This document shows, one piece after another, positions 1 through 64,000 of a DNA stretch of 64,000 bases. The translations under genes and the position numbers were made by a program. The stretch comes from Microbacterium profundi (GTDB lineage: Bacteria; Actinomycetota; Actinomycetes; Actinomycetales; Microbacteriaceae): NCBI RefSeq assembly GCF_000763375.1, contig NZ_JPSY01000004.1, positions 212,472 through 276,471 of the forward strand. The letters are read 5' to 3'. Position 1 is the first letter of the stretch. Each line of letters begins with the position of its first letter. The notes below the pieces were generated by a model that saw nothing but the letters and a program-made list of their open reading frames with translations, ran no database searches and was not told the origin of the DNA.

Positions 1-166
1 GCTGGAAGAGGTGCCCGGACTCGGTGCGTCGCGCATCAAGGTGCTGTTGAAGCACTTCGGGTCGGTGACCGCGCTGCGCGGCGCGAGCTCGGAGGAGATC
101 CAGCAGGTGCAGGGGATCGGACCGGCACTCGCCCAGAGCATCCACACGCACCTCGCGACTCGATAG
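1..166 (+). CDS. uvrC: UvrABC nuclease subunit C, C-terminal end (partial)
   Basis: The frame opens at base 2 and runs 54 residues to a TAG at 164-166. It encodes two consecutive helix-hairpin-helix units, recognisable by VPGLG near the start and VQGIGPALA near the end, which is how UvrC ends. UvrC makes the dual incisions in nucleotide excision repair, and this tail binds DNA. The order uvrC-rapZ-whiA that follows is standard in actinobacteria and supports the call. Only the tail is visible because the gene starts outside the window. A tandem HhH tail alone could come from another repair protein, but the neighbourhood makes UvrC much the likeliest. Confidence 0.85.
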   Translation, partial: LEEVPGLGASRIKVLLKHFGSVTALRGASSEEIQQVQGIGPALAQSIHTHLATR

Positions 167-214
167 GCTGGTCTTCACAGCGGGAGCTGATCTACACATG
201 GAGAGGAACCGTCG

Positions 215-1087
215 ATGACCGTCGAGGAGAAGAACGAGTTCCTCATCGTCACCGGCATGTCCGGTGCGGGGCGCTCCACCGTGGCGAACGCCCTTGAAGA
301 CCTCGGCTGGTACGTGGTGGACAACCTCCCACCGCAGATGCTGCGCCCGTTGCTCGATCTCACCGATCTCGGTGGGGGAGCACTGCCCAAGGTCGCGGCG
401 GTCGTCGATGTGCGAGGTCGCAATCTGTTCAACGACTTCCCCGAGGTGGCTCGTGCGCTGCGTTCGCGCGGTAGCGTGCGCGTGGTCTTCCTCGACGCAT
501 CCGATGATGTGCTCGTGCGGCGGTTCGAGTCGGTCAGGCGCCCGCATCCCCTGCAGGAGGACGGCACCCTGCTCGACGGCATCCGGCTTGAGCGTTCGCG
601 CCTGACGCTGGTGCGCGAGGCGGCCGACATCGTCATCGACACGTCCGAGCTGAACATCCATCAGCTTGCGACGCAGGTGTTCGAGGCCTTCTCCGAGGAG
701 GGTGCGGCGCGGCACCGGCTGACGATCCTGAGCTTCGGGTTCAAGTACGGGCTGCCGACGGACGTCGACCTCGTCGCTGACATGCGCTTCCTGCCCAACC
801 CCTTCTGGATCGATGAACTGCGCGGGCTCACCGGTCAGGATGCTCCGGTGCGCGACTATGTGCTCTCACGCGAAGGCGCGACGGAGTTCCTCGATGCTTA
901 CGCCACGGCGCTGGTTCCAGTGCTGGAGGGGTATCAGCGCGAGAACAAGGGGCATTCGACCGTCGCGGTCGGCTGTACAGGTGGCAAGCATCGGTCGGTG
1001 GCGACGGCGGAGGAACTCGCTAAGCGCCTCGCCTCGATCCCAGGTGTCGCGGTCAATGTCCGTCACCGAGACCTCGGCCGCGAATAG
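215..1087 (+). CDS. rapZ: RapZ family nucleotide-binding protein (RNase adapter)
   Basis: A 290-residue protein of normal family length. The N-terminal P-loop reads GMSGAGRS at residues 14-21, with Arg where the usual Walker A Lys sits. The C-terminal domain carries GCTGGKHRSV at residues 253-262, the hallmark of RapZ/YvcJ. In enterobacteria RapZ delivers the GlmZ small RNA to RNase E; in Gram-positives it is a nucleotide-binding protein of less clear role, and nothing here shows an RNA target. The ATG at 215 follows a GGAGAGG ribosome site. It lies 48 bases after uvrC and 70 bases before whiA, with no yvcK-type gene between them. Confidence 0.95.
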   Translation: MTVEEKNEFLIVTGMSGAGRSTVANALEDLGWYVVDNLPPQMLRPLLDLTDLGGGALPKVAAVVDVRGRNLFNDFPEVARALRSRGSVRVVFLDASDDVLVRRFESVRRPHPLQEDGTLLDGIRLERSRLTLVREAADIVIDTSELNIHQLATQVFEAFSEEGAARHRLTILSFGFKYGLPTDVDLVADMRFLPNPFWIDELRGLTGQDAPVRDYVLSREGATEFLDAYATALVPVLEGYQRENKGHSTVAVGCTGGKHRSVATAEELAKRLASIPGVAVNVRHRDLGRE

Positions 1088-1157
1088 AACGGCGCGGCGC
1101 CCGGTAAACTGTTCCTTTGCGTCGCGATCCGGCGCATGACGCTTTACAAGGAGTCCC

Positions 1158-2135
1158 GTGGCACTAACCACCGACGTCAAGGCTGAACTCGTCAGCATCC
1201 GTAACGCACCCCCGACGGTTCGCGTCGCGGAAGTCACCGCGATCCTCCGGTTCGCCGGCGGGCTCCACTCGATCGCCGGTCGTGTCGCCGTCGAGGCCGA
1301 GGTCGACGCTGATCTGCTGGCCCGCCGCGTCGCCCGCGATCTCGCCGAGATCTACGGGGTTCGTCCTGAGATCGCCCAGGTGCAGTCCGCGAGCTCGCAC
1401 GATGGCGCGCGCTACGCGGTCCGTGTGATCGCGGCAGGCGAGACGCTCGCACGCCAGACCGGTCTGCTCGACCAGCGCCGCCGACCTGTGCGCGGGCTCC
1501 CCAACAGACTCACCACCGGATCCCGCGAAGAGATCGCGGGTCTGTGGCGCGGTGCGTTCCTCGCAGCCGGTTCTCTTTCGGAGCCCGGCCGCTCGGCGAT
1601 GCTCGAGGTCTCGTGCCCGACCTCCGAGGCCGCGATGGCGCTCGTCGGTGCAGCGCACCGGCTCGGCGTCGCAGCCAAGGCGCGCGAGGTGCGCGGTCTG
1701 CCGCGCGTCGTCGTGCGAGAGGGCGAAGCGATCCGCTCGATCCTCAGCCAGATGGGTGCCCAGAAGACCGCGGCCGCATGGGAGGAGATGCGCCAGCGCC
1801 GTGAGATGCGCGCCGGAGTCAACCGACTCGTGAACTTCGACGACGCGAACCTGCGTCGCTCGGCGCAGGCTGCCGTCGCTGCGTGCGCACGTGTCGAGCG
1901 TGCTCTCGAGATCCTCGCGGAGGATGTGCCCGACCACCTGCGCGTGGCGGGCGAGCTGCGTCTCGCGCACCGCGACGCCAGCCTTGACGAACTCGGTCAC
2001 CACGCGGATCCGCCGCTCACGAAGGATGCTGTCGCAGGACGCATCCGCCGCCTTCTGGCGATGGCCGACAAGCGTGCGCAGCAGGAGGGCATCCCCAGCA
2101 CGGAGGACGCCGTACCCGCAGGGCTCGACGCCTGA
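1158..2135 (+). CDS. whiA: WhiA DNA-binding regulator
   Basis: A 325-residue protein with the WhiA layout: an N-terminal domain related to LAGLIDADG homing endonucleases (but not catalytic in this family), then a helix-turn-helix domain near residues 275-305, where the ASLDELG segment lies. In Streptomyces WhiA acts with WhiB in sporulation septation; in non-sporulating actinobacteria and firmicutes it influences division and metabolism. The start is the GTG at 1158 with AAGGAG about five bases upstream, giving the typical [11 protein letters not shown] beginning. A TAAACT box at 1105-1110 may be its own -10 element, though the matching -35 is poor. Confidence 0.95.
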
Positions 2136-2286
2136 ACAGACATCGTCTTTTCTCGTCATCCGAGGAAGGATCCGCACCGCTGTGCCGTTGACGTCAGTAG
2201 GATGAAAACGTCTGCTCCGCACCGCACACGGGTGGTGCGGGGGACCGACAAGCGCCGCGGCGCGGCGCGGATTGGATGAAAGCGAC

Positions 2287-2913
2287 ATGGCGATCTACAC
2301 GCTCCCCGACCTTCCCTACGACTTTGCAGCTCTTGAGCCGCACATCAGCGGAAAGATCATGGAACTGCACCATGACAAGCATCACCAGGCGTACGTCACG
2401 GGTGCGAACGCGGCACTCGACGGACTCGCTGAGGCCCGCGACAGCGGCAACCTCGCGAACGTGAACAAGCTCGAGAAGGACCTCGCGTTCAACCTCGGCG
2501 GTCACGTGAACCACTCGATCTTCTGGACCAACCTCTCCCCGAACGGCGGAGGCGAGCCGGAAGGCGAGCTGAAGGCCGCCATCGACGAGTTCTTCGGCTC
2601 CTTCGAGAAGTTCCAGGCGCACTTCACCGCCACCGCCATGGGTATTCAGGGCTCTGGCTGGTCAGTGCTCAGCTGGGACTCGATCGGACAGCGTCTGATC
2701 ATCCAGCAGCTGTTCGATCAGCAGTCCAACTCGGCACAGGGCACGATTCCGCTGTTCCAGCTCGACATGTGGGAGCACGCCTTCTACCTCGACTACCTCA
2801 ACGTGAAGGCCGACTACGTCAAGGCCGCGTGGAACATCGCGAACTGGGAGAACGTGGCCCAGCGCCTCGACGCCGCCCGTAAGCAGACGAACGGCCTGCT
2901 GGTACTGTCGTAA
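2287..2913 (+). CDS. sodA: Superoxide dismutase, Mn/Fe family
   Basis: A 208-residue cytoplasmic enzyme that dismutates superoxide. The metal-ligand neighbourhoods are all visible: HHDKHHQAYV near residue 30, NHSIFW near residue 80, and DMWEHAFYLDY near residue 165. I chose the ATG at 2287 (MAIYTLPDLPYDF), not the in-frame ATG at 2272, because family members begin here. The motifs do not fix Mn against Fe, though most actinobacterial relatives are Mn-type. A strong hairpin terminator follows the stop, so this is probably a single-gene unit inserted between whiA and the glycolytic cluster. Confidence 0.96.
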   Translation: MAIYTLPDLPYDFAALEPHISGKIMELHHDKHHQAYVTGANAALDGLAEARDSGNLANVNKLEKDLAFNLGGHVNHSIFWTNLSPNGGGEPEGELKAAIDEFFGSFEKFQAHFTATAMGIQGSGWSVLSWDSIGQRLIIQQLFDQQSNSAQGTIPLFQLDMWEHAFYLDYLNVKADYVKAAWNIANWENVAQRLDAARKQTNGLLVLS

Positions 2914-2921
2914 TCAAGACG

Positions 2922-2955
2922 GGCGTCCCGACGGACAACAGCCCGTCGGGACGCC
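2922..2955 (+). terminator. Hairpin terminator after sodA
   Basis: A perfect 13-bp inverted repeat (GGCGTCCCGACGG at 2922-2934 and its complement at 2943-2955) separated by 8 bases, nine bases past the sodA stop. There is no clear T-run, as is common in high-GC actinobacteria. Confidence 0.8.
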
Positions 2956-3014
2956 GTCGTCCACGAATTCTCTAATGAAAACGCGCGAGAGCGCACGAGA
3001 AACAGGAGACCTGA

Positions 3015-4025
<1,011 letters not shown>

Positions 4026-4032
4026 GCTCGTC

Positions 4033-5247
4033 ATGACTCTGCGCACCCTGGAATCGCTGGGTTCGCTCGAAGGCAAGCGCGTCATCGTCCGTTGTGACCT
4101 GAACGTCCCCCTGAAGGACGGCGTCATAACGGACGATGGGCGTGTGCGCGCTTCGCTGCCGACTCTGAATGCACTGATCAACGCCGGCGCACGTGTCATC
4201 GTGTGCTCGCACCTCGGCCGCCCCGACGGGGCACCCGACCCGCAGTACAGCCTCGCGCCCGTCGCACAGCGACTGTCTGAACTGCTCGGCAAGCCGGTCG
4301 CGTTCGCTCGCGACACCGTCGGCGAGTCGGCGAAGGAAGCAGTGGCGTCTCTCGAAGACGGCGGCGTCGTCGTGCTCGAGAACCTGCGTTTCAACGCGGG
4401 GGAGACCGCGAAGGATGACGCGGAGCGCAAGTCGTTCGCATCGGAACTCGCAGAGCTTGGCGATGCCCTGGTCTCCGACGGATTCGGCGTCGTGCACCGC
4501 AAGCAGGCGAGCGTGTACGAGCTCGCCGAGCTGCTGCCGTCCGCGGCAGGGCTGCTGATCGCGACCGAGCTCGACGTGCTCGACCGTCTCACCGAGAACC
4601 CCGAGCGGCCGTACACGGTCGTCCTCGGCGGTTCGAAGGTCAGCGACAAGCTCGGTGTGATCTCGCACCTTCTTCCGCGCGTGGATCGCATCCTCGTCGG
4701 CGGAGGGATGCTGTTCACCTTCCTGAAGGCGCAGGGGCACGCAGTCGGTGCCAGCCTGCTCGAGGAGGACCAGCTCGACACCGTGCGCGGTTACATCACC
4801 GAGGCCGCTGAGCGCGGCGTCGAGATAGTTCTGCCCTCCGACGTCGTCGTGGCGGAGTCGTTCTCGGCGGATGCTGCGCACGAGGTGACGGAGGCGGATG
4901 CCATCGAGCAGACCGCGTTCGGAGCATCCGGCATCGGACTCGACATCGGGCCGGCGACCGCGAAGGCGTTCGCCGACGCGATCCGCGATTCGAAGACCGT
5001 GTTCTGGAACGGCCCGATGGGCGTGTTCGAGTTCCCGGCGTTCGCCGCAGGAACCAAGGCCGTCGCGCAGGCGCTCTCCGAGGTCGACGGCCTCGGAGTC
5101 GTCGGTGGCGGTGACTCAGCGGCCGCCGTGCGTCAGCTCGGCTTCGCTGATGACCAGTTCGGTCACATCTCGACGGGCGGAGGCGCAAGCCTCGAGTTCC
5201 TCGAGGGCAAGAAGCTACCCGGCCTGGAGGTGCTCGGATGGGCATAA
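4033..5247 (+). CDS. pgk: Phosphoglycerate kinase
   Basis: A 404-residue kinase that makes ATP from 1,3-bisphosphoglycerate in glycolysis. Visible landmarks are RCDLNVPL near residue 20, SHLGRPDG near residue 57, the VVLGGSKVSDK substrate loop near residue 200, and GGGDSAAA near the C terminus. The ATG at 4033 lies 7 bases after the gap stop. The last bases overlap the start of tpiA by 10 bp, implying translational coupling of the two enzymes. Confidence 0.97.
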   Translation: MTLRTLESLGSLEGKRVIVRCDLNVPLKDGVITDDGRVRASLPTLNALINAGARVIVCSHLGRPDGAPDPQYSLAPVAQRLSELLGKPVAFARDTVGESAKEAVASLEDGGVVVLENLRFNAGETAKDDAERKSFASELAELGDALVSDGFGVVHRKQASVYELAELLPSAAGLLIATELDVLDRLTENPERPYTVVLGGSKVSDKLGVISHLLPRVDRILVGGGMLFTFLKAQGHAVGASLLEEDQLDTVRGYITEAAERGVEIVLPSDVVVAESFSADAAHEVTEADAIEQTAFGASGIGLDIGPATAKAFADAIRDSKTVFWNGPMGVFEFPAFAAGTKAVAQALSEVDGLGVVGGGDSAAAVRQLGFADDQFGHISTGGGASLEFLEGKKLPGLEVLGWA

Positions 5248-6026
5248 CCCGTACCCCGCTGATCGCGGGCAACTGGAAGATGAATCTCGACCACCTGCAG
5301 GCGGTCGCGTTCGTGCAGAAGCTGCATTGGGCGCTCAAGGACGCCAAGCACGAGGACGGCTCTGTCGAGGTGGCGGTCTTCCCGCCGTTCACCGACATCC
5401 GCAGCGTGCAGACGCTGATCGACGCGGACAAGATCCCCTTCGCTCTCGGTGCGCAGGATGTCTCGGCGCACGATTCCGGTGCATACACCGGTGAGGTCTC
5501 GGGTGCGTTCCTCGCGAAGCTCGACGCCAAATACGTCATCATCGGCCACTCCGAGCGCCGTGAGTACCACGCAGAGTCGGACGACGTCGTGGCAGGCAAG
5601 GTGCAGGCGGCGCTCAAGCACGGCCTCGTACCGGTGATCTGCGTCGGCGAGACCGCAGAGGACCTGGAGAAGTTCGGCGCGAGCGCCGTGCCCGCTGGCC
5701 AGTTGGAGGCAGCGTTGAAGGGCGTTCCGGCATCCGCTGACATCGTCGTCGCCTATGAGCCCGTGTGGGCGATCGGTTCAGGCCAGGCGGCGACCCCGCA
5801 GCAGGCGCAGGATGTCTGCGCCGCGCTGCGCGGAGTCCTCGCGAAGTCGCTCGATGAGGACGCCGCTGCGCGCACCCGCATCCTCTACGGCGGATCGGTG
5901 AAGGCGGCGAACATCGCCAGCTTCATGCGTGAGCCCGACGTGGACGGCGCACTGGTCGGCGGGGCGAGTCTCGTCGTCGACGACTTCGCCGCGATCATCC
6001 GGTTCGAAAAGCACGTCGGAGTGTAA
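5238..6026 (+). CDS. tpiA: Triose-phosphate isomerase
   Basis: A 262-residue TIM-barrel enzyme interconverting dihydroxyacetone phosphate and glyceraldehyde 3-phosphate. The substrate Lys is in AGNWKMN near residue 13, the electrophilic His in IIGHSERR near residue 100, and the catalytic base Glu in AYEPVWAIG near residue 172. The phosphate-binding YGGSV segment follows. The ATG at 5238 lies inside the pgk 3' end. A hairpin directly after the stop ends the glycolytic unit. Confidence 0.97.
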   Translation: MGITRTPLIAGNWKMNLDHLQAVAFVQKLHWALKDAKHEDGSVEVAVFPPFTDIRSVQTLIDADKIPFALGAQDVSAHDSGAYTGEVSGAFLAKLDAKYVIIGHSERREYHAESDDVVAGKVQAALKHGLVPVICVGETAEDLEKFGASAVPAGQLEAALKGVPASADIVVAYEPVWAIGSGQAATPQQAQDVCAALRGVLAKSLDEDAAARTRILYGGSVKAANIASFMREPDVDGALVGGASLVVDDFAAIIRFEKHVGV

Positions 6027-6029
6027 GTG

Positions 6030-6053
6030 GTGACGGGGCTGCGGCCCCGTCAC
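6030..6053 (+). terminator. Hairpin terminator after tpiA
   Basis: GTGACGGGGC at 6030-6039 pairs perfectly with 6044-6053 across a 4-base loop, three bases past the tpiA stop. There is no T-tract. It separates the glycolytic operon from secG; a TATACT box at 6058-6063 may start the next transcript. Confidence 0.7.
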
Positions 6054-6108
6054 TGCGTATACTTGACCCTTACGGGCAGACAACAGCCCCTTCGAAAGGC
6101 TCTTCTTC

Positions 6109-6357
6109 GTGGCAATTCTTGAGTTCGTCCTTCAGGTCCTGCTGGGCATCACCAGCGTCCTGCTGACACTCCTCATCCTTCTCCACAAGGGCCGCGGTGG
6201 CGGTCTGTCCGACATGTTCGGCGGTGGGATGACCTCTGCGGTCGGCTCGTCCGGTCTCGCGGAGCGAAACCTCAACCGTTTCACCATCGTCCTTGCGCTC
6301 GTGTGGTTCATCTCCATCGTCGCGCTCGGACTCATCACGAAGCTCGAGGTGATCTGA
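6109..6357 (+). CDS. secG: Preprotein translocase subunit SecG
   Basis: An 82-residue membrane protein with two hydrophobic helices (about residues 3-24 and 57-77) joined by a glycine-rich loop, KGRGGGLSDMFGGG, diagnostic of SecG. It is the accessory subunit of the SecYEG channel in the cytoplasmic membrane. The start is a GTG at 6109 after GAAAGG. The tpiA-secG order is conserved in many Gram-positive bacteria. rbpA begins 3 bases after the stop, so the two are probably co-transcribed. Confidence 0.93.
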   Translation: MAILEFVLQVLLGITSVLLTLLILLHKGRGGGLSDMFGGGMTSAVGSSGLAERNLNRFTIVLALVWFISIVALGLITKLEVI

Positions 6358-6359
6358 CC

Positions 6360-6716
6360 ATGGCCAGTGGAGGAAACGCGATCCGCGGAACCCGTGTGGG
6401 CTCAGGCCCCATGGGGGAGCAGGACCACGGCTACCACGCCGACCGTACCGCCGTGTCGTACTGGGATGCGCTCGGGAACGAGACGGTCCGCCACTTCGCT
6501 GCGGGGCTCCCTGAAGAGGAGATCCCCGAGACGATCGACCACCCGCAGTCCGGGCTTCCAGCCGGCCGCGACAAGGCGAACCCGCCGTCGCTTGCGAAGA
6601 ACGAGCCGTACAAGACGCACCTCGCATATGTGAAGGAGCGTCGTACCGACGATGAGGCGACACAGCTTCTCGATGACGCTCTCACGCAGCTGCGTGAGCG
6701 TCGCGGGCAGGCGTGA
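6360..6716 (+). CDS. rbpA: RNA polymerase-binding protein RbpA
   Basis: A 118-residue actinobacterial transcription factor. RbpA contacts the housekeeping sigma factor and promoter DNA and helps open complexes form. Visible are the N-terminal MASGGNAIRGTRVGSGPMGE segment, the aromatic and charged core containing YWDALGNETVRHF, and the C-terminal helix ending TQLRERRGQA that carries the sigma-interacting region. The ATG at 6360 lies 3 bases after secG, so I rejected the longer in-frame extension that would overlap secG. The family is essentially restricted to Actinobacteria, which supports the taxonomic placement. Confidence 0.95.
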   Translation: MASGGNAIRGTRVGSGPMGEQDHGYHADRTAVSYWDALGNETVRHFAAGLPEEEIPETIDHPQSGLPAGRDKANPPSLAKNEPYKTHLAYVKERRTDDEATQLLDDALTQLRERRGQA

Positions 6717-6742
6717 ACCAGCTTTTCCTCAACCCTTGACGA

Positions 6743-6773
6743 GACCGTCGCGACGCACCCGTCGCGGCGGTTT
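6743..6773. terminator. Bidirectional hairpin between rbpA and the convergent HEVGH gene
   Basis: An imperfect inverted repeat around GACCGTCGCGACG and CGTCGCGGCGGTTT, followed by a short T-run. It sits between two genes that face each other, so it could stop transcription from both sides. Confidence 0.6.
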
Positions 6774-6794
6774 CGTCGTCCCGGCTGAATCAGC

Positions 6795-8006
6795 TCAGCG
6801 GCACCCGGTCGCCGTGTCGATCAGCGACTGCGGGGGAGGACCGTATGCGGAGGTACCGTTGGCGACGTCGGTGTAGCCCATACTGATGGCCCAGGCGGTC
6901 GCCCACGCCTCGATGTTCGCCTGATCCGAGTCGTCGTACATTTCGTCGCACTTGACGCTGATCGCATGACCGACCTCGTGCGCGACGAGCGCTTCGCTGC
7001 GCGCACCTGGCCAGTACGCGGCGACCGAGTTCGACAGTTCGATCGTCGCGTAGCCAGGATCGGCATACCACCAGGTGGCGTAGCCACCCATGCTGTCGGC
7101 GTAGCCGTAACCGTTCACGAGCTCGGACCAATCGAAGTCGAGCAGTACGCCTGGGGAGAGGGAACGTGCGAAGGCCTCGATCTGCAGGCGTGCTTCGTAG
7201 AGCGGTCCGCTCTTCTCAGCGAGCTCTGCCTGCTCAGATGTCAGCATCTGCGATGCGGCCGTCTCGAGATCGGTGTAGGCCGCAGCGGCGGTCTCATCGA
7301 AGGATCCCTTGCTCTGCTGCAGCCGCTCCGCAGCCGACCGCAGCGCGATGATGTCGAGGTTTCGGGCCGACACGTGTGCTGCCTCGAACCCCGAGGCAGC
7401 ATCCGCGGCCGATGCGATCGCGGTGACACCTGCGTCTTCGAGCGTGCGTGCCGCTTCGTCGGCCGACTGGCTGGCGGTGTCAAAGTCATCGACGAGTTCG
7501 TCGGTCGCATCGCGGTCGGCGTTCAACTGAGTAGTCTCGCCGAAAAGTTCCCATGCCCAGGTCGGTTTCTCGTCGGCTGCTGGGAGTTGCTGCTCTCGGA
7601 CCGCCGTTCCGTCCGCGACTGCTGTCTCCGCTTCGCCGACAGTTTTGATCAGCACTTCCTTCGAGGCGGCATCCATGAGGACGCTGGCGTCATGGCCCGC
7701 GATTCCGGATGCGACGGCGAGAGTGCCTTCGAGCGCAGCCAGTTCATCGTCGAGAAGGCGGACGCCGTCCTCGGCGTCATCGATCGCATCCTCGAAGCCG
7801 GTGAGGGCGTCGTCGTAACCGAGGTTCGCTCCGATCTGCACGGCAGCGCATCCGCCCGCCACCAACACGATGCCGAGAGCGCCCCAGATCACAGAGCTTC
7901 GCCTTCTGTGCGATCTCGGCGCGGGTGCCGGTACTGCAGCGACTGGTGCGCCGAAGGCTGTGCCGAGGGCGTGACCGCCTCGAGGAGGAACTGACGGTGC
8001 GGTCAC
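6795..8006 (-). CDS. Membrane-anchored putative zinc metallopeptidase (HEVGH), otherwise unknown
   Basis: A 403-residue protein I cannot assign to a named family. It starts at a GTG with AGGAGG six bases upstream on the minus strand. A Pro/Ala/Arg-rich head of about 37 residues precedes one transmembrane helix (roughly 38-55). A long acidic, alanine-rich helical region follows (about 60-270), and then a small C-terminal domain with HEVGH, the HExxH zinc motif. The third zinc ligand is not obvious; an E in NIEAWATAWA about 20 residues later could serve. The inference is a cell-surface protease or a degenerate protease fold used for binding. The final CDEM and TGCR cysteines might form a disulfide outside the cell. 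Confidence 0.7.
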   Translation of the reverse strand: MTAPSVPPRGGHALGTAFGAPVAAVPAPAPRSHRRRSSVIWGALGIVLVAGGCAAVQIGANLGYDDALTGFEDAIDDAEDGVRLLDDELAALEGTLAVASGIAGHDASVLMDAASKEVLIKTVGEAETAVADGTAVREQQLPAADEKPTWAWELFGETTQLNADRDATDELVDDFDTASQSADEAARTLEDAGVTAIASAADAASGFEAAHVSARNLDIIALRSAAERLQQSKGSFDETAAAAYTDLETAASQMLTSEQAELAEKSGPLYEARLQIEAFARSLSPGVLLDFDWSELVNGYGYADSMGGYATWWYADPGYATIELSNSVAAYWPGARSEALVAHEVGHAISVKCDEMYDDSDQANIEAWATAWAISMGYTDVANGTSAYGPPPQSLIDTATGCR

Positions 8007-8025
8007 GAATCCTCCTGAGGAGAAG

Positions 8026-8099
8026 TGGAGGGGCTGACGAGAATCGAACTCGCATCATCTGTTTGGAAGACAGAGGCTTTACCACTAAGCTACAGCCCC
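8026..8099 (-). tRNA. tRNA-Gly (anticodon TCC)
   Basis: On the minus strand a 74-base cloverleaf begins GGGGCTG and ends CAGCCCC-T-CCA, with CCA encoded. The anticodon loop reads CTTCCAA, giving TCC, and the T-arm contains GTTCGATTC. It is flanked by the HEVGH gene and, divergently, by tRNA-Pro. Confidence 0.95.
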
Positions 8100-8207
8100 G
8101 GAATCCGACCCTCTGGAGGGCGCGGAAGCCGACCTGACAATCATAGCGGACGATGAGGCAGCTCCTGTCCGTTAGACTCGACGAGGCCGTTCCCGCGCGC
8201 GGGGTCA

Positions 8208-8284
8208 CGGGGCGTAGCTCAGCTTGGTAGAGCGCCCGCTTTGGGAGCGGGAAGTCGCAGGTTCAAATCCTGTCGCCCCGACCA
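8208..8284 (+). tRNA. tRNA-Pro (anticodon TGG)
   Basis: A 77-base cloverleaf with acceptor CGGGGCG pairing with CGCCCCG, discriminator A and encoded CCA. The anticodon loop TTTGGGA gives TGG, and the T-arm contains GTTCAAATC. A TAGACT box at 8173-8178 could be its -10 element. It lies 60 bases upstream of tig. Confidence 0.95.
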
Positions 8285-8344
8285 CGGCCCTCCATACCTC
8301 ACGACCGCATGATCACGCGGAAATCACAAGGAGAACACACAAGC

Positions 8345-9793
8345 ATGGCGAACAGCACCGTTGAGAAGCTGACCCCGACCCGGGCCAAGCTCACCATCAC
8401 GGTCACCCCGGACGAACTCAAGCCCAGCGTCGCGCACGCGTATGAGCACATCGCCCAGGACGTCCAGATCCCCGGTTTCCGCAAGGGCAAGGTCCCGGCT
8501 CCGATCATCGACCAGCGCATCGGCCGCGGCGCGGTCATCGAGCACGCCGTCAACGAGGGCCTCGACAAGTTCTTCCGCGAGGCTGCGAACGAGCAGAACC
8601 TTCGCGTCGTCGGTCGTCCCTCCGCTGACATCACCCAGTGGCCGAACGAGAAGGACTTCTCCGGCGATCTGATCGTCGAGGTCGAGGTCGACGTGCGTCC
8701 CGAGATCGAGGTTCCCTCGTTCGACGACATCACCCTGACGGTCGATGCCGTCGAGACCGATGAGGCCGCGCTCGATGCGGAACTCGACACGCTGCGTGCA
8801 CGCTTCGGCACACTCATCCCCGTCGACCGCCCCGCCGCGAAGGGTGACTTCGTCGAGCTCGACCTGGTCGCTACGATCGACGGCGCCGAGATCGACCGCG
8901 CCGAGGGCGTGTCCTACGAGGTCGGCTCCGGTGAGATGCTCGAAGGCATCGACGACGCGATCGAGTCCCTCACCGCAGGCGAGGACACCACCTTCAACTC
9001 CAAGCTCGTGGGCGGCGACCACGCCGGCTCCGAGGCTGAGGTCTCCGTCTCCGTCAAGGCTGTCAAGGAGCGCGAGCTTCCCGAGGCCGACGACGACTTC
9101 GCTCAGATCGCGAGCGAATTCGACACGATCGCAGAGCTGCGTGCAAGCCTCGCTGAGCGCGTGAGCGAGCAGGCCGTCTTCGGCCAGGGTTCGGCTGCTC
9201 GCGACCAGCTCATCGAGACGCTGCTCGAGAAGATCGACATCCCCGTGCCGCCGAAGCTCATCGAAGACGAGGTGCACAACCACCTCGAGGGTGAGAACCG
9301 CCTCGAGGACGACGTGCACCGCGCAGAGGTCACCGAGGCGAGCGAGAAGCAGTTCCGCACGCAGGTGCTGCTCGACACGATCGCCGAGCAGGCCGATGTG
9401 CAGGTCTCGCAGGAGGAGCTCAGCCAGTACATCATCCAGTCCGCAGCGCAGTACGGCATGGCTCCCCAGGAGTTCGTCGAGGCTCTGCAGTCGTCGAACC
9501 AGCTCCCCGCCCTGGCCGGAGAGGTCGCCCGCAACAAGGCTCTCGCCGTCGCACTCGGCAAGGTGAAGGTCGTCGACTCCAACGGCAAAACCGTTGACCT
9601 GTCTGGCTTCGTCGCCGTCGACGACGAGGCCGAGTCCGTTGAGACCGAGGCTGCCGCCGAGGAGAAGCCCGCGAAGAAGGCTGCGGCGAAGAAGGCTTCG
9701 GCCAAGAAGGACGACGACGCTGAGAAGCCCGCCGCCAAGAAGCCGGCAGCCAAGAAGGCTCCGGCCAAGAAGGCTGCCGACAAGGCCGAGTGA
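8345..9793 (+). CDS. tig: Trigger factor chaperone
   Basis: A 482-residue ribosome-associated chaperone. The N-terminal ribosome-binding domain contains PGFRKGKVP (about residues 40-48), the ribosome-docking signature. The FKBP-like prolyl isomerase domain follows near residues 160-240, then the C-terminal substrate-binding arms. The last 40 or so residues are a Lys/Ala/Pro-rich tail of AKK and PAKK repeats beyond the usual end, a feature of many actinobacterial trigger factors and a possible extra RNA contact. The ATG at 8345 has AAGGAG 11 bases upstream. It precedes clpP1-clpP2, and clpX lies 5 kb downstream. Confidence 0.96.
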
Positions 9794-9812
9794 TCGCACC
9801 CCGATCGTGACG

Positions 9813-9842
9813 AAAGGACGGATGCTGCGGCATCCGTCCTTT
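9813..9842 (+). terminator. Rho-independent terminator after tig
   Basis: AAAGGACGGATG at 9813-9824 pairs with CATCCGTCCTTT at 9831-9842 across a 6-base loop. It is a classic bidirectional hairpin 19 bases past the tig stop. Confidence 0.9.
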
Positions 9843-10012
9843 CGCGTATGAGGAGACGACATGAAGAAGTGGGAAAACCGCATCGCTCGATGACCGCCTA
9901 CGCTCGGGAGATCGGCGAGCGCGACACCTTGATATGCCGACGGCGAACACGGCCTGACCGCCGAGTGTGCGCCGGTAGATTCGAATCACCGAACACGGAA
10001 ACAGGAGCTGAA

Positions 10013-10606
10013 ATGGCTGAACCCCTAGTCGCGACGAGCGTCTTCGACAGACTGCTGAAGGATCGCATCATCTGGCTTGGATCCGAGGTGCGTGACGAGA
10101 ACGCCAACGAGATCTGCGCGAAGATCCTTCTTCTTGCTGCAGAAGACTCGGACAAAGACATCTTCCTCTACATCAACTCACCCGGTGGCTCGATCACCGC
10201 GGGCATGGCCATCTACGACACGATGCAGTTCGTCCCGAACGACATCGTGACCGTCGGCATCGGCATGGCGGCGTCCATGGGACAGCTGCTGCTGACCGCC
10301 GGCACGAAGGGCAAGCGCTACATCACACCGAACGCGCGTGTGCTGCTGCACCAGCCGCACGGCGGCTTCGGCGGAACGTCCAGCGACATCCAGACGCAGG
10401 CGCAGCTGATCCTCTCGATGAAGAAGCGTCTCGCGGAGATCACGGCAGGCCAGACCGGCAAGACGGTCGAGCAGATCAACGCCGACGGTGACCGCGACCG
10501 CTGGTTCACCGCTGACGAGGCCCTCGAGTACGGCTTCGTCGACCACATCCGCGAATCGGCTGCCGACGTCATCGGTGGCGGCGGAACCGACCAGGACGCC
10601 AAGTAA
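10013..10606 (+). CDS. clpP1: ATP-dependent Clp protease proteolytic subunit ClpP1
   Basis: A 197-residue serine protease subunit. The catalytic Ser88 lies in GMAASMGQ and His113 in LLHQPHGG; the Asp is expected near residue 164. The substrate-binding loop YINSPGGS is at residues 53-60. The ATG at 10013 has AGGAG five bases upstream; the reading frame stays open further 5' but lacks a ribosome site and family similarity. ClpP1 and ClpP2 form the mixed tetradecamer of actinobacteria, fed by ClpX (encoded at 16739) or ClpC. clpP2 begins 19 bases after the stop. Confidence 0.95.
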
Positions 10607-10625
10607 CGGATTCGAAAGGCCGCAT

Positions 10626-11273
10626 ATGTACACTCCCACTTTCCAATCCGCAGGCAACCTGCCTTCCAGCCGCTACGTGCTTCCGCAGTTCGAGGAGCGC
10701 ACGGCATACGGCTTCAAGCGTCAGGACCCGTACAACAAGCTCTTCGAAGACCGTGTGATCTTCCTGGGCGTGCAGGTCGACGATGCGTCAGCAGATGACG
10801 TGATGGCGCAGCTCCTCGTCCTGGAGAGCCAGGATGCTGAGCGTGACATCACGATGTACATCAACTCGCCCGGTGGCTCGTTCACCGCGATGACGGCGAT
10901 CTACGACACGATGCAGTATGTCGCGCCGCACATTCAGACCGTGGTACTCGGACAGGCAGCCTCGGCTGCGTCAGTACTGCTGGCTGCTGGTGCACCCGGC
11001 AAGCGCCTTGCGCTGCCCAACGCACGCATCCTCATCCACCAGCCCGCGATGGGCGAGGCTGGGCAGGGGCAGGCATCCGACATCGAGATCCAGGCTGCGG
11101 AGATCCTCCGCATGCGCACCTGGCTCGAAGAGACCATGGCCAAGCACACCGGCAAGCCGGTCGAGCAGGTCAACCGCGACATCGACCGCGACAACATCCT
11201 CTCCGCCGCCGAGGCACTCGAGTACGGCATCGTCGACCAGGTGCTCACCACGCGCAAGCGCATCTCCTCGTAA
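10626..11273 (+). CDS. clpP2: ATP-dependent Clp protease proteolytic subunit ClpP2
   Basis: A 215-residue paralogue of the preceding subunit with an N-terminal extension of about 35 residues ending in RQDPYNKLFEDR. Catalytic Ser113 is in GQAASAAS and His138 in LIHQPAMG. In mycobacteria the two subunits assemble as different rings and both are needed for activity. The start is the ATG at 10626 after GAAAGGC. A strong terminator follows, so clpP1-clpP2 form a two-gene operon. Confidence 0.95.
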   Translation: MYTPTFQSAGNLPSSRYVLPQFEERTAYGFKRQDPYNKLFEDRVIFLGVQVDDASADDVMAQLLVLESQDAERDITMYINSPGGSFTAMTAIYDTMQYVAPHIQTVVLGQAASAASVLLAAGAPGKRLALPNARILIHQPAMGEAGQGQASDIEIQAAEILRMRTWLEETMAKHTGKPVEQVNRDIDRDNILSAAEALEYGIVDQVLTTRKRISS

Positions 11274-11284
11274 CTCGGTTCCTC

Positions 11285-11316
11285 AAAGGGCTGCAGTCTT
11301 CGGACTGCAGCCCTTT
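11285..11316 (+). terminator. Rho-independent terminator after clpP2
   Basis: AAAGGGCTGCAGTC at 11285-11298 pairs with GACTGCAGCCCTTT at 11303-11316 around a TTCG tetraloop. It lies 11 bases past the clpP2 stop. Confidence 0.93.
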
Positions 11317-11348
11317 GTCGTGTCCGGATGCGGTGGTTCACCCGTAGA

Positions 11349-11427
11349 GTGCGCTTCGTTCGGAGAAATGCGCTTGGCTCGGATGAAATCCGAGGTTTCG
11401 CTCCGAAGAACGAGCATTTCTCCGAAG
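11349..11427 (-). repeat. 79-bp palindromic repeat element, copy A (inverted)
   Basis: Read on the minus strand this is the same 79-bp layout as the copies at 33735 and 34772: a left arm beginning CTTCGGAGAA, a 12-base loop, a right arm, and a tail ending CGAAGCGCAC. The arms share CTTCGGAGAA-N-TGC and TTCTTCGGAGC. Its left arm on the plus strand has diverged more than in the other copies, so the hairpin is weaker. It lies alone between the clpP2 terminator and the SorC-type regulator. I see no open reading frame of its own in the 11317-11555 gap. Confidence 0.75.
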
Positions 11428-11555
11428 CACGTGCACGGCGAGGACGCGATGGCGACAGCGAATGCGCGCCCACAGTTGCGATCTATGCGCATGTGAGCAG
11501 CGGCATGCGCGACCGTGTGCTCATGCGTAGACTCGGAAACGGAAGGGAGGATGCC

Positions 11556-12491
11556 GTGGACGAAGATCTGCTCACCGTGCGAGTCGCAGAGCTCTACTAT
11601 GACGAGGCGAAGACGCAGGACGAGATCGGCGCCCTCCTCAAGATCTCACGCTGGAAGGTCGGGCGACTGCTCACCCAGGCGCGGGAGAAGGGCATCGTGC
11701 GGATCGAGATCGTGCATCCGCGTGCCCGCAAGCTCAATCTCGAACGTGAGATCACCGAGCGTTTCGGTCTCGCTGACGCGGTCGTGGTGCCGATGCCGGA
11801 TGACGAGAGCACGACTCTCGATCGAGTCGCCCAGGCCGCAGCAGATCATCTGACGGCCCTTCGCCCGGTACCCCGCACCCTCGGCGTCAGCTGGGGCCGC
11901 ACGCTCACCGCCGTCGCCGAAGCGCTGCCGGAGGGATGGGCGAGCGGCGTGACCGTCGTGCAGCTCAACGGCGGCGTCAGCGTCAATCGACGTTCTGGTG
12001 GGGCGGCGAGCCTCGCCATGACGATCGCTCAGCGCGCCGGCGGGCAGGCGACACTTCTGCCCAGCCCCGCGATCCTGGAACGCGTCGAGACGAAGCAGGC
12101 GATCGAGGCTGATCGGACTGTCTCGGCCATCTTGGAGCAGGCTGCCGAGGCGCAGGCCTATCTGTACTCTGCCGGCCCGGCCGACGCGTCATCCGCTCAC
12201 GTCGAGAACGGCTACCTGACGCCCGCAGACGTCGAGGAACTCGCTCGTCGCGGCGCTGTCGGCGATGTGCTGGGACGCTACATCGACGCGGACGGCAACA
12301 TCGTCGATTCGCAGCTCGATGCACGAACGGTCGGCGTCAGTCTTGAGCGCCTGCGATCGGCGAAGCAGGCGATCTTCGTCACCGCCGGTGCCCTGAAGCA
12401 TGACATCGCGCGTACAGTCGTGACCAGCGGCCTGTGCAGCGTTCTGGTGACCGACGAGAACACAGCCCGAGCATTGTTGGAGGAACGATGA
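11556..12491 (+). CDS. SorC/DeoR-type sugar-binding transcriptional regulator
   Basis: A 311-residue regulator. An N-terminal helix-turn-helix (about residues 12-40, around TQDEIGALLKISRWKV) is followed by a sugar-phosphate-binding domain of the SorC type, which resembles sugar isomerases. Bacillus DeoR belongs to this family and represses deoxynucleoside catabolism until deoxyribose 5-phosphate accumulates. Here the stop overlaps the deoC start by 4 bp, so deoxyribose 5-phosphate is the likely effector (inference). I chose the GTG at 11556 because GGGAGG sits six bases upstream; an ATG at 11523 is the alternative. Confidence 0.88.
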   Translation: MDEDLLTVRVAELYYDEAKTQDEIGALLKISRWKVGRLLTQAREKGIVRIEIVHPRARKLNLEREITERFGLADAVVVPMPDDESTTLDRVAQAAADHLTALRPVPRTLGVSWGRTLTAVAEALPEGWASGVTVVQLNGGVSVNRRSGGAASLAMTIAQRAGGQATLLPSPAILERVETKQAIEADRTVSAILEQAAEAQAYLYSAGPADASSAHVENGYLTPADVEELARRGAVGDVLGRYIDADGNIVDSQLDARTVGVSLERLRSAKQAIFVTAGALKHDIARTVVTSGLCSVLVTDENTARALLEER

Positions 12492-13489
12492 CGACCAAAG
12501 AACTCACCCGCCGCACCGCGGTGGATGTGCTGGGCGGAGAGCCCGACGATGCCACGCTGCGTCGCTTCCTGCACGGACTCCCGGGAGTGGATGCGACCGG
12601 ACTGGAGCAGCGCGCTTCAGGCCTCGGCACGCGTTCGATCAAGACGACGTCCAAGGCGTGGGCGATCGATAAGATCATCTCGCTGATCGACCTCACCACT
12701 CTCGAGGGCGCTGACACTCCCGGCAAGGTGCGTTCGCTCGTCGCCAAGGCGAAGACGCCGGATGCCGGTGACCAGACGACTCCGCTCGTCGCGGCCGTCT
12801 GCGTCTACGGCGACATGGTCGGATACGCCGTCGATGCGCTCGGCGCGCTGCATGGCGACCCTGACGACGGGAAGATCTCCGTCGCTGCAGTGGCGACGGC
12901 GTTCCCCAGCGGCCGCTCATCGCTCGCGATCAAGCTCGCGGACACCGCCGAGGCTGTCGCGGCCGGCGCCGACGAGATCGACATGGTGATCGACCGCGGA
13001 GCGTTCCTCTCGGGACGCTACGGGCTCGTGTTCGACCAGATCGCCGCTGTGAAGGAAGCGTGCCGCCGCGAGGACGGCAGCCATGCCTCACTCAAGGTCA
13101 TCCTCGAGACCGGCGAGCTCAACACCTACGACAACATCAAGCGTGCGTCATGGCTCGGCATCCTCGCGGGCGGCGACTTCATCAAGACGTCCACCGGCAA
13201 GGTGCAGCCCGCGGCGACGCTGCCCACCACGCTGCTCATGCTCGAGACCGTGCGCGACTGGTACCGGGCGACCGGCGAGAAGATCGGCGTGAAGCCCGCC
13301 GGCGGCATCCGCACATCCAAGGACGCCATCAAGTACATCGTCACAGTCGCCGAGACCGCGGGGGAGGAGTGGCTCCAGCCGCACCTGTTCCGCTTCGGTG
13401 CGTCGAGCCTGCTCAACGACGTGCTGCTGCAGCGTCAGAAGATGACCACCGGCCACTACTCCGGCCCCGACTACGTCACGATCGACTGA
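12488..13489 (+). CDS. deoC: Deoxyribose-phosphate aldolase
   Basis: A 333-residue class I aldolase that splits 2-deoxyribose 5-phosphate into glyceraldehyde 3-phosphate and acetaldehyde. The Schiff-base lysine is in GGDFIKTSTGK and the second essential lysine in GVKPAGGIRT. It is longer than the E. coli enzyme because of an N-terminal segment of about 60 residues, typical of actinobacterial forms. The ATG at 12488 overlaps the regulator stop. Acetaldehyde produced here would be consumed by the aldehyde dehydrogenases immediately downstream. Confidence 0.95.
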   Translation: MTTKELTRRTAVDVLGGEPDDATLRRFLHGLPGVDATGLEQRASGLGTRSIKTTSKAWAIDKIISLIDLTTLEGADTPGKVRSLVAKAKTPDAGDQTTPLVAAVCVYGDMVGYAVDALGALHGDPDDGKISVAAVATAFPSGRSSLAIKLADTAEAVAAGADEIDMVIDRGAFLSGRYGLVFDQIAAVKEACRREDGSHASLKVILETGELNTYDNIKRASWLGILAGGDFIKTSTGKVQPAATLPTTLLMLETVRDWYRATGEKIGVKPAGGIRTSKDAIKYIVTVAETAGEEWLQPHLFRFGASSLLNDVLLQRQKMTTGHYSGPDYVTID

Positions 13490-13494
13490 GGATG

Positions 13495-13518
13495 CTTCGA
13501 CCACTGAGCCTGTCGAAG
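13495..13518. repeat. Dispersed CTTCGACAGGCTCAG-type repeat
   Basis: A 24-base imperfect palindrome with CTTCGAC and GTCGAAG ends, in the gap between deoC and the aldehyde dehydrogenase. Related copies occur at 35126, 40682 and 45142. Their role is unknown. Confidence 0.7.
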
Positions 13519-13568
13519 TGTCAGCAACCAGTTGGACGCCGCTTCGCGGTGAAAGGATAAGGATAGAT

Positions 13569-15011
13569 ATGTCATTCCTGGAATATGCCCCGGCGCCCGA
13601 ATCCAAGGCGATCCTGAACCTGCGTGACAGCTACGGCCTGTTCATCGACGGCGAGTTCGTCGACGGCTCCGGCAAGAGCTTCACGACGATCTCCCCGGCC
13701 GACGAATCGCACATCGCCGAGATCGCCGGCGCGTCCGACGAGGACATCGACCGTGCGGTCACCGCAGCGCGCCGTGCGTACGACAAGGTCTGGTCGAAGA
13801 TGAGCGGCCGCGACCGCGGGAAGTACCTCTTCCGCATCGCACGTCTCGTGCAGGAGCGCGCCCGCGAGCTCGCCGTGGCCGAGAGCCTCGACAACGGCAA
13901 GCCCATCAAGGAGAGCCGCGACGTCGACGTGCCGCTCGTCGCATCCTGGTTCTTCTACTACGCCGGCTGGGCCGACAAGCTCGATCACGCCGGCCTCGGC
14001 GCGAACCCGCGTGCGCTCGGTGTGGCGGGTCAGATCATCCCCTGGAACTTCCCGCTGCTCATGCTGGCGTGGAAGATCGCACCGGCCCTCGCGGCCGGGA
14101 ACACCGTGGTCCTCAAGCCCGCCGAGACGACGCCACTGACCGCGCTCATCTTCGCCGAGATCCTGCAGCAGGCCGACCTTCCCGCCGGCGTCGTCAACAT
14201 CGTCACCGGTGCAGGCTCGACCGGTGCGACGCTCGTGCGTCACCCTGACGTCGACAAGGTCGCCTTCACAGGTTCGACCGGCGTCGGACGCGACATCGCG
14301 CGCGCGGTGGCAGGCACAGGCAAGAAGGTCACGCTCGAACTCGGCGGCAAGGCGGCGAACATCGTGTTCGACGACGCGCCCATCGATCAGGCCGTCGAGG
14401 GCATCGTCAACGGCATCTTCTTCAACCAGGGCCATGTGTGCTGCGCAGGCAGCCGTCTGCTCGTGCAGGAATCGATCCACGAGGAGGTCATCGACCGATT
14501 GAAGACGCGACTGTCGACCCTCCGTCTCGGCGACCCGCTCGACAAGAACACCGACATCGGCGCCATCAACTCCGCCGCCCAGCTGGCACGCATCCGCGAG
14601 CTCAGCGACATCGGCGAGGCGGAAGGCGCGGAACGCTGGACGGCGGACTGCGCCATCCCCGACAAGGGATTCTGGTTCGCTCCGACGATCTTCACGGGTG
14701 TCGAAGCGTCCCACCGCATCGCCCGCGACGAGGTCTTCGGACCGGTGCTGTCGGTGCTGACGTTCCGCACGCCCGCCGAGGCCATCGCCAAGGCCAACAA
14801 CACGCCGTACGGCCTTTCGGCCGGCATCTGGACCGACAAGGGATCGCGCATCCTCGCCGTCGCCGACCAGCTGCGCGCCGGTGTCGTGTGGGCGAACACC
14901 TTCAACAGGTTCGACCCCGCCAGCCCGTTCGGCGGGTACAAGGAATCCGGATACGGCCGCGAGGGCGGCCGACATGGTCTCACCGCATACCTGAAGGGGG
15001 CTTCGGCATGA
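13569..15011 (+). CDS. Aldehyde dehydrogenase, full length
   Basis: A 480-residue NAD(P)-dependent aldehyde dehydrogenase. The cofactor-binding PWNFPLL segment is near residue 160 and FTGSTGVGR near residue 235. The general base Glu257 is in LELGGKAAN, and the catalytic cysteine is in GHVCCAGS at residues 291/292. The ATG at 13569 follows AAAGGATAAGGA. Placed after deoC, it most likely oxidises the acetaldehyde released from deoxyribose 5-phosphate (inference from context). The motifs do not identify the substrate. Its stop overlaps the next gene by 4 bp. Confidence 0.92.
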   Translation: MSFLEYAPAPESKAILNLRDSYGLFIDGEFVDGSGKSFTTISPADESHIAEIAGASDEDIDRAVTAARRAYDKVWSKMSGRDRGKYLFRIARLVQERARELAVAESLDNGKPIKESRDVDVPLVASWFFYYAGWADKLDHAGLGANPRALGVAGQIIPWNFPLLMLAWKIAPALAAGNTVVLKPAETTPLTALIFAEILQQADLPAGVVNIVTGAGSTGATLVRHPDVDKVAFTGSTGVGRDIARAVAGTGKKVTLELGGKAANIVFDDAPIDQAVEGIVNGIFFNQGHVCCAGSRLLVQESIHEEVIDRLKTRLSTLRLGDPLDKNTDIGAINSAAQLARIRELSDIGEAEGAERWTADCAIPDKGFWFAPTIFTGVEASHRIARDEVFGPVLSVLTFRTPAEAIAKANNTPYGLSAGIWTDKGSRILAVADQLRAGVVWANTFNRFDPASPFGGYKESGYGREGGRHGLTAYLKGASA

Positions 15012-15859
15012 GCAAGCGACTGACTGTTCCGAAGACTTACAAGCTCGCCATCGGCGGAAAGTTCCCGCGCAGCGAGTCGGGACGCACCTACGAGGTGCTC
15101 TCGGCGAAGGGCGCGTTCCTGGCGAACGCATCCAAGGGCTCCCGCAAGGATGCTCGGGATGCCGTGGTCGCCGCTCGTGCAGCCGTGAAGGGGTGGTCGG
15201 GGGCGACGGCGTACAACCGCGGTCAGGTGCTCTACCGGGTCGCCGAGGTTCTCGAGGGGCGTCGTGCCCAGTTCGTCGACGAGATCGTCGCCCAGGAGGG
15301 CGTCTCTGCCACCGTTGCCGGTGCGCAGGTCGATGAGGCCGTGGATCTGTGGGTCTGGTACGCGGGTTGGTGCGACAAGTACGCGCAGGTCGCAGGAAAC
15401 GCGAACCCGGTCTCCGGCCCGTACTTCAACATCTCGGTGCCGGAGCCGACCGGTGTCGTGGCGATCATCGCGCCGCAGAACTCCGCGTTGTTGGGCCTTG
15501 TCTCCGTGATCGCTCCCGCATTGGTTGCCGGCAACACCGTCGTCGTGATCGCGAGCGAACAGCATCCGCTCTCGTCGATCAGCTTCGCCGAGGTGCTCGC
15601 GACGAGCGATGTGCCAGGGGGAGTCGTGAACGTGCTCACCGGTTCTCCGGCGGAGATCGCGCCGTGGCTGGCCTCGCACGCGGACGTCAACGCACTCGAT
15701 CTTGCCGGTGCAGACGCGCTCGAATGGGTCGACCTGCAGATCGCCGCGGCCGACACGCTCAAGCGCGTGCTCACTCCCGGTGAGGTGACGGCTTCGCCGG
15801 AGCGGATCGCGGCCTTCACCGAGACGAAGACGGTGTGGCACCCGAAGAGCATGATCTAG
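15008..15859 (+). CDS. Half-length aldehyde dehydrogenase homologue without catalytic domain
   Basis: A 283-residue protein matching the N-terminal, cofactor-binding part of aldehyde dehydrogenases. PTGVVAIIAPQNSALLG and VVNVLTGSPAEIAPWL replace the usual PWNFPLL and VTG segments. It ends before the region that would hold the catalytic Cys and the C-terminal bridging domain. The frame is intact and ends in a compact tail (ETKTVWHPKSMI), so it looks like a real half-size protein, not a fresh truncation. The ATGA overlap with the full-length enzyme implies coupled, perhaps stoichiometric, synthesis. A structural or regulatory partner of the active enzyme is my inference. Confidence 0.82.
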   Translation: MSKRLTVPKTYKLAIGGKFPRSESGRTYEVLSAKGAFLANASKGSRKDARDAVVAARAAVKGWSGATAYNRGQVLYRVAEVLEGRRAQFVDEIVAQEGVSATVAGAQVDEAVDLWVWYAGWCDKYAQVAGNANPVSGPYFNISVPEPTGVVAIIAPQNSALLGLVSVIAPALVAGNTVVVIASEQHPLSSISFAEVLATSDVPGGVVNVLTGSPAEIAPWLASHADVNALDLAGADALEWVDLQIAAADTLKRVLTPGEVTASPERIAAFTETKTVWHPKSMI

Positions 15860-15930
15860 TACGAGTCATTTTTTGCGTCTTTCCGCCGACGGAGAGCTCG
15901 GCTTTCGTTGCGTCCACGCACGTCAGCAGA

Positions 15931-15959
15931 TTGCGTCTAGACCTTGTGGGGTCTACACT
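15931..15959 (+). promoter_or_regulatory. Promoter and operator of the HigBA-type module (leaderless)
   Basis: A -35 TTGCGT at 15931-15936 and a -10 TACACT at 15954-15959 are separated by exactly 17 bases. The inverted repeat TAGACC (15938-15943) and GGTCTA (15950-15955) lies in the spacer and touches the -10, as expected for an autoregulatory operator. The first ATG of the toxin frame begins only 6 bases after the -10, so the mRNA would be leaderless. Confidence 0.75.
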
Positions 15960-15964
15960 TGGTC

Positions 15965-16244
15965 ATGTGGGATGTCGAGCTCGGGCTGATCGAGGAGTGG
16001 CTGGAGTCTCTCGATGAGGACTCATATGAGCAGGTGATGGCCGCGATTGAGTTGCCGACCTGGTTCGTCGGGAAAATCTGAGCTGCGGGTGCTGTTCGCC
16101 TTCGACCCCAAGAGGCGAGGGATGCTACTGGTGGCGGGTGACAAGGCCGGCAACTGGAAGAGCTGGTACAAGAAAAACATCCCGGTGGCGGACGAGCTGT
16201 TCGACGCTCACATTCGCCAACTGAAGAAGACCAAAGGAAAGTGA
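15965..16244 (+). pseudogene. HigB/Gp49-like toxin, internally deleted and frameshifted
   Basis: The ATG at 15965 opens a HigB-like start (MWDVELGLIEEWLESLDEDS) that runs into a TGA after 38 codons, with a nonsense tail from about 16053. A different frame then resumes the family's second half (PGSSGKSELRVLFAFDPKR, then GDKAGNWKSWYKKNIP) and ends at 16242-16244. Compared with intact relatives, roughly 25-30 middle codons are missing, and the junction near 16050-16055 shifts the frame. These toxins are RelE/ParE-fold mRNA interferases; this copy cannot make one. The promoter upstream and the antitoxin downstream remain intact. Confidence 0.82.
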
Positions 16245-16249
16245 TTGCG

Positions 16250-16555
16250 ATGGCTCTGACACGTGAGCAGATGTTGGCGAAACGCGGCGTCAACCGTGAG
16301 CGTGTCGACGCCCACAAGGAGCGGATGCTCAGCGAGGTCCGGGCATATCAACTACGCGAGTTGCGCGAGGCGCTTGGGCTGACGCAGGAGGACCTCGCCG
16401 AGCGTATCGGCGTCGGCCAACGTCAGGTCTCGAAGATAGAGCGCGGCGACCTCGACAACGCGAAGGTCGGGACTGTTCGAAAGTACCTAGAGGCTGTCGG
16501 TGGTCAACTCGTCGTCGAGTACGTCTCGGGCGACCAGCGCCTTCAGGTGACATAA
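16250..16555 (+). CDS. HigA-type antitoxin, XRE family
   Basis: A 101-residue DNA-binding protein with a helix-turn-helix near residues 37-60 (LRELREALGLTQEDLAERIG) and a short C-terminal strand region. It neutralises HigB toxins and represses its own promoter in intact modules. I prefer the ATG at 16250, with AAAGGA 11 bases upstream, over the GTG at 16241, which would leave only two bases of spacing. Since the paired toxin is broken, this is an orphan antitoxin that may still bind the TAGACC/GGTCTA operator or protect against related toxins. Confidence 0.88.
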   Translation: MALTREQMLAKRGVNRERVDAHKERMLSEVRAYQLRELREALGLTQEDLAERIGVGQRQVSKIERGDLDNAKVGTVRKYLEAVGGQLVVEYVSGDQRLQVT

Positions 16556-16738
16556 AGGATTGGCCCGCCGGACCACTCGCTCTCGTGGCTCGCTTGCGGC
16601 GAATGTCTATCCGTCGGCTAACCGAGCACGATATGCGGCTTAGAGCATGATCTGAGCCGGACCGCGCCAATGCGGCCCAGTGTCTGAGGGAGAGGTTAGG
16701 CTCGAAGGAGTTTCTCAGTCTCCCCAAGGAGGACGCGC

Positions 16739-18007
16739 ATGGCCCGAATCGGTGAAAGCGCTGACCTGTTCAAGTGCTCATTCTGCGGAAAGAGCCAGAA
16801 GCAGGTGCAGCAGCTGATCGCTGGCCCCGGTGTGTACATCTGCGACGAATGCGTCGAGCTGTGCAACGAGATCATCGAAGAGCGCATGGCGGAATCGTCC
16901 GCCGACGGCGTCGCCGATTTCGATCTGCCCAAGCCTCGTGAGATCTTCTCGTTCCTCGAGGAGTACGTGGTCGGTCAGGAGCCGGCGAAGCGGTCCCTGG
17001 CCGTCGCGGTGTACAACCACTACAAGCGCGTCCGCGCGCACGGCACGCTGCAGCTCGCAGAGCAGAAGGCCGACGAGGTCGAGATCGCCAAGAGCAACAT
17101 CCTGCTCATCGGTCCGACCGGCTGCGGCAAGACGTACCTCGCACAGACGCTGGCGAAGCGATTGAACGTGCCCTTCGCTGTGGCCGATGCTACGGCGCTC
17201 ACCGAGGCCGGCTACGTCGGTGAAGATGTCGAGAACATTCTCCTCAAACTCATCCAGGCTGCCGACTACGACGTGAAGCGCGCCGAGCAGGGCATCATCT
17301 ACATCGACGAGATCGACAAGATCGCCCGCAAGGCCGAGAATCCTTCGATCACGCGCGATGTGTCGGGCGAAGGCGTGCAGCAGGCGCTGCTGAAGATCAT
17401 CGAAGGCACGGTCGCTTCGGTGCCGCCGCAGGGCGGACGCAAGCATCCGCACCAGGAGTTTCTGCAGATCGACACGACCAACGTGTTGTTCATCGTCGCG
17501 GGTGCCTTCGCGGGCCTGGAAGACATCGTCTCGTCGCGTGTCGGCAAGCACGGTGTCGGCTTCGGCGCACCGCTGCACGACAAGACGAAGGACCTCGACC
17601 TGTTCAGTGAGGTGCTCCCGGAAGACCTGCACAAGTTCGGTCTCATCCCGGAGTTCATCGGGCGACTGCCGATCGTGGCGTCGGTGTCGCCGCTCGATCA
17701 GAGCGCGTTGTTCGAGATCCTCACCGGACCTCGCAATGCCTTGGTCAAGCAGTACCAGCGCATGTTCGAGATCGACGGCGTGGAACTCGAGTTCGAGGAA
17801 GACGCGCTCCGGTCGATCGCCGACCTTGCGGTGGAGCGAAAGACGGGTGCGCGAGGGCTCCGTGCGATTCTCGAAGATGTGCTCGGACCGATCATGTTCG
17901 AGATTCCGTCGGCCGAAGACGTGAAGAAGGTCGTGGTCACGCGTGCCGCCGTCGATGACGGTGCACCGCCGACCATCGTGATGGAGCGCAAGCGCAAGAG
18001 CGCGTGA
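16739..18007 (+). CDS. clpX: ATP-dependent Clp protease ATP-binding subunit ClpX
   Basis: A 422-residue AAA+ unfoldase. The N-terminal zinc domain has Cys13, Cys16, Cys35 and Cys38. Walker A GPTGCGKT is at residues 125-132, followed by Walker B IIYIDEID. The [19 protein letters not shown] region and the IGF-like ClpP-docking loop area are present. ClpX unfolds tagged substrates and feeds them to ClpP1P2, encoded 5 kb upstream. A textbook AAGGAGGAC ribosome site precedes the ATG. In many actinobacteria clpX directly follows clpP2; here the deo operon and the toxin-antitoxin remnant lie between them. Confidence 0.97.
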
Positions 18008-18543
18008 GTGCTGCGGGGCGCAGCCCCGAGCCGTGGAAGACGACATCCAGCCGGATGATCGTCGCAGACCGTTGGATCCGTCTGCGTGCAGACGAATGCG
18101 TGGATGCTGCGGGGCGCACGATCTCGCCGTTCTACGTGCTCGAGCCGAGCGAATGGATCTCGCTGCTCGCAGTCGATGTCGACGGCAACGCGATCGTCGT
18201 GGAGGAGTACCGCCACGGTGCGGGGATCATCGCGCTGGGCACGATCGGCGGTGCTGTCGAAACCGGCGAGGAGCCGCAAGATGCTGCGACGAGGGAACTC
18301 CTCGAGGAGACCGGGTATGCCGCTGCGGAGGTCATTGATCTCGGCGCGACCTGGGCGAACTTCGGCAATCACACGAACCGCGTCCACCACTTCCTCGCGG
18401 TCGGTTGCACGCGCGTGGCAGGTCAATCGCTCGACGAAGGTGAGCTGATCACCGTTCGCGTCCTTCCGATGGCCGGGCTGGGGGAGCGCCTGCCGCAGAG
18501 CTATCACCAGCTGACCTGGTACAAGGCATTGCCGCACCTCTGA
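18004..18543 (+). CDS. Nudix hydrolase, ADP-ribose pyrophosphatase-like
   Basis: A 179-residue Nudix protein starting at a GTG that overlaps the clpX stop by 4 bp. The Nudix box runs from GGAVETGEE through RELLEETGY, roughly residues 82-105, matching the Gx5Ex7REUxEExGU pattern that binds Mg. Family members hydrolyse nucleoside diphosphates linked to another moiety. The YRHG region just before the box resembles ADP-ribose or GDP-mannose hydrolases, but the substrate cannot be read from the sequence. Coupling to clpX suggests shared expression only. Confidence 0.88.
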
Positions 18544-18577
18544 CGTCGATGTCCGAGGGGCGTTCTATGGTGAGCGC

Positions 18578-19528
18578 ATGCGAAGCTTTCGAGTCTCCGT
18601 TCCCGACGACGTCATCGCCGATCTGCGAGAGCGACTCTCACGTTCACGGTTGCTGCCCGACTCGCCGCGCCGCCCCGAGACGGGCATGAATGCGGCATAC
18701 CTTCGTGACCTGGTCGATTCGTGGCGCGCGTTCGACTGGCGAGCGCGCGCGGAGTGGCCGGGATTCGCGTTCTCGGCCGCATACGACGGCACCATGACAG
18801 AGACCGTCATGGCCCGGTTGATGCATTCGCTGATGACCGAAGAGCTCGGCTATGAGCGGTATCTCACGTACGGCGAAGACATCTCTGCGAACGTGAGCGA
18901 TCTGATCGCGGCGACGTACCCCGATCACGTGCACGGCATCCTCGCCACGCATGCCCACTTCGGCACCGACGAGGAGCGTGCCGGCGTGGAAGACCCGGCG
19001 GCTCGCGCGTTCTTCGATCGGCTCTCGGCGAGCGGCGGGCCGGACGGTGCGTACGGCCATATCCAGGGAACCCGTCCCGACACTCTCGCCGCTGGGTTGA
19101 ACGACTCTCCGGCCGGATTGCTGGCGTGGCTTGTGGAGAAGCTTGTGGAGAAGCTCGTGGAGAAGCTCGTGGAGTGGAGGGATACGCCGACGGGACAGCC
19201 CGAGATGCTCGAGCGAAGAATCTCTCGTGACCGCATCCTCACCGAGGCGATGATCTATTGGTCGACGCAGAGCATCGCCACGTCGTTCCGGCGCTACTTC
19301 GACTCCGAAGATGACGAGCGGATACCGCCCGTCGAGGTGCCGGCCGCGGTGGCGATCCAGCGGCATGAACACGACTACCCCGAGAGCGTCGCACGGAGCT
19401 TCTACCGCGACCTGCGCTCGTTCGATCGGATGCCGGAGGGCGGACATTTCGCCGTTGCAGAGGTGCCGCAGGCCATCGCCACGCGCATGCGCGACTTCGC
19501 GCGTGAACTCGGGCTGCTGTCCGCATGA
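18578..19528 (+). CDS. Epoxide-hydrolase-like alpha/beta hydrolase with internal deletion
   Basis: A 316-residue protein. The N-terminal epoxide-hydrolase domain (residues 1-60, ending FDWRARAEW) joins directly to PGFAFS at residue 61. In complete relatives about 60-75 residues lie between, including the HGWP oxyanion motif and the first strands of the hydrolase core. The nucleophile region reads YGEDISAN (Asp101), and a late His sits in EGGHFAVAE. Without HGWP the enzyme is probably inactive, though the frame is preserved. A 12-bp minisatellite adds extra LVEK repeats near residues 185-200. Nearest known functions would be epoxide hydrolysis or a related lipid hydrolase. Confidence 0.75.
   Translation: MRSFRVSVPDDVIADLRERLSRSRLLPDSPRRPETGMNAAYLRDLVDSWRAFDWRARAEWPGFAFSAAYDGTMTETVMARLMHSLMTEELGYERYLTYGEDISANVSDLIAATYPDHVHGILATHAHFGTDEERAGVEDPAARAFFDRLSASGGPDGAYGHIQGTRPDTLAAGLNDSPAGLLAWLVEKLVEKLVEKLVEWRDTPTGQPEMLERRISRDRILTEAMIYWSTQSIATSFRRYFDSEDDERIPPVEVPAAVAIQRHEHDYPESVARSFYRDLRSFDRMPEGGHFAVAEVPQAIATRMRDFARELGLLSA
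19130..19174 (+). repeat. 12-bp minisatellite inside the hydrolase gene
   Basis: Four tandem units, two CTTGTGGAGAAG, one CTCGTGGAGAAG and a partial fourth, encode LVEK-LVEK-LVEK-LVE. Because 12 is a multiple of three, copy-number change keeps the frame. The last units differ by one silent base. Confidence 0.92.
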
Positions 19529-19548
19529 CCAACGAAGCGCTCCGGCTC

Positions 19549-21597
19549 TCACCCACCGAGACCGCGGCGCTTCAGCAGCGGGGTGATCTCGGCGTCGCGG
19601 CCGCGGAAGTCGCGGTAGGCCTCCAGTGGATCCTTCGAGCCGCCGACGCCCAGCAGCCGTGCCCGGAATCGGTCGCCGTTCTCGCGCGTCAGGCCGCCGT
19701 TCTCGCGGAACCACTCCACAGTGTCGGCGTCGAGCACCTCACTCCAGATGTACGAGTAGTACCCGGCACTGTAGCCGCCCGAGAACACGTGCGCGAAGTA
19801 CGTGGACGAGTACCGCGTCGGCACCGCGGGGTTGTCGAGACCGATCTCCGCGAGAGCCGCGGCCTCGAAGGCGGCGACATCGGTCACGGCATCCGAAGCT
19901 TCCACCCGATGCCAGGCCTGATCCAGCCACGCGGCCGCGAGATACTCGCTCGTGTCGTGCCCCTGATTGAAGGACTCGGTCGCGCGCAGACGCTCGACCA
20001 CGCCTGCATCCAGAGCCTCGCCCGTCTCATGGTGACGGGCATAGTTGTCGAGCACATCGGCCCAGAGGATCCACATCTCGTTGACCTGGCTGGGGAACTC
20101 GACGAAGTCGCGGAACACGTTGGTGCCGGCGAAATGCGGGTAGTCGACTGTGGCGAACAGTCCGTGCAGCGCGTGCCCGAACTCATGGAACAACGTCGTG
20201 ACCTCGTCCAGTGTCAGCAGCGTCGGCTGGCCATCACCCGGCTGCGCCACGTTGAGGTTGTTCACGACGACCGGTGCTGTGCCGCGTAGTGCGGACTGGC
20301 TGACGATCGGGTTCATCCACGCACCGCCCCGCTTGGAGTCGCGCGTGTACAGGTCGAGCACGTACAGGCCGAGCGCACCGCCACCGGCGTTGTGCACCTC
20401 GAAGACACGGGCGCCGGGGTGGTAGGCGGCCAGATCGGCGCGCTCGGTGAACGTCACGCCGTACAGTTGCGTTGCCGCGTAGAAGACGCCGTCCTGCAGC
20501 ACGCGCTCCGCTTCGAACCAGGGGCGAAGCGCAGCCGTGTCGATGGCGTACTTCGCGGTGCGCACCTTCTCGGTGTAGAACGCCCAGTCGTGTGCTTCCA
20601 GCGCGAACGGCTCCTTCTCGGTCTCGTCGATGATCGCCTGGAGCGCCTCCTGTTCTGCACGGGCGTTGGATGCTGCCGCCGGAGCGAGCCGGTGAAGTAG
20701 ATCGGACACGGCCTCCGGCGTGCCGGCGGTCTCGTCGGCTGTCACGTATGCGGCGTGCGACGGGTAGCCGAGCAGCGCGGCGCGCTCCGCACGCAGGGTG
20801 ACGATCTGCGTCAGCACGGCGCGGTTGTCCTTCGCGTTGCCGCGCATCCCACGGGAGCGGGACGCCTTCATGATCAGACGACGGCTCTCGCGGTTCGTCA
20901 GCGAAGCGAGATACGGATGCCCTGTGAACAGGGGCAGCGAGATGAGAAAGCCCTCGTGACCGCGTTCGCTCGCCGCCCGTGCGGACGCCGAGAGCTCGCC
21001 GTCGGTGAGTCCGTCCAGCTCTTCGGCGTTCTCGAACAGCACGGCGAGCTCATTGGTGTCGGCGAGCAGATTCTTCTCGAACGTCGTGGTCAGAGTCGAC
21101 AGCTGTTGGTTGAGCGCGGTGAGCCGCGATTTCGCATCGTCGTCGAGGGCGGCTCCGGCATGCGTCATCTCACGGAAGTGCCGCTGAACCAGGTACCGAC
21201 TCTCGTCGTCGAGCTCCAGGTTGTCGAGCTGCTCGTGCAGGGTCTTGACTCTCCAGTACAACTGCGCGTCGAGGCGTATGGCGTCCTCGTGCGCGGCCAT
21301 CAACGGAGCGAGTTCCTCGTCGATCGCCTGGATCTCATCCGTGGCATCGGCCGAGCTCACCGTGTAGAAGGCGTGCGCGACGTGATCCAGGGCAGCGCCG
21401 GACCGCTCGAGCGGCACCATCGTGTTGTCGAACGTCGGCATCGCCCGCACCATCGTGATGCGCCGGATCTCGGCGAGATGCTCGTCGAACGCCGCGCGGA
21501 AAGCCGGCAGGTAGTGCTCGGGCCGGATCGCGGCGTAGTCGGGGAGCGCGTAGGGGAGAGCGGATGGCGTCAGGAGCGGGTTCGCGGCATCGGTCAT
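19549..21597 (-). CDS. dcp: M3 family peptidyl-dipeptidase (Dcp-like)
   Basis: A 682-residue zinc peptidase. The active-site HEFGH spans residues 471-475, with a downstream Glu in DFVEFPSQ as third ligand, the M3 pattern. Dcp-type enzymes remove dipeptides from peptide C termini, mostly in the cytoplasm, and help recycle peptides; no signal peptide is visible. The gene converges on the hydrolase gene with only 20 bases between stops. The start at 21597 gives the usual NPLLTPSALPYALPDYAAI beginning. Oligopeptidase A is the other M3 possibility, but the N terminus and length fit Dcp better. Confidence 0.9.
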   Translation of the reverse strand: MTDAANPLLTPSALPYALPDYAAIRPEHYLPAFRAAFDEHLAEIRRITMVRAMPTFDNTMVPLERSGAALDHVAHAFYTVSSADATDEIQAIDEELAPLMAAHEDAIRLDAQLYWRVKTLHEQLDNLELDDESRYLVQRHFREMTHAGAALDDDAKSRLTALNQQLSTLTTTFEKNLLADTNELAVLFENAEELDGLTDGELSASARAASERGHEGFLISLPLFTGHPYLASLTNRESRRLIMKASRSRGMRGNAKDNRAVLTQIVTLRAERAALLGYPSHAAYVTADETAGTPEAVSDLLHRLAPAAASNARAEQEALQAIIDETEKEPFALEAHDWAFYTEKVRTAKYAIDTAALRPWFEAERVLQDGVFYAATQLYGVTFTERADLAAYHPGARVFEVHNAGGGALGLYVLDLYTRDSKRGGAWMNPIVSQSALRGTAPVVVNNLNVAQPGDGQPTLLTLDEVTTLFHEFGHALHGLFATVDYPHFAGTNVFRDFVEFPSQVNEMWILWADVLDNYARHHETGEALDAGVVERLRATESFNQGHDTSEYLAAAWLDQAWHRVEASDAVTDVAAFEAAALAEIGLDNPAVPTRYSSTYFAHVFSGGYSAGYYSYIWSEVLDADTVEWFRENGGLTRENGDRFRARLLGVGGSKDPLEAYRDFRGRDAEITPLLKRRGLGG

Positions 21598-21738
21598 CTC
21601 ACGAGCCTATGGCCAACGCAAAAAGTAGCCGCCACACAGGCTATTCCGGTATCGCGGGGCGCATCCACGATCGAGCGCGCGTCAATACGCCTTGCTACGG
21701 ACCACCTGCTCGCACAGTTGGGTGCACGGCGGTGCTGG

Positions 21739-21944
21739 GCGACTTCGACTCGCTGCGCTCGCTCAGTCCGTTTCGTCTCGCTTCGCTCGCTCAACGACCC
21801 GCGGGGTGCTTGCTCGGTCCGTTTCGTCTCGCTGCGCTCGCTCAACGACCCGCGGGGTGCTTGCTCAGTCCGTTTCGTCTCGCTGTGCTTGCTCGGTCCG
21901 TTTCGTCTCGGGGTGCTCGCTCAACGACCCGCGGGGAGTATCCG
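21739..21944. repeat. 51-bp tandem repeat array in an intergenic gap
   Basis: Two complete 51-base units at 21771-21821 and 21822-21872 begin TTTCGTCTCG and contain CTCAACGACCCGCGGGG. They are flanked by a partial unit before, a 28-base short unit at 21873-21900, and a shortened unit at 21901-21944. The surrounding gap (21598-21984) between dcp and the small gene downstream of valS contains no convincing gene: open frames here translate as repeated SERSETKRTE-like peptides. Confidence 0.9.
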
Positions 21945-21984
21945 CGGGAGCAGAACCAGCGCGGGACGTTGAGCGGAGGCAGGC

Positions 21985-22200
21985 TCAGTCCTGGAAGGGG
22001 CGGGCGATGACCTCACCGGATGCTGCGAGAAGCACTTCCCATCCGGCATCCAGCTCGGCGATCGGCCGGCCCTCCAGCCACGTGAGGGTCCACATGCCGG
22101 TGATGCCCTGCGCCTCGACCTCGGCGATGGCGGGCCGCAGCGCGGCGGGAACGGATGCCGGGACAGCCGAACCCGTCGCCCAACGCGTGCCGAGCTGCAT
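21985..22200 (-). CDS. Small conserved-looking protein coupled to valS
   Basis: A 71-residue soluble protein of unknown function, with no signal peptide or membrane helix. It reads like a folded domain (ITGMWTLTWLEGRPIAELDAGW), not a spurious frame. Its ATG overlaps the valS stop in a TGATG arrangement, so it is translated by re-initiation after ValRS. I recognise no motif. A role connected with ValRS is only suggested by position. Confidence 0.65.
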   Translation of the reverse strand: MQLGTRWATGSAVPASVPAALRPAIAEVEAQGITGMWTLTWLEGRPIAELDAGWEVLLAASGEVIARPFQD

Positions 22201-24788
22201 CAGCTCGCCTCCACGGGAGCCAGCTCGATCTCGGTGACGGCGAGCTCGTCGCCGACCGCGAACTCCAGCACGGCGATGCGGCCGACCGCACGAAGATCGT
22301 CGGCAGCGGCACGCACGGCCTCGAGCGTCTCGGCAGGAGCGACGATCACTGCGCGCGACACCGGCGTCTTCTGCGAGGCCTTCGCCTCGGTCTTGGCCCG
22401 GCGGATGCCGATCAGTGCCGCACTCGCGGCAGACAGCACGTCAGGGTCGCCTTCGGCGTCCAGCGGCTCCGGCCAGGATGCGGTGTGGATCGAGCCCTCT
22501 TCGAACCAGCTCCACGACTCCTCGGTGGCGAACGACACCACCGGAGCGAGCAGACGGAGCAGTGTCGACAGCGCCATCCGCAGCGCGAGCGCCGCCGAAG
22601 GCTGGCCGACGTCGGTCTGGTCGTATGCGCGTTCCTTGACGAGCTCGAGGTAGTCGTCGCAGAACGCCCAGAAGAACGACTCGGTGATCTCCAGCGCGCG
22701 AGCGTGGTCGAACGCGTCGAATGCCTTGGTCGTCTCGCGGACGACCTCGTCGAGGGCCGCGAGCATCGAGGCATCCAGAGCATTCGTGATCTCGGCTCCG
22801 GAAGGCACCGGGAACGACAGCACGAACTTCGCGGCGTTGAGCACCTTGATCGCCAGGCGGCGGCCGATCTTCATCTGCGTCGGGTTCTGCGGGTCGAACG
22901 CGGCGTCCACTCCGAGGCGGCTGGAAGCCGCCCAGTAGCGCACAGCATCCGAACCGTGCTTCTCGAGGATGTCGGCGGGCGTCACGACGTTGCCCTTCGA
23001 CTTCGACATCTTCTTGCGATCGGGGTCGACGATGAAACCGGAGATCGACGCGTGCTTCCACGGCGAACGGCCGTCTTCGAGCGTCGAGCGGAGCATGGTC
23101 GAGAACAGCCAGGTGCGGATGATGTCCTGTGCCTGGGGACGCACGTCGAACGGGGCGACGAGGTTCCACAGCTCCTCATCGCGCTGCCAGCCGCCGGCCA
23201 GCTGCGGGGTCAGCGACGAGGTGGCCCAGGTGTCGAGGATGTCGGTCTCGGCCTCGAAGCCGCCTGCGACGCCACGCTGGTCCTCGGTGTAACCGGTGGG
23301 GAGATCGCTGGTCGGATCGATCGGCAGCTGCTCTGGCGACGCCATCAGCACGCGGTCATAGTCGCGATCGCCGTTCTCATCCAGGCCGTACCAGACCGGC
23401 AGCGGCACGCCGAAGAAGCGCTGACGCGAGACGAGCCAGTCGCCGGTCAGACCGCCGACCCAGTTCTCGTAGCGCACGCGCATGAAGTCGGGGTGCCACT
23501 GCAGCTGCTTGCCGTGCGCGATGAGCTGATCGCGCAGCGCCTCGTCGCGGGCGCCGTTGCGGACATACCACTGGCGCGTCGAGACGATCTCGAGCGGGCG
23601 GTCGCCCTTCTCGAAGAACTTCACTGCGTGGTTGAAGGGCGCCGACACCTCGAGCAGCTCGCCCGACTCCTCGAGCAGCTCGACGACGCGCTTCTTGGCG
23701 CTGAAGACGGTCTTGCCTGCGAGTTCCGCGTAGGCAGCGGTGCCGGCATCCGAGGCGATCGCCTCAGGGGCATCTGCGATCACGCGGCCGTCGAGACCCA
23801 GGATCGTGCGGATCGGCAGGTCGAGCTCACGCCACCAGATCATGTCGGTGACATCGCCGAACGTGCACACCATCGCGATGCCGGAGCCCTTGTCCTGCTG
23901 GGCGAGGTGGTGCGCCAGCACTGGTACCTCGACGTCGAACAGCGGCGTGCGCACGGTCTGGCCGAAGTAGGGCTGGTAGCGCTCATCGTCGGGGTGCGCC
24001 ACGAGAGCCACACAGGCCGCGAGCAATTCGGGCCGCGTGGTCTCGATGTGGATGTCGCCGGAGCCGTCGGTCTTGTGGAACGCGATGCGATGGTACGAGG
24101 CCTGCTGGTCGCGATCCTCGAGCTCGGCCTGCGCGATCGCCGAGCGGAAGTCGACGTCCCACAGCGTCGGCGCGAGAGCCTGGTACGCCTCGCCGCGCTC
24201 GTGGTTGCGGATGAACCCGAGCTGGCTCTGCCGGATCGTCTCGTCGGAGATCGTGCGGTAGGTCTGAGTCCAGTCGACGCTGAGACCCATCTGGCGGAAG
24301 ACGTCTTCGAACTGCTTCTCGTCCTCGACGGTGAGGCGTTCGCACAGCTCGATGAAGTTGCGCCGGCTGATGGGCTGCTGGTCGGCGGCCTTCAGGCTCT
24401 TCGCATTGCCCTCGAACGGAGGAACGAAGTCGGCGTCGTAGGGGAGTGTCGGGTCGACGCGCACGCCGTAGAAGTTCTGCACGCGGCGTTCGGTCGGCAG
24501 GCCGTTGTCGTCCCAGCCGATCGGGTAGAAGACGCTCTTGCCGCGCATGCGCTCATAGCGCGCCTTGACGTCAGTGTGCGTGTACGAGAACACGTGACCG
24601 ATGTGCAGAGATCCGGATGCCGTCGGCGGGGGCGTGTCGATCGAGTAGACGCCCTCACGGCCGAGCTCGGCGGCGCGGACGCGGTCGAACAGGTAGGTGC
24701 CCTGCTCGGACCAGACACCATCCCACTTCGCTTCGAGACCTTCGAGGACGGGCTTGTCGGGGATCTGGTTCTGGGCGGGTGCCGACAT
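22200..24788 (-). CDS. valS: Valyl-tRNA synthetase
   Basis: An 862-residue class I synthetase that charges tRNA-Val. The HIGH motif is intact (LHIGH, residues 61-65) and KMSKS lies at residues 593-597. The editing domain between them and the C-terminal anticodon-binding and coiled-coil region are present. The ATG at 24788 has AAGGAGACC directly upstream on the minus strand; a longer frame to 24941 has no ribosome site. A TAGACT box near 24858 could be a -10 element. I found no T-box leader here, in contrast to ileS. Confidence 0.96.
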   Translation of the reverse strand: MSAPAQNQIPDKPVLEGLEAKWDGVWSEQGTYLFDRVRAAELGREGVYSIDTPPPTASGSLHIGHVFSYTHTDVKARYERMRGKSVFYPIGWDDNGLPTERRVQNFYGVRVDPTLPYDADFVPPFEGNAKSLKAADQQPISRRNFIELCERLTVEDEKQFEDVFRQMGLSVDWTQTYRTISDETIRQSQLGFIRNHERGEAYQALAPTLWDVDFRSAIAQAELEDRDQQASYHRIAFHKTDGSGDIHIETTRPELLAACVALVAHPDDERYQPYFGQTVRTPLFDVEVPVLAHHLAQQDKGSGIAMVCTFGDVTDMIWWRELDLPIRTILGLDGRVIADAPEAIASDAGTAAYAELAGKTVFSAKKRVVELLEESGELLEVSAPFNHAVKFFEKGDRPLEIVSTRQWYVRNGARDEALRDQLIAHGKQLQWHPDFMRVRYENWVGGLTGDWLVSRQRFFGVPLPVWYGLDENGDRDYDRVLMASPEQLPIDPTSDLPTGYTEDQRGVAGGFEAETDILDTWATSSLTPQLAGGWQRDEELWNLVAPFDVRPQAQDIIRTWLFSTMLRSTLEDGRSPWKHASISGFIVDPDRKKMSKSKGNVVTPADILEKHGSDAVRYWAASSRLGVDAAFDPQNPTQMKIGRRLAIKVLNAAKFVLSFPVPSGAEITNALDASMLAALDEVVRETTKAFDAFDHARALEITESFFWAFCDDYLELVKERAYDQTDVGQPSAALALRMALSTLLRLLAPVVSFATEESWSWFEEGSIHTASWPEPLDAEGDPDVLSAASAALIGIRRAKTEAKASQKTPVSRAVIVAPAETLEAVRAAADDLRAVGRIAVLEFAVGDELAVTEIELAPVEAS

Positions 24789-24958
24789 GGAGGTCTCCTT
24801 GCGCGATGTATGCGGCACTGTGTGAGCGTGCCTGAGTGTGGGTTGTGACAACCAGTCTACCGAAGGCGGTCGAGGTCGGACGTCGACGTAGATCGACCCA
24901 GTCCAACAAACCCCCGCTAGAATCGAGAGACCCCCCTTCACTCTTCCTGAGGATTCGC

Positions 24959-26578
24959 ATGCCCACTCCGCTCGTGCGCCGCATTCTGCCCATCACCGCG
25001 ATCGCGACTGCCGCTGCTCTGGCGCTCAGCGCCTGCGCCGGCCCCGGAGGGTCATCAGACGGCGATGGCGGTGGAGAAGTGGTCTGGGCCATCGAAGGCG
25101 CGAACCTCTCGGCCGGTCACATGGATCCGCAGACCAGCCAGCTCGACGTGTCGAGCATGGTTCAGCGCGTCGTCCTCGACTCGCTGGTGTTCCAGGAATC
25201 GGATGGATCGTTCTCGCCGTGGTTGGCCACCGACTGGACGGTGTCTGACGACAGCACGACGTACACGTTCGATCTGCGCGATGACGTCACCTTCCACGAC
25301 GGCGAGTCGTTCGATGCAGGAGCGGTGAAGGCGAACTTCGACCGCATCGCAGACCCGGAGACGGCATCCGCCCAGGCCGCCAGCATGCTCGGCGGCGACT
25401 TCTACGCCGGCACAGAGGTGATCGACGAGTACACGGTCGAGGTCAGCTTCAGCCAGCCGTACGCGCCGTTCCTGCAGGCGGCCAGCACTCCGCTGCTCGG
25501 CTTCTACTCACCGGCCGTGCTGGAGAGCTCGGCCGATCAGCTCAAGGCCGGCGGACCCGACGTCACGGTGGGCACCGGCCCGTTCGAGCTCACCGAGTAC
25601 ACGCCCGACCAGGAGATCGTCTACACCCGCAACCCCGACTATGCATGGGGCCCCGATGGCGCAGAAGCTGCGCAGTTCGAGACGCTGAGGGTCGAGATCC
25701 TGCCGGAGGCCTCGGTGCGCGCGGGTGTGGTGGAGAGTGGAGAGGCCGACCTCGCCAGCAACATCCCGCCGAACCTCGCGGTAGAGCTGCCCGACACGCT
25801 CACGGTCGACGCCAACGAGTACCCCGGTCTTCCGTACTCGCTGTACCTGAACGAGAAGTACGGCGTCTTCGCCGATGAGAGGGTGCGACAGGCGTTCGCC
25901 AGCGGCGTCGACGTCGACGCCGCGGTCGAGGAGATCTTCTTCGGCCAGTTCCCGCGCGCCTGGAGCATCCTCGGCTCGACGACCCCGGGATACGACGCCT
26001 CGCTCGAGGGTGGCCGGCCGTTCGATCAGGATGCGGCGAACAGCCTGCTGGATGAGGCCGGATGGACCGAACGCGACACCGACGGCATCCGCATGAAGGA
26101 CGGCAAGCGGCTCTCGGTGCGTTGGATCGCCTACACGCCGGTGTCCGACGACAACGCGGCTCTGGCCAATGCCATCCAGTCCGATCTCGCCGACATCGGG
26201 TTCGAGGTCGTGCGCGAGGTGCTTGAACCGGGCGCCTACAACGAACAGTACGGTCCCAAGACCTTCGACCTCACCGACTGGGGCTTCTCGGGCGTCGACG
26301 GCGATCTGCTGCGCAGCCACCTGCACACCGACGGTTTCCAGAACGCCTCGCAGGTCACCGATCCGGAGATCGATGCACTGCTCGAAGAGGGCATCGCGAC
26401 CAGCGACGTCGACGCGCGGGCCACGATCTACCAGCAGCTGCAGCAGTGGAATGCTGAGTACACTGCGATCGTGCCGCTCTACAGCCCGTCGCTCATCACT
26501 GCGGTGAACGACACCGTCTCGGGTCTCGAGTACGACCTGTACGGCCGGCCGCTGTTCTATGAGGTCACGGTCCGCTGA
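24959..26578 (+). CDS. ABC transporter substrate-binding lipoprotein, peptide/nickel family (SBP_bac_5)
   Basis: A 539-residue lipoprotein. A signal peptide ends in the lipobox LALSAC, with Cys26 as the lipidated residue, followed by a Gly/Ser/Asp linker. The mature part has family-5 features, including TYTFDLRDDVTFHDGESF near residue 100 and an N-terminal segment ending VVWAIEG. It binds ligand outside the cell and delivers it to the two permeases encoded next. Oligopeptides are the most common ligands; nickel or opines are possible and cannot be excluded. A TAGAAT box at 24918-24923 may be the operon's -10. Confidence 0.92.
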   Translation: MPTPLVRRILPITAIATAAALALSACAGPGGSSDGDGGGEVVWAIEGANLSAGHMDPQTSQLDVSSMVQRVVLDSLVFQESDGSFSPWLATDWTVSDDSTTYTFDLRDDVTFHDGESFDAGAVKANFDRIADPETASAQAASMLGGDFYAGTEVIDEYTVEVSFSQPYAPFLQAASTPLLGFYSPAVLESSADQLKAGGPDVTVGTGPFELTEYTPDQEIVYTRNPDYAWGPDGAEAAQFETLRVEILPEASVRAGVVESGEADLASNIPPNLAVELPDTLTVDANEYPGLPYSLYLNEKYGVFADERVRQAFASGVDVDAAVEEIFFGQFPRAWSILGSTTPGYDASLEGGRPFDQDAANSLLDEAGWTERDTDGIRMKDGKRLSVRWIAYTPVSDDNAALANAIQSDLADIGFEVVREVLEPGAYNEQYGPKTFDLTDWGFSGVDGDLLRSHLHTDGFQNASQVTDPEIDALLEEGIATSDVDARATIYQQLQQWNAEYTAIVPLYSPSLITAVNDTVSGLEYDLYGRPLFYEVTVR

Positions 26579-26585
26579 TCCGGTC

Positions 26586-27542
26586 GTGAAGCCTGTTCTC
26601 ATCCGGATTGCGGGGCTCGCAGCATCCGTCGTCATCGTCCTGTGGGGCGCGGCGACGCTCGCGTTCCTCGCATTCAGGGTGATCCCCGGCGATCCGGTCT
26701 CGGTGATGCTCGGGCCGCAGGCCCAGGTGAGCGAAGCGGTCAAGGACGGCATCCGGGCTGATCTGGGGCTGGACCGCCCGCCGCTGGAGCAGTACTTCTC
26801 GTACCTCTGGCAGTTGCTGCAGGGGAACCTGGGGGAGTCGTATCAGCTGCGGCTGCCGGTGACCGAGGTGATCGGGCGGCAGCTCGGCGCCACCGTGCAG
26901 TTGACGTCGCTCGCTCTCGTGATCGCGGTGGTGCTCGCGCTCGCCGTGGCGCTGTTCGCCCGCGGGCGGGTGTCGCGTGGGATCGTCGCAGGCGTCGAAC
27001 TGGTCGTGCTGTCTTCGCCGGTGTTCTGGATCGGCATCCTGCTGCTCAGCGTGTTCGCGTTCGGCCTTGGTTGGTTCCCGGTTTCCGGTACCCGCAACCC
27101 CGCCACGATCGTCCTGCCGGCGATCACCCTGGCGCTGCCGGTCGCAGCGCTGCTCGGCCAGGTGCTGCGCGACGGCATCGAAGCGGCAGAGCGCCAGCCG
27201 TGGGCGACCACCGTTCGGGCGCGCGGCGCTGGGCAGGTGCGGCTCACCGCGCATCACACGCTGCGCCATGGTGCCGCTGGTGCTCTCACCCTCGCCGCCT
27301 ATCTGGTCGGGTCGCTGCTCGGCGGCGCTGTGCTCGTGGAGACGGTGTTCGCCAGGCCAGGACTCGGACGCGTGACGCTGTCGGCGATCACCGACCGTGA
27401 CCTCCCGGTGATCACCGGGGTCATCCTGTTCAGCGCCCTGGTGTTCGTGGTCGTGAATCTCATCGTCGAATTGCTATACCCAGTGCTTGACCCTCGGCTG
27501 CGCCGCATCGACGTCCGGCGCGTGCGGGAGGTAGGTGCGTGA
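26586..27542 (+). CDS. ABC transporter permease, DppB/OppB type
   Basis: A 318-residue membrane protein with an N-terminal helix (about residues 5-28), the DppB-type FRVIPGDPV segment, and five further helices. The cytoplasmic coupling loop that contacts the ATPase is around RQPWATTVRARGAG. I take the GTG at 26586; an ATG at 26559 would overlap the binding-protein gene by 20 bp. It forms the channel together with the next gene product. Confidence 0.9.
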   Translation: MKPVLIRIAGLAASVVIVLWGAATLAFLAFRVIPGDPVSVMLGPQAQVSEAVKDGIRADLGLDRPPLEQYFSYLWQLLQGNLGESYQLRLPVTEVIGRQLGATVQLTSLALVIAVVLALAVALFARGRVSRGIVAGVELVVLSSPVFWIGILLLSVFAFGLGWFPVSGTRNPATIVLPAITLALPVAALLGQVLRDGIEAAERQPWATTVRARGAGQVRLTAHHTLRHGAAGALTLAAYLVGSLLGGAVLVETVFARPGLGRVTLSAITDRDLPVITGVILFSALVFVVVNLIVELLYPVLDPRLRRIDVRRVREVGA

Positions 27543-28402
27543 GTGCGTCTGCTCGTCCGGATATCGCGCGGCGCATGGGCGTCTCGCGGCCGGCGAATGC
27601 GTCGCGGCGGGTGCTTCTGTGGGCGGCGCTGGCCGTGCTTGCCGTCGTGGCGGTCATGGCCGTGTTTCCGTCGCTGATAGCGACTCACGACCCGCTGCGC
27701 ACTGATGTGCGAGCGGCGCTCGAGGCGCCCAGCCCGGCGCATCTGTTCGGCACGGATCAGAGCGGACGCGACGTCTTCTCCCGCGTCGTGTACGGTGCGG
27801 GTCGCTCGGTGGGCATCGGGCTGCTCGCCACAGGACTCGCGCTCGTTATCGGGCTCGTCGTCGGCGCGCTCTCGGGTGTCGCCCCGCGCGCGGTGGATGC
27901 CACGGCGATGCGCATCACGGACGTGCTGCTCGCCTTCCCGGAGTTCCTCGTCGCGCTCGTGGTCGTCGCGATCCTCGGACCCGGACCGACGAACGTCGCG
28001 ATCGCCGTCACGATCGCCGCGGTACCCGTGTACGTACGACTCGCGCGGGTGCAGACTCGATCTCTCGCGCTCGCTGAGCATGTGGAGGCCGCTCGCATAC
28101 TCGGGGTGCCCCGGATGCGGGCGTTCGTCCGTCACGTGGTTCCCGGTGTGCTCGGCTCGCTCAGCGTGCTCGCGACGATCGGGATCGGCTCCAGCATCCT
28201 CGCGGCAGCCGGCCTCAGCTTCCTCGGACTCGGACCGATCGAACCATCGCCCGAGTGGGGTCTCATGCTCTCCGGCGGGCGCAACGTGCTCGGTACTGCC
28301 TGGTGGATCGCCGTGTTCCCCGGGGTGGCGATCACGCTGACCGTGGTGTCCGCGACCATCGTCGGCCGTGGTCTGCGGGCTCGCGCAGAGGGGAGAGGGT
28401 GA
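27539..28402 (+). CDS. ABC transporter permease, DppC/OppC type
   Basis: A 287-residue permease partner. The N-terminal helix (about 23-44) is followed by a periplasmic segment with HLFGTDQSGRDVFSRV, the signature of DppC-type subunits. The coupling loop EHVEAARILGVPR lies near residue 185. The GTG at 27539 overlaps the preceding stop by 4 bp, and the stop overlaps the ATPase start (TGATG), so subunits are produced by coupled translation. Confidence 0.92.
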   Translation: MSASARPDIARRMGVSRPANASRRVLLWAALAVLAVVAVMAVFPSLIATHDPLRTDVRAALEAPSPAHLFGTDQSGRDVFSRVVYGAGRSVGIGLLATGLALVIGLVVGALSGVAPRAVDATAMRITDVLLAFPEFLVALVVVAILGPGPTNVAIAVTIAAVPVYVRLARVQTRSLALAEHVEAARILGVPRMRAFVRHVVPGVLGSLSVLATIGIGSSILAAAGLSFLGLGPIEPSPEWGLMLSGGRNVLGTAWWIAVFPGVAITLTVVSATIVGRGLRARAEGRG

Positions 28403-29904
28403 TGAGTGCGCTCGCCGTGCAGAACCTTTCGGTGGCCATGCGGGGGACGATGCTCGTCGACGGCGTCTCGTTCGAGGTCGCCTCGGGGGAGTGCCTGGCC
28501 ATCGTCGGGGAGTCCGGTGCAGGGAAGACGCTCACGGCATCCGCTCTTCTCGGGCTGACGCCGGATGCCGCACGTGTCACCGCGGATGTGCTGAGCGTCG
28601 ACGGCGTCGACGCCCGGGGCTTCTCGGAGACCGATTGGCGTGAGCTGCGGGGTGACAAGGTCGGCTTGGTCTCGCAGGATGCCCTGGTGTCGCTCGACCC
28701 GCTGCGGCGCGTCGGCGCCGAGGTGGCCGAGCCTCTTGCGATCCACACGCGGCTCTCCCGAAGCGAGCGACGCGATCGTGTGATCGAGCTGCTCGAGGCG
28801 GTGTCGATGACGGATGCCGCGCGCCGCGCGGGCCAATACCCGCACGAGCTCTCCGGCGGGCTCCGGCAACGTGCCCTGATCGCCTCGGCGCTCGCCGGTC
28901 AGCCCGCCGTACTCGTCGCGGATGAACCGACCACGGCGCTCGATGCCACTGTGCAGGCGAGGGTGCTCGCTCTGCTGCGTTCGATCGCGGATGCCGGCAC
29001 CGCCGTGGTGTTCATCAGCCACGACATCGCGGCGGTACGCAGGGTCGCGGACCGGGTGATGGTGATGAGGGCGGGCAGGGTCATCGAACAGGGAGCGGTC
29101 GCCGACGTCTTCGCAGCGCCGCAGGAGGAGTACACCCGTGCATTGATCGCGGCCACGACGCATGAGCCGCGTTCTGATCGGTTCGGACTCGGGGATGCCG
29201 TGCTCACCGCCGTCGAGGTGTCCAAGACGTTCTCTGGGGTTCCCGCCGTCGATGACGCGTCGTTCACCCTGCTGCAGGGACAGACACTGGGGATCGTGGG
29301 GGAGTCCGGTTCGGGCAAGACGACGCTCGCGCGGATGATCGTGGGTGTGGAGCGACCGGACTCGGGGGAGCTGCGTTGGAGCGGTGGCACGCACCGGGTG
29401 CAGCTCGTGCATCAGAATCCGCTCGGTGCGTTCGATCCGCGTTGGACGATCGGGCGGTCGCTGCGCGAGGCGCTCGAGGCGGGTGGCGTGCCACGCTCGG
29501 TGCGGGCTGCGCGCGTGGCGGCGCTGATGGCGGAGGTGGGTCTCGAACCGGCGCTGGCTCGACGCCGCCCCGCCGAGCTGTCGGGCGGTCAGCGGCAGCG
29601 CGCGGCGATCGCTCGGGCGCTCGCCGCAGACCCCGACGTGCTGGTGCTCGACGAGCCGGTCTCGGCGCTTGACCCGTCAGTACGCGAGAAGGTGCTGCAG
29701 CTGCTCGGGCGCCTGCAGCACGATCGCGAGCTGACCATGATCTTCATCTCGCACGACCTCGATGTCGTCGCCGCGGTGTCAGACGACGTGCTGGTGATGC
29801 AGGACGGAGTGGTCGTGGAACAGGGCCCTGTCGCCGCGGTGTTCGCTGCTCCGCAGCATCCGTTCACTCAGGAGCTGCTCGCGGCATCAGCCGGCGGAGT
29901 CTGA
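28402..29904 (+). CDS. Fused double ABC ATPase for the peptide-type transporter
   Basis: A 500-residue protein joining the usual DppD and DppF subunits. Domain 1 has Walker A GESGAGKT at residues 36-43 and signature LSGGLRQR. Domain 2 has Walker A GESGSGKT at residues 300-307 and signature LSGGQRQR. Both have Walker B and the H-loop (FISHD). The fusion provides both nucleotide sites of the importer in one chain, a common arrangement in actinobacteria. It closes the four-gene operon that starts at 24959. Confidence 0.93.
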   Translation: MSALAVQNLSVAMRGTMLVDGVSFEVASGECLAIVGESGAGKTLTASALLGLTPDAARVTADVLSVDGVDARGFSETDWRELRGDKVGLVSQDALVSLDPLRRVGAEVAEPLAIHTRLSRSERRDRVIELLEAVSMTDAARRAGQYPHELSGGLRQRALIASALAGQPAVLVADEPTTALDATVQARVLALLRSIADAGTAVVFISHDIAAVRRVADRVMVMRAGRVIEQGAVADVFAAPQEEYTRALIAATTHEPRSDRFGLGDAVLTAVEVSKTFSGVPAVDDASFTLLQGQTLGIVGESGSGKTTLARMIVGVERPDSGELRWSGGTHRVQLVHQNPLGAFDPRWTIGRSLREALEAGGVPRSVRAARVAALMAEVGLEPALARRRPAELSGGQRQRAAIARALAADPDVLVLDEPVSALDPSVREKVLQLLGRLQHDRELTMIFISHDLDVVAAVSDDVLVMQDGVVVEQGPVAAVFAAPQHPFTQELLAASAGGV

Positions 29905-30001
29905 ACACCCCGGCCCACCTCTGTCAGCATTCTCCCAGCTTTGCTACGGTGGGTCGTCACGTGGGGACAGAGCTGTCGCTGCGAGAGAGGAAGAAACTCC
30001 C

Positions 30002-31729
30002 ATGAGTCCCGTCCTGTTGATGTTCATAGGCTTGGCGCTGTTCGTCTTCGGCTACCTCGTCTATTCCAAGTACCTGGCCAAACGGATCTACAAGCTCGAC
30101 CCGGCTTTCAAAACCCCGGCGCACGAGCTGAACGACGGCGTCGACTACGTCCCGACCAACAAGTTCATCCTGTGGGGCCACCACTTCACCTCGGTCGCGG
30201 GAGCCGCGCCGATCGTCGGTCCCGCGATCGCCGTGATCTGGGGCTGGTTGCCCGCCTTCCTGTGGGTCACGCTCGGCACTGTGTTCTTCGCCGGAATGCA
30301 CGACTTCGGTGCGCTGTGGGCATCCACCCGCAACAAGGGCCGCTCGATCGGCGCGCTGTCGGCCCGCTACATCGGCAAGCGCGGAGCGAACCTGTTCCTC
30401 GTCGTGATCTTCCTGCTGCTGCTCATGGTGATCGCCGCGTTCGCCGTGGTCATCAAGGACCTCCTGATCAGCACCCCGAGCGCCGTCATCCCCACGTGGG
30501 GCGCGATCGTCGTAGCCCTGCTCGTCGGCGTCGCGGTCTACCGGCTGCGCTGGCCGCTCGTGCCAGTGACGATCGTCGGGGTCGCGGCGCTCTACGCGTT
30601 GATCGTGCTGGGTGACCAGGTGCCCGTCGCTCTGCCGGACGACTTCCTCGGCATGGGGCCGGCGACCTTCTGGATCCTCGCGCTGTTCATCTACGGCGCG
30701 ATCGCCTCGCTGCTGCCGGTGTGGGTGCTGTTGCAGCCGCGGGACTATATCAACGGCGTGCAGCTGTTCGTCGGTCTCGGCCTGCTGTACGGTGCTGTGC
30801 TCATCGCCACGCTGTTCGCGGCGGACAAGCCGGAGATCGTCGCGCCGATGATAAACATGTCCGTGCCGGAGGGCACGCCGAGCATGATCCCGCTCCTGTT
30901 CGTCACGATCGCCTGCGGTGCCATCTCAGGGTTCCACGGAATGGTCTCGTCCGGCACGAGTTCGAAGCAGCTCGACAAGGAACCGGACGCGCGGTTCGTC
31001 GGCTACTTCGGCGCGGTCGGCGAGGGGCTGCTCTCGCTCGGCACGATCCTCGCAGTGATCGGCGGATTCCGCACCGTCGCCGAGTGGGAAGAGGTCTACA
31101 GCTCGTTCGGCGCCGGCGGTGTGGGTGCGTTCGTCCAGGGCGGCGGAATGCTGATGGAGAACGGCCTGGGGCTTCCTGCCTCCCTCAGTGCCACCGTGCT
31201 CGCGACCATGGCCGTGCTGTTCGCCGCGACGACGATGGACACCGGCATGCGATTGCTGCGGTTCGTCGTGCAGGAGATCGGCGACGCGATGCATATCAAG
31301 ATCAAGAAGTTCCCTGCGACGCTCGTCGTCGTGGTCGTCGGGCTCGGCCTGACGTTCTCGCAGGGGTTCGCGGGAGATGGCGGCCTGCGGATCTGGCCGC
31401 TGTTCGGTACGACGAACCAGCTGATGGCGGCCCTCACCCTTTCGATACTCGCGGTGATGCTGATCCGGAAGCGTCGCAATGCTCTGCCCGCGCTGCTGCC
31501 GCTGATCTTCGTGTTCGTCATGTCGTTCTGGGCGGCGATCGAGCAACTCGCGTCGTTCGCGGATCCGGCCGAGCCGGACTGGCTGCTGTTCGTTCTCGAC
31601 GTGATCATCATCGTGGCGAGCATCTGGGTGGCGGTGGAGGCCTTCATCGCCATGCGCAAGGCGGCCGCCGACCCGCCGGAACCGGAGGATCAGGATGCCA
31701 GCATCCAGGCGGTGCGCGAGGAGGTCTGA
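30002..31729 (+). CDS. cstA: CstA family carbon-starvation/pyruvate transporter
   Basis: A 575-residue protein with many membrane helices. The N-terminal core contains DGVDYVPTNKFILWGHHF and SVAGAAPIVGPAIAV, the hallmark of CstA. E. coli CstA and BtsT import pyruvate, and peptide uptake has also been proposed. The protein is shorter than the 700-residue proteobacterial form, lacking part of the C-terminal region, as in several Gram-positive versions. The ATG at 30002 lies 97 bases after the ABC operon. The following two genes are probably co-transcribed, since the next starts 4 bases after the stop. Confidence 0.93.
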   Translation: MSPVLLMFIGLALFVFGYLVYSKYLAKRIYKLDPAFKTPAHELNDGVDYVPTNKFILWGHHFTSVAGAAPIVGPAIAVIWGWLPAFLWVTLGTVFFAGMHDFGALWASTRNKGRSIGALSARYIGKRGANLFLVVIFLLLLMVIAAFAVVIKDLLISTPSAVIPTWGAIVVALLVGVAVYRLRWPLVPVTIVGVAALYALIVLGDQVPVALPDDFLGMGPATFWILALFIYGAIASLLPVWVLLQPRDYINGVQLFVGLGLLYGAVLIATLFAADKPEIVAPMINMSVPEGTPSMIPLLFVTIACGAISGFHGMVSSGTSSKQLDKEPDARFVGYFGAVGEGLLSLGTILAVIGGFRTVAEWEEVYSSFGAGGVGAFVQGGGMLMENGLGLPASLSATVLATMAVLFAATTMDTGMRLLRFVVQEIGDAMHIKIKKFPATLVVVVVGLGLTFSQGFAGDGGLRIWPLFGTTNQLMAALTLSILAVMLIRKRRNALPALLPLIFVFVMSFWAAIEQLASFADPAEPDWLLFVLDVIIIVASIWVAVEAFIAMRKAAADPPEPEDQDASIQAVREEV

Positions 31730-31732
31730 TCA

Positions 31733-32017
31733 GTGACGCATCGAACGGCGGCCCTGCGTTTCTCGGAGCGCTGGGCCGCCTTCCGGGAGGGTCTGACCGA
31801 GTACTACGCCGGGCCGTACCGCCAGACACTCGCCCGCGAGAGGCGCGATGAGGACGACCTGTTCACTCTCGTCGTGCTCGGTGAGGCGCTCGGTGTGCCG
31901 GATCCTGCCGCGTACTACAGTGCAGAGCTGATGCCCATGCTCGCCGAGGATTTCCACGCGTGGCATCGGCGGATGGGGATGCCGCGCTCACCGCTGGATC
32001 AGATGTCATGCTGCTGA
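31733..32017 (+). CDS. Small protein with C-terminal Cys-Cys (cory-CC-star type)
   Basis: A 94-residue soluble protein ending MSCC, with the two cysteines as the last residues. I recall a small family named for exactly this C terminus, found next to cstA in corynebacteria and relatives; the assignment rests on that memory and the position. The sequence holds FREGLTEYYAGPYRQT and a DxHxWHRRMGMP-like segment near the end. The paired terminal cysteines suggest metal binding, a redox role or a tail-anchored interaction. The GTG at 31733 lies 4 bases after cstA. Confidence 0.8.
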   Translation: MTHRTAALRFSERWAAFREGLTEYYAGPYRQTLARERRDEDDLFTLVVLGEALGVPDPAAYYSAELMPMLAEDFHAWHRRMGMPRSPLDQMSCC

Positions 32018-33003
32018 TGGACGAGCGCCGGCGCATCCTGTTCGTGGGCGGCAAGGGCGGCGTCGGCAAGACATCGCTCGCATCGGCGATCGCGCTCGCG
32101 CGGTCGCGGCGCGGTGCTCGCGTACTGGTCGTGTCGACCGATCCTGCGCACAACCTCGGGCACCTCTGGGAACGCGACGTCGAGGATGAGCCGGTGCGGC
32201 TGGCAGAAAATAGCAGCGGCGGTTGCGTCGACGGGATGGAGATCGATCCCGAACGGACGATCGCGCGACACCTGGCTGCGGTCGAGCAGACCATGATCAG
32301 GATGCTGCCCGAGCGCCAGCACGCTCAGGCGCGAGAGCATCTCGAACGTGCACGTGTCGCGCCGGGCAGCCACGAGTCGGCGGTGCTGGAGAGGATCGCT
32401 GAGGCGGCCGAACTGATCGACGGCGACTACGACCTCGTCATCTTCGACACCGCGCCGTCAGGGCACACGTTGCGGTTGCTGGCGCTGCCGGGGCAGCTGG
32501 CGGGCTGGACGGACACACTGCTGCGCAATCGCGATCGCTCGGAACGCTTCTCGGCCGCGATGCGTGGGCTGACCGGCAGGGTCGAGCAGGGCTCTTCAAG
32601 CGAGGCGGAACTGCGGCGCACCCTGCACCTGCGCCGCGCGCGCTTCGAGAACCTTCAGCGCGCGATCACGGATGCCGAGACCTGCGGCTTCGTGGTGGTG
32701 TTCACCGCCGAGGCTCTGCCGGTGGCCGAGACTCTCGAGGTGGTCGAGTCGCTGAACGGCATGCACGTCGACGTCGCCGCGCTGATCGCGAATCGACGGT
32801 CACCGAACGATGCCGGCGACCTGCTTCGCGCGCGCCGCGACGTGGAGGATCGGCATCTGAGAGCTGTGCATGCCGCCCTGCCGGAGATCCCCGTGATCGA
32901 GGTACCGCTCGTGGCGGGGGAGCTCACGGGCGTCGAGGCCCTGGGCGTGCTCGCAGAGTTGCTGCAGCAGGAGATCGTCCGGCCGAGGACCCCTCAGTCC
33001 TGA
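32017..33003 (+). CDS. ArsA/Get3-like P-loop ATPase
   Basis: A 328-residue ATPase with the deviant Walker A GGKGGVGKTS at residues 11-20, the switch motif STDPAHN, and DTAPSGHTLRLL, all features of the ArsA/Get3 family. ArsA drives arsenite export and Get3 handles tail-anchored membrane proteins. No arsenic genes are nearby, so arsenite export is unlikely. It overlaps the CC-terminal protein stop (TGATG), and the ATG at 32008 is an alternative start. With cstA and the CC protein it forms a three-gene unit; assisting the transporter or a small membrane protein is an inference. Confidence 0.85.
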   Translation: MDERRRILFVGGKGGVGKTSLASAIALARSRRGARVLVVSTDPAHNLGHLWERDVEDEPVRLAENSSGGCVDGMEIDPERTIARHLAAVEQTMIRMLPERQHAQAREHLERARVAPGSHESAVLERIAEAAELIDGDYDLVIFDTAPSGHTLRLLALPGQLAGWTDTLLRNRDRSERFSAAMRGLTGRVEQGSSSEAELRRTLHLRRARFENLQRAITDAETCGFVVVFTAEALPVAETLEVVESLNGMHVDVAALIANRRSPNDAGDLLRARRDVEDRHLRAVHAALPEIPVIEVPLVAGELTGVEALGVLAELLQQEIVRPRTPQS

Positions 33004-33644
33004 ACGCGGATGCCGACGCCCGTGGCGAGCGCGGGCGCGAGCAGCTGTACCTGGTGGCCCGTGAGGGTGACGCCCTTCAGCCCGTTCGTGTCGACGTACG
33101 ACATCGCGTCGAGTCCGCGCAGATCGACGTCAGTGGCACGTAGCCCGCGAGGGTCGACCTCGTCGCTGCGGCAATCCTCGAACAAGACCCGCACGAGCTG
33201 GGCCTGAGGCATGTCGAGGGTACGGATCGTGGAATGGGCGATCAGCATGTCAGTACCTTTCGCGCCACCGAGATTCAGGTAGTCGATGCGCACGTCGCGC
33301 ATCTCGAGCTCATCGATGCGGGCGCCGCTGAGGTCAAGCGTGCCGATGCGGCCGCCAGTGATGCGGAGCCTGCGGATCCCGGCATTCCGCAGGCTCAGCG
33401 ACGCGATGCGGACGTCAGTCATGTCGACATCGAGGATCGTGGCGCCGACGAGGTCGACGCTGTCGGCATCTGCAGCAACGACGCACTGCTCCAGCGACGC
33501 GTAGGCGAGGTCGACGCGGCCGGAAAGATCGAGCCGGTCAGCGAGGAGATCTGCGCTGCGCGCAGCAACAGCGTTGCCGAGGCGAGCCGGGATATCGGGG
33601 TTGGAGACGCGGGGAGCAGCGGGGGAGTCAGGGGTGCGGGCCAC
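32994..33644 (-). CDS. Pentapeptide-repeat-like protein
   Basis: A 216-residue protein with spaced leucine/isoleucine ladders in a roughly 20-residue period (SVDLVGATILDVDMTDVRIASLS and similar), resembling a right-handed quadrilateral helix. Exact A(D/N)LxX units are degenerate. Such proteins can mimic DNA or act as scaffolds; no function can be given. I chose the GTG at 33644 (MARTPDS) because the longer frame to 33845 crosses an 18-bp tandem repeat and a palindrome and gives a nonsense HWLAA-repeat head. Its 3' end overlaps the convergent ATPase gene by 10 bp. Confidence 0.7.
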   Translation of the reverse strand: MARTPDSPAAPRVSNPDIPARLGNAVAARSADLLADRLDLSGRVDLAYASLEQCVVAADADSVDLVGATILDVDMTDVRIASLSLRNAGIRRLRITGGRIGTLDLSGARIDELEMRDVRIDYLNLGGAKGTDMLIAHSTIRTLDMPQAQLVRVLFEDCRSDEVDPRGLRATDVDLRGLDAMSYVDTNGLKGVTLTGHQVQLLAPALATGVGIRVQD

Positions 33645-33680
33645 ATCCCGAGGGTACGTGCAACCGAGCGGATGCCGCGC

Positions 33681-33732
33681 GGCTAGCCAGTGCGCCGCGG
33701 CTAGCCAGTGCACCGCGGCTAGCCAGTGCACC
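33681..33732. repeat. 18-bp tandem repeat, nearly three copies
   Basis: GGCTAGCCAGTG recurs at 33681, 33699 and 33717 with a constant 18-base period. The units differ at one base (GCGCC against GCACC). The array abuts copy B of the 79-bp palindrome. Confidence 0.9.
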
Positions 33733-33734
33733 AC

Positions 33735-33813
33735 CTTCGGAGAACTGCAGCTTCTTCGGAGCCAAAAGGATGAACGGCTCCGAAGAACGTGCAGTTCTCC
33801 GAGCGAAGCGCGC
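33735..33813 (+). repeat. 79-bp palindromic repeat element, copy B
   Basis: The left arm at 33735-33763 begins CTTCGGAGAACTGCA and ends TTCTTCGGAGCC. A 12-base loop (33764-33775) separates it from the near-perfect complementary right arm at 33776-33803, and the tail reads CGAAGCGCGC. Arm, loop and tail lengths are identical to copy C. It lies 98 bases upstream of the DUF559 gene. Confidence 0.9.
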
Positions 33814-33911
33814 CGCACACCTGTTCTGCACATAAGCTGAACCACGAAACCTGTCCACTGCTCGTGCGATCGCTGCGGGCACGCCTCCGAGCTTCAGTGC
33901 AGAATCGCGGG

Positions 33912-34757
33912 ATGCTGCATCCGACTGCCCCTGACCCTGTCGAACTCGTGATCGAGTTGGGAGGTGTCGTGCGTACGCAGCGCCTGAAGAAAAAGGGAGT
34001 GAGCCGCTCGAGCCTGGAGCGCGCGGTGGCCGCCGGAGAACTTCTCCGGTTCCGACGCGGGTGGGTGGCGACGAAAGACGCGGACCCGGTGCTGGTGGCC
34101 GCAGCACGTGCCGGTGTCGTCGTCACCTGCATCTCGCAGGCTGCCAGGCTCGGGCTGTGGGTCCACGAGAAGCCCGAAAAGATTCATGTCGGGGCAGATC
34201 CGCATGGTGCAGGAGGCAAAACCGAGCGCGCGCACGTGCACTGGTCGATACCGATGCTGCCGCGGCATCCGGATGCCCTGGTCGATCCGATCGAGAACGT
34301 GCTCGCGCTCGTCGCGGACTGTGAGCCGTTCGAACAGGCGCTGGCTACTTGGGAATCCGCACTCAACAAGGGCCTGGTGACCATTCCAGGCCTCGCCGAG
34401 TTTCCCTGGAAGGACGCAGCGCGCGATCTGCTCGAGCGGGCAAATCCGTTCGCCGATTCGGGCACCGAGACATACATCCGAGAGCGCTTGCGGTGGTTGA
34501 AACTGAGGCTGCTGATCCAAACGTGGATTGCCGGGCACCGGGTCGACGTGCTCATCGGCAGCCGGCTCGTGCTGCAGATCGACGGCAAGCATCATGTGGG
34601 TGCCCAGCGAAGTGAGGACATCCGCCACGACGCCGAGCTCCGACTCATGGGATACCACGTGATCCGAGTCAGCTATCAGCAGCTGATGCACGATTGGCCC
34701 GCTGTGCAGGATCTGATCATGCGCGCCGTGGCGCAGGGCTTGCATCTCACGGCCTGA
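33912..34757 (+). CDS. DUF559 / Vsr-like nuclease with AbiEi-type N-terminal domain
   Basis: A 281-residue protein. Residues 10-60 form a winged-helix-like domain (VRTQRLKKKGVSRSSLERA) as in AbiEi-type antitoxins. The C-terminal third has the PD-(D/E)xK fold of DUF559/Vsr proteins: E186 and E191 in a helix, D212 in RVDVLIG, then LQIDGKHH with D224 and K226, followed by DAELRLMGYHVIRVSYQQL. Catalytic residues look intact, so it could cut DNA. I chose the ATG at 33912; the frame stays open upstream into palindrome copy B. The gene is bracketed by two direct copies of the 79-bp palindrome, suggesting a mobile or self-regulated unit (inference). Confidence 0.8.
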   Translation: MLHPTAPDPVELVIELGGVVRTQRLKKKGVSRSSLERAVAAGELLRFRRGWVATKDADPVLVAAARAGVVVTCISQAARLGLWVHEKPEKIHVGADPHGAGGKTERAHVHWSIPMLPRHPDALVDPIENVLALVADCEPFEQALATWESALNKGLVTIPGLAEFPWKDAARDLLERANPFADSGTETYIRERLRWLKLRLLIQTWIAGHRVDVLIGSRLVLQIDGKHHVGAQRSEDIRHDAELRLMGYHVIRVSYQQLMHDWPAVQDLIMRAVAQGLHLTA

Positions 34758-34771
34758 TCTCGGCGCACTAA

Positions 34772-34850
34772 CTTCGGAGAAGTGCACCTTCTTCGGAGCC
34801 GAATCCGCGTATGGCTCCGAAGAACGTGCAATTCTCCGAGCGAAGCGCAC
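34772..34850 (+). repeat. 79-bp palindromic repeat element, copy C
   Basis: The left arm (34772-34800) runs CTTCGGAGAAGTGCA to TTCTTCGGAGCC. The 12-base loop (34801-34812) is unrelated to copy B's. The right arm is 34813-34840 and the tail CGAAGCGCAC. It starts 14 bases after the DUF559 stop. A second partial tail, CTCCGAGCGAAGCGCAC, recurs at 34859-34875. Confidence 0.9.
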
Positions 34851-34911
34851 GCCGAGAGCTCCGAGCGAAGCGCACAACCCGGGGACTGGACGCACGCCGC
34901 GCCATGCCGCG

Positions 34912-34917
34912 TACAAT
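34912..34917 (+). promoter_or_regulatory. -10 element of ileS
   Basis: TACAAT, a near-perfect -10, lies just upstream of the T-box leader. No good -35 is visible at the expected distance, so the start site near 34924 is an estimate. Confidence 0.6.
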
Positions 34918-34923
34918 GGGTGC

Positions 34924-35111
34924 ACACGCTTTGATCCGGCCATCACCGGGGAGCTCTCGGAAGAACAGCCGAAAGGCCCAGTAGAACCGAGCGGGGCAGG
35001 CCCGTCATCGCCGCAGTGAGAGTGGCAGTGCCGTGAGGCGCAGCACGTGAGGTGGTACCGCGGTCCGTGAGGGTCGTCCTCGCACATCCGCCACGAGCAC
35101 TGCGAGCACAC
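34924..35111 (+). promoter_or_regulatory. T-box leader controlling ileS translation
   Basis: The core T-box GGTGGTACCGCGG is at 35051-35063, where the bulge pairs with the uncharged tRNA 3' end. Upstream, an ATC in CCATCACC near 34942-34949 is a plausible isoleucine specifier within stem I. Downstream, CTCGCA at 35079-35084 can pair with TGCGAG at 35101-35106, just before the ileS ATG, and no terminator hairpin lies in between. That fits the translational T-box class known for actinobacterial ileS: uncharged tRNA-Ile would free the ribosome site. Confidence 0.88.
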
Positions 35112-38100
35112 ATGACCTACCCCCGCCCTTCGACAAGCTCAGGGACCGCATCATCCTTCGGCCCTGCGGCTGACGTCGCCCCCAGCCCGAAGTTCCCCCA
35201 GATCGAGCGCGAGGTGCTCGACTTCTGGGAGCAGGACGACACGTTCCGCGCATCCATCGCGCAGCGCGAGGGCGCTGAGGAGTGGGTCTTCTACGACGGC
35301 CCGCCGTTCGCCAACGGGCTGCCGCACTACGGCCACCTGCTCACCGGGTACGCCAAGGATCTCTTCCCGCGTTTCCAGACCATGATCGGCAAGAAGGTCG
35401 ACCGCGTCTTCGGCTGGGACACCCACGGCCTGCCCGCCGAGCTCGAAGCCATGAAGCAGCTCGGCATCACCGAGAAGAGCGAGATCGAGGCCATGGGCAT
35501 CGACGTCTTCAATGCGAAGGCCCGGGAATCGGTGCTCACCTACACCGATCAGTGGCAGGACTACGTCACCCGCCAGGCGCGGTGGGTCGACTTCGAGCGC
35601 GGCTACAAGACGCTCGACACGAACTACATGGAGAGCGTGCTCTGGGCGTTCAAGACCCTGTACGACAAGGGCCTCGCCTACGAGGGTTACCGCGTGCTGC
35701 CATACTGCTGGCGCGACGAGACGCCGCTCAGCGCGCACGAGCTGCGCATGGATGACGACGTGTACAAGATGCGTCAGGATCCCTCCGTCACTGTCACGTT
35801 CCCGCTCACCGGCGCCAAGGCCGAGTCGCTAGGCCTCACCGGTGTGCGCGCGCTCGCGTGGACGACGACGCCGTGGACGCTGCCGACCAACCTCGCGCTC
35901 GCCGTGGGTCCGGAGATCGAGTACGTCGTGCTTCCCGCCGGCCCCGCCGGAGCAGCGGACATCCACAACGAAGGCGAGACGGTCGAGGCATCGGCTCACC
36001 GCTACCTGCTGGCTCGCGACCTGCTCGCCGGCTACGCCAAGGACCTCGGCTACGAGTCGGCAGCGGATGCCGTGGCCGCCGTCGACGCGACAGTCACGGG
36101 TGCACAGCTGCAGGATGTCACCTACGACCGGCTGTTCGACTACTACGCCGACACCGAGACCTACGGCACCGAGAACGCCTGGCGCATCCTCGCCGACGAC
36201 TACGTCACCACCACTGACGGCACGGGCATCGTCCACCAGGCGCCCGCCTATGGTGAGGACGACCAGCGTGTGGCCGGTGCGGCCGGCATCCCCACGATCA
36301 TCTCGATCGACGATGGCGGACGCTTCCTGCCGAACGTCACCGATGTCGCGGGCGAGTTGTGGATGGATGCGAACCGTCCGCTCATCCGCCTTCTCAAGGA
36401 GGAGGGGCGCCTCGTCCGCGAGGCCAGCTACGAGCACTCCTACCCGCACTGCTGGCGCTGCCGCAACCCCCTGATCTACAAGGCCGTGTCGAGCTGGTTC
36501 GTCCGAGTGACCGACATCAAGGACAAGATGCTCGCGAACAACGAGCAGATCACCTGGGTGCCCGAGAACGTCAAGCACGGGCAGTTCGGCAAGTGGCTCG
36601 AGGGAGCGCGCGACTGGTCGATCAGCCGCAACCGCTACTGGGGCTCGCCCATCCCGATCTGGAAGAGCGACGACCCCGAGTACCCTCGCGTCGACGCGTA
36701 CGGCTCGCTCGCGGATCTGGAGCGCGACTTCGGCACGTTGCCGCGCAACCCGGAGGGCGAAGTCGACCTGCACCGCCCGTACATCGACGAGCTCACCAGG
36801 CCGAACCCCGATGACCCCACGGGGAAGTCGACCATGCGACGCATCGAGGACGTCTTCGACGTCTGGTTCGACTCCGGATCGATGCCGTACGCCCAGGTGC
36901 ACTACCCGTTCGAGAACCAGGAGTGGTTCGACTCGCACTCGCCGGCGGACTTCATCGTCGAGTACATCGGACAGACCCGCGGCTGGTTCTACCTGATGCA
37001 TGTGCTGTCGACCGCACTGTTCGACCGCCCCGCGTTCACCGGCGTCAGCTGCCACGGCATCGTGCTCGGCAATGACGGTCTGAAGATGTCGAAATCGCTG
37101 CGCAACTACCCCGACGTATCCGAGGTGCTCGACCGCGACGGCTCCGACGCCATGCGCTGGTTCCTGATGTCGAGCTCGGTGCTGCGCGGCGGCAACCTCG
37201 CCGTCACGGAAGAGGGCATCCGCGCCGGCGTGCGCGAGTTCATGCTGCCGCTGTGGAGCTCGTGGTACTTCTTCGCGACCTACGCGAATGCGTCGAACGC
37301 CTACGAGGCGACTTGGCGCACGGACTCCACCGATGTGCTCGACCGGTACATCCTGGCGCGCCTCGGCGACCTCATCCGTGAGGTCCGTGCCGATCTCGAA
37401 GGACTCGACTCGACCACGGCATCCGCTCGCCTGCGTGACTTCGCCGAGGTGCTGACGAACTGGTACATCCGACGTTCGCGCGATCGCTTCTGGACCGGGG
37501 TGACCGACGATCCGAAGAGCCGTGAGGCCTTCGACACGCTCTACACCGTTCTCGAGACGCTGACCCGCGTCGCGGCGCCGCTCGTGCCTCTGGTCAGCGA
37601 GCGGGTCTGGCAGGGACTCACCGGCGGTCGCAGCGTGCACCTGACCGATTGGCCGGATGCCGAGGTGTTCCCCGCTGCGGACGAGATCCGCGAGGCGATG
37701 GATGCCGTGCGCGAGCTGTCCAGCGTCGGCAACGCCCTTCGGAAGAAGGAGAAGCTGCGCGTGCGCCTGCCGCTAGCGCGCTTCAGCGTCGTCTCGCCTC
37801 TGGCGAACACGCTGGGCCAGTTCGAGGACATCCTCCGCGACGAGCTCAACGTGAAGTCGGTCGAACTCGTGCAGCTCACCGACACCGCGGCGGCCGAGTA
37901 CGGGATCAGCCACCGCCTGAGCGTGAACGCGCGTGCCGCGGGACCGCGTCTGGGCAAGCAGGTGCAGCACGTGATCGCCGGCGCCAGAGCCGGGCTCTGG
38001 GAGGAGAATGACGGCACGGTGATCGTCGACGGCATCGCCCTCGAGCCAGCCGAGTACGATCTCGCGCTCGAGACGACCGGCAGGCCGGAGGGCGAGGCAC

Positions 38101-38486
38101 TCGCGATCGTGCCGAGCGGCGGTTTCGTGCTGCTCGACACGCGGACCACGCCGGAGCTCGAATCCGAGGGATTGGCCCGCGATGCGATCCGCGTCGTGCA
38201 GGAGGCACGCAAGAACGCCGGGCTCGACGTGAGCGATCGCATCGTGTTGGTGCTCAACGTCTCGACGGAGAACGCCGAAGCGTTACGCACGCACGCCGAC
38301 CTGATCGCAGGGGAGACGCTCGCGATCGCCTTCGCCGTGCAGGCGACAGAAGAGATGGAAGAGCTGGTGAAGGACGTCATCAACCCCGGCGACGGCGTGT
38401 TCCGCACCGGCGCCACTGCGCTCGGATCTGACAAGTCCGCGATCATCGTGACCATCGACTCCAACATCGAAGGAGCATCCGCATGA
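35112..38486 (+). CDS. ileS: Isoleucyl-tRNA synthetase
   Basis: A 1124-residue class I synthetase charging tRNA-Ile. The HIGH motif reads PHYGH at residues 71-75 and KMSKS is at residues 658-662; the editing domain and C-terminal anticodon-binding domain are complete. The long form with HYGH resembles the eukaryote-like IleRS type, which is often less sensitive to mupirocin (family knowledge, not shown here). Residues about 5-12 (RPSTSSGT) are encoded by a copy of the dispersed CCCTTCGACAAGCTCAGGG repeat. The start overlaps no other gene and follows the T-box; folC overlaps its stop by 4 bp. Confidence 0.97.
35126..35148 (+). repeat. Dispersed repeat copy within the ileS coding region
   Basis: CCCTTCGACAAGCTCAGGG and the following ACCG match the family also seen at 13495, 40682 and 45142. 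It lies in frame within the first 13 codons of ileS. Confidence 0.85.
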
Positions 38487-39835
38487 ACGACCGCGCACGC
38501 GCAGACGCCGTATACGACACGCTCCTGAGCCGGGCAGGGGAGCGGTGGGTGCAGCCTCGCAAGGAGCGCACCGCGCGCATCCTCGAGCTCCTCGACGACC
38601 CGCAGAAGACGTACCGCGTCGTGCACATCACTGGCACCAACGGCAAGACCTCGACCGCTCGGATGATCGAGAGCCTGCTGCGGGCCCACGGCCTGCGCAC
38701 CGGCCTGTTCACGAGCCCGCACCTCGAGCGCTTCACGGAGCGGATCATGATCGACGGCGAGCCCGTCGACGACGCCGCGATCGCCGACGCGTGGGACGAG
38801 ATCGAGCCTTTCGTCTCGATCGTGGATGCCGAGTTCGACAAGACCGGTGATGCTTCGCTGACCTTCTTCGAGCTGCTCACGGTGCTGGCGTTCGTCGCGG
38901 CATCGGATGCCCCGGTGGATGTGCTCGTGCTGGAAGTCGGCATGGGCGGCTCGTGGGATTCCACGAACACCGCAGACGGTGACGTCGCGGTGTTCGCGCC
39001 GATCGCCATCGACCACGCCGATCGACTCGGTGACACGATCGCCGCGATCGCCGAGGTCAAGGCCGGCATCATCAAGGAGGGCGCCGCAGTGGTGTCCGCA
39101 CAACAGCCCGAGGAAGCCGCCGAGGTGCTGCGCCGTGTCGCAGCCGAGAAGAACGCGACCATCGCGTTCGAAGGCGACGAGTTCGGTCTGGCCGAACAGA
39201 AGCTCGCGGTCGGGGGACAACTGCTGACCATCCGGGGCCTCGCCGGCACCTACGTGGAGGAGTACCTGCCGCTGTACGGCGCGCACCAGGGCCATAACGC
39301 CGCACTCGCGGTGGTTGCTGTGGAGTCGCTCATCGGCGCGGGTTCGCAGCACATCGCCGGCGACATCATCACGGACGGCCTGCAGGGTTCGACGTCTCCG
39401 GGGCGGCTCCAGCTGCTCGGCATCGCGCCGACCGTCGTCGTCGACGCGGCCCACAACCCGCACGGCGCCAAGGCGCTCGCTCAGTCGCTCGACGACAGCT
39501 TCGACTTCGACGAGTGGGGCCTCGTGCTCGGGATCCTCGCCGACAAGGACGCGGCCGGCATCATCGCCGAGCTCGCGCCCGCGGCATCCCACGTGTTCGC
39601 GACCGCGCCGGAGACAGAGCGCGCGAGCGACGCCGACACCATCGCGGATCTCGTCGAAGCCGCGGGGCACCGCGCCACGGTGCATCCATCGCTCGCCGAC
39701 GCCGCAGATGCGGCACGCGAATGGGCCGCGTCTTCGGATCGCCGGGCCGTCGTGATCGCCGGATCGATCGTGCTGGCGGGAGAGGCGATCGCGCTGGCAG
39801 AGGAAGAGGACTGGAAGGCGGGGTGGCGCGCATGA
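38483..39835 (+). CDS. folC: Folylpolyglutamate/dihydrofolate synthase
   Basis: A 450-residue Mur-ligase-type enzyme that adds glutamates to folates and, in many bacteria, makes dihydrofolate from dihydropteroate. The P-loop GTNGKTS is at residues 51-57. [11 protein letters not shown], the [13 protein letters not shown] metal region and the C-terminal [11 protein letters not shown] motif are all present. Its ATG overlaps the ileS stop by 4 bp and its own stop overlaps the DUF4233 gene by 4 bp, so the ileS-folC-DUF4233-ndk run is one transcript under T-box influence. Confidence 0.93.
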
Positions 39836-40263
39836 GCGACGCCGCATCCCGCCCGCATCCCGCCCGCGCCCCGCGAACCCTCGTGCAGAAACTTGCCCCG
39901 ATCGTCCTCGGATTCGAGGCGATCGTCGTACTCCTCGTGGGCCTCACGATCTTCGGCCTCAAGTCGCTGCCGTGGGGGCTGCCGCAGTGGTGGGCGATCA
40001 TCGGAGGCGTCGTCGTGGCACTCGCGATGGTGGCCGTCGCCGGAATGATCACGAAGCCCTGGGCGATCACCGCCGGGTGGGTGCTGCAGGTGATCGTCGC
40101 GCTGTCGGCGTTCTTCGTGCCGGCCGTCCTGCTCGTCGTGCTGGTTTTCGGTGGCATGTGGGCGTATGCGACGATCATGGGGGCCCGCCTGGACGCACGA
40201 AGTCCTGCCGACCCGAGCCGACTCACTGAAGAAACCACCGACACTCACACAGAGAGCGATTGA
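39832..40263 (+). CDS. DUF4233 membrane protein
   Basis: A 143-residue membrane protein with about four hydrophobic helices, starting near residues 22, 50, 73 and 95. A Pro/Ala/Arg-rich cytoplasmic head and a Thr/Glu-rich polar tail flank them. DUF4233 proteins are characteristically found between folC and ndk in actinobacteria, which is the position here. The function is unknown; the location alone suggests no clear link to folate. Confidence 0.88.
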   Translation: MSDAASRPHPARAPRTLVQKLAPIVLGFEAIVVLLVGLTIFGLKSLPWGLPQWWAIIGGVVVALAMVAVAGMITKPWAITAGWVLQVIVALSAFFVPAVLLVVLVFGGMWAYATIMGARLDARSPADPSRLTEETTDTHTESD

Positions 40264-40264
40264 C

Positions 40265-40681
40265 ATGGCCACCGAAGAAACACTCGTCCTCGTCAAGCCC
40301 GACGGCGTCGCCCGCGGCCTCACCGGCACGATCCTCGCCCGCATCGAGGCGAAGGGCTACGCGCTCGTCGACATCCGACTGGTCGAGCCCGACCGTGATG
40401 TGCTCGCCGAGCACTACGCAGAACATGAGGGAAAGCCGTTCTACGAGCCCCTTCTCGAGTTCATGATGTCCGGTCCGTCCGTGGCGATCCGCCTCACCGG
40501 CAACCGCGTGATCGAGGGCTTCCGCTCGCTCGCCGGCACCACCGACCCCACCAGCGCAGCGCCCGGAACCATCCGCGGCGACTTCGGCCGCGACTGGGGC
40601 CTCGCCGTGCAGCAGAACCTCGTGCACGGCTCCGACAGCCCCGAGTCGGCTCAGCGCGAACTGGGAATCTGGTTCAACTGA
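40265..40681 (+). CDS. ndk: Nucleoside-diphosphate kinase
   Basis: A 138-residue enzyme that moves the gamma-phosphate between nucleoside triphosphates and diphosphates. The phosphate-accepting His121 is in NLVHGSDS, with VKPDGVARG at residues 10-18 and the nucleotide-contacting GTIRGDFG at residues 101-108. The ATG at 40265 begins just past the DUF4233 stop. A terminator 28 bases beyond the stop ends the unit. Confidence 0.96.
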   Translation: MATEETLVLVKPDGVARGLTGTILARIEAKGYALVDIRLVEPDRDVLAEHYAEHEGKPFYEPLLEFMMSGPSVAIRLTGNRVIEGFRSLAGTTDPTSAAPGTIRGDFGRDWGLAVQQNLVHGSDSPESAQRELGIWFN

Positions 40682-40706
40682 CCCTTCGACGGGCTCAGGG
40701 ATCGAC
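40682..40706 (+). repeat. Dispersed CCCTTCGACGGGCTCAGGG repeat
   Basis: A variant of the same dispersed repeat (CCCTTCGAC-GGG-CTCAGGG), lying immediately after the ndk stop and before its terminator. Confidence 0.75.
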
Positions 40707-40709
40707 CAC

Positions 40710-40742
40710 GAAGCCCGCCGGCTGCAGGAACCGGCGGGCTTC
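40710..40742. terminator. Bidirectional terminator between ndk and VKOR gene
   Basis: GAAGCCCGCCGG at 40710-40721 pairs perfectly with 40731-40742 across a 9-base loop. It lies between convergent genes. Confidence 0.9.
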
Positions 40743-40764
40743 GTCGTGTCGGATCCGACTCGCG

Positions 40765-41376
40765 TCAGAACAGGATCTTCGCCATCTCGCCGAGGAAGTC
40801 GAGGCCCTGCAACTGTGCCAGCAGAATGATCAGCGCGAACGCGAGGATCGTCGCGAGCGGCACCCACGGCATCAGGCGTCCCGCGCGGTCGCTCACGTTC
40901 TCCGAACGGCTGAAGGTCCCGTTGCGGAGCAGATGCACGATTGTCGCGAAGAAGGTCGGGATCGTCACGGCCCAGGTCGTCATGCACCAGGGGCACAGCA
41001 CGAACAGGTCGTAGAGGCTCTGTGCGATCAGCCAGCAGACGAGCCCGAACGCGAAGGTGATGCCGGCACCGAACAGGGCCCAGAACCATCGAGGGAAGCG
41101 GGCGCCGGCGAGAACGGCCACGCCCACGACGAGCGGCGCCATCCAGCCCGTCAGGCCGATGATCGGGTTCGGGAAGCCGAAGACGGATCCCTGCCACGAC
41201 TGCAGGTTCGTGCTGCACTGGATGAACGGGCTGAGGTCGCACCCCAGCGCCTCCTGCGGGTTCTCGAGCAGCGCGAACTTCTCGATCGTGAGCTGGAAGG
41301 CTGCCCACCAGCCGATCACACTGGCGACGATCAACCAGATTCCGAAGCCGACGGGGCGGGTGCGCTGCTCGCTCAT
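40765..41376 (-). CDS. Vitamin K epoxide reductase (VKOR) family protein
   Basis: A 203-residue membrane protein with about five transmembrane helices. It has the VKOR active site CPWC (Cys128, Cys131) and the shuttle pair Cys46 and Cys54. In actinobacteria VKOR reoxidises a periplasmic DsbA-like thiol oxidase, using menaquinone, to make disulfides in exported proteins. No DsbA partner is in the window; many actinobacterial VKORs are fused to or paired with one elsewhere. Confidence 0.92.
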   Translation of the reverse strand: MSEQRTRPVGFGIWLIVASVIGWWAAFQLTIEKFALLENPQEALGCDLSPFIQCSTNLQSWQGSVFGFPNPIIGLTGWMAPLVVGVAVLAGARFPRWFWALFGAGITFAFGLVCWLIAQSLYDLFVLCPWCMTTWAVTIPTFFATIVHLLRNGTFSRSENVSDRAGRLMPWVPLATILAFALIILLAQLQGLDFLGEMAKILF

Positions 41377-41674
41377 GTGATTGATTATCTCAGCGGATCC
41401 TATGGATTCCCGTGCCCGCCGCGCCGGAGAACCCGAGCGCGGTCCGCCGCGCAGAAGTGAGCGGATGCCGCGAACTGCTCAACAAGGTGCGATAATGACA
41501 TCTGATGCATCGAACGGCGCCGCCGCAAAACGCATCGCCGCAGACTTCGGGGTCCAATGCCCCTCGCGATCAGAGCCATGAGCCGGTCGCAAACCGAGTG
41601 AGTTCGCGACACCCGCGGGTGTCGCATGAGATTTCGCGGAGCACCTGTTGCCCCGCGCAGGGAGTTAGCCAGAG
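41377..41674 (+). other. Gap and long leader upstream of RNase E/G gene
   Basis: About 300 bases between divergent VKOR and ribonuclease genes. GATAAT at 41491-41496 is a good -10, but no matching -35 is clear. It would give an untranslated leader of about 170 bases. RNase E mRNAs in other bacteria carry long, self-regulating leaders, so this is a candidate autoregulatory region. I see no gene here. Confidence 0.5.
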
Positions 41675-44041
41675 ATGGCCGATGAGAACAATGACAACAA
41701 CACACCTACCCTCGAGGCGGACACGGAGGCTCCGGTAGCACCGGAGGAGAACGTACCCGCACCGGATCAGGTCGTCGAGACCGAATCGGTCGCGCCTGTC
41801 GCTGATGCGGCTGAGCCGGTTGATGCGGCCGAGCCGGTTGATGCGGCTGAGACGGTTGATGCGGCCGAGCCGGTCGCAGAGGAAGCACCGCCTGCGCCGA
41901 AGAAGCCCGAACCGATCACCGCGGTCGCGCTCGGGCTCATCCCCGAGGTGTTCGTCTCGCAGGTCTCGACCCAGCTGCGCTTCTACGCTCCTGAGATCGT
42001 TCCGCTGCCGGCACTGTCCGGCCGCCGCGACAGCGATTCGCGGGGCGACTACCGCGGTGGTCGCGATCGCGATGTCCGCGACAGCGATGAGGACGAATCG
42101 CCGTCGGCCCGCCGGGGCCGTCGTCGTCGTGGTGGCGGCAACGATGCGGACGAGCAGCGCGAAGAGCCTCGCCAGCGCCAGCGCGCCGTCGAGTACATCA
42201 CCGAGCCGAAGGCCATCAAGGGCTCGACCCGCCTCGAGGCCAAGAAGCAGCGTCGCCGTGATGGCCGCGATGCCGGACGCCGTCGCCCGGTCGTGACCGA
42301 GGCCGAGTTCCTCGCGCGTCGTGAATCGGTCGACCGCAAGATGGTCGTGCGCTCGAAGAACTCGCGCACCCAGATCGGCGTCCTGGAGGACGGCGTGCTC
42401 GTGGAGCACTATGTCGCCCGCAACCAGGACGCGTCGCTGATCGGCAACGTCTACCTCGGTCGCGTGCAGAACGTGCTCCCGAGCATGGAGGCGGCCTTCG
42501 TCGACATCGGTCGCGGTCGCAACGCGGTGCTCTACTCCGGTGAGGTCGACTGGGACGGTGTCGAGACCGGCAACCAGCCCCGCCGCATCGAGCTGGCGCT
42601 GAAGCCGGGCGATCGTGTCCTCGTGCAGGTCACGAAGGACCCGGTGGGCCACAAGGGCGCTCGTCTCACCAGCCAGATCTCGCTCCCCGGCCGCTACCTC
42701 GTATACGTGCCCAACGGGTCGATGAACGGCATCTCGCGCAAGCTTCCCGACAACGAGCGGGCTCGCCTCAAGCGCATCCTCAAGGAGGTGCTGCCAGAGT
42801 CCTCCGGTGTCATCGTGCGCACCGCAGCAGAGGGCGCGACCGAGGATCAGCTGACGCGAGATGTGCAGCGGCTCACCACTCAGTGGGAGCACATCCGCAA
42901 GCAGGTCGAGAACCAGTCGGCCCCGTCACTGCTGCACGCCGAGCCCGATCTTCTCGTCAAGATCGTCCGCGACGTCTTCAACGAGGACTTCACGAAGATG
43001 CTGATCCAGGGCGAGGATGCTCAGCAGACCATCCGTGCATACCTGGAGAGCGTCGCGCCCGACCTGCTCGAGCGCGTCGAACCGTACGAGGACGAGACCG
43101 ATCCGTTCGATGCGTTCCGCATCACGGAGCAGATCGAGAAGGCGCTGGACCGCAAGGTGTGGCTGCCCTCCGGCGGCTCCCTCGTGATCGACCGCACCGA
43201 GGCGATGACGGTCGTCGACGTCAACACCGGCAAGTTCGTCGGTTCCGGCGGAAACCTCGAGGAGACGGTCACCAAGAACAACCTCGAGGCAGCCGAGGAG
43301 ATCGTCCGACAGCTCCGACTGCGCGACATCGGCGGCATCATCGTCGTCGACTTCATCGACATGGTGCTCGAGTCGAACCGCGATCTCGTGCTGCGCCGCC
43401 TCATCGAGTGCCTGAGTCGCGACCGCACGAAGCATCAGGTGGCAGAGGTCACCTCGCTCGGTCTCGTGCAGATGACGCGCAAGAAGCTCGGACTCGGCCT
43501 GCTGGAGACCTTCAGCGAGCCCTGTGAGGTCTGCGCCGGTCGTGGTGTCGTCGTGCATCACGATCCCGTGACCAAGCACCGTACGAGCTCCACCAACGGT
43601 GGCTCGTCGAACAATCGTCGTCAGCGCGGCGGGAACGGCCAGCAGAGTCAGAACTCTCAGCCTTCCAGCACGGCGACGCACAGCATCCCCGAAGGCGCCA
43701 AGTCCGCGCTCGCGCAGATCGCAGCCTCGACGCGCGCGCCGAGCGCGGAGGCCGGATCGGATGCCGTCGCCGAGACGAATGAGACGGCGGATGCCGAGCA
43801 GCCGGTGGCGTCCGAGCGGCCGAAGAAGCCTCGCAAGAAGCGTCCATCGGATCGGGGCAAGTCAGCCCCGAAGACGCAGGCCGAGCAGCTTCTCGACTCT
43901 GTGCTGGATGCTCTTCCCGAGCCGAAGGCACCAGGGCAGGGGCGAGGTCGTCGCCGTGTCACCACGGCAGCGCTCACCGGAACCCCGATCTCTGTGAACT
44001 CGTCAGCGACGTCTGTCGCGGGCGGGGATACGGAGTCCTGA
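41675..44041 (+). CDS. rne: Ribonuclease E/G family endoribonuclease
   Basis: A 788-residue endoribonuclease for mRNA decay and rRNA maturation. The catalytic core in the middle has an S1 domain (YLGRVQNVLPSMEAAFVDIG, about residues 260-280), then TVVDVNTGKF and IIVVDFIDM with the Mg-binding aspartates, then CEVCAGRG, the zinc-link that joins dimers. The N-terminal 230 residues are disordered, rich in Glu/Ala/Pro and later Arg, and contain an AEPVDA tandem repeat; the C-terminal tail is disordered too. Placing the core between disordered arms is typical of actinobacterial RNase E. Confidence 0.95.
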   Translation: MADENNDNNTPTLEADTEAPVAPEENVPAPDQVVETESVAPVADAAEPVDAAEPVDAAETVDAAEPVAEEAPPAPKKPEPITAVALGLIPEVFVSQVSTQLRFYAPEIVPLPALSGRRDSDSRGDYRGGRDRDVRDSDEDESPSARRGRRRRGGGNDADEQREEPRQRQRAVEYITEPKAIKGSTRLEAKKQRRRDGRDAGRRRPVVTEAEFLARRESVDRKMVVRSKNSRTQIGVLEDGVLVEHYVARNQDASLIGNVYLGRVQNVLPSMEAAFVDIGRGRNAVLYSGEVDWDGVETGNQPRRIELALKPGDRVLVQVTKDPVGHKGARLTSQISLPGRYLVYVPNGSMNGISRKLPDNERARLKRILKEVLPESSGVIVRTAAEGATEDQLTRDVQRLTTQWEHIRKQVENQSAPSLLHAEPDLLVKIVRDVFNEDFTKMLIQGEDAQQTIRAYLESVAPDLLERVEPYEDETDPFDAFRITEQIEKALDRKVWLPSGGSLVIDRTEAMTVVDVNTGKFVGSGGNLEETVTKNNLEAAEEIVRQLRLRDIGGIIVVDFIDMVLESNRDLVLRRLIECLSRDRTKHQVAEVTSLGLVQMTRKKLGLGLLETFSEPCEVCAGRGVVVHHDPVTKHRTSSTNGGSSNNRRQRGGNGQQSQNSQPSSTATHSIPEGAKSALAQIAASTRAPSAEAGSDAVAETNETADAEQPVASERPKKPRKKRPSDRGKSAPKTQAEQLLDSVLDALPEPKAPGQGRGRRRVTTAALTGTPISVNSSATSVAGGDTES
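41810..41875 (+). repeat. 18-bp in-frame tandem repeat in the RNase E gene
   Basis: Three full units of GCNGAGCCGGTTGATGCG and a partial fourth encode AEPVDA-AEPVDA-AETVDA-AEPV near residues 46-67. Copy-number changes would preserve the frame. Confidence 0.9.
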
Positions 44042-44272
44042 GGCGATCAGTCTCCTCGTGAGCTCCTTGCCGCCGACGTGGACAGCGCCGGCGGCGATGA
44101 GCCGGGGGAGTGCGTCGGCAGGGACGTCGTAGTGATCGAGGTCGAACGCCCGCGCAGGGAGTGCGTTCGCGTGAGCGAAACCGTGCAGTTCTTCGAGGCT
44201 GTCCTCGCTGACCAGGTGCGCCCAGAGCCGTCCGTGCGCCGGCCAGATGGGGTCATCGATCAGAACGGTCAC
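44003..44272 (-). CDS. DUF4031 protein
   Basis: An 89-residue protein beginning MTVLIDDPIWPAHGRLWAHLVSD-like, the diagnostic start of DUF4031, with a conserved FDLDHYDVP segment in the middle. The family is common in actinobacteria and has no established role. Its 3' end overlaps the convergent RNase E gene by 39 bp, which would create antisense overlap between the mRNAs. Confidence 0.85.
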   Translation of the reverse strand: MTVLIDDPIWPAHGRLWAHLVSEDSLEELHGFAHANALPARAFDLDHYDVPADALPRLIAAGAVHVGGKELTRRLIASGLRIPARDRRR

Positions 44273-44312
44273 TCCGTGATCCTACGGCGCGGAACACGCG
44301 GGCTGGTTCGCT

Positions 44313-44341
44313 TTGCGACTCGGCCCTCAATCCGGTAAAGT
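44313..44341 (+). promoter_or_regulatory. Promoter of the rplU-rpmA-obg unit
   Basis: -35 TTGCGA at 44313-44318 and -10 TAAAGT at 44336-44341 with a 17-base spacer. Transcription would start near 44348, leaving a leader of about 140 bases before rplU that could host ribosomal-protein autoregulation. Confidence 0.65.
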
Positions 44342-44487
44342 TGTCCTTTGGTGCGCGAGCTGAGTCGTCCCCACGGGTCGGCGCGGTACAGCCTTGTGCT
44401 CGCACCCGTCGGACTTGCGACGAACGCAGGCACAGTCTTCCCGTGAGATTTACGGAGCCGTGAGCTCCCCAACGAAACAGGTATGAA

Positions 44488-44796
44488 GTGGTTTACGCAG
44501 TAGTGCGCGCCGGTGGACGGCAGGAGAAGGTCGAGGTCGGCACGATCGTTCAGCTCGACCGTGTCAAGGCGGCCCAGGGCGAGAAGATCGAGCTGGCAGC
44601 AGTGCTCCTCGTCGACGGCGCAACGGTGACCACCGACGCCGACAAGCTCGCAAAGGTCAAGGTGACCGCCGAGGTCATCGGCAACCTCCGCGGCCCGAAG
44701 ATCATCATCCAGAAGTTCAAGAACAAGACCGGCTACAAGAAGCGCCAGGGCCATCGTCAGGACCTCACGCGCGTCAAGATCACCGGCATCAAGTAA
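44488..44796 (+). CDS. rplU: 50S ribosomal protein bL21
   Basis: A 102-residue ribosomal protein of the large subunit with the diagnostic [18 protein letters not shown] start (GTG start codon) and the C-terminal [14 protein letters not shown] rRNA-binding signature. It binds 23S rRNA near bL20. The rplU-rpmA-obg order downstream is one of the most widely conserved bacterial operons. Confidence 0.97.
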
Positions 44797-44816
44797 GCAC
44801 AGAAGAGGCTCAGGAC

Positions 44817-45077
44817 ATGGCACATAAAAAGGGCGCAAGCTCCACCCGCAACGGTCGTGACTCCAACGCCCAGCGACTCGGCGTGAAGCGCTTCGGCGGC
44901 CAGCAGGTCAGCGCAGGCGAGATCATCGTCCGTCAGCGCGGCACCCACTTCCACCCCGGCGTCAACGTCGGCCGTGGTGGTGACGACACGCTGTTCGCTC
45001 TTGAAGCGGGCGCGGTCGCATTCGGCGCGAAGGGCGGCCGCAAGGTCGTCAACATCGTCGCCGCTGCTGCCGAGTAA
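44817..45077 (+). CDS. rpmA: 50S ribosomal protein bL27
   Basis: An 86-residue ribosomal protein whose N terminus ([20 protein letters not shown]) reaches the peptidyl-transferase centre. There is no cleavable N-terminal extension of the staphylococcal type. The [10 protein letters not shown] motif is intact. It lies 20 bases after rplU. Confidence 0.97.
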
Positions 45078-45101
45078 TCGCAGCACAGCACACATCCGGT
45101 T

Positions 45102-45125
45102 CGGGGCGGGCTTCGGCTCGCCCCG
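45102..45125 (+). terminator. GC-rich hairpin between rpmA and obg
   Basis: CGGGGCGGGC and GCTCGCCCCG with a TTCG loop form a 9-bp stem with one mismatch. There is no T-run. It may attenuate transcription between the ribosomal genes and obg or only stabilise the 3' end. Confidence 0.5.
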
Positions 45126-45141
45126 TCCGCGTATCCGAGGG

Positions 45142-45165
45142 CCATTCGACAGGCTCAGGGACCAG
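45142..45165 (+). repeat. Dispersed CTTCGACAGGCTCAGGG-type repeat
   Basis: CCATTCGACAGGCTCAGGG followed by ACCAG, 26 bases upstream of the obg start. It belongs to the same family as the copies at 13495, 35126 and 40682. Confidence 0.75.
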
Positions 45166-45182
45166 TTGGCAAGAGAATCTGA

Positions 45183-47494
<2,312 letters not shown>

Positions 47495-47542
47495 CGCGTC
47501 ATCCGGCGTCCCCGCGCGCGACGCGCTCGATAGAATGACCGG

Positions 47543-48868
47543 ATGATCGACGCTCCCTCCGAGACCGCTGCTGCGACCGACGCTCTTGCGTCGGCGCACG
47601 CGCCTGCCGCGACCGATACGGCTGAGACGCCGCAGGATCGTCTCACGAGGGCCAAGGAAGCATCCCGTGCCACGGCGCGGCTGACGAGCGACGAGAAGGC
47701 TCACGCGCTCGAGGCCATCGCACAGGCGCTCGAGGCGAACGCCGCGCTGATCATCGCGGCGAATGCCCTCGACATCGAGCGCGGTCGCGAGAGCGGCATC
47801 GGCGAGGGTCTGATCGACCGACTGCGCCTCGATGAGAAGCGCGTCGCAGCCCTCGCCTCTGCCGTGCGCGATGTCGCGGGACTCGCCGACCCCGTCGGCC
47901 AGGTCGTCGGCGGACACCGGATGCCGAACGGCGTGACGCTCCAGCAGGTGCGGGTTCCCTTCGGCGTGGTCGGGGCGATCTACGAGGCGCGGCCCAACGT
48001 GACCGTCGACATCGCGGCTCTCGCGCTGCGTTCGGGCAATGCCAGCGTGCTGCGCGGCGGCAGTGCCGCCCGCGAGTCCAACACCGTGCTGGTGCGCGTC
48101 ATGCGCGATGCGCTCGAAGGTGCGGGTGTCACTCCTGAAGCGATCCAGACCGTCGACGACTTCGGTCGTGACGGAGCGAAGGCGCTCATGCGCGGCCGTG
48201 GATTCGTCGATGTGCTCGTGCCGCGCGGAAGCGCATCACTGATCGAGACCGTCGTCACCGAATCGATCGTGCCCGTGATCGAGACCGGCGCAGGGAACGT
48301 GCACATCGTCCTCGACGAATCCGCGCCGGATGGCTGGGCGCGGGAGATCGTCGTGAACGCCAAGGTGCAGCGACCCAGCGTCTGCAACGCCGTGGAGACG
48401 GTGCTGGTGCTGCGACAGGCGGCGCCTCGTCTCGTGCCGATGATCGCCAGCGCGCTGGAGAGCGAGGGCGTCGCGATCCACGGTGACGACATCGTCGCCG
48501 GCATGGTCGCAGGCGTCATCCCCGCCACTGAGGAGGACTGGGCGACCGAGTACCTCAGCCTCGACATCGCGATCAAGGTCGTCGACACCCTGGACGACGC
48601 ACTCGCTCACATCCGCCGCTACAGCACCGGTCACACGGAGTCGATCGTGACGACCGACACACGCAACGCCGAACGGTTCCTCGCCGAGGTGGACTCCGCT
48701 GTGGTCATGGTGAACGCATCGACCAGGTTCACCGACGGGGGCGAGTTCGGATTCGGCGCGGAAGTGGGGATCTCGACGCAGAAGCTGCACACGCGAGGCC
48801 CGATGGGACTCACCGAACTGACGAGCACGAAGTGGCTGGCGCGTGGGGCAGGTCAGACACGCGCCTGA
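47543..48868 (+). CDS. proA: Glutamate-5-semialdehyde dehydrogenase (gamma-glutamyl phosphate reductase)
   Basis: A 441-residue enzyme reducing gamma-glutamyl phosphate with NADPH. The catalytic Cys281 is in RPSVCNAVET, and GVVGAIYEARPNVT and LRGGSAARESN are standard landmarks. The first 25 residues are an Ala/Thr-rich extension (TDALASAHAPAATD) before the usual core start at about residue 31. With proB it completes the route to glutamate semialdehyde, which cyclises before the final proline step. Confidence 0.95.
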   Translation: MIDAPSETAAATDALASAHAPAATDTAETPQDRLTRAKEASRATARLTSDEKAHALEAIAQALEANAALIIAANALDIERGRESGIGEGLIDRLRLDEKRVAALASAVRDVAGLADPVGQVVGGHRMPNGVTLQQVRVPFGVVGAIYEARPNVTVDIAALALRSGNASVLRGGSAARESNTVLVRVMRDALEGAGVTPEAIQTVDDFGRDGAKALMRGRGFVDVLVPRGSASLIETVVTESIVPVIETGAGNVHIVLDESAPDGWAREIVVNAKVQRPSVCNAVETVLVLRQAAPRLVPMIASALESEGVAIHGDDIVAGMVAGVIPATEEDWATEYLSLDIAIKVVDTLDDALAHIRRYSTGHTESIVTTDTRNAERFLAEVDSAVVMVNASTRFTDGGEFGFGAEVGISTQKLHTRGPMGLTELTSTKWLARGAGQTRA

Positions 48869-48920
48869 GCGATAGGATGGGTGAGCGTCTTCTCGCAACC
48901 GGTCACGAAACGGAGTCAGG

Positions 48921-49145
48921 ATGAACCTCGTCGCACAGATTGCGATGGCTGCGGCCGAAACGGAGCACACCGGGAACGTCGCGATGGACACGCTCATCTT
49001 CGGCGCCATCGCGGCAGGCCTTTTCGCGCTCCTCGGTCTCGTGACCTTCTCGTATCGCAACGTCGCGAACCGTCACTCCGCCAAAGCAGAGGCCTGGGCT
49101 GAGAAGCATGGCAAGGACGGCCACGGGGCAGGGCACGGCCACTAG
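48921..49145 (+). CDS. Small single-span membrane protein, function unknown
   Basis: A 74-residue protein with a hydrophobic N-terminal stretch, one clear transmembrane helix (about residues 29-48), and a histidine-rich tail ending GHGAGHGH that could bind metal. The ribosome site GGAGTCAGG precedes the ATG at 48921. It lies between proA and nadD, a place where actinobacteria often encode a protein of this kind. Confidence 0.75.
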
Positions 49146-49150
49146 GGCGT

Positions 49151-49753
49151 ATGGAGACCACGACCACGCGCGCCCCGCGAATCGGAGTGATGGGCGGAAC
49201 GTTCGACCCGATTCACCACGGGCACCTGGTCGCGGCGAGCGAGGTCGCGCACTCCTTCGATCTTGACGAGGTCGTCTTCGTTCCGACCGGTCACCCGTGG
49301 CAGAAATCGAACGTCACGCCCAGCGAGCACCGGTATCTGATGACCGTGATCGCCACCGCCTCGAACCCGCAGTTCACTGTGAGCAGGGTCGACATCAACC
49401 GCGAGGGGCCCACCTACACGATCGACACTCTGCGTGATCTGAAGCAGGACCGGCCCGATGCCGAGCTCTTCTTCATCACCGGAGCGGATGCCGTAGCGCA
49501 AATTCTCAGTTGGAGGGACCATGATGAGTTGTGGGAGTTGGCCCACTTCGTCGCGGTATCCCGTCCAGGACATGTACTGAGCACAGACGGACTGCCGAGC
49601 GAGAACGTCAGCCAACTGGAGGTTCCGGCCCTGTCGATCTCATCGACAGCTTGCCGAGAGCGTGTGGGCGATGATCAGCCGGTCTGGTATCTCGTCCCCG
49701 ACGGAGTCGTTCAGTACATAGCGAAGCATCATCTGTATCGGAGCAAGGCATGA
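49151..49753 (+). CDS. nadD: Nicotinate-nucleotide adenylyltransferase
   Basis: A 200-residue enzyme that adenylylates nicotinate mononucleotide in NAD synthesis. The nucleotidyltransferase signature [12 protein letters not shown] occupies residues 15-26, and [11 protein letters not shown] near the C terminus replaces the usual ISST-x-IR motif. The ATG at 49151 lies 5 bases after the small membrane protein. Its 3' end overlaps the next gene by 4 bp. Confidence 0.94.
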
Positions 49754-50835
49754 GTACATCGGATCAGCAGGGCAACTCGCCGCTGACCCGCAAACAGCTG
49801 CGGGAGATTCGTCTCACCGGCACCACGCCGGTGATCAGTGAGGAAGAGGCGGCGGCAGCCGCCGCCGAAGCGCAGCCCGTACCGGCGGTTCCGGTGCCCC
49901 GCCCCGCTGAACCGATCGACATGCCGCCGACGCCCGTGGCCGCCGACTCTGAGGGCACACCGCTCACGCGTCGCCAGGCGCGCGAGCAGGAGCGCATCCG
50001 GACAGCATCCGTTCCTGTGATCTCCACCGAGGAAACCGAGGAAACCGAGGAGACCGCACAAACCGAGGAAACCCCGAAGCCCGAGGAATCCGAGGCGGAC
50101 GCGACAGACGATACCGCCGCTGAAGAACTCGTCTCCGGCGTGCCCACTTTCGCGAAGCCCGCCGCCGACGAAGAGCAGACGCCGGAGCAGTCGCCCGCGA
50201 CCGATGCCGGCGTCGACGATGACGAGGACTTCGATGCAGCGGCCGTCGAAGAAACGGAGAATGAGGACGGCGACGACGAACAATCTGAGGTCGAAGAGCT
50301 CCCTGTCGCCGAGCCGGTCGAGACGGGCGAGAACCACGTCGTCAGCCCGACCTTCGGCAACGCTCTGCTGGCAGACAAGAGTGAAGTGCCGTCGTTCGCA
50401 CCGTCGTTCGACGAGTTGATCACCGCAGATTCCGGCGGGTCGCAGCACCTTGCTCCGAACACACTGATCTTCAACCCCTCGCCGGGCGGAGGATCGCTCT
50501 CCGGGCCCGTCGCGTCCACCGGCGAGATTCTCGTCACGGGCAGCTACGAGCTTCCGCGAGGGATCGGCTCGCAGGGGCACGCCCACGGAGCAGCAGACGG
50601 CAAGGAGACGGATGCCGTCCTCATCGACGGAGAACTGCCTCCGTCGTCGTCTCCCACACCGATCGCGGCAAGCTCCGCGATCAGCACGATCAAACCTGCC
50701 GGCGAGGTCATCCGACCACCGGCGCCTGAAAAGGGCAACAAGCTCATGCTGACGCTGGCGATCACGGCAGGTGGGCTCGCGCTCGCCCTCGCGGTGGCGC
50801 TCATCGTCGCATTCACCATGAATATATTCTCTTGA
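49750..50835 (+). CDS. Acidic repeat-rich protein with C-terminal membrane helix
   Basis: A 361-residue protein of unknown function between nadD and rsfS. It opens with [15 protein letters not shown], and a similar [15 protein letters not shown] recurs near residue 75. A long acidic, Pro/Glu/Thr-rich region follows, with EETEETEET repeats near residues 96-106. Residues about 335-358 form a single hydrophobic helix with only a short NIFS tail, so the protein is probably tail-anchored with its bulk in the cytoplasm. Start and stop overlap both neighbours by 4 and 1 bp, so it is translated with them. Confidence 0.7.
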
Positions 50836-51221
50836 TGCAATCACCTGTAAATGCCGAAGAGATGCTGCAGCTCGCAGCATCCGCCGCCGTGTCCAAGGGC
50901 GGAGAGGACCTCGTCGCGCTGAACGTGTCGGAGCCGCTGCCGCTCGTGGACATCTTCCTGATCGTCACCGGCAACAGCGAGCGCAACGTCGCCGCGATCG
51001 CCGACGAGATCGAAGACACGCTCCTCGAAGCCGGTCACAAGCGCGTCCGTCGCGAAGGCCGTCAGGAGGCGCGCTGGGTGCTGTTGGACTTCGGTGACCT
51101 GATCGTGCACGTGTTCCACGGCGAGGAGCGGGTCTACTACGGCCTGGAGCGCCTGTGGAAGGACTGCCCTGTCGTCCCGATCGACGTCGCCGAGACTGCT
51201 GCGACGACCGACAGCGCCTGA
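50835..51221 (+). CDS. rsfS: Ribosomal silencing factor RsfS
   Basis: A 128-residue protein that binds ribosomal protein uL14 and blocks joining of the 30S and 50S subunits, typically under nutrient limitation. The DIFLIVTGNSERNVAAIA and GDLIVHVFHGEERVYYGLERLW segments identify it. The ATG at 50835 overlaps the preceding stop (TGATG), and no strong ribosome site is visible, implying re-initiation. nadD-rsfS neighbours are conserved in many bacteria. Confidence 0.94.
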   Translation: MQSPVNAEEMLQLAASAAVSKGGEDLVALNVSEPLPLVDIFLIVTGNSERNVAAIADEIEDTLLEAGHKRVRREGRQEARWVLLDFGDLIVHVFHGEERVYYGLERLWKDCPVVPIDVAETAATTDSA

Positions 51222-51223
51222 CT

Positions 51224-51913
51224 TTGGCTGTGCACCTGATCACCGGCGCCGGATCCGGCATCGGTGCGGCTCTCGCTCGCCGGCTGCTGGACCGCGGCGA
51301 CGAGCTCGTGCTCTTCGCCAGGGACGCCGGGCGTGCGCGTGAGATCGCGGCGCAGTTCCCCGGCGCATCGACGCTGGTCGGCGATCTCGCCCAGCCCGGT
51401 CGTCTGTCATGGGCGCTGTCGAAGCAGAACCTCCCCGAGCGCATCGATTCGCTCGTGCACGTCGCGGGTGTCGTGGACCTCGGGAACGTCGCAGACCTCT
51501 CGCCGACGCTGTGGGAGCGGCAGCTGGCCGTCAATCTGGTCGCGCCGGCAGAGCTGACGCGACTGCTCCTTCCCGTGCTGCGGGTCTCTCGCGGTCAGGT
51601 GGTGTTCGTCAACTCCGGCGCCGGCCTGCGCGCTCACGCCAACTGGTCCGCATACGCCGCTTCGAAGCACGGACTCAAGGCGCTCGCTGACGCGCTGCGT
51701 GCAGAAGAGGCGGACAGCGGCGTGCGGGTGACGTCGATCTTCCCCGGTCGCACGTCGACGCCGATGCAGGCACGCGTGCACCAGCAGGAGGGCCGCGACT
51801 ACGATCCTGAGCTCTTCATCGATCCTGACTCGGTGGCGACCACGATCCTCACCGCCCTCGATCTGCCGCGTGACGCGCAGATCGTCGACCTCTCGGTGCG
51901 ACCGGGCAGGTGA
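51224..51913 (+). CDS. Short-chain dehydrogenase/reductase
   Basis: A 229-residue Rossmann-fold oxidoreductase. The cofactor motif GAGSGIG is at residues 8-14, and the catalytic Tyr144 and Lys148 are in YAASK with an upstream Ser in VNSGAG. The absence of a basic residue right after the glycine motif does not settle NAD against NADP. The start is uncertain: TTG at 51224 or GTG at 51230; I used the TTG. The substrate is unknown. It converges on the two-component genes. Confidence 0.86.
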   Translation: MAVHLITGAGSGIGAALARRLLDRGDELVLFARDAGRAREIAAQFPGASTLVGDLAQPGRLSWALSKQNLPERIDSLVHVAGVVDLGNVADLSPTLWERQLAVNLVAPAELTRLLLPVLRVSRGQVVFVNSGAGLRAHANWSAYAASKHGLKALADALRAEEADSGVRVTSIFPGRTSTPMQARVHQQEGRDYDPELFIDPDSVATTILTALDLPRDAQIVDLSVRPGR

Positions 51914-51922
51914 GATGCGCGG

Positions 51923-52606
51923 TCACCCGCGCAGCGCGTACCGCAGTTCCGGCCTGCCCACCCCGCCATAGGTGGGGGAGCTCACGGCGAGCCCGGACTC
52001 GACCAGTCGTTCGAGATAACGTCGCGCGCTGACCCGCGACATTCCGAGAATCTCGGCGAGCTCACTGGCGGACATCTGGTCTTGGCCCTCCTGCATCGCC
52101 TGAACGACACGCCGGAGAGTGACGGGCGAGACGCCCTTGCGCTGACCCGCCATGGCGGTCGCATCGCGTCGCATGAGCGCATCGACGCTCGCCTGATCGA
52201 GCTCGCCGGTGTCGGTGTACTCGGCGTCACGTGCGAGCACGCGCCACACGTCGTCCAGCCGCTCATGCAGAGTTCGCATGGGAAAGGGCTTCACCACGTA
52301 GTGATGCACACCGTGGGCGCGGGCGCGGCGGACCGTCTCTAGGTCGCGCGCTGCCGTGACGGCGACGACCTCGACGTGCGCACCCGCGGCGCGGGCTCGC
52401 CGAAGCACGGTGATGCCCGACATGTCGGGCAGGTACACATCCAGCAGCATGACGTCCGGTTCGAGTTCTTCGAGTGCACGCAGGGCATCCGCTCCGGTCG
52501 GTGCGACGCCGACGACCTCGAAGTGCGGATGCCGTTCCACGAAGCCCCGAGTGACGTGCGCCACGGCGAAGTCGTCTTCGACGATGAGGGTGCGCAACCG
52601 GCTCAT
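51923..52606 (-). CDS. CitB/DctR-type response regulator
   Basis: A 227-residue regulator. The receiver domain has Asp56 in VMLLDVYLPD and Lys106 in HYVVKPFP. The C-terminal domain has a helix-turn-helix near residues 180-205 (SASELAEILGMSRVSARRYLE), the CitB type. It is paired by 4-bp overlap with the sensor kinase upstream and faces the tctCBA operon on the other strand, so it very likely controls tricarboxylate uptake. Confidence 0.93.
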   Translation of the reverse strand: MSRLRTLIVEDDFAVAHVTRGFVERHPHFEVVGVAPTGADALRALEELEPDVMLLDVYLPDMSGITVLRRARAAGAHVEVVAVTAARDLETVRRARAHGVHHYVVKPFPMRTLHERLDDVWRVLARDAEYTDTGELDQASVDALMRRDATAMAGQRKGVSPVTLRRVVQAMQEGQDQMSASELAEILGMSRVSARRYLERLVESGLAVSSPTYGGVGRPELRYALRG

Positions 52607-54198
52607 GCCCGTGCCGCCACGAGTGCGGAGGCGGGCATCCGCACGGTGAAGCGCGCACCACCGCTGTCGGCGGGTGCGAGGTCGATGGAACCGCCGAGAC
52701 GCTCGACGACACGTGCCACCAGCGTCAGCCCGTACCCGCGCTGTCGGTCATCGCTCTTGGTCGAGTAACCGAGGCGGAAGACGTCGCCGCGCCGTTCCAT
52801 CGGCACGCCCGGCCCGTCGTCCTCGACGCAGATGCGGATGCCGCCGTCCTCGGTCTGCGCGATCGAGATGATGACGTGACCGCCGCGTCCAGCGGCATCC
52901 AGAGCGTTGTCCAGAAGGTTGCCGACCACCGTGCCCAGATCGCCGTCGCCGGGCCGGGCGGGGAGGTGGCTGTCGTCCGAGATCGTGAGCGCCACCCCCA
53001 GCTCGCGCGCCCGTGCGCGCTTGGCCAGCAGGATCGCCGCCAGCTCGATGTCCTGCACGCCGTCCGGGGCATCCAGGCGGCTCAGCGCGCCGCCGTCGCC
53101 GGCTCGATCGACCACACGGCGGGCGGCTTCGAACTCACCCAGCTCGATCAGTCCGCCGATCGTGTGCAGCGTGTTCGAGAATTCGTGCTGCTGGGCGCGC
53201 AGGCCCTCCGCGAGGCCCTGGGCACCGGCGAGCTCCCGCAGCGCGCGATCGAGCTCTGTACGGTCCATCAGGGTCACCACGGTGCCGACGCGTCTGTCCT
53301 GCACGCGCACGGGTGCGGCTCTAGCGACCAGCACGCGCTCTCCGGAGAGCACGAGGCGCTGCGGGGCGGCGTCGTCTTCGGCCTCGGTCTCGGCGATGAG
53401 GGCGGCGAGGCCGTCCAGCAGCTCCGACGCCGGGCGGCCGACGGCCTCTGCGGGGCCTGAGAGCCCGAGCAGCCGGGCCGCAGCGTCATTGCAGAGCGAG
53501 ACCATCCCCTGCTCGTCGAGGGCGAGCATGCCCTCACGGATGCCGTGCAGCGTGGCCTCTCGCGTCTCCAGCAGCCCGCGGATGTCTTCGGGTTCGAGCC
53601 CGTAGATGCGACGGCGCACCATCCGGGCGACTCCGGTCGCCGCGATCACTCCGATCACCGTGGCAGCGCCGAGCGCGAGGAGGAATCCGGTGATGTCGCC
53701 GAGGAAATCCGCACGGATGTCTGATTCCAGAATTCCGACGGACACCTGACCGATCACGATCCTGTCGGCGCCGAACACCGGAACCTTCACGCGCCACGAC
53801 TCGCCGAGTGTGCCGGTCTGGGTGCCGACGTACGTCTCGCCGGACAGTGCGACGCTCGGGTCGGTCGAGACCGGTTCTCCGATGCGATCCGGGTTCGGAT
53901 GCGAATAGCGGATGCCCTGATCATCCGTCACCACGACGTACGCCACGTTCGACGAATCGCGGATCAGCTCGGCGATCGGCTGGATCACCGCGGCAGGGTC
54001 GGGCGAGCGGTAGGCCTCGACGATCGTCGGCAGTTGGGCGACGGACTGCGCGACCGCGACCATGCGCTCCTGCGACGCCTCGCGGATCTGCCGCTCCTGC
54101 ATCAGCATCGCGGCGAGTCCAGCCGTGAGCACGATCGCGAGCACGATGACGACCTGCAGCAGCACGAGCTGCGTGCGGAGCGTCATCGCCTTCACCAC
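52603..54198 (-). CDS. CitA/DcuS-type sensor histidine kinase
   Basis: A 531-residue membrane kinase. Two helices (about residues 8-30 and 172-195) enclose an extracellular Cache-type sensor domain, followed by a PAS domain (about 205-300). Next comes a dimerisation domain with the phospho-acceptor His338 in QQHEFSN, then an ATPase domain with the N- and G-boxes. Family members sense citrate or C4-dicarboxylates directly in the extracellular domain. The start is a GTG at 54198; an ATG at 54186 is an alternative. Confidence 0.92.
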   Translation of the reverse strand: MVKAMTLRTQLVLLQVVIVLAIVLTAGLAAMLMQERQIREASQERMVAVAQSVAQLPTIVEAYRSPDPAAVIQPIAELIRDSSNVAYVVVTDDQGIRYSHPNPDRIGEPVSTDPSVALSGETYVGTQTGTLGESWRVKVPVFGADRIVIGQVSVGILESDIRADFLGDITGFLLALGAATVIGVIAATGVARMVRRRIYGLEPEDIRGLLETREATLHGIREGMLALDEQGMVSLCNDAAARLLGLSGPAEAVGRPASELLDGLAALIAETEAEDDAAPQRLVLSGERVLVARAAPVRVQDRRVGTVVTLMDRTELDRALRELAGAQGLAEGLRAQQHEFSNTLHTIGGLIELGEFEAARRVVDRAGDGGALSRLDAPDGVQDIELAAILLAKRARARELGVALTISDDSHLPARPGDGDLGTVVGNLLDNALDAAGRGGHVIISIAQTEDGGIRICVEDDGPGVPMERRGDVFRLGYSTKSDDRQRGYGLTLVARVVERLGGSIDLAPADSGGARFTVRMPASALVAARA

Positions 54199-54357
54199 GT
54201 ACCCATGCTAAGCGAGGGGCGGACAGTCGATGTCGGTTACGAAATGACCAGAAGTCACGGTTGTGAACACAAGCCGATCCAGCGATGCCTGCGGTTCTAG
54301 GCTCGCGTCACCTGCTCCCGGCATCGGCGTCGGGCGGAAGGACTCGAGGAGGAGTTC

Positions 54358-55392
54358 ATGACACAGCACACTCGCACGCGTACTCGGCTCGCGCTCGGCG
54401 CGGTCGTCGGGGTCGTCGCACTGGGACTGGCCGCATGCACCGGAACACCGACCGCGGGCGGTGGCGACACCGGTGGTGATGGCGGCGGGTCGAGCATCGA
54501 CAGCGTCGCGGTGATCGCGCCGGCTGATCCTGGCGGTGGGTGGGACCAGACCGCGCGTGCCTTCGGACAGGCGCTCAGCGACGAGTCGCTGGTCTCTTCT
54601 GCGCCGGTGTCGAACATCGGCGGGGCCGGCGGCACCGTCGGACTCGCCTCGCTCGCCACCGAGGGAAACCCGAACACTCTCATGATCACCGGCAGCGTGA
54701 TGGTCGGTGCGGTCGAGACGAACGCGTCGGACGTGCGGATCGAGGACATGACTCCGATCGCGAAGCTCACCGAAGAGCCGCTCGTCATCGTCGTGCCGAA
54801 GGACAGCCCGTACGACACCCTGAAGGACTTCATCGACGCCTGGGTGGACGAAGGCGCGGGCATGGCCGTCACCGGCGGATCCGCCGGTGGTATCGATCAC
54901 ATCCTCGCGGCGCTGCTGCTCACCGACGCGGGCGTGGATGCTGCGGACGTGCCGAGCAAACTCAACTACATCGCCAACTCCGGCGGCGGCGAGGCGCTCA
55001 CGATGCTGCTGGGCGGTCAGGTGCAGGCCGGAATCTCGGGCGTGGGTGAATTCTCGCAGCAGGTCGAGGCAGGCGATCTGAAGGCGCTTGCCGTGTCGTC
55101 GGGCGAACCGGCGCTGCTGCTGCCGGAGGTTCCGACACTCACCGACGAAGGCGTCGACCTGGTCGTCACCAACTGGCGAGGACTCATCGCGCCCGGCGAC
55201 ATCTCGGACGACGAGAAGAAGGCGCTCGAGGACCTGGTGACGTCGGTGAACGACAGTGCTGCGTGGGCCGAGATCCTCGAGACCAACGGCTGGACCGATG
55301 CGTTCCTCGTGGGCGATGAGTTCTCCACGTTCCTGGAAGGCGACATCTCCACGACGAAGGAGACGCTCAAGACGATCGGCCTGATCGAATGA
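54358..55392 (+). CDS. tctC: Tripartite tricarboxylate transporter substrate-binding lipoprotein TctC
   Basis: A 344-residue lipoprotein. The signal peptide ends at the lipobox LGLAAC with Cys27, followed by a Gly-rich linker. The mature protein has the TctC layout, with GGGWDQTARAF near residue 60 and a closed two-lobe binding fold. It captures tricarboxylates such as citrate and passes them to the TctA-TctB membrane complex. AGGAGGAG precedes the ATG at 54358. Confidence 0.92.
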   Translation: MTQHTRTRTRLALGAVVGVVALGLAACTGTPTAGGGDTGGDGGGSSIDSVAVIAPADPGGGWDQTARAFGQALSDESLVSSAPVSNIGGAGGTVGLASLATEGNPNTLMITGSVMVGAVETNASDVRIEDMTPIAKLTEEPLVIVVPKDSPYDTLKDFIDAWVDEGAGMAVTGGSAGGIDHILAALLLTDAGVDAADVPSKLNYIANSGGGEALTMLLGGQVQAGISGVGEFSQQVEAGDLKALAVSSGEPALLLPEVPTLTDEGVDLVVTNWRGLIAPGDISDDEKKALEDLVTSVNDSAAWAEILETNGWTDAFLVGDEFSTFLEGDISTTKETLKTIGLIE

Positions 55393-55952
55393 CGAGCCAG
55401 ATCACAACGGGAGCGTCGGCGATCGCCGGCGCTCCCCGGTCGCGCAGGCTCGGGGAGCTCGCCTTCATCGGCGTGATCATCGTGTTCTCGGTGGTCGCGC
55501 TCGTGATGACGGGCTTCATCCGCGAGCCGGTCGGATCCTCGAACGTTCTCGGCGCACGTGTGGTGCCGTACGCGGTCACCGGTCTCATGCTCCTGTCGTC
55601 GCTCGCGGCGTTCGTCGCGGTGCTGCGCGGCGACGTGGGCGCTCCGGATGAGGGTGAAGACGTCGACACCGAGGCGCGGACGTCCTGGAAGACGGTGATC
55701 TTCCTCGCTCTCGCGTTCGCGTCGCTCATGGTCGTGATCCCGATCGCCGGGTGGCCGGCCGCGGTGGTCGTGCTCTTCACCGGTGCGTCGATGGCACTCG
55801 GCTCATCGAGCTGGTGGAAGGCGCTCCTGCTCGGACTCGGACTCGGAGTGCTGACGCAGCTGCTGTTCGGCAATCTGCTCGGACTCTCCCTGCCGCCGTT
55901 CGGCGCGATCCTGCCGGGCCTCATCGAGAGTTCGGGGGTGTTCGGTGGATAG
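55389..55952 (+). CDS. tctB: Tripartite tricarboxylate transporter small membrane subunit TctB
   Basis: A 187-residue protein with four predicted membrane helices (starting near residues 22, 57, 100 and 125) and a Gly/Asp-rich loop in between, the TctB pattern. It is the small permease subunit. The ATG overlaps the TctC stop by 4 bp, and its last bases overlap the TctA start by 8 bp. Confidence 0.88.
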
Positions 55953-57522
55953 CCTGCAGCTGCTCATGGACGGCTTCGCGACAGCGCTGCAGCCGCAGTA
56001 TCTGCTGTTCGCGTTCGTCGGCGTGCTTCTCGGCACCGCGGTGGGCGTGCTCCCCGGCATCGGGCCGGCGATGACTGTGGCACTGCTGCTGCCGCTGACG
56101 TACACGCTGGATGTCACGAGCGCGATCATCATGTTCGCCGGCATCTACTACGGCGGCATGTACGGCGGGTCGACGACGTCGATCCTGCTGAACACGCCAG
56201 GGGAATCGGCATCCATCGTCACGGCGCTCGAAGGCAACAAGATGGCCAGGATGGGCCGCGCCACGGCCGCGCTGGCCACCGCCGCGATCGGATCGTTCAT
56301 CGCCGGCACGATCGCGACGGTCCTGCTCACGCTGTTCGCACCGTTCATCGCCGACTTCGCAGTGACCCTGGGACCCGCCGACTACTTCGCGTTGATGATC
56401 GTGGCGTTCCTCACCGTGGGCGCTCTGCTCGGAGCGAGTCCGATCCGTGGCATCGTGTCGCTGTCGATCGGTCTGTTCCTGGGGCTGATCGGCACAGACA
56501 CGCTGACCGGGCAGGCGCGCTTCACCTTCAGCATCCCGAACCTGGGTGACGGGATCGACGTCGTGATCGTCGCGGTGGGCCTGTTCGCGGTCGGCGAGGC
56601 GCTCTACGTCGGCTCACGGCTGCGCAGCGGGGCTCTGCCGATCATCCCCGTCTCCGGCAACTGGCGCTCCTGGATGAAGAAGAGCGACTGGAAGCGCTCG
56701 TGGAAGCCGTGGCTGCGCGGCACCGCGATCGGATTCCCCATCGGAGCGATCCCTGCCGGCGGCGCGGACGTCGCGACGTTCCTCTCCTACGCGACCGAGA
56801 AGCGGCTCGCGAAGGATCCCTACCGGCAGCAGTTCGGCAAGGGTGCGATCGAGGGTGTGGCAGGGCCGGAAGCGGCGAACAACGCGGCCGCGGCGGGTGT
56901 GCTCGTACCGCTGCTGACGCTCGGGCTGCCGACGACCGCGACCGCCGCGATCATCATCTCGGCGTTCCAGACCTACGGAATCCGCCCCGGCCCGCTGCTG
57001 TTCGACAGCCAGCCGGCGCTGGTGTGGGCGTTGATCGCGAGCCTGTACATCGGTAACGTCGTGCTGATCATCCTCAACCTGCCTCTGGTGGGCATGTGGG
57101 CCAAGGTGCTGCAGATCCCGCGGCCGTACCTGTACGCGGGGATCCTGGTGTTCGCGGGGCTCGGTGCGTACGCGGCGAACTTCACGATCTTCGACATCGG
57201 CGTGCTGCTGCTGCTCGGCGTGATCGGGTTCTTCATGCGCAGGCACGGCTATCCGGTTTCGCCGATGGTCGTCGGAGCGATCCTCGGTCCGATGGCGGAG
57301 GAGCAGTTGCGCAAGGCCATGGCGATCAGTCAGGGCGACGCGCTGTACCTGGTGCACAGCCCGATCTCGATAGTGATCTACTCCGCGATGGTGCTGATCA
57401 TCGTGCTGGGCGTCTGGCTCAAGCGTCGCCAGGCGCGGTTCGAGGCGGCGATGTCGGATATCGACACCGCGACGATCCGGACCGTGGACGAGGAGATCGC
57501 GCAGCAGTTGCGGCAGCGATGA
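55945..57522 (+). CDS. tctA: Tripartite tricarboxylate transporter large membrane subunit TctA
   Basis: A 525-residue membrane protein with about 11-12 helices. The conserved [19 protein letters not shown] and [20 protein letters not shown] segments identify TctA. It forms the Na+ or proton-coupled import channel. The start is a GTG at 55945 within the tctB 3' end. A hairpin follows the stop. Confidence 0.93.
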
Positions 57523-57525
57523 ATG

Positions 57526-57564
57526 CGGATGGGCGGCAGCGGGGTCTCCGCCGGCGCCCATCCG
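57526..57564. terminator. Terminator between tctA and the symporter unit
   Basis: CGGATGGGCG at 57526-57535 pairs with CGCCCATCCG at 57555-57564, followed by TTCTTT. It lies between convergent units. Confidence 0.75.
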
Positions 57565-57583
57565 TTCTTTCAGGCGATGGCCA

Positions 57584-57715
57584 TCAGATGATCTGTCGGC
57601 CCTCCCGCTTCGCTTCGCGAGCGTCTTTCACGAAGGCGCGGATGATCACGGCGAGTACGCCGATGACGATCACGGGCCAGACGAGCACGTACGCAGCCAT
57701 GAGAATGAGTTCCAT
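57584..57715 (-). CDS. 43-residue transporter small subunit (symporter partner)
   Basis: A 43-residue single-helix protein: MELILMAAYVLVWPVIVIG is hydrophobic, and the C-terminal half is basic (FVKDAREAKREGRQII). Its ATG overlaps the symporter stop in TGATG, so it is made right after the symporter. Small proteins of this size and position are recurrent partners of SSS symporters in actinobacteria. It is shorter than the usual gene-finding cutoff. Confidence 0.72.
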   Translation of the reverse strand: MELILMAAYVLVWPVIVIGVLAVIIRAFVKDAREAKREGRQII

Positions 57716-59433
57716 CACGCGTCCTTTCCTGCGAGTGCGCCGTCTCCGGCTGCTTCAGCGTTCTTGATCGCGCTCTCCGTCTCGATCATGATCTCGGTCT
57801 CCGCGGTGTCGAACTCACCTGTGCGCTGCTTGATGAGTTCGAAGTCGAATCGTCTCGTCTTGTTCAGCATCGTGATCGCCACGCACACGATCGTGCTGAC
57901 CGCATAGGCCACGAGCGATCCGGAAAGCACCGGATAGGTGTGCAGGAAACCGATCGCGAACGGGGCGGATGCCACGATCGAGACGGCTCCGACGCCGATG
58001 GCGACCTTCAGCCCGAAGAACCCGAACGACATGAGTGCCAGCACGACACCGATGCCGATCACCGACAGCACATCACTGACGATGCCGAGTCCGCCTGACA
58101 GATCGACCCACTCGAAGCGCACGGGGAGGAACGCGGCGAGGGCGGCGATGACGGCGACGCTGAACGCCACGTTGGTGACGCGGTTCCAGTAGAAGCTCGC
58201 GATCACCGGGAAGACGAGCGCGCCCCACATGGCTCCCACGAATACCAGCAGGTCGAGGATGTTGAACTGCATCGACGCGAAGCCGAGTGCTGCCGCTGTT
58301 GCACCGACCATGGTCAGTCGCCCCACCAGGAGCATCGTCTTCGGGTTCGCGTTCTTCTTGCCTGCGATGTTCTGACCGTAGATGTCGGCCATCATGATCG
58401 ACGAGAGCGCCGTCATGTCGGCATCCGCCGTCGATGACAGCGAGCCGATGATCATGACGAAGAACACGCAGATCAGCAGCGGGCTGAGGTAGGTCGCGGC
58501 CATCTGCGGGATCAGGTTGTTGACGTCGCCGTCCATCGGCTGGACTCCGGCGTACAGCGCGATGACGCCCAGCATTCCGACGCCGATGATGGTCGCGCCG
58601 TAGCCGACGGTCGCGGTGATGAACGTCTTCTTGATGAGGTCCTCACGAACAGCGAACAGCCGCTGTGCGATCGTCTGGTTCCCGATCGCGTAGGCGAGCA
58701 CCGCAGCGATGTACGGTGCGCCCTGGTTGAAGAACGCGTCGGAGGAGAAGAAATCGCCCTGCTGCGGTGTCAGGTTGGAAGCACCGGTGACGAACAGGTC
58801 GGGGCCGCCGGCGGCGAAGAAGATCACCGGGATGATGATCGCCACCGCGCCGAGCATCGCCAGCACCTGGGCGAAGTCGGTGAGCACCGACGCACGGAAG
58901 CCCGACCACAGCGTGTAAGCCAGAACACCGATCGCGATCGCGACGATGCCCTGGGTGAACGTGAACGGCGACAGCATCGCGATGAGCGCACCGCCGGCGA
59001 TCAGGTTCGATGTGAGGCTGATCAGGCTGCCCAGCACGTTGGAGCCGGCGAGCATGAGCTGACTCGAGCGGCCGTGCCGCGCGAACATGACCTCGGCGAT
59101 CGTGTGCGCCTTCGGAGCCACCTTGCGGATGCGGCGGCCGAAGGGGTAGATGAGCAGGATCATCAACGCTCCCCAGAGCCCGTAGTGGATGGGGCCGGAG
59201 ATCCCGTAGGTGTAGCCGGACGTGGCCGAGGCGTACATCGATGACGCCCAGATCCAGGTCGCCGTCATGGATGCGGCCGATATGCCGAAGCCGATCTTGC
59301 CGCCGCCGGTCATGTAGCCGTCGGCGTTCTCCTTCTTACGGGAGATGCGGATCGACATGTACAAGCTGCCGCCGAAGAAAAGCAGCATGAGCAGGACCAC
59401 GATCGGTCCTGAGAGTGTTTGGAGGTCTCCCAC
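57715..59433 (-). CDS. Sodium:solute symporter (SSS family)
   Basis: A 572-residue protein with about 13 membrane helices. ATWIWASSMYASATSGYTYGISGPIHYG near the N terminus and SLSSTADADMTALSSI, which carries the Na+-site residues, identify the family. SSS proteins use the sodium gradient to import sugars, proline, urea, pantothenate or other solutes; the substrate cannot be read here. The charged C-terminal tail is cytoplasmic. A very long, apparently untranslated region precedes the start. Confidence 0.9.
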   Translation of the reverse strand: MGDLQTLSGPIVVLLMLLFFGGSLYMSIRISRKKENADGYMTGGGKIGFGISAASMTATWIWASSMYASATSGYTYGISGPIHYGLWGALMILLIYPFGRRIRKVAPKAHTIAEVMFARHGRSSQLMLAGSNVLGSLISLTSNLIAGGALIAMLSPFTFTQGIVAIAIGVLAYTLWSGFRASVLTDFAQVLAMLGAVAIIIPVIFFAAGGPDLFVTGASNLTPQQGDFFSSDAFFNQGAPYIAAVLAYAIGNQTIAQRLFAVREDLIKKTFITATVGYGATIIGVGMLGVIALYAGVQPMDGDVNNLIPQMAATYLSPLLICVFFVMIIGSLSSTADADMTALSSIMMADIYGQNIAGKKNANPKTMLLVGRLTMVGATAAALGFASMQFNILDLLVFVGAMWGALVFPVIASFYWNRVTNVAFSVAVIAALAAFLPVRFEWVDLSGGLGIVSDVLSVIGIGVVLALMSFGFFGLKVAIGVGAVSIVASAPFAIGFLHTYPVLSGSLVAYAVSTIVCVAITMLNKTRRFDFELIKQRTGEFDTAETEIMIETESAIKNAEAAGDGALAGKDA

Positions 59434-60029
59434 CGGGTGTTCTCACTTTCTCGTCTTTGATGCGGCACGGCCGCTGGTCGAAGGAGAAAGTGCCCGCTAA
59501 GTGGGGGAGAGGGAGGTCAGAGGTTGGGTGGACATCGAGAGATCTGATGCTGTCAGCATGGCGAACGAACCTGGACCACTGAGGCGCATGGCAGCGCACA
59601 GACGAGAGGCCCGGGGTGCGGCTCCTTTCCGGTCGTCCACGTTCGGGCACGCCGATTGCCGGCGCATCCTCAGCGGGAGTCGAATGATCGCGGGGCGCGC
59701 AAGTCGGGCGCGCGTCGCGTGAGAGCGCACAGTGCGCTCCCTGCTCATGCATGCACGAGCATCCTTTCCACCATAGCAAGTTCCCAGGGGACTGCCGATT
59801 TCGGGCGGATCAGGTGAATGCCGAAGGATCAGGCGTGCGTCTCAGACGCAAGAAGCCCTCGGGAACCGAGGGCTTCTTCATGGTGGACCTCCGTAGAGAG
59901 TTTGAGAACCCCTGCCCACACCTGAAAACCTTGTCTTTGCGCAGGTCACGGGGCTTGTACGACCATGACCAGCGCTCATCGGAGCCTACAGTCTTCGACT
60001 CCAGGGGTCGAGTGGTGCGATCACTTGAG
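59434..60029. other. Long non-coding gap before symporter; palindromes
   Basis: About 600 bases between the symporter start (minus) and the HTH gene (plus) without a supported gene. GAGCGCAC-A-GTGCGCTC at 59723-59739 is a perfect 8-bp inverted repeat and a good operator candidate. A TATGGT box near 59765-59775 on the minus strand could be a -10, which would give a symporter leader of about 330 bases. An 83-residue frame inside (59497-59748) is arginine-rich with no ribosome site and is not called. I cannot match a riboswitch class. Confidence 0.45.
59850..59878. terminator. Hairpin terminator in the long gap
   Basis: AAGAAGCCCTCGG at 59850-59862 pairs with CCGAGGGCTTCTT at 59866-59878 across 3 bases. 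It is a strong bidirectional terminator, which implies a transcript ends here although no gene is evident on either side. Confidence 0.85.
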
Positions 60030-60359
60030 ATGGCTCAAACCCTGCTACGGCCCGAGCAGGTCGACGACCTGGTGGCGCAGTACCGCGAGGGCGCGACGCT
60101 CGTGGAGCTGGCGTCCCTGTTCGGAGTGAACCGCCGCACGGTCGCCAGCCACCTCACCCGGCGGGAGGTGACGATCCGCCGTGGACGGTTCGATCCTTCC
60201 CGCATCCACGAAGCAGCCGACCTCTACCTCAGCGGGTTGACGCTGGTAGAGGTCGGCGTGAAGGTCGGGGCGGGGCCTCAGGCAGTCCGGCGAGCGCTCG
60301 CTTCGCACGGCGTAATGATCCGTCCTGGTGGGCGCCGTGGTTCCCGGATCACTGCGTAG
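60030..60359 (+). CDS. Small protein with two helix-turn-helix units
   Basis: A 109-residue DNA-binding protein. Two HTH-like units are visible: LVELASLFGVNRRTVASHL at residues 25-43 and LVEVGVKVGAGPQAVRRAL at residues 72-90, separated by a basic stretch (TIRRGRFDPSR). It resembles the C-terminal HTH part of resolvase/invertase proteins without the catalytic domain, which suggests an origin in a mobile element (inference). The start at ATG 60030 is preferred; an ATG at 59880 would add 50 residues of doubtful sequence. Confidence 0.75.
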   Translation: MAQTLLRPEQVDDLVAQYREGATLVELASLFGVNRRTVASHLTRREVTIRRGRFDPSRIHEAADLYLSGLTLVEVGVKVGAGPQAVRRALASHGVMIRPGGRRGSRITA

Positions 60360-60438
60360 GGGGCTTCGATAGCGGAGAGCGATGATCAGGACTTGTTCGA
60401 CCCGCGCTCCTATCCAACTCTTGGTTGCTAGCCGGGGA

Positions 60439-62958
60439 TCACGAGACCAAGCCGTTCGGCCAGTGCTCCCGGTGTGTCTTCGCGATCTTGCGCAGGTTAC
60501 CTCGGACGACTCTCAGTTCTGCCGTCGACGGCACGTCGTCGTCGTGGTTCCCAGGATTCAGGACCGTCGCAAAGGTGTTCCATTGACCCTTCTCCCCGTT
60601 ATCAAGAGCGAAACCGCGGACGAGCGGGACGAGTTGCCCCAGCATTGATGCCTCGGCATCGACGTCCGCGACCGAGCAGGCTGCACCGGCCTGAGTACGC
60701 CCGGTAGCGATGATCTGCTTCGCAAGGCGCTCTGCCGCCGAACGATAGCTTCCGCACGCGGCCCTGCGGCCGCGTGCAGTTGGTGCGTTGAGATTGTCCT
60801 CAGCATCCAGCATCAGTCGGCTAAACATGTCGGACGTCTGTGTCGGCACAGTACCGGCCCTGGGATCGACAAGATTCAGTTCATACGCAATCAGTCCACG
60901 ATGGTCGTGATTGCTCATTGTCCAGTCAGCCAGTCTGCTGTCGTAAGTAGTCAAGATGACCTGCACACCATCATCGAGAAGCTTCGCAATGGTGTTCTGA
61001 ACGAAGGTAAGTCGGTGGTCAGGGTCGCTTCCAGGGATGGGATCGTCGAGGACCACTACCGGTGAGTCAAGGAGTTCGATGCGTGCCAGGAAGATCGACA
61101 GGCCGAGCGCGTTCAACTGTGAGTCACTGTAAACGCCGAGCGCGTCGCGCACGACCGGCGATGTTCCCGCTTCGGCGTGCAGTGCGGCTATCAAGTTTAC
61201 GAAGCGAGTGCCGCCGGCACGTGTTCGCGCACCCACGAAGTCGACCAACTCGTCAGGACGGATCGTCAGCCACCAAGACTTGATGGTGTCGCTCATCTCG
61301 GCGAAGCGCGCGTCGAGCAGCTCGACCGAAGCATCCTGAAGTGCCTTCTCGGCCGCTTTCGCCCGGGCCAATGCGCGTTGCCGCTCGGATGATCTGATCA
61401 CGTCACCTGCGAGCTCCGCCACTCCGTCGAGCAGCGTCAGCAACTGCCGATGATCAGCGATCCCAGCACGTTCCTCGATGACCGGCGCGATTGCAGTTTC
61501 AAGCGCGGAGGCGGCTTCCGCGTGCAACTCGCGCTTCGTGCGTACAGTATCGAGAGTTGTACGCAGGCCGCCGAAGGCCGCTTCAATGTCAGTCGGGTAC
61601 TCTCGTCGCTCGATCGCAAGTCGCAGAGTGGCGATCGCTTCACGGACTTCGCGCCCCGCGGTGACGAGCGCCTGCGTGGAATCGGTCAGAGCTGTCGCAG
61701 CGGCATAGGCGTCTCGGACGAGTGTGGGCCGAAGGCCCCAGTCCTGAAGTTTCGCCGCCAGCGCGTTGAGCTCGGTCTCCGACAGGCTGCCAGTGCTAGG
61801 CATGCCTGCACGCACGAACTCTGCGAGGGCCGTGAGCGTCTCGCCTGCTCGGTCAATGGATGCGAGTGTCGTGGCGGCGGTCTGATCAAGATTTGAAGCG
61901 TGGCCTAGCTCGGCTCTCATCGTGTCAATGCGCGCTGGTGTCAGCGCTTCCGGCGTCGCGCAGACCGGACAGTCTGCGGGAGCAGTTAGCTCCGCGAACT
62001 CATGCACTCGCAGGACTGCTGCGAAGATGGGCAGCAGGCGGGCGACTTCCTCCTCAATCGAGGCAAGCGCCTCCCTGTAGGAAGTTGTGTCGGGCACCTC
62101 GAGTTCGACTGAGGGAAACGGCGCTGCAACAAACTGTGCGATCGGGAAGAGCGCCTCCGCCTTGGCTCTAGCGCGGGTCTCAAGTCCGGTCTTGGCGTCG
62201 GCAAGAGTTGAGTAGTGCTCTCCCGTAGCTGCTCCGGCCGCCTCACGTAACTCTGCGGACAAAGCGTCCGTGACCGCGCCAGCACCGGAGGATGCGGTTC
62301 TGGCGATGGTTTGGAGACGACTCCGTGCGTCAGAGAGGTCCGTAGGTAGCGTCGCCACCCTCTGGAGCCACGGTCCATCGGGCTCTTGTTCCAGGTGCTT
62401 GCGTGCTTCGGCGACTCGTGCACGTAGCAGGTCGAGGTCACTGAGGGACAGAAGCGACTTGAAGTATGAGACTCGTTGCTTGGGTTCCGTCGAAAGGGCG
62501 TGGCGAAGGATGTGCTGCAGCAGGACGGGAGCGCGCACCGGCGGGTCGGCCAGCATGAGCCCGACACTCGACAGGTCACTGACCTCGTTCCCGTCGACGA
62601 GGAGCCGACTCTCGCATTCCGCCCCTCGGCCAAAGTCACCGGTCAAGATCCGCCGAACACGGTGGAGCGAACCGTCAGCAGTACGCACTACAGCTTCCAC
62701 GAAGACCTCATCGTCGCCCTCAGGGAGATGAGCATTTCGTAGGCTGTCGTTGTACTCAGCCTTCGCACCACCAAGAAGCTCCCGGCGACTGCTATAACCC
62801 GACAGCAAAAACTCCACAGCCTCGGCCAGGCTGGTCTTACCCTGGCTGTTGCCGCCGTGAGCCACCGTCAGGGGCGCGTCCAGTTCGAAGTGGGCAGGCA
62901 CCGTGCCGAAAGCTCTGAAACCGCGTACGTCGATCGAGACGATGCTGGTTCTGCTCAT
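60439..62958 (-). CDS. Rad50/SMC-like ATPase with zinc-hook motif, RloC-like layout
   Basis: An 839-residue protein. Walker A GGNSQGKTS is at residues 35-43, an ABC-type signature region around YSDSQLNALGLSIF at 610-623, and Walker B VVVLDDP at 634-640. Between them lies a helical region with a CPVC motif at residues 330-333, which would pair two molecules through zinc. The C-terminal 120 residues contain R739-x3-E743 in GSYRSAAERLAKQ and H805 in NPGNHDDD. That order resembles RloC, an anticodon nuclease using Arg, Glu and His with an ATPase and zinc hook. It could also be another SMC-type defence or repair ATPase. It sits in accessory DNA beside an IS remnant. Confidence 0.75.
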   Translation of the reverse strand: MSRTSIVSIDVRGFRAFGTVPAHFELDAPLTVAHGGNSQGKTSLAEAVEFLLSGYSSRRELLGGAKAEYNDSLRNAHLPEGDDEVFVEAVVRTADGSLHRVRRILTGDFGRGAECESRLLVDGNEVSDLSSVGLMLADPPVRAPVLLQHILRHALSTEPKQRVSYFKSLLSLSDLDLLRARVAEARKHLEQEPDGPWLQRVATLPTDLSDARSRLQTIARTASSGAGAVTDALSAELREAAGAATGEHYSTLADAKTGLETRARAKAEALFPIAQFVAAPFPSVELEVPDTTSYREALASIEEEVARLLPIFAAVLRVHEFAELTAPADCPVCATPEALTPARIDTMRAELGHASNLDQTAATTLASIDRAGETLTALAEFVRAGMPSTGSLSETELNALAAKLQDWGLRPTLVRDAYAAATALTDSTQALVTAGREVREAIATLRLAIERREYPTDIEAAFGGLRTTLDTVRTKRELHAEAASALETAIAPVIEERAGIADHRQLLTLLDGVAELAGDVIRSSERQRALARAKAAEKALQDASVELLDARFAEMSDTIKSWWLTIRPDELVDFVGARTRAGGTRFVNLIAALHAEAGTSPVVRDALGVYSDSQLNALGLSIFLARIELLDSPVVVLDDPIPGSDPDHRLTFVQNTIAKLLDDGVQVILTTYDSRLADWTMSNHDHRGLIAYELNLVDPRAGTVPTQTSDMFSRLMLDAEDNLNAPTARGRRAACGSYRSAAERLAKQIIATGRTQAGAACSVADVDAEASMLGQLVPLVRGFALDNGEKGQWNTFATVLNPGNHDDDVPSTAELRVVRGNLRKIAKTHREHWPNGLVS

Positions 62959-63155
62959 GGGGTTCGCCAGCTCTCGACAATCGTGCCGATAGCCTCATCC
63001 AACTGATCGACCGACGCGGCCGTCGCGACCGCATCGAGGAGCGCGTGAGCGTCTGCCTTCGCGGGCGTGGCATGCCCAAGCAGCGCAGTCAGCGGCTCCA
63101 GGTTGGGCAACAGTTCGGACACCCACAACAGTGTAGTGAACGGACCCGCACTCAC
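62955..63155 (-). CDS. Small protein coupled to the ATPase, possibly truncated
   Basis: A 66-residue soluble, alanine-rich helical protein (PAKADAHALLDAVATAASVDQLDEAIG). It starts at a GTG that overlaps the upstream stop by 4 bp and overlaps the ATPase start by 4 bp. No domain is recognised. It may be the surviving C-terminal part of a larger partner of the ATPase, since the sequence starts abruptly in mid-domain and an insertion remnant lies upstream; or a genuine small partner. Confidence 0.5.
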   Translation of the reverse strand: MSAGPFTTLLWVSELLPNLEPLTALLGHATPAKADAHALLDAVATAASVDQLDEAIGTIVESWRTP

Positions 63156-63541
63156 CTGTGAAGCAACGGCTCGGTACCAGCTGCGGCGTGGCCCCTCGAC
63201 TGGCTCGCATCGTCGTCTCGCCGCCCACCGTGTCGCGCGGCGGCCTCAGCGATGCTCGCGCGCACCAACAGGAGGAGGCTCGTGGGGCCCATGATGATGA
63301 ACTTGAGTGCGTTCCAGCATGCCCACAGGACGATGAGGTTGAGCCAGCCGGGGCCGCCGTCGGCTGCCGAGCTAGAGCAGATGCTGGCGATCAGGATGTA
63401 TGGAAGCGCGACCAGCATCGCGGGTATCCCCCACTTGAGTCCGCGACGTGTGCGGATGGCAGCGAGCAGTCGGTTGCTCGGCATGTAGCGGTGCAGGTAG
63501 TCGCGGGTGCGAACGCTGATCGTCCAGATAAGGCGGAACAT
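63152..63541 (-). CDS. Membrane protein of the type often labelled sulfate permease, altered C terminus
   Basis: A 129-residue protein with an N-terminal FRLIWTISVRTRDYLHRYMPSN segment, then RRGLKWGIPAMLVALPYILIASIC and two further membrane helices. Small proteins of this type recur in actinobacterial mobile regions and carry the label sulfate permease without proof. The last 25 residues (from about RHGGRRDDDASQ) look unlike the family's usual basic tail, so the 3' end may be a fusion with unrelated sequence. It runs into the small ORF with a GTGA overlap. Confidence 0.65.
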   Translation of the reverse strand: MFRLIWTISVRTRDYLHRYMPSNRLLAAIRTRRGLKWGIPAMLVALPYILIASICSSSAADGGPGWLNLIVLWACWNALKFIIMGPTSLLLLVRASIAEAAARHGGRRDDDASQSRGHAAAGTEPLLHR

Positions 63542-63585
63542 GACGGGCCTCTCGTCACACGTGTTACTCCGTCGAGGAGGCAGAA

Positions 63586-63612
63586 TGAACCGTCCCAGGT
63601 TCTGTGCCGCTT
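63586..63612. repeat. Right terminal inverted repeat of the IS3 element
   Basis: TGAACCGTCCCAGG begins at 63586, with the TG end typical of IS3-family termini, directly after the transposase stop. Only this end of the element is in the window, so the inverted repeat cannot be confirmed by its partner. Confidence 0.6.
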
Positions 63613-63940
63613 CTATGCGGGTTGCGGCTCTCGGGTGATGGCCGCGTAGTAGGTCGCCTCGAACTCGTCGGGGCTGACCATTCCGAGGCTACCGTGGAGC
63701 CTTCGGTTGTTGTACCAGTCGACCCAGCCGCCGGTCGCGAATTCGACGTCCGCGATCGTCTTGTACGGGCCGTCGTGGAAGATCGTCGTGCGCACGCACT
63801 CGGCCTTGTAGAGGCCGTTGATCGTCTCCATGAGGGCGTTATCGTACGCATCGCCGACGCTCCCGATCGATGGCGCGATGCCGTCGAGGGCGAGCCTTTC
63901 GGTATATGCCACAGCGGTATATTGACTTCCCGCGTCGCTA
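63613..63940 (-). pseudogene. IS3-family transposase OrfB, C-terminal fragment
   Basis: The frame carries the end of the retroviral-integrase-type domain: DAGSQYTAVAYTERL, then SVGDAYDNALMETINGLYKAE with the catalytic Glu, then WVDWYNNRRLHGSLG. A GTG at 63912 would give 99 residues, but family sequence continues in frame upstream to about 63940, where the expected HSDAG becomes NSDAG and unrelated palindromic DNA begins. The N-terminal two-thirds, including the first catalytic Asp, are gone. It cannot move the element by itself. Confidence 0.85.
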
Positions 63941-64000
63941 TTAAGCCGAATTCGGCTTAACTCGGATTATGCCGAGGTTTTCGTTAAGCCGAGGATTCGT
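63941..64000. mobile_element. Palindrome-rich end of another element interrupting the IS
   Basis: TTAAGCCGAATTCGGCTTAA at 63941-63960 is a perfect 20-bp palindrome. CTCGG and CCGAG at 63961-63976 form a second, and TTAAGCCGA returns at 63984-63992. The sequence is more AT-rich than its surroundings and starts exactly where transposase similarity ends, so it is probably the terminus of an inserted element. Repeated arm-like sites suggest a tyrosine-recombinase element (inference). The window ends here. Confidence 0.55.

Follow-up and report, generated by a model that had tools for sequence, protein, structure and literature searches.

Palindrome pairs private to single DUF559 nuclease genes in Microbacterium suggest a nuclease and small-repeat partnership

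An open question about bacterial chromosomes is how small palindromic repeats are maintained and propagated in them; it has so far been studied mainly through the RAYT transposases. In the REPIN-RAYT systems there is one endonuclease gene for each repeat group, the gene is adjoined by its own palindromes, further copies lie between genes, and gene and repeat diversify together (PMC3116915, PMC8266576). The REPs themselves usually number more than 100 per genome (PMC2817692). Among nucleases, the Caulobacter protein VsrA holds a DUF559 domain; the DNA damage response observed in the absence of its partner methylase depends on VsrA, and linkage to a methyltransferase is said not always to be needed (PMC12907096). 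The main text of that paper contains no word beginning with “palindrom” (PMC12907096). In the open-licence literature we found no paper on palindromes around DUF559 genes.

Here we analyze a DUF559 gene of Microbacterium profundi, a member of a genus of soil bacteria, in a 64,000-nucleotide stretch of DNA that we call the window. The open reading frame is intact, and its product matches the Pfam families PF04480 (DUF559; 32.5 bits) and AbiEi_4 (25.4 bits), both above the curated cut-offs, with weaker matches to AbiEi_3_N, MTES_1575, and RAP; no Y1/HUH transposase family appears in the Pfam scan. The protein has an AbiEi-like winged helix and a Vsr-like nuclease fold, in which the acidic and histidine catalytic residues are conserved. 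The nearest fold of the nuclease part is the catalytic domain of the homing endonuclease I-Bth0305I, as judged from a weak structural model (AlphaFold, from six sequences; mean pLDDT 56.6, residues 68-184 below 50); Foldseek alone, run with this model, gives no match at an E-value of 0.001 or better. With a dN/dS of 0.080 against M. murale, the gene is under purifying selection. The five neighboring open reading frames encode an ArsA ATPase, a protein without a family, a class I tRNA synthetase (IleS), a Mur-ligase-like protein, and CstA; neither a methyltransferase nor an AbiEii nucleotidyltransferase toxin is among them. We also considered a phage gene. None of the 34 pattern-matching stretches of viral contigs encodes a relative (tblastn), and PHROGs and NCBIfam give no family; we therefore do not file it as such. 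The features of the locus are collected in Table 1.

Table 1. Features of the window that bear on the nuclease gene and its palindromes
Feature	Position	Strand	Remarks
Solo copy A of the window's element	11349..11436	+	between the clpP gene and the SorC-like regulator gene (gene names presumed)
Palindrome B, upstream element	33735..33813	+	four ~17-nt half-sites, ->-> <-<- (read by eye); end is CGAAGCGC
Gene for 281-aa protein, AbiEi-type winged helix and Vsr/EDxHD-type (DUF559) nuclease	33912..34757	+	Pfam, fold, residues, dN/dS
Palindrome C, downstream element	34772..34850	+	85% identical to B
Extra single half-site AGCTCCGAGCGAAGCGC, just 3' of C	34857..34873	+	2 mismatches versus TTCTCCGAGCGAAGCGC

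A preliminary description of this DNA reported two direct copies of a palindrome around an intact DUF559 gene, and the bracket is real. Over 84 nt, B and C repeat each other in the same orientation with 85% identity; 98 bases separate B from the ATG (33912), and 14 bases separate the stop codon (34755-34757) from C. The arms of B (33737-33763 and 33776-33802) are 27 nt long, 93% complementary, and separated by a 12-nt loop, and those of C (34774-34800 and 34813-34839) have the same geometry. Folded as single-stranded DNA, B and C have z-scores of -7.92 and -7.94, and none of 200 dinucleotide shuffles folds equally well. The inner arm pair has two matches in the window versus zero expected. There is no T-run 3' of the hairpin in B or C, and at the gathering score Rfam finds no family in 33000-35500. 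The same description took constant geometry with variable loops for a sign of copying or of selection of the fold. The loops do differ within the family of nine copies of the window's motif, but the conserved parts are blocks of sequence, and compensatory change is nearly absent: only one of 24 pairs changed on both sides with pairing kept. What is kept within a family is therefore the sequence of the four half-sites and not the fold alone, and selection for the fold within the family is unsupported by these pairs. Two further observations were made around the palindromes. Directly 5' of B lies an 18-bp repeat in three tandem units (33673-33732; family D4) that is not seen at the M. murale locus. 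Downstream, the ileS leader (34914-35110) has no Rfam match at the gathering score, and we take it to be T-box-like from AGAACCGAGCGGGG and GGTGGTACCGCGG.

Does the bracket recur at other DUF559 genes of the same genome (G000; in what follows, G numbers are genomes and L numbers loci)? A PF04480 profile search finds seven of them, and reading of their flanks shows palindromes whose sequence differs from gene to gene. When every upstream flank is compared with every downstream flank (7 x 7), the same-gene scores are 39.5, 33, 40, 58.5, 65.5, 15.5, and 19, whereas the off-diagonal scores have a median of 16.5 and reach at most 29. For five of the seven genes there is a clear private pair of palindromes, one has a 17-base match, and one is doubtful. 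The 17-base match belongs to L007 (G000:C1:219037-222216), where the flanks have in common an exact 17-base word and, inverted across the gene, a 14-base word. Its downstream palindrome is cut short at the start of the next gene, presumably that of an IS30-like transposase, as would be left by an insertion sequence that had jumped into it. The doubtful case is L006 (G000:C1:1-2561), near a contig end, where the flanks have only an 11-base word in common, the flank test fails, and the pair is weak. Downstream of the L006 gene there are several TGACCCCGGGCCA-like units and a run of GCGGCAGCAAAGT units; it is the upstream partner that is weak.

The pairing extends across the genus and into part of the phylum. 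DUF559 genes are present in all 39 genomes searched, and the two flanks of the same gene match (score of at least 30) at 28 of 36 loci from 30 genomes; these are the seven genes of the window's genome plus the best-scoring locus from each of 29 others, and not a random draw. In the cross-pair control for the 36 loci, 57 of 1,260 combinations reach a score of 30; 16 of the 57 score above 60 and are taken to be shared neighboring genes. Matching flanks are found at only two of 150 control open reading frames, all from the window's genome, in 20 stretches. Among the 30 nearest homologs (a set that includes the window gene and overlaps the 36 loci in one or more others), the flank pair is present at 20, versus 39 of 870 cross-pairs. 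Outside Microbacterium but within the phylum, it is present at 17 of 54 usable loci (40 fetched, less one from Microbacterium and two truncated at contig ends, plus 17 others), versus 0.6% of cross-pairs. About 14 of these 17 pairs are palindromic by eye; at L277, L278, and L306 the flank match looks, by eye, like similarity of coding stretches. Stand-alone short DUF559 proteins (L131-L140, nine usable) are too few for a conclusion; one has a high flank score (54 at L133) and one a middling score (28.5 at L132). The window locus is one case of a wider pattern. The expectation that element and DUF559 genes co-occur across genomes more than chance was not borne out. In a survey of 198 genomes (four candidates per genome scored, so that repeat counts are lower bounds), 11 of the 14 genomes that carry the repeat, the window's own set aside, have the gene subfamily, as do 120 of the 183 that lack the repeat (Fisher p = 0.39); the two are not associated, because the gene subfamily is widespread.

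We compared motifs among 59 loci at which the motif is clear. Of 70 rows, 60 passed a score of 24 once L204, whose alignment ran into coding sequence, had been dropped by hand, and removal of one duplicate left 59. Loci with more similar proteins have more similar motifs (rank correlation, Mantel r = 0.31; 0 of 2,000 permutations). However, the similarity of distant flanks correlates more strongly (r = 0.40), and the Mantel correlation alone is therefore no sign of co-adaptation; by itself it shows common descent. Motif similarity falls fast. Among 204 pairs at 60-70% protein identity, the motif is common to only 9.8%, while distant flanking sequence is still alike in 61.8%, for the most part because the genomic site is the same. 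More telling is a comparison at the syntenic sites in this identity range: the palindromes of the same gene are closer to each other than to the orthologous ones in 129 of 149 pairs (33 loci, those above 97% identity being counted a single time; the pairs are not independent), with a mean similarity of 39.1 within the gene versus 22.5 between orthologous palindromes. Likeness within the gene is higher on both sides in 80 of the 149 pairs, and no pair shows the opposite order on both sides; at 80-98% identity, 11 of 13 pairs do. Such greater likeness within a gene than between orthologs is the mark of concerted evolution: the two flanking palindromes evolve in concert, and the pair is renewed as a pair. 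In part of the subfamily a GCGCTTC-like word of the half-site is kept while the remainder changes. This is a tendency only, the word being found in both flanks at 11 of 30 loci; for comparison, 21% of random windows of one flank length and 14% of those of the other contain it.

Copies of the private motifs are also found away from the nuclease genes. Genome-wide counts were made for three of the seven motifs of the window's genome and for that of M. arabinogalactanolyticum (G041). The window gene's motif occurs at nine places, seven of them away from the gene; the L005 motif has six copies away from its gene and the L001 motif one; and the G041 motif occurs at 16 places, 14 away from the gene. 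No DUF559 gene lies within 1.5 kb of any of the 28 solo copies of the two genomes (tblastn with six DUF559 queries). The G041 motif is not matched in three other genomes; in the window's genome its single weak match coincides with a member of the family of the window's motif. The M. murale motif has one weak match across four genomes, M. murale's own not among them. In a 464-kb sample of the window's genome most motifs have no extra copy, which indicates low copy numbers. With only 1-14 solo copies per motif, whose aligned parts are 71-88% identical to the query, the elements must be spreading slowly or have spread long ago. When the 16 copies of G041 are aligned by eye, each shows four half-sites GTGCGCTTCGYGCGGA, arranged ->-> <-<-, and no target-site duplication is seen by eye among them.

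To which gene do the solo copies belong? In G041 the best match among 77 flanks is that of the genome's own gene for 11 of 14 copies. In two families of the window's genome it is the own flank for 13 of 13, as is expected from how these copies were found. In 12 other genomes, where 18 solo copies were picked by their likeness to the window's motif and part of the DUF559 genes were covered, the own flank is best for four of 18. This comparison leaves out L166, a copy that lies beside a gene, as well as the copies of G449 and G368, for which there was no flank to compare; where a place gave two rows only the first was used, and of the tandem copies of G324 likewise only the first. None of the fetched own flanks scores above 20 in G332, G404, G374, G308, or G373, and G353 gives a mixed result. 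Since solo copies often lack a match among the flanks fetched from their own genome, they may outlive their gene. In G381, an assembly 88% complete, no DUF559 homolog is found at E ≤ 1e-70, yet the window's element occurs there three times or more (L161, L176, L182); these are possible orphan repeats.

Presence and absence among relatives, a comparison that the preliminary description called for, can be followed at two sites. Copy A lies in a gene interval that is short and lacks the element in seven relatives having the same gene pair; the alignment has a block of more than 100 bases in the window's genome only. One gain in this genome is a simpler reading than seven losses. The copy has only a doubtful short target-site duplication. 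At the ileS site, a homolog of the window gene lies directly upstream of ileS in five of 19 Microbacterium genomes (tblastn with the window protein). The palindrome pair is clear in G000, G001, and G014 and weaker in G005, and that of G011 could not be made out. G002 has a homolog of the upstream open reading frame (42% identity) with neither gene nor palindrome at the site; flanking copies persisting in a strain that lacks the gene, which would have spoken against a mobile unit, are thus not seen there.

The preliminary description proposed either a mobile repeat-plus-nuclease unit or an autoregulated gene with the palindromes as its operators. The flank pairs, the solo copies, the concerted evolution, and copy A speak for the former; the 198-genome survey speaks against it, as do the several genomes whose repeats have no matching gene among those fetched. 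To account for the linkage, the gene-specific motifs, their renewal as pairs, the scattered cognate copies, and the solo copy that is present in one genome and absent from others, we lean slightly toward a system of a nuclease and its cognate repeat, similar in its working to REPIN-RAYT and separate in origin. Binding, cutting, and copying by the nuclease are what we infer. The AbiEi-like winged helix would read a half-site of about 17 bp; since the element carries four of them (->-> <-<-), a dimer or tetramer would sit there. The Vsr/EDxHD-type nuclease would then make a nick or cut, either within reach of the bound element or in a partial target, and an element would enter the break when it is repaired from another copy. 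Such copying could both spread solo copies and keep the flanking pair alike. The motif would change along with the specificity of the protein, and the gene would stay held between two elements. It is about an even question whether this amounts to a new class of element in Actinomycetota, in which a Vsr/homing-type nuclease copies private palindromes of four half-sites and co-evolves with them by rapid change of specificity, a second REP-RAYT-like invention without an HUH transposase.

Other readings explain part of these findings. AbiEi binds inverted repeats to repress its own gene, and the palindromes might likewise be operators through which the winged helix represses its own and some other genes, with operator and protein changing together and the nuclease acting elsewhere. 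The AbiEi type of the DNA-binding domain, the palindrome upstream of the gene, and the fact that transcription factors and their sites can co-change all fit such an autoregulator with a small regulon. A second full copy just 3' of the stop codon does not, and a downstream copy is common among the matching loci; four half-sites and a spacer over about 85 bp exceed what an operator needs, and what distinguishes genomes with and without copy A is a whole block of more than 100 bp. We consider this reading unlikely. It is less probable still that the gene is a selfish homing unit, whose nuclease would cut an unoccupied single palindrome on the chromosome or on incoming DNA so that repair copies the bracketed gene in, solo copies being empty targets or scars. 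The I-Bth0305I-like fold, the position of the gene between two target-like copies, and the recurrence of the homolog upstream of ileS agree with homing. However, there is one gene to as many as 14 solo copies of a motif, none of the 28 near a DUF559 gene, so the gene seldom homes into them, and the one clear empty site (G002) retains no palindrome.

Hairpin-forming DNA on both sides of a gene might serve as bidirectional terminators or insulators, and nearby repeats can convert each other, so that ordinary gene conversion could keep such a pair alike. We regard this as improbable: neither hairpin is followed by a T-run, matching flanks are rare at the control genes, and solo copies far from the gene carry its private motif. 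That the palindromes surround the window gene by chance, or as a genome-wide repeat that happens to lie there, has in its favor the copies elsewhere in the genome; with a motif that differs for each DUF559 gene of one genome, same-gene scores that dominate in five of seven, and flank tests over 36, 30, and 54 loci, we give it hardly any credence.

The association has the look of a partnership, so far undescribed, of small mobile repeats with a nuclease. This nuclease, unrelated to the RAYT transposases, appears to accompany palindromes of its own, and a single genome can have several such pairs, each different. These pairs form a natural panel of matched enzymes and sites. They offer a testable function for many proteins known mainly as DUF559 or AbiEi-like, and they suggest a source of DNA-binding and DNA-cutting proteins with long, changeable recognition sites.

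Among known systems, the window protein is similar to Vsr and VsrA in its nuclease fold and conserved acidic and histidine residues. It differs from Vsr in the fused AbiEi-like winged helix, the bracketing palindromes, and the lack of a methyltransferase in the five neighboring open reading frames. Unlike the EDxHD enzyme I-Bth0305I, the window protein binds DNA, as predicted, through an AbiEi-like part, and palindromes stand on both sides of its gene. The AbiE type IV toxin-antitoxin systems have this winged helix in common with it; here it is joined to a nuclease, and AbiEii is missing from the same five neighbors. Like MITEs, the window's elements are small palindromic units scattered in the genome and present or absent at a site, but they have no clear target duplication (16 aligned copies and copy A). 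The closest analog in behavior is REPIN-RAYT, where the gene likewise adjoins its own palindromic repeats and cognate copies are scattered in the same genome. The DUF559 enzyme, however, combines a winged helix with a Vsr/EDxHD-type nuclease and has no Y1/HUH domain in the Pfam scan, and its repeat of about 85 bp with four half-sites has 1-14 solo copies (four motifs), as compared with the more than 100 per genome that are usual for REPs. Because an HUH transposase was not found in that scan and copy numbers are low, the DUF559 system is not a member of REPIN-RAYT.
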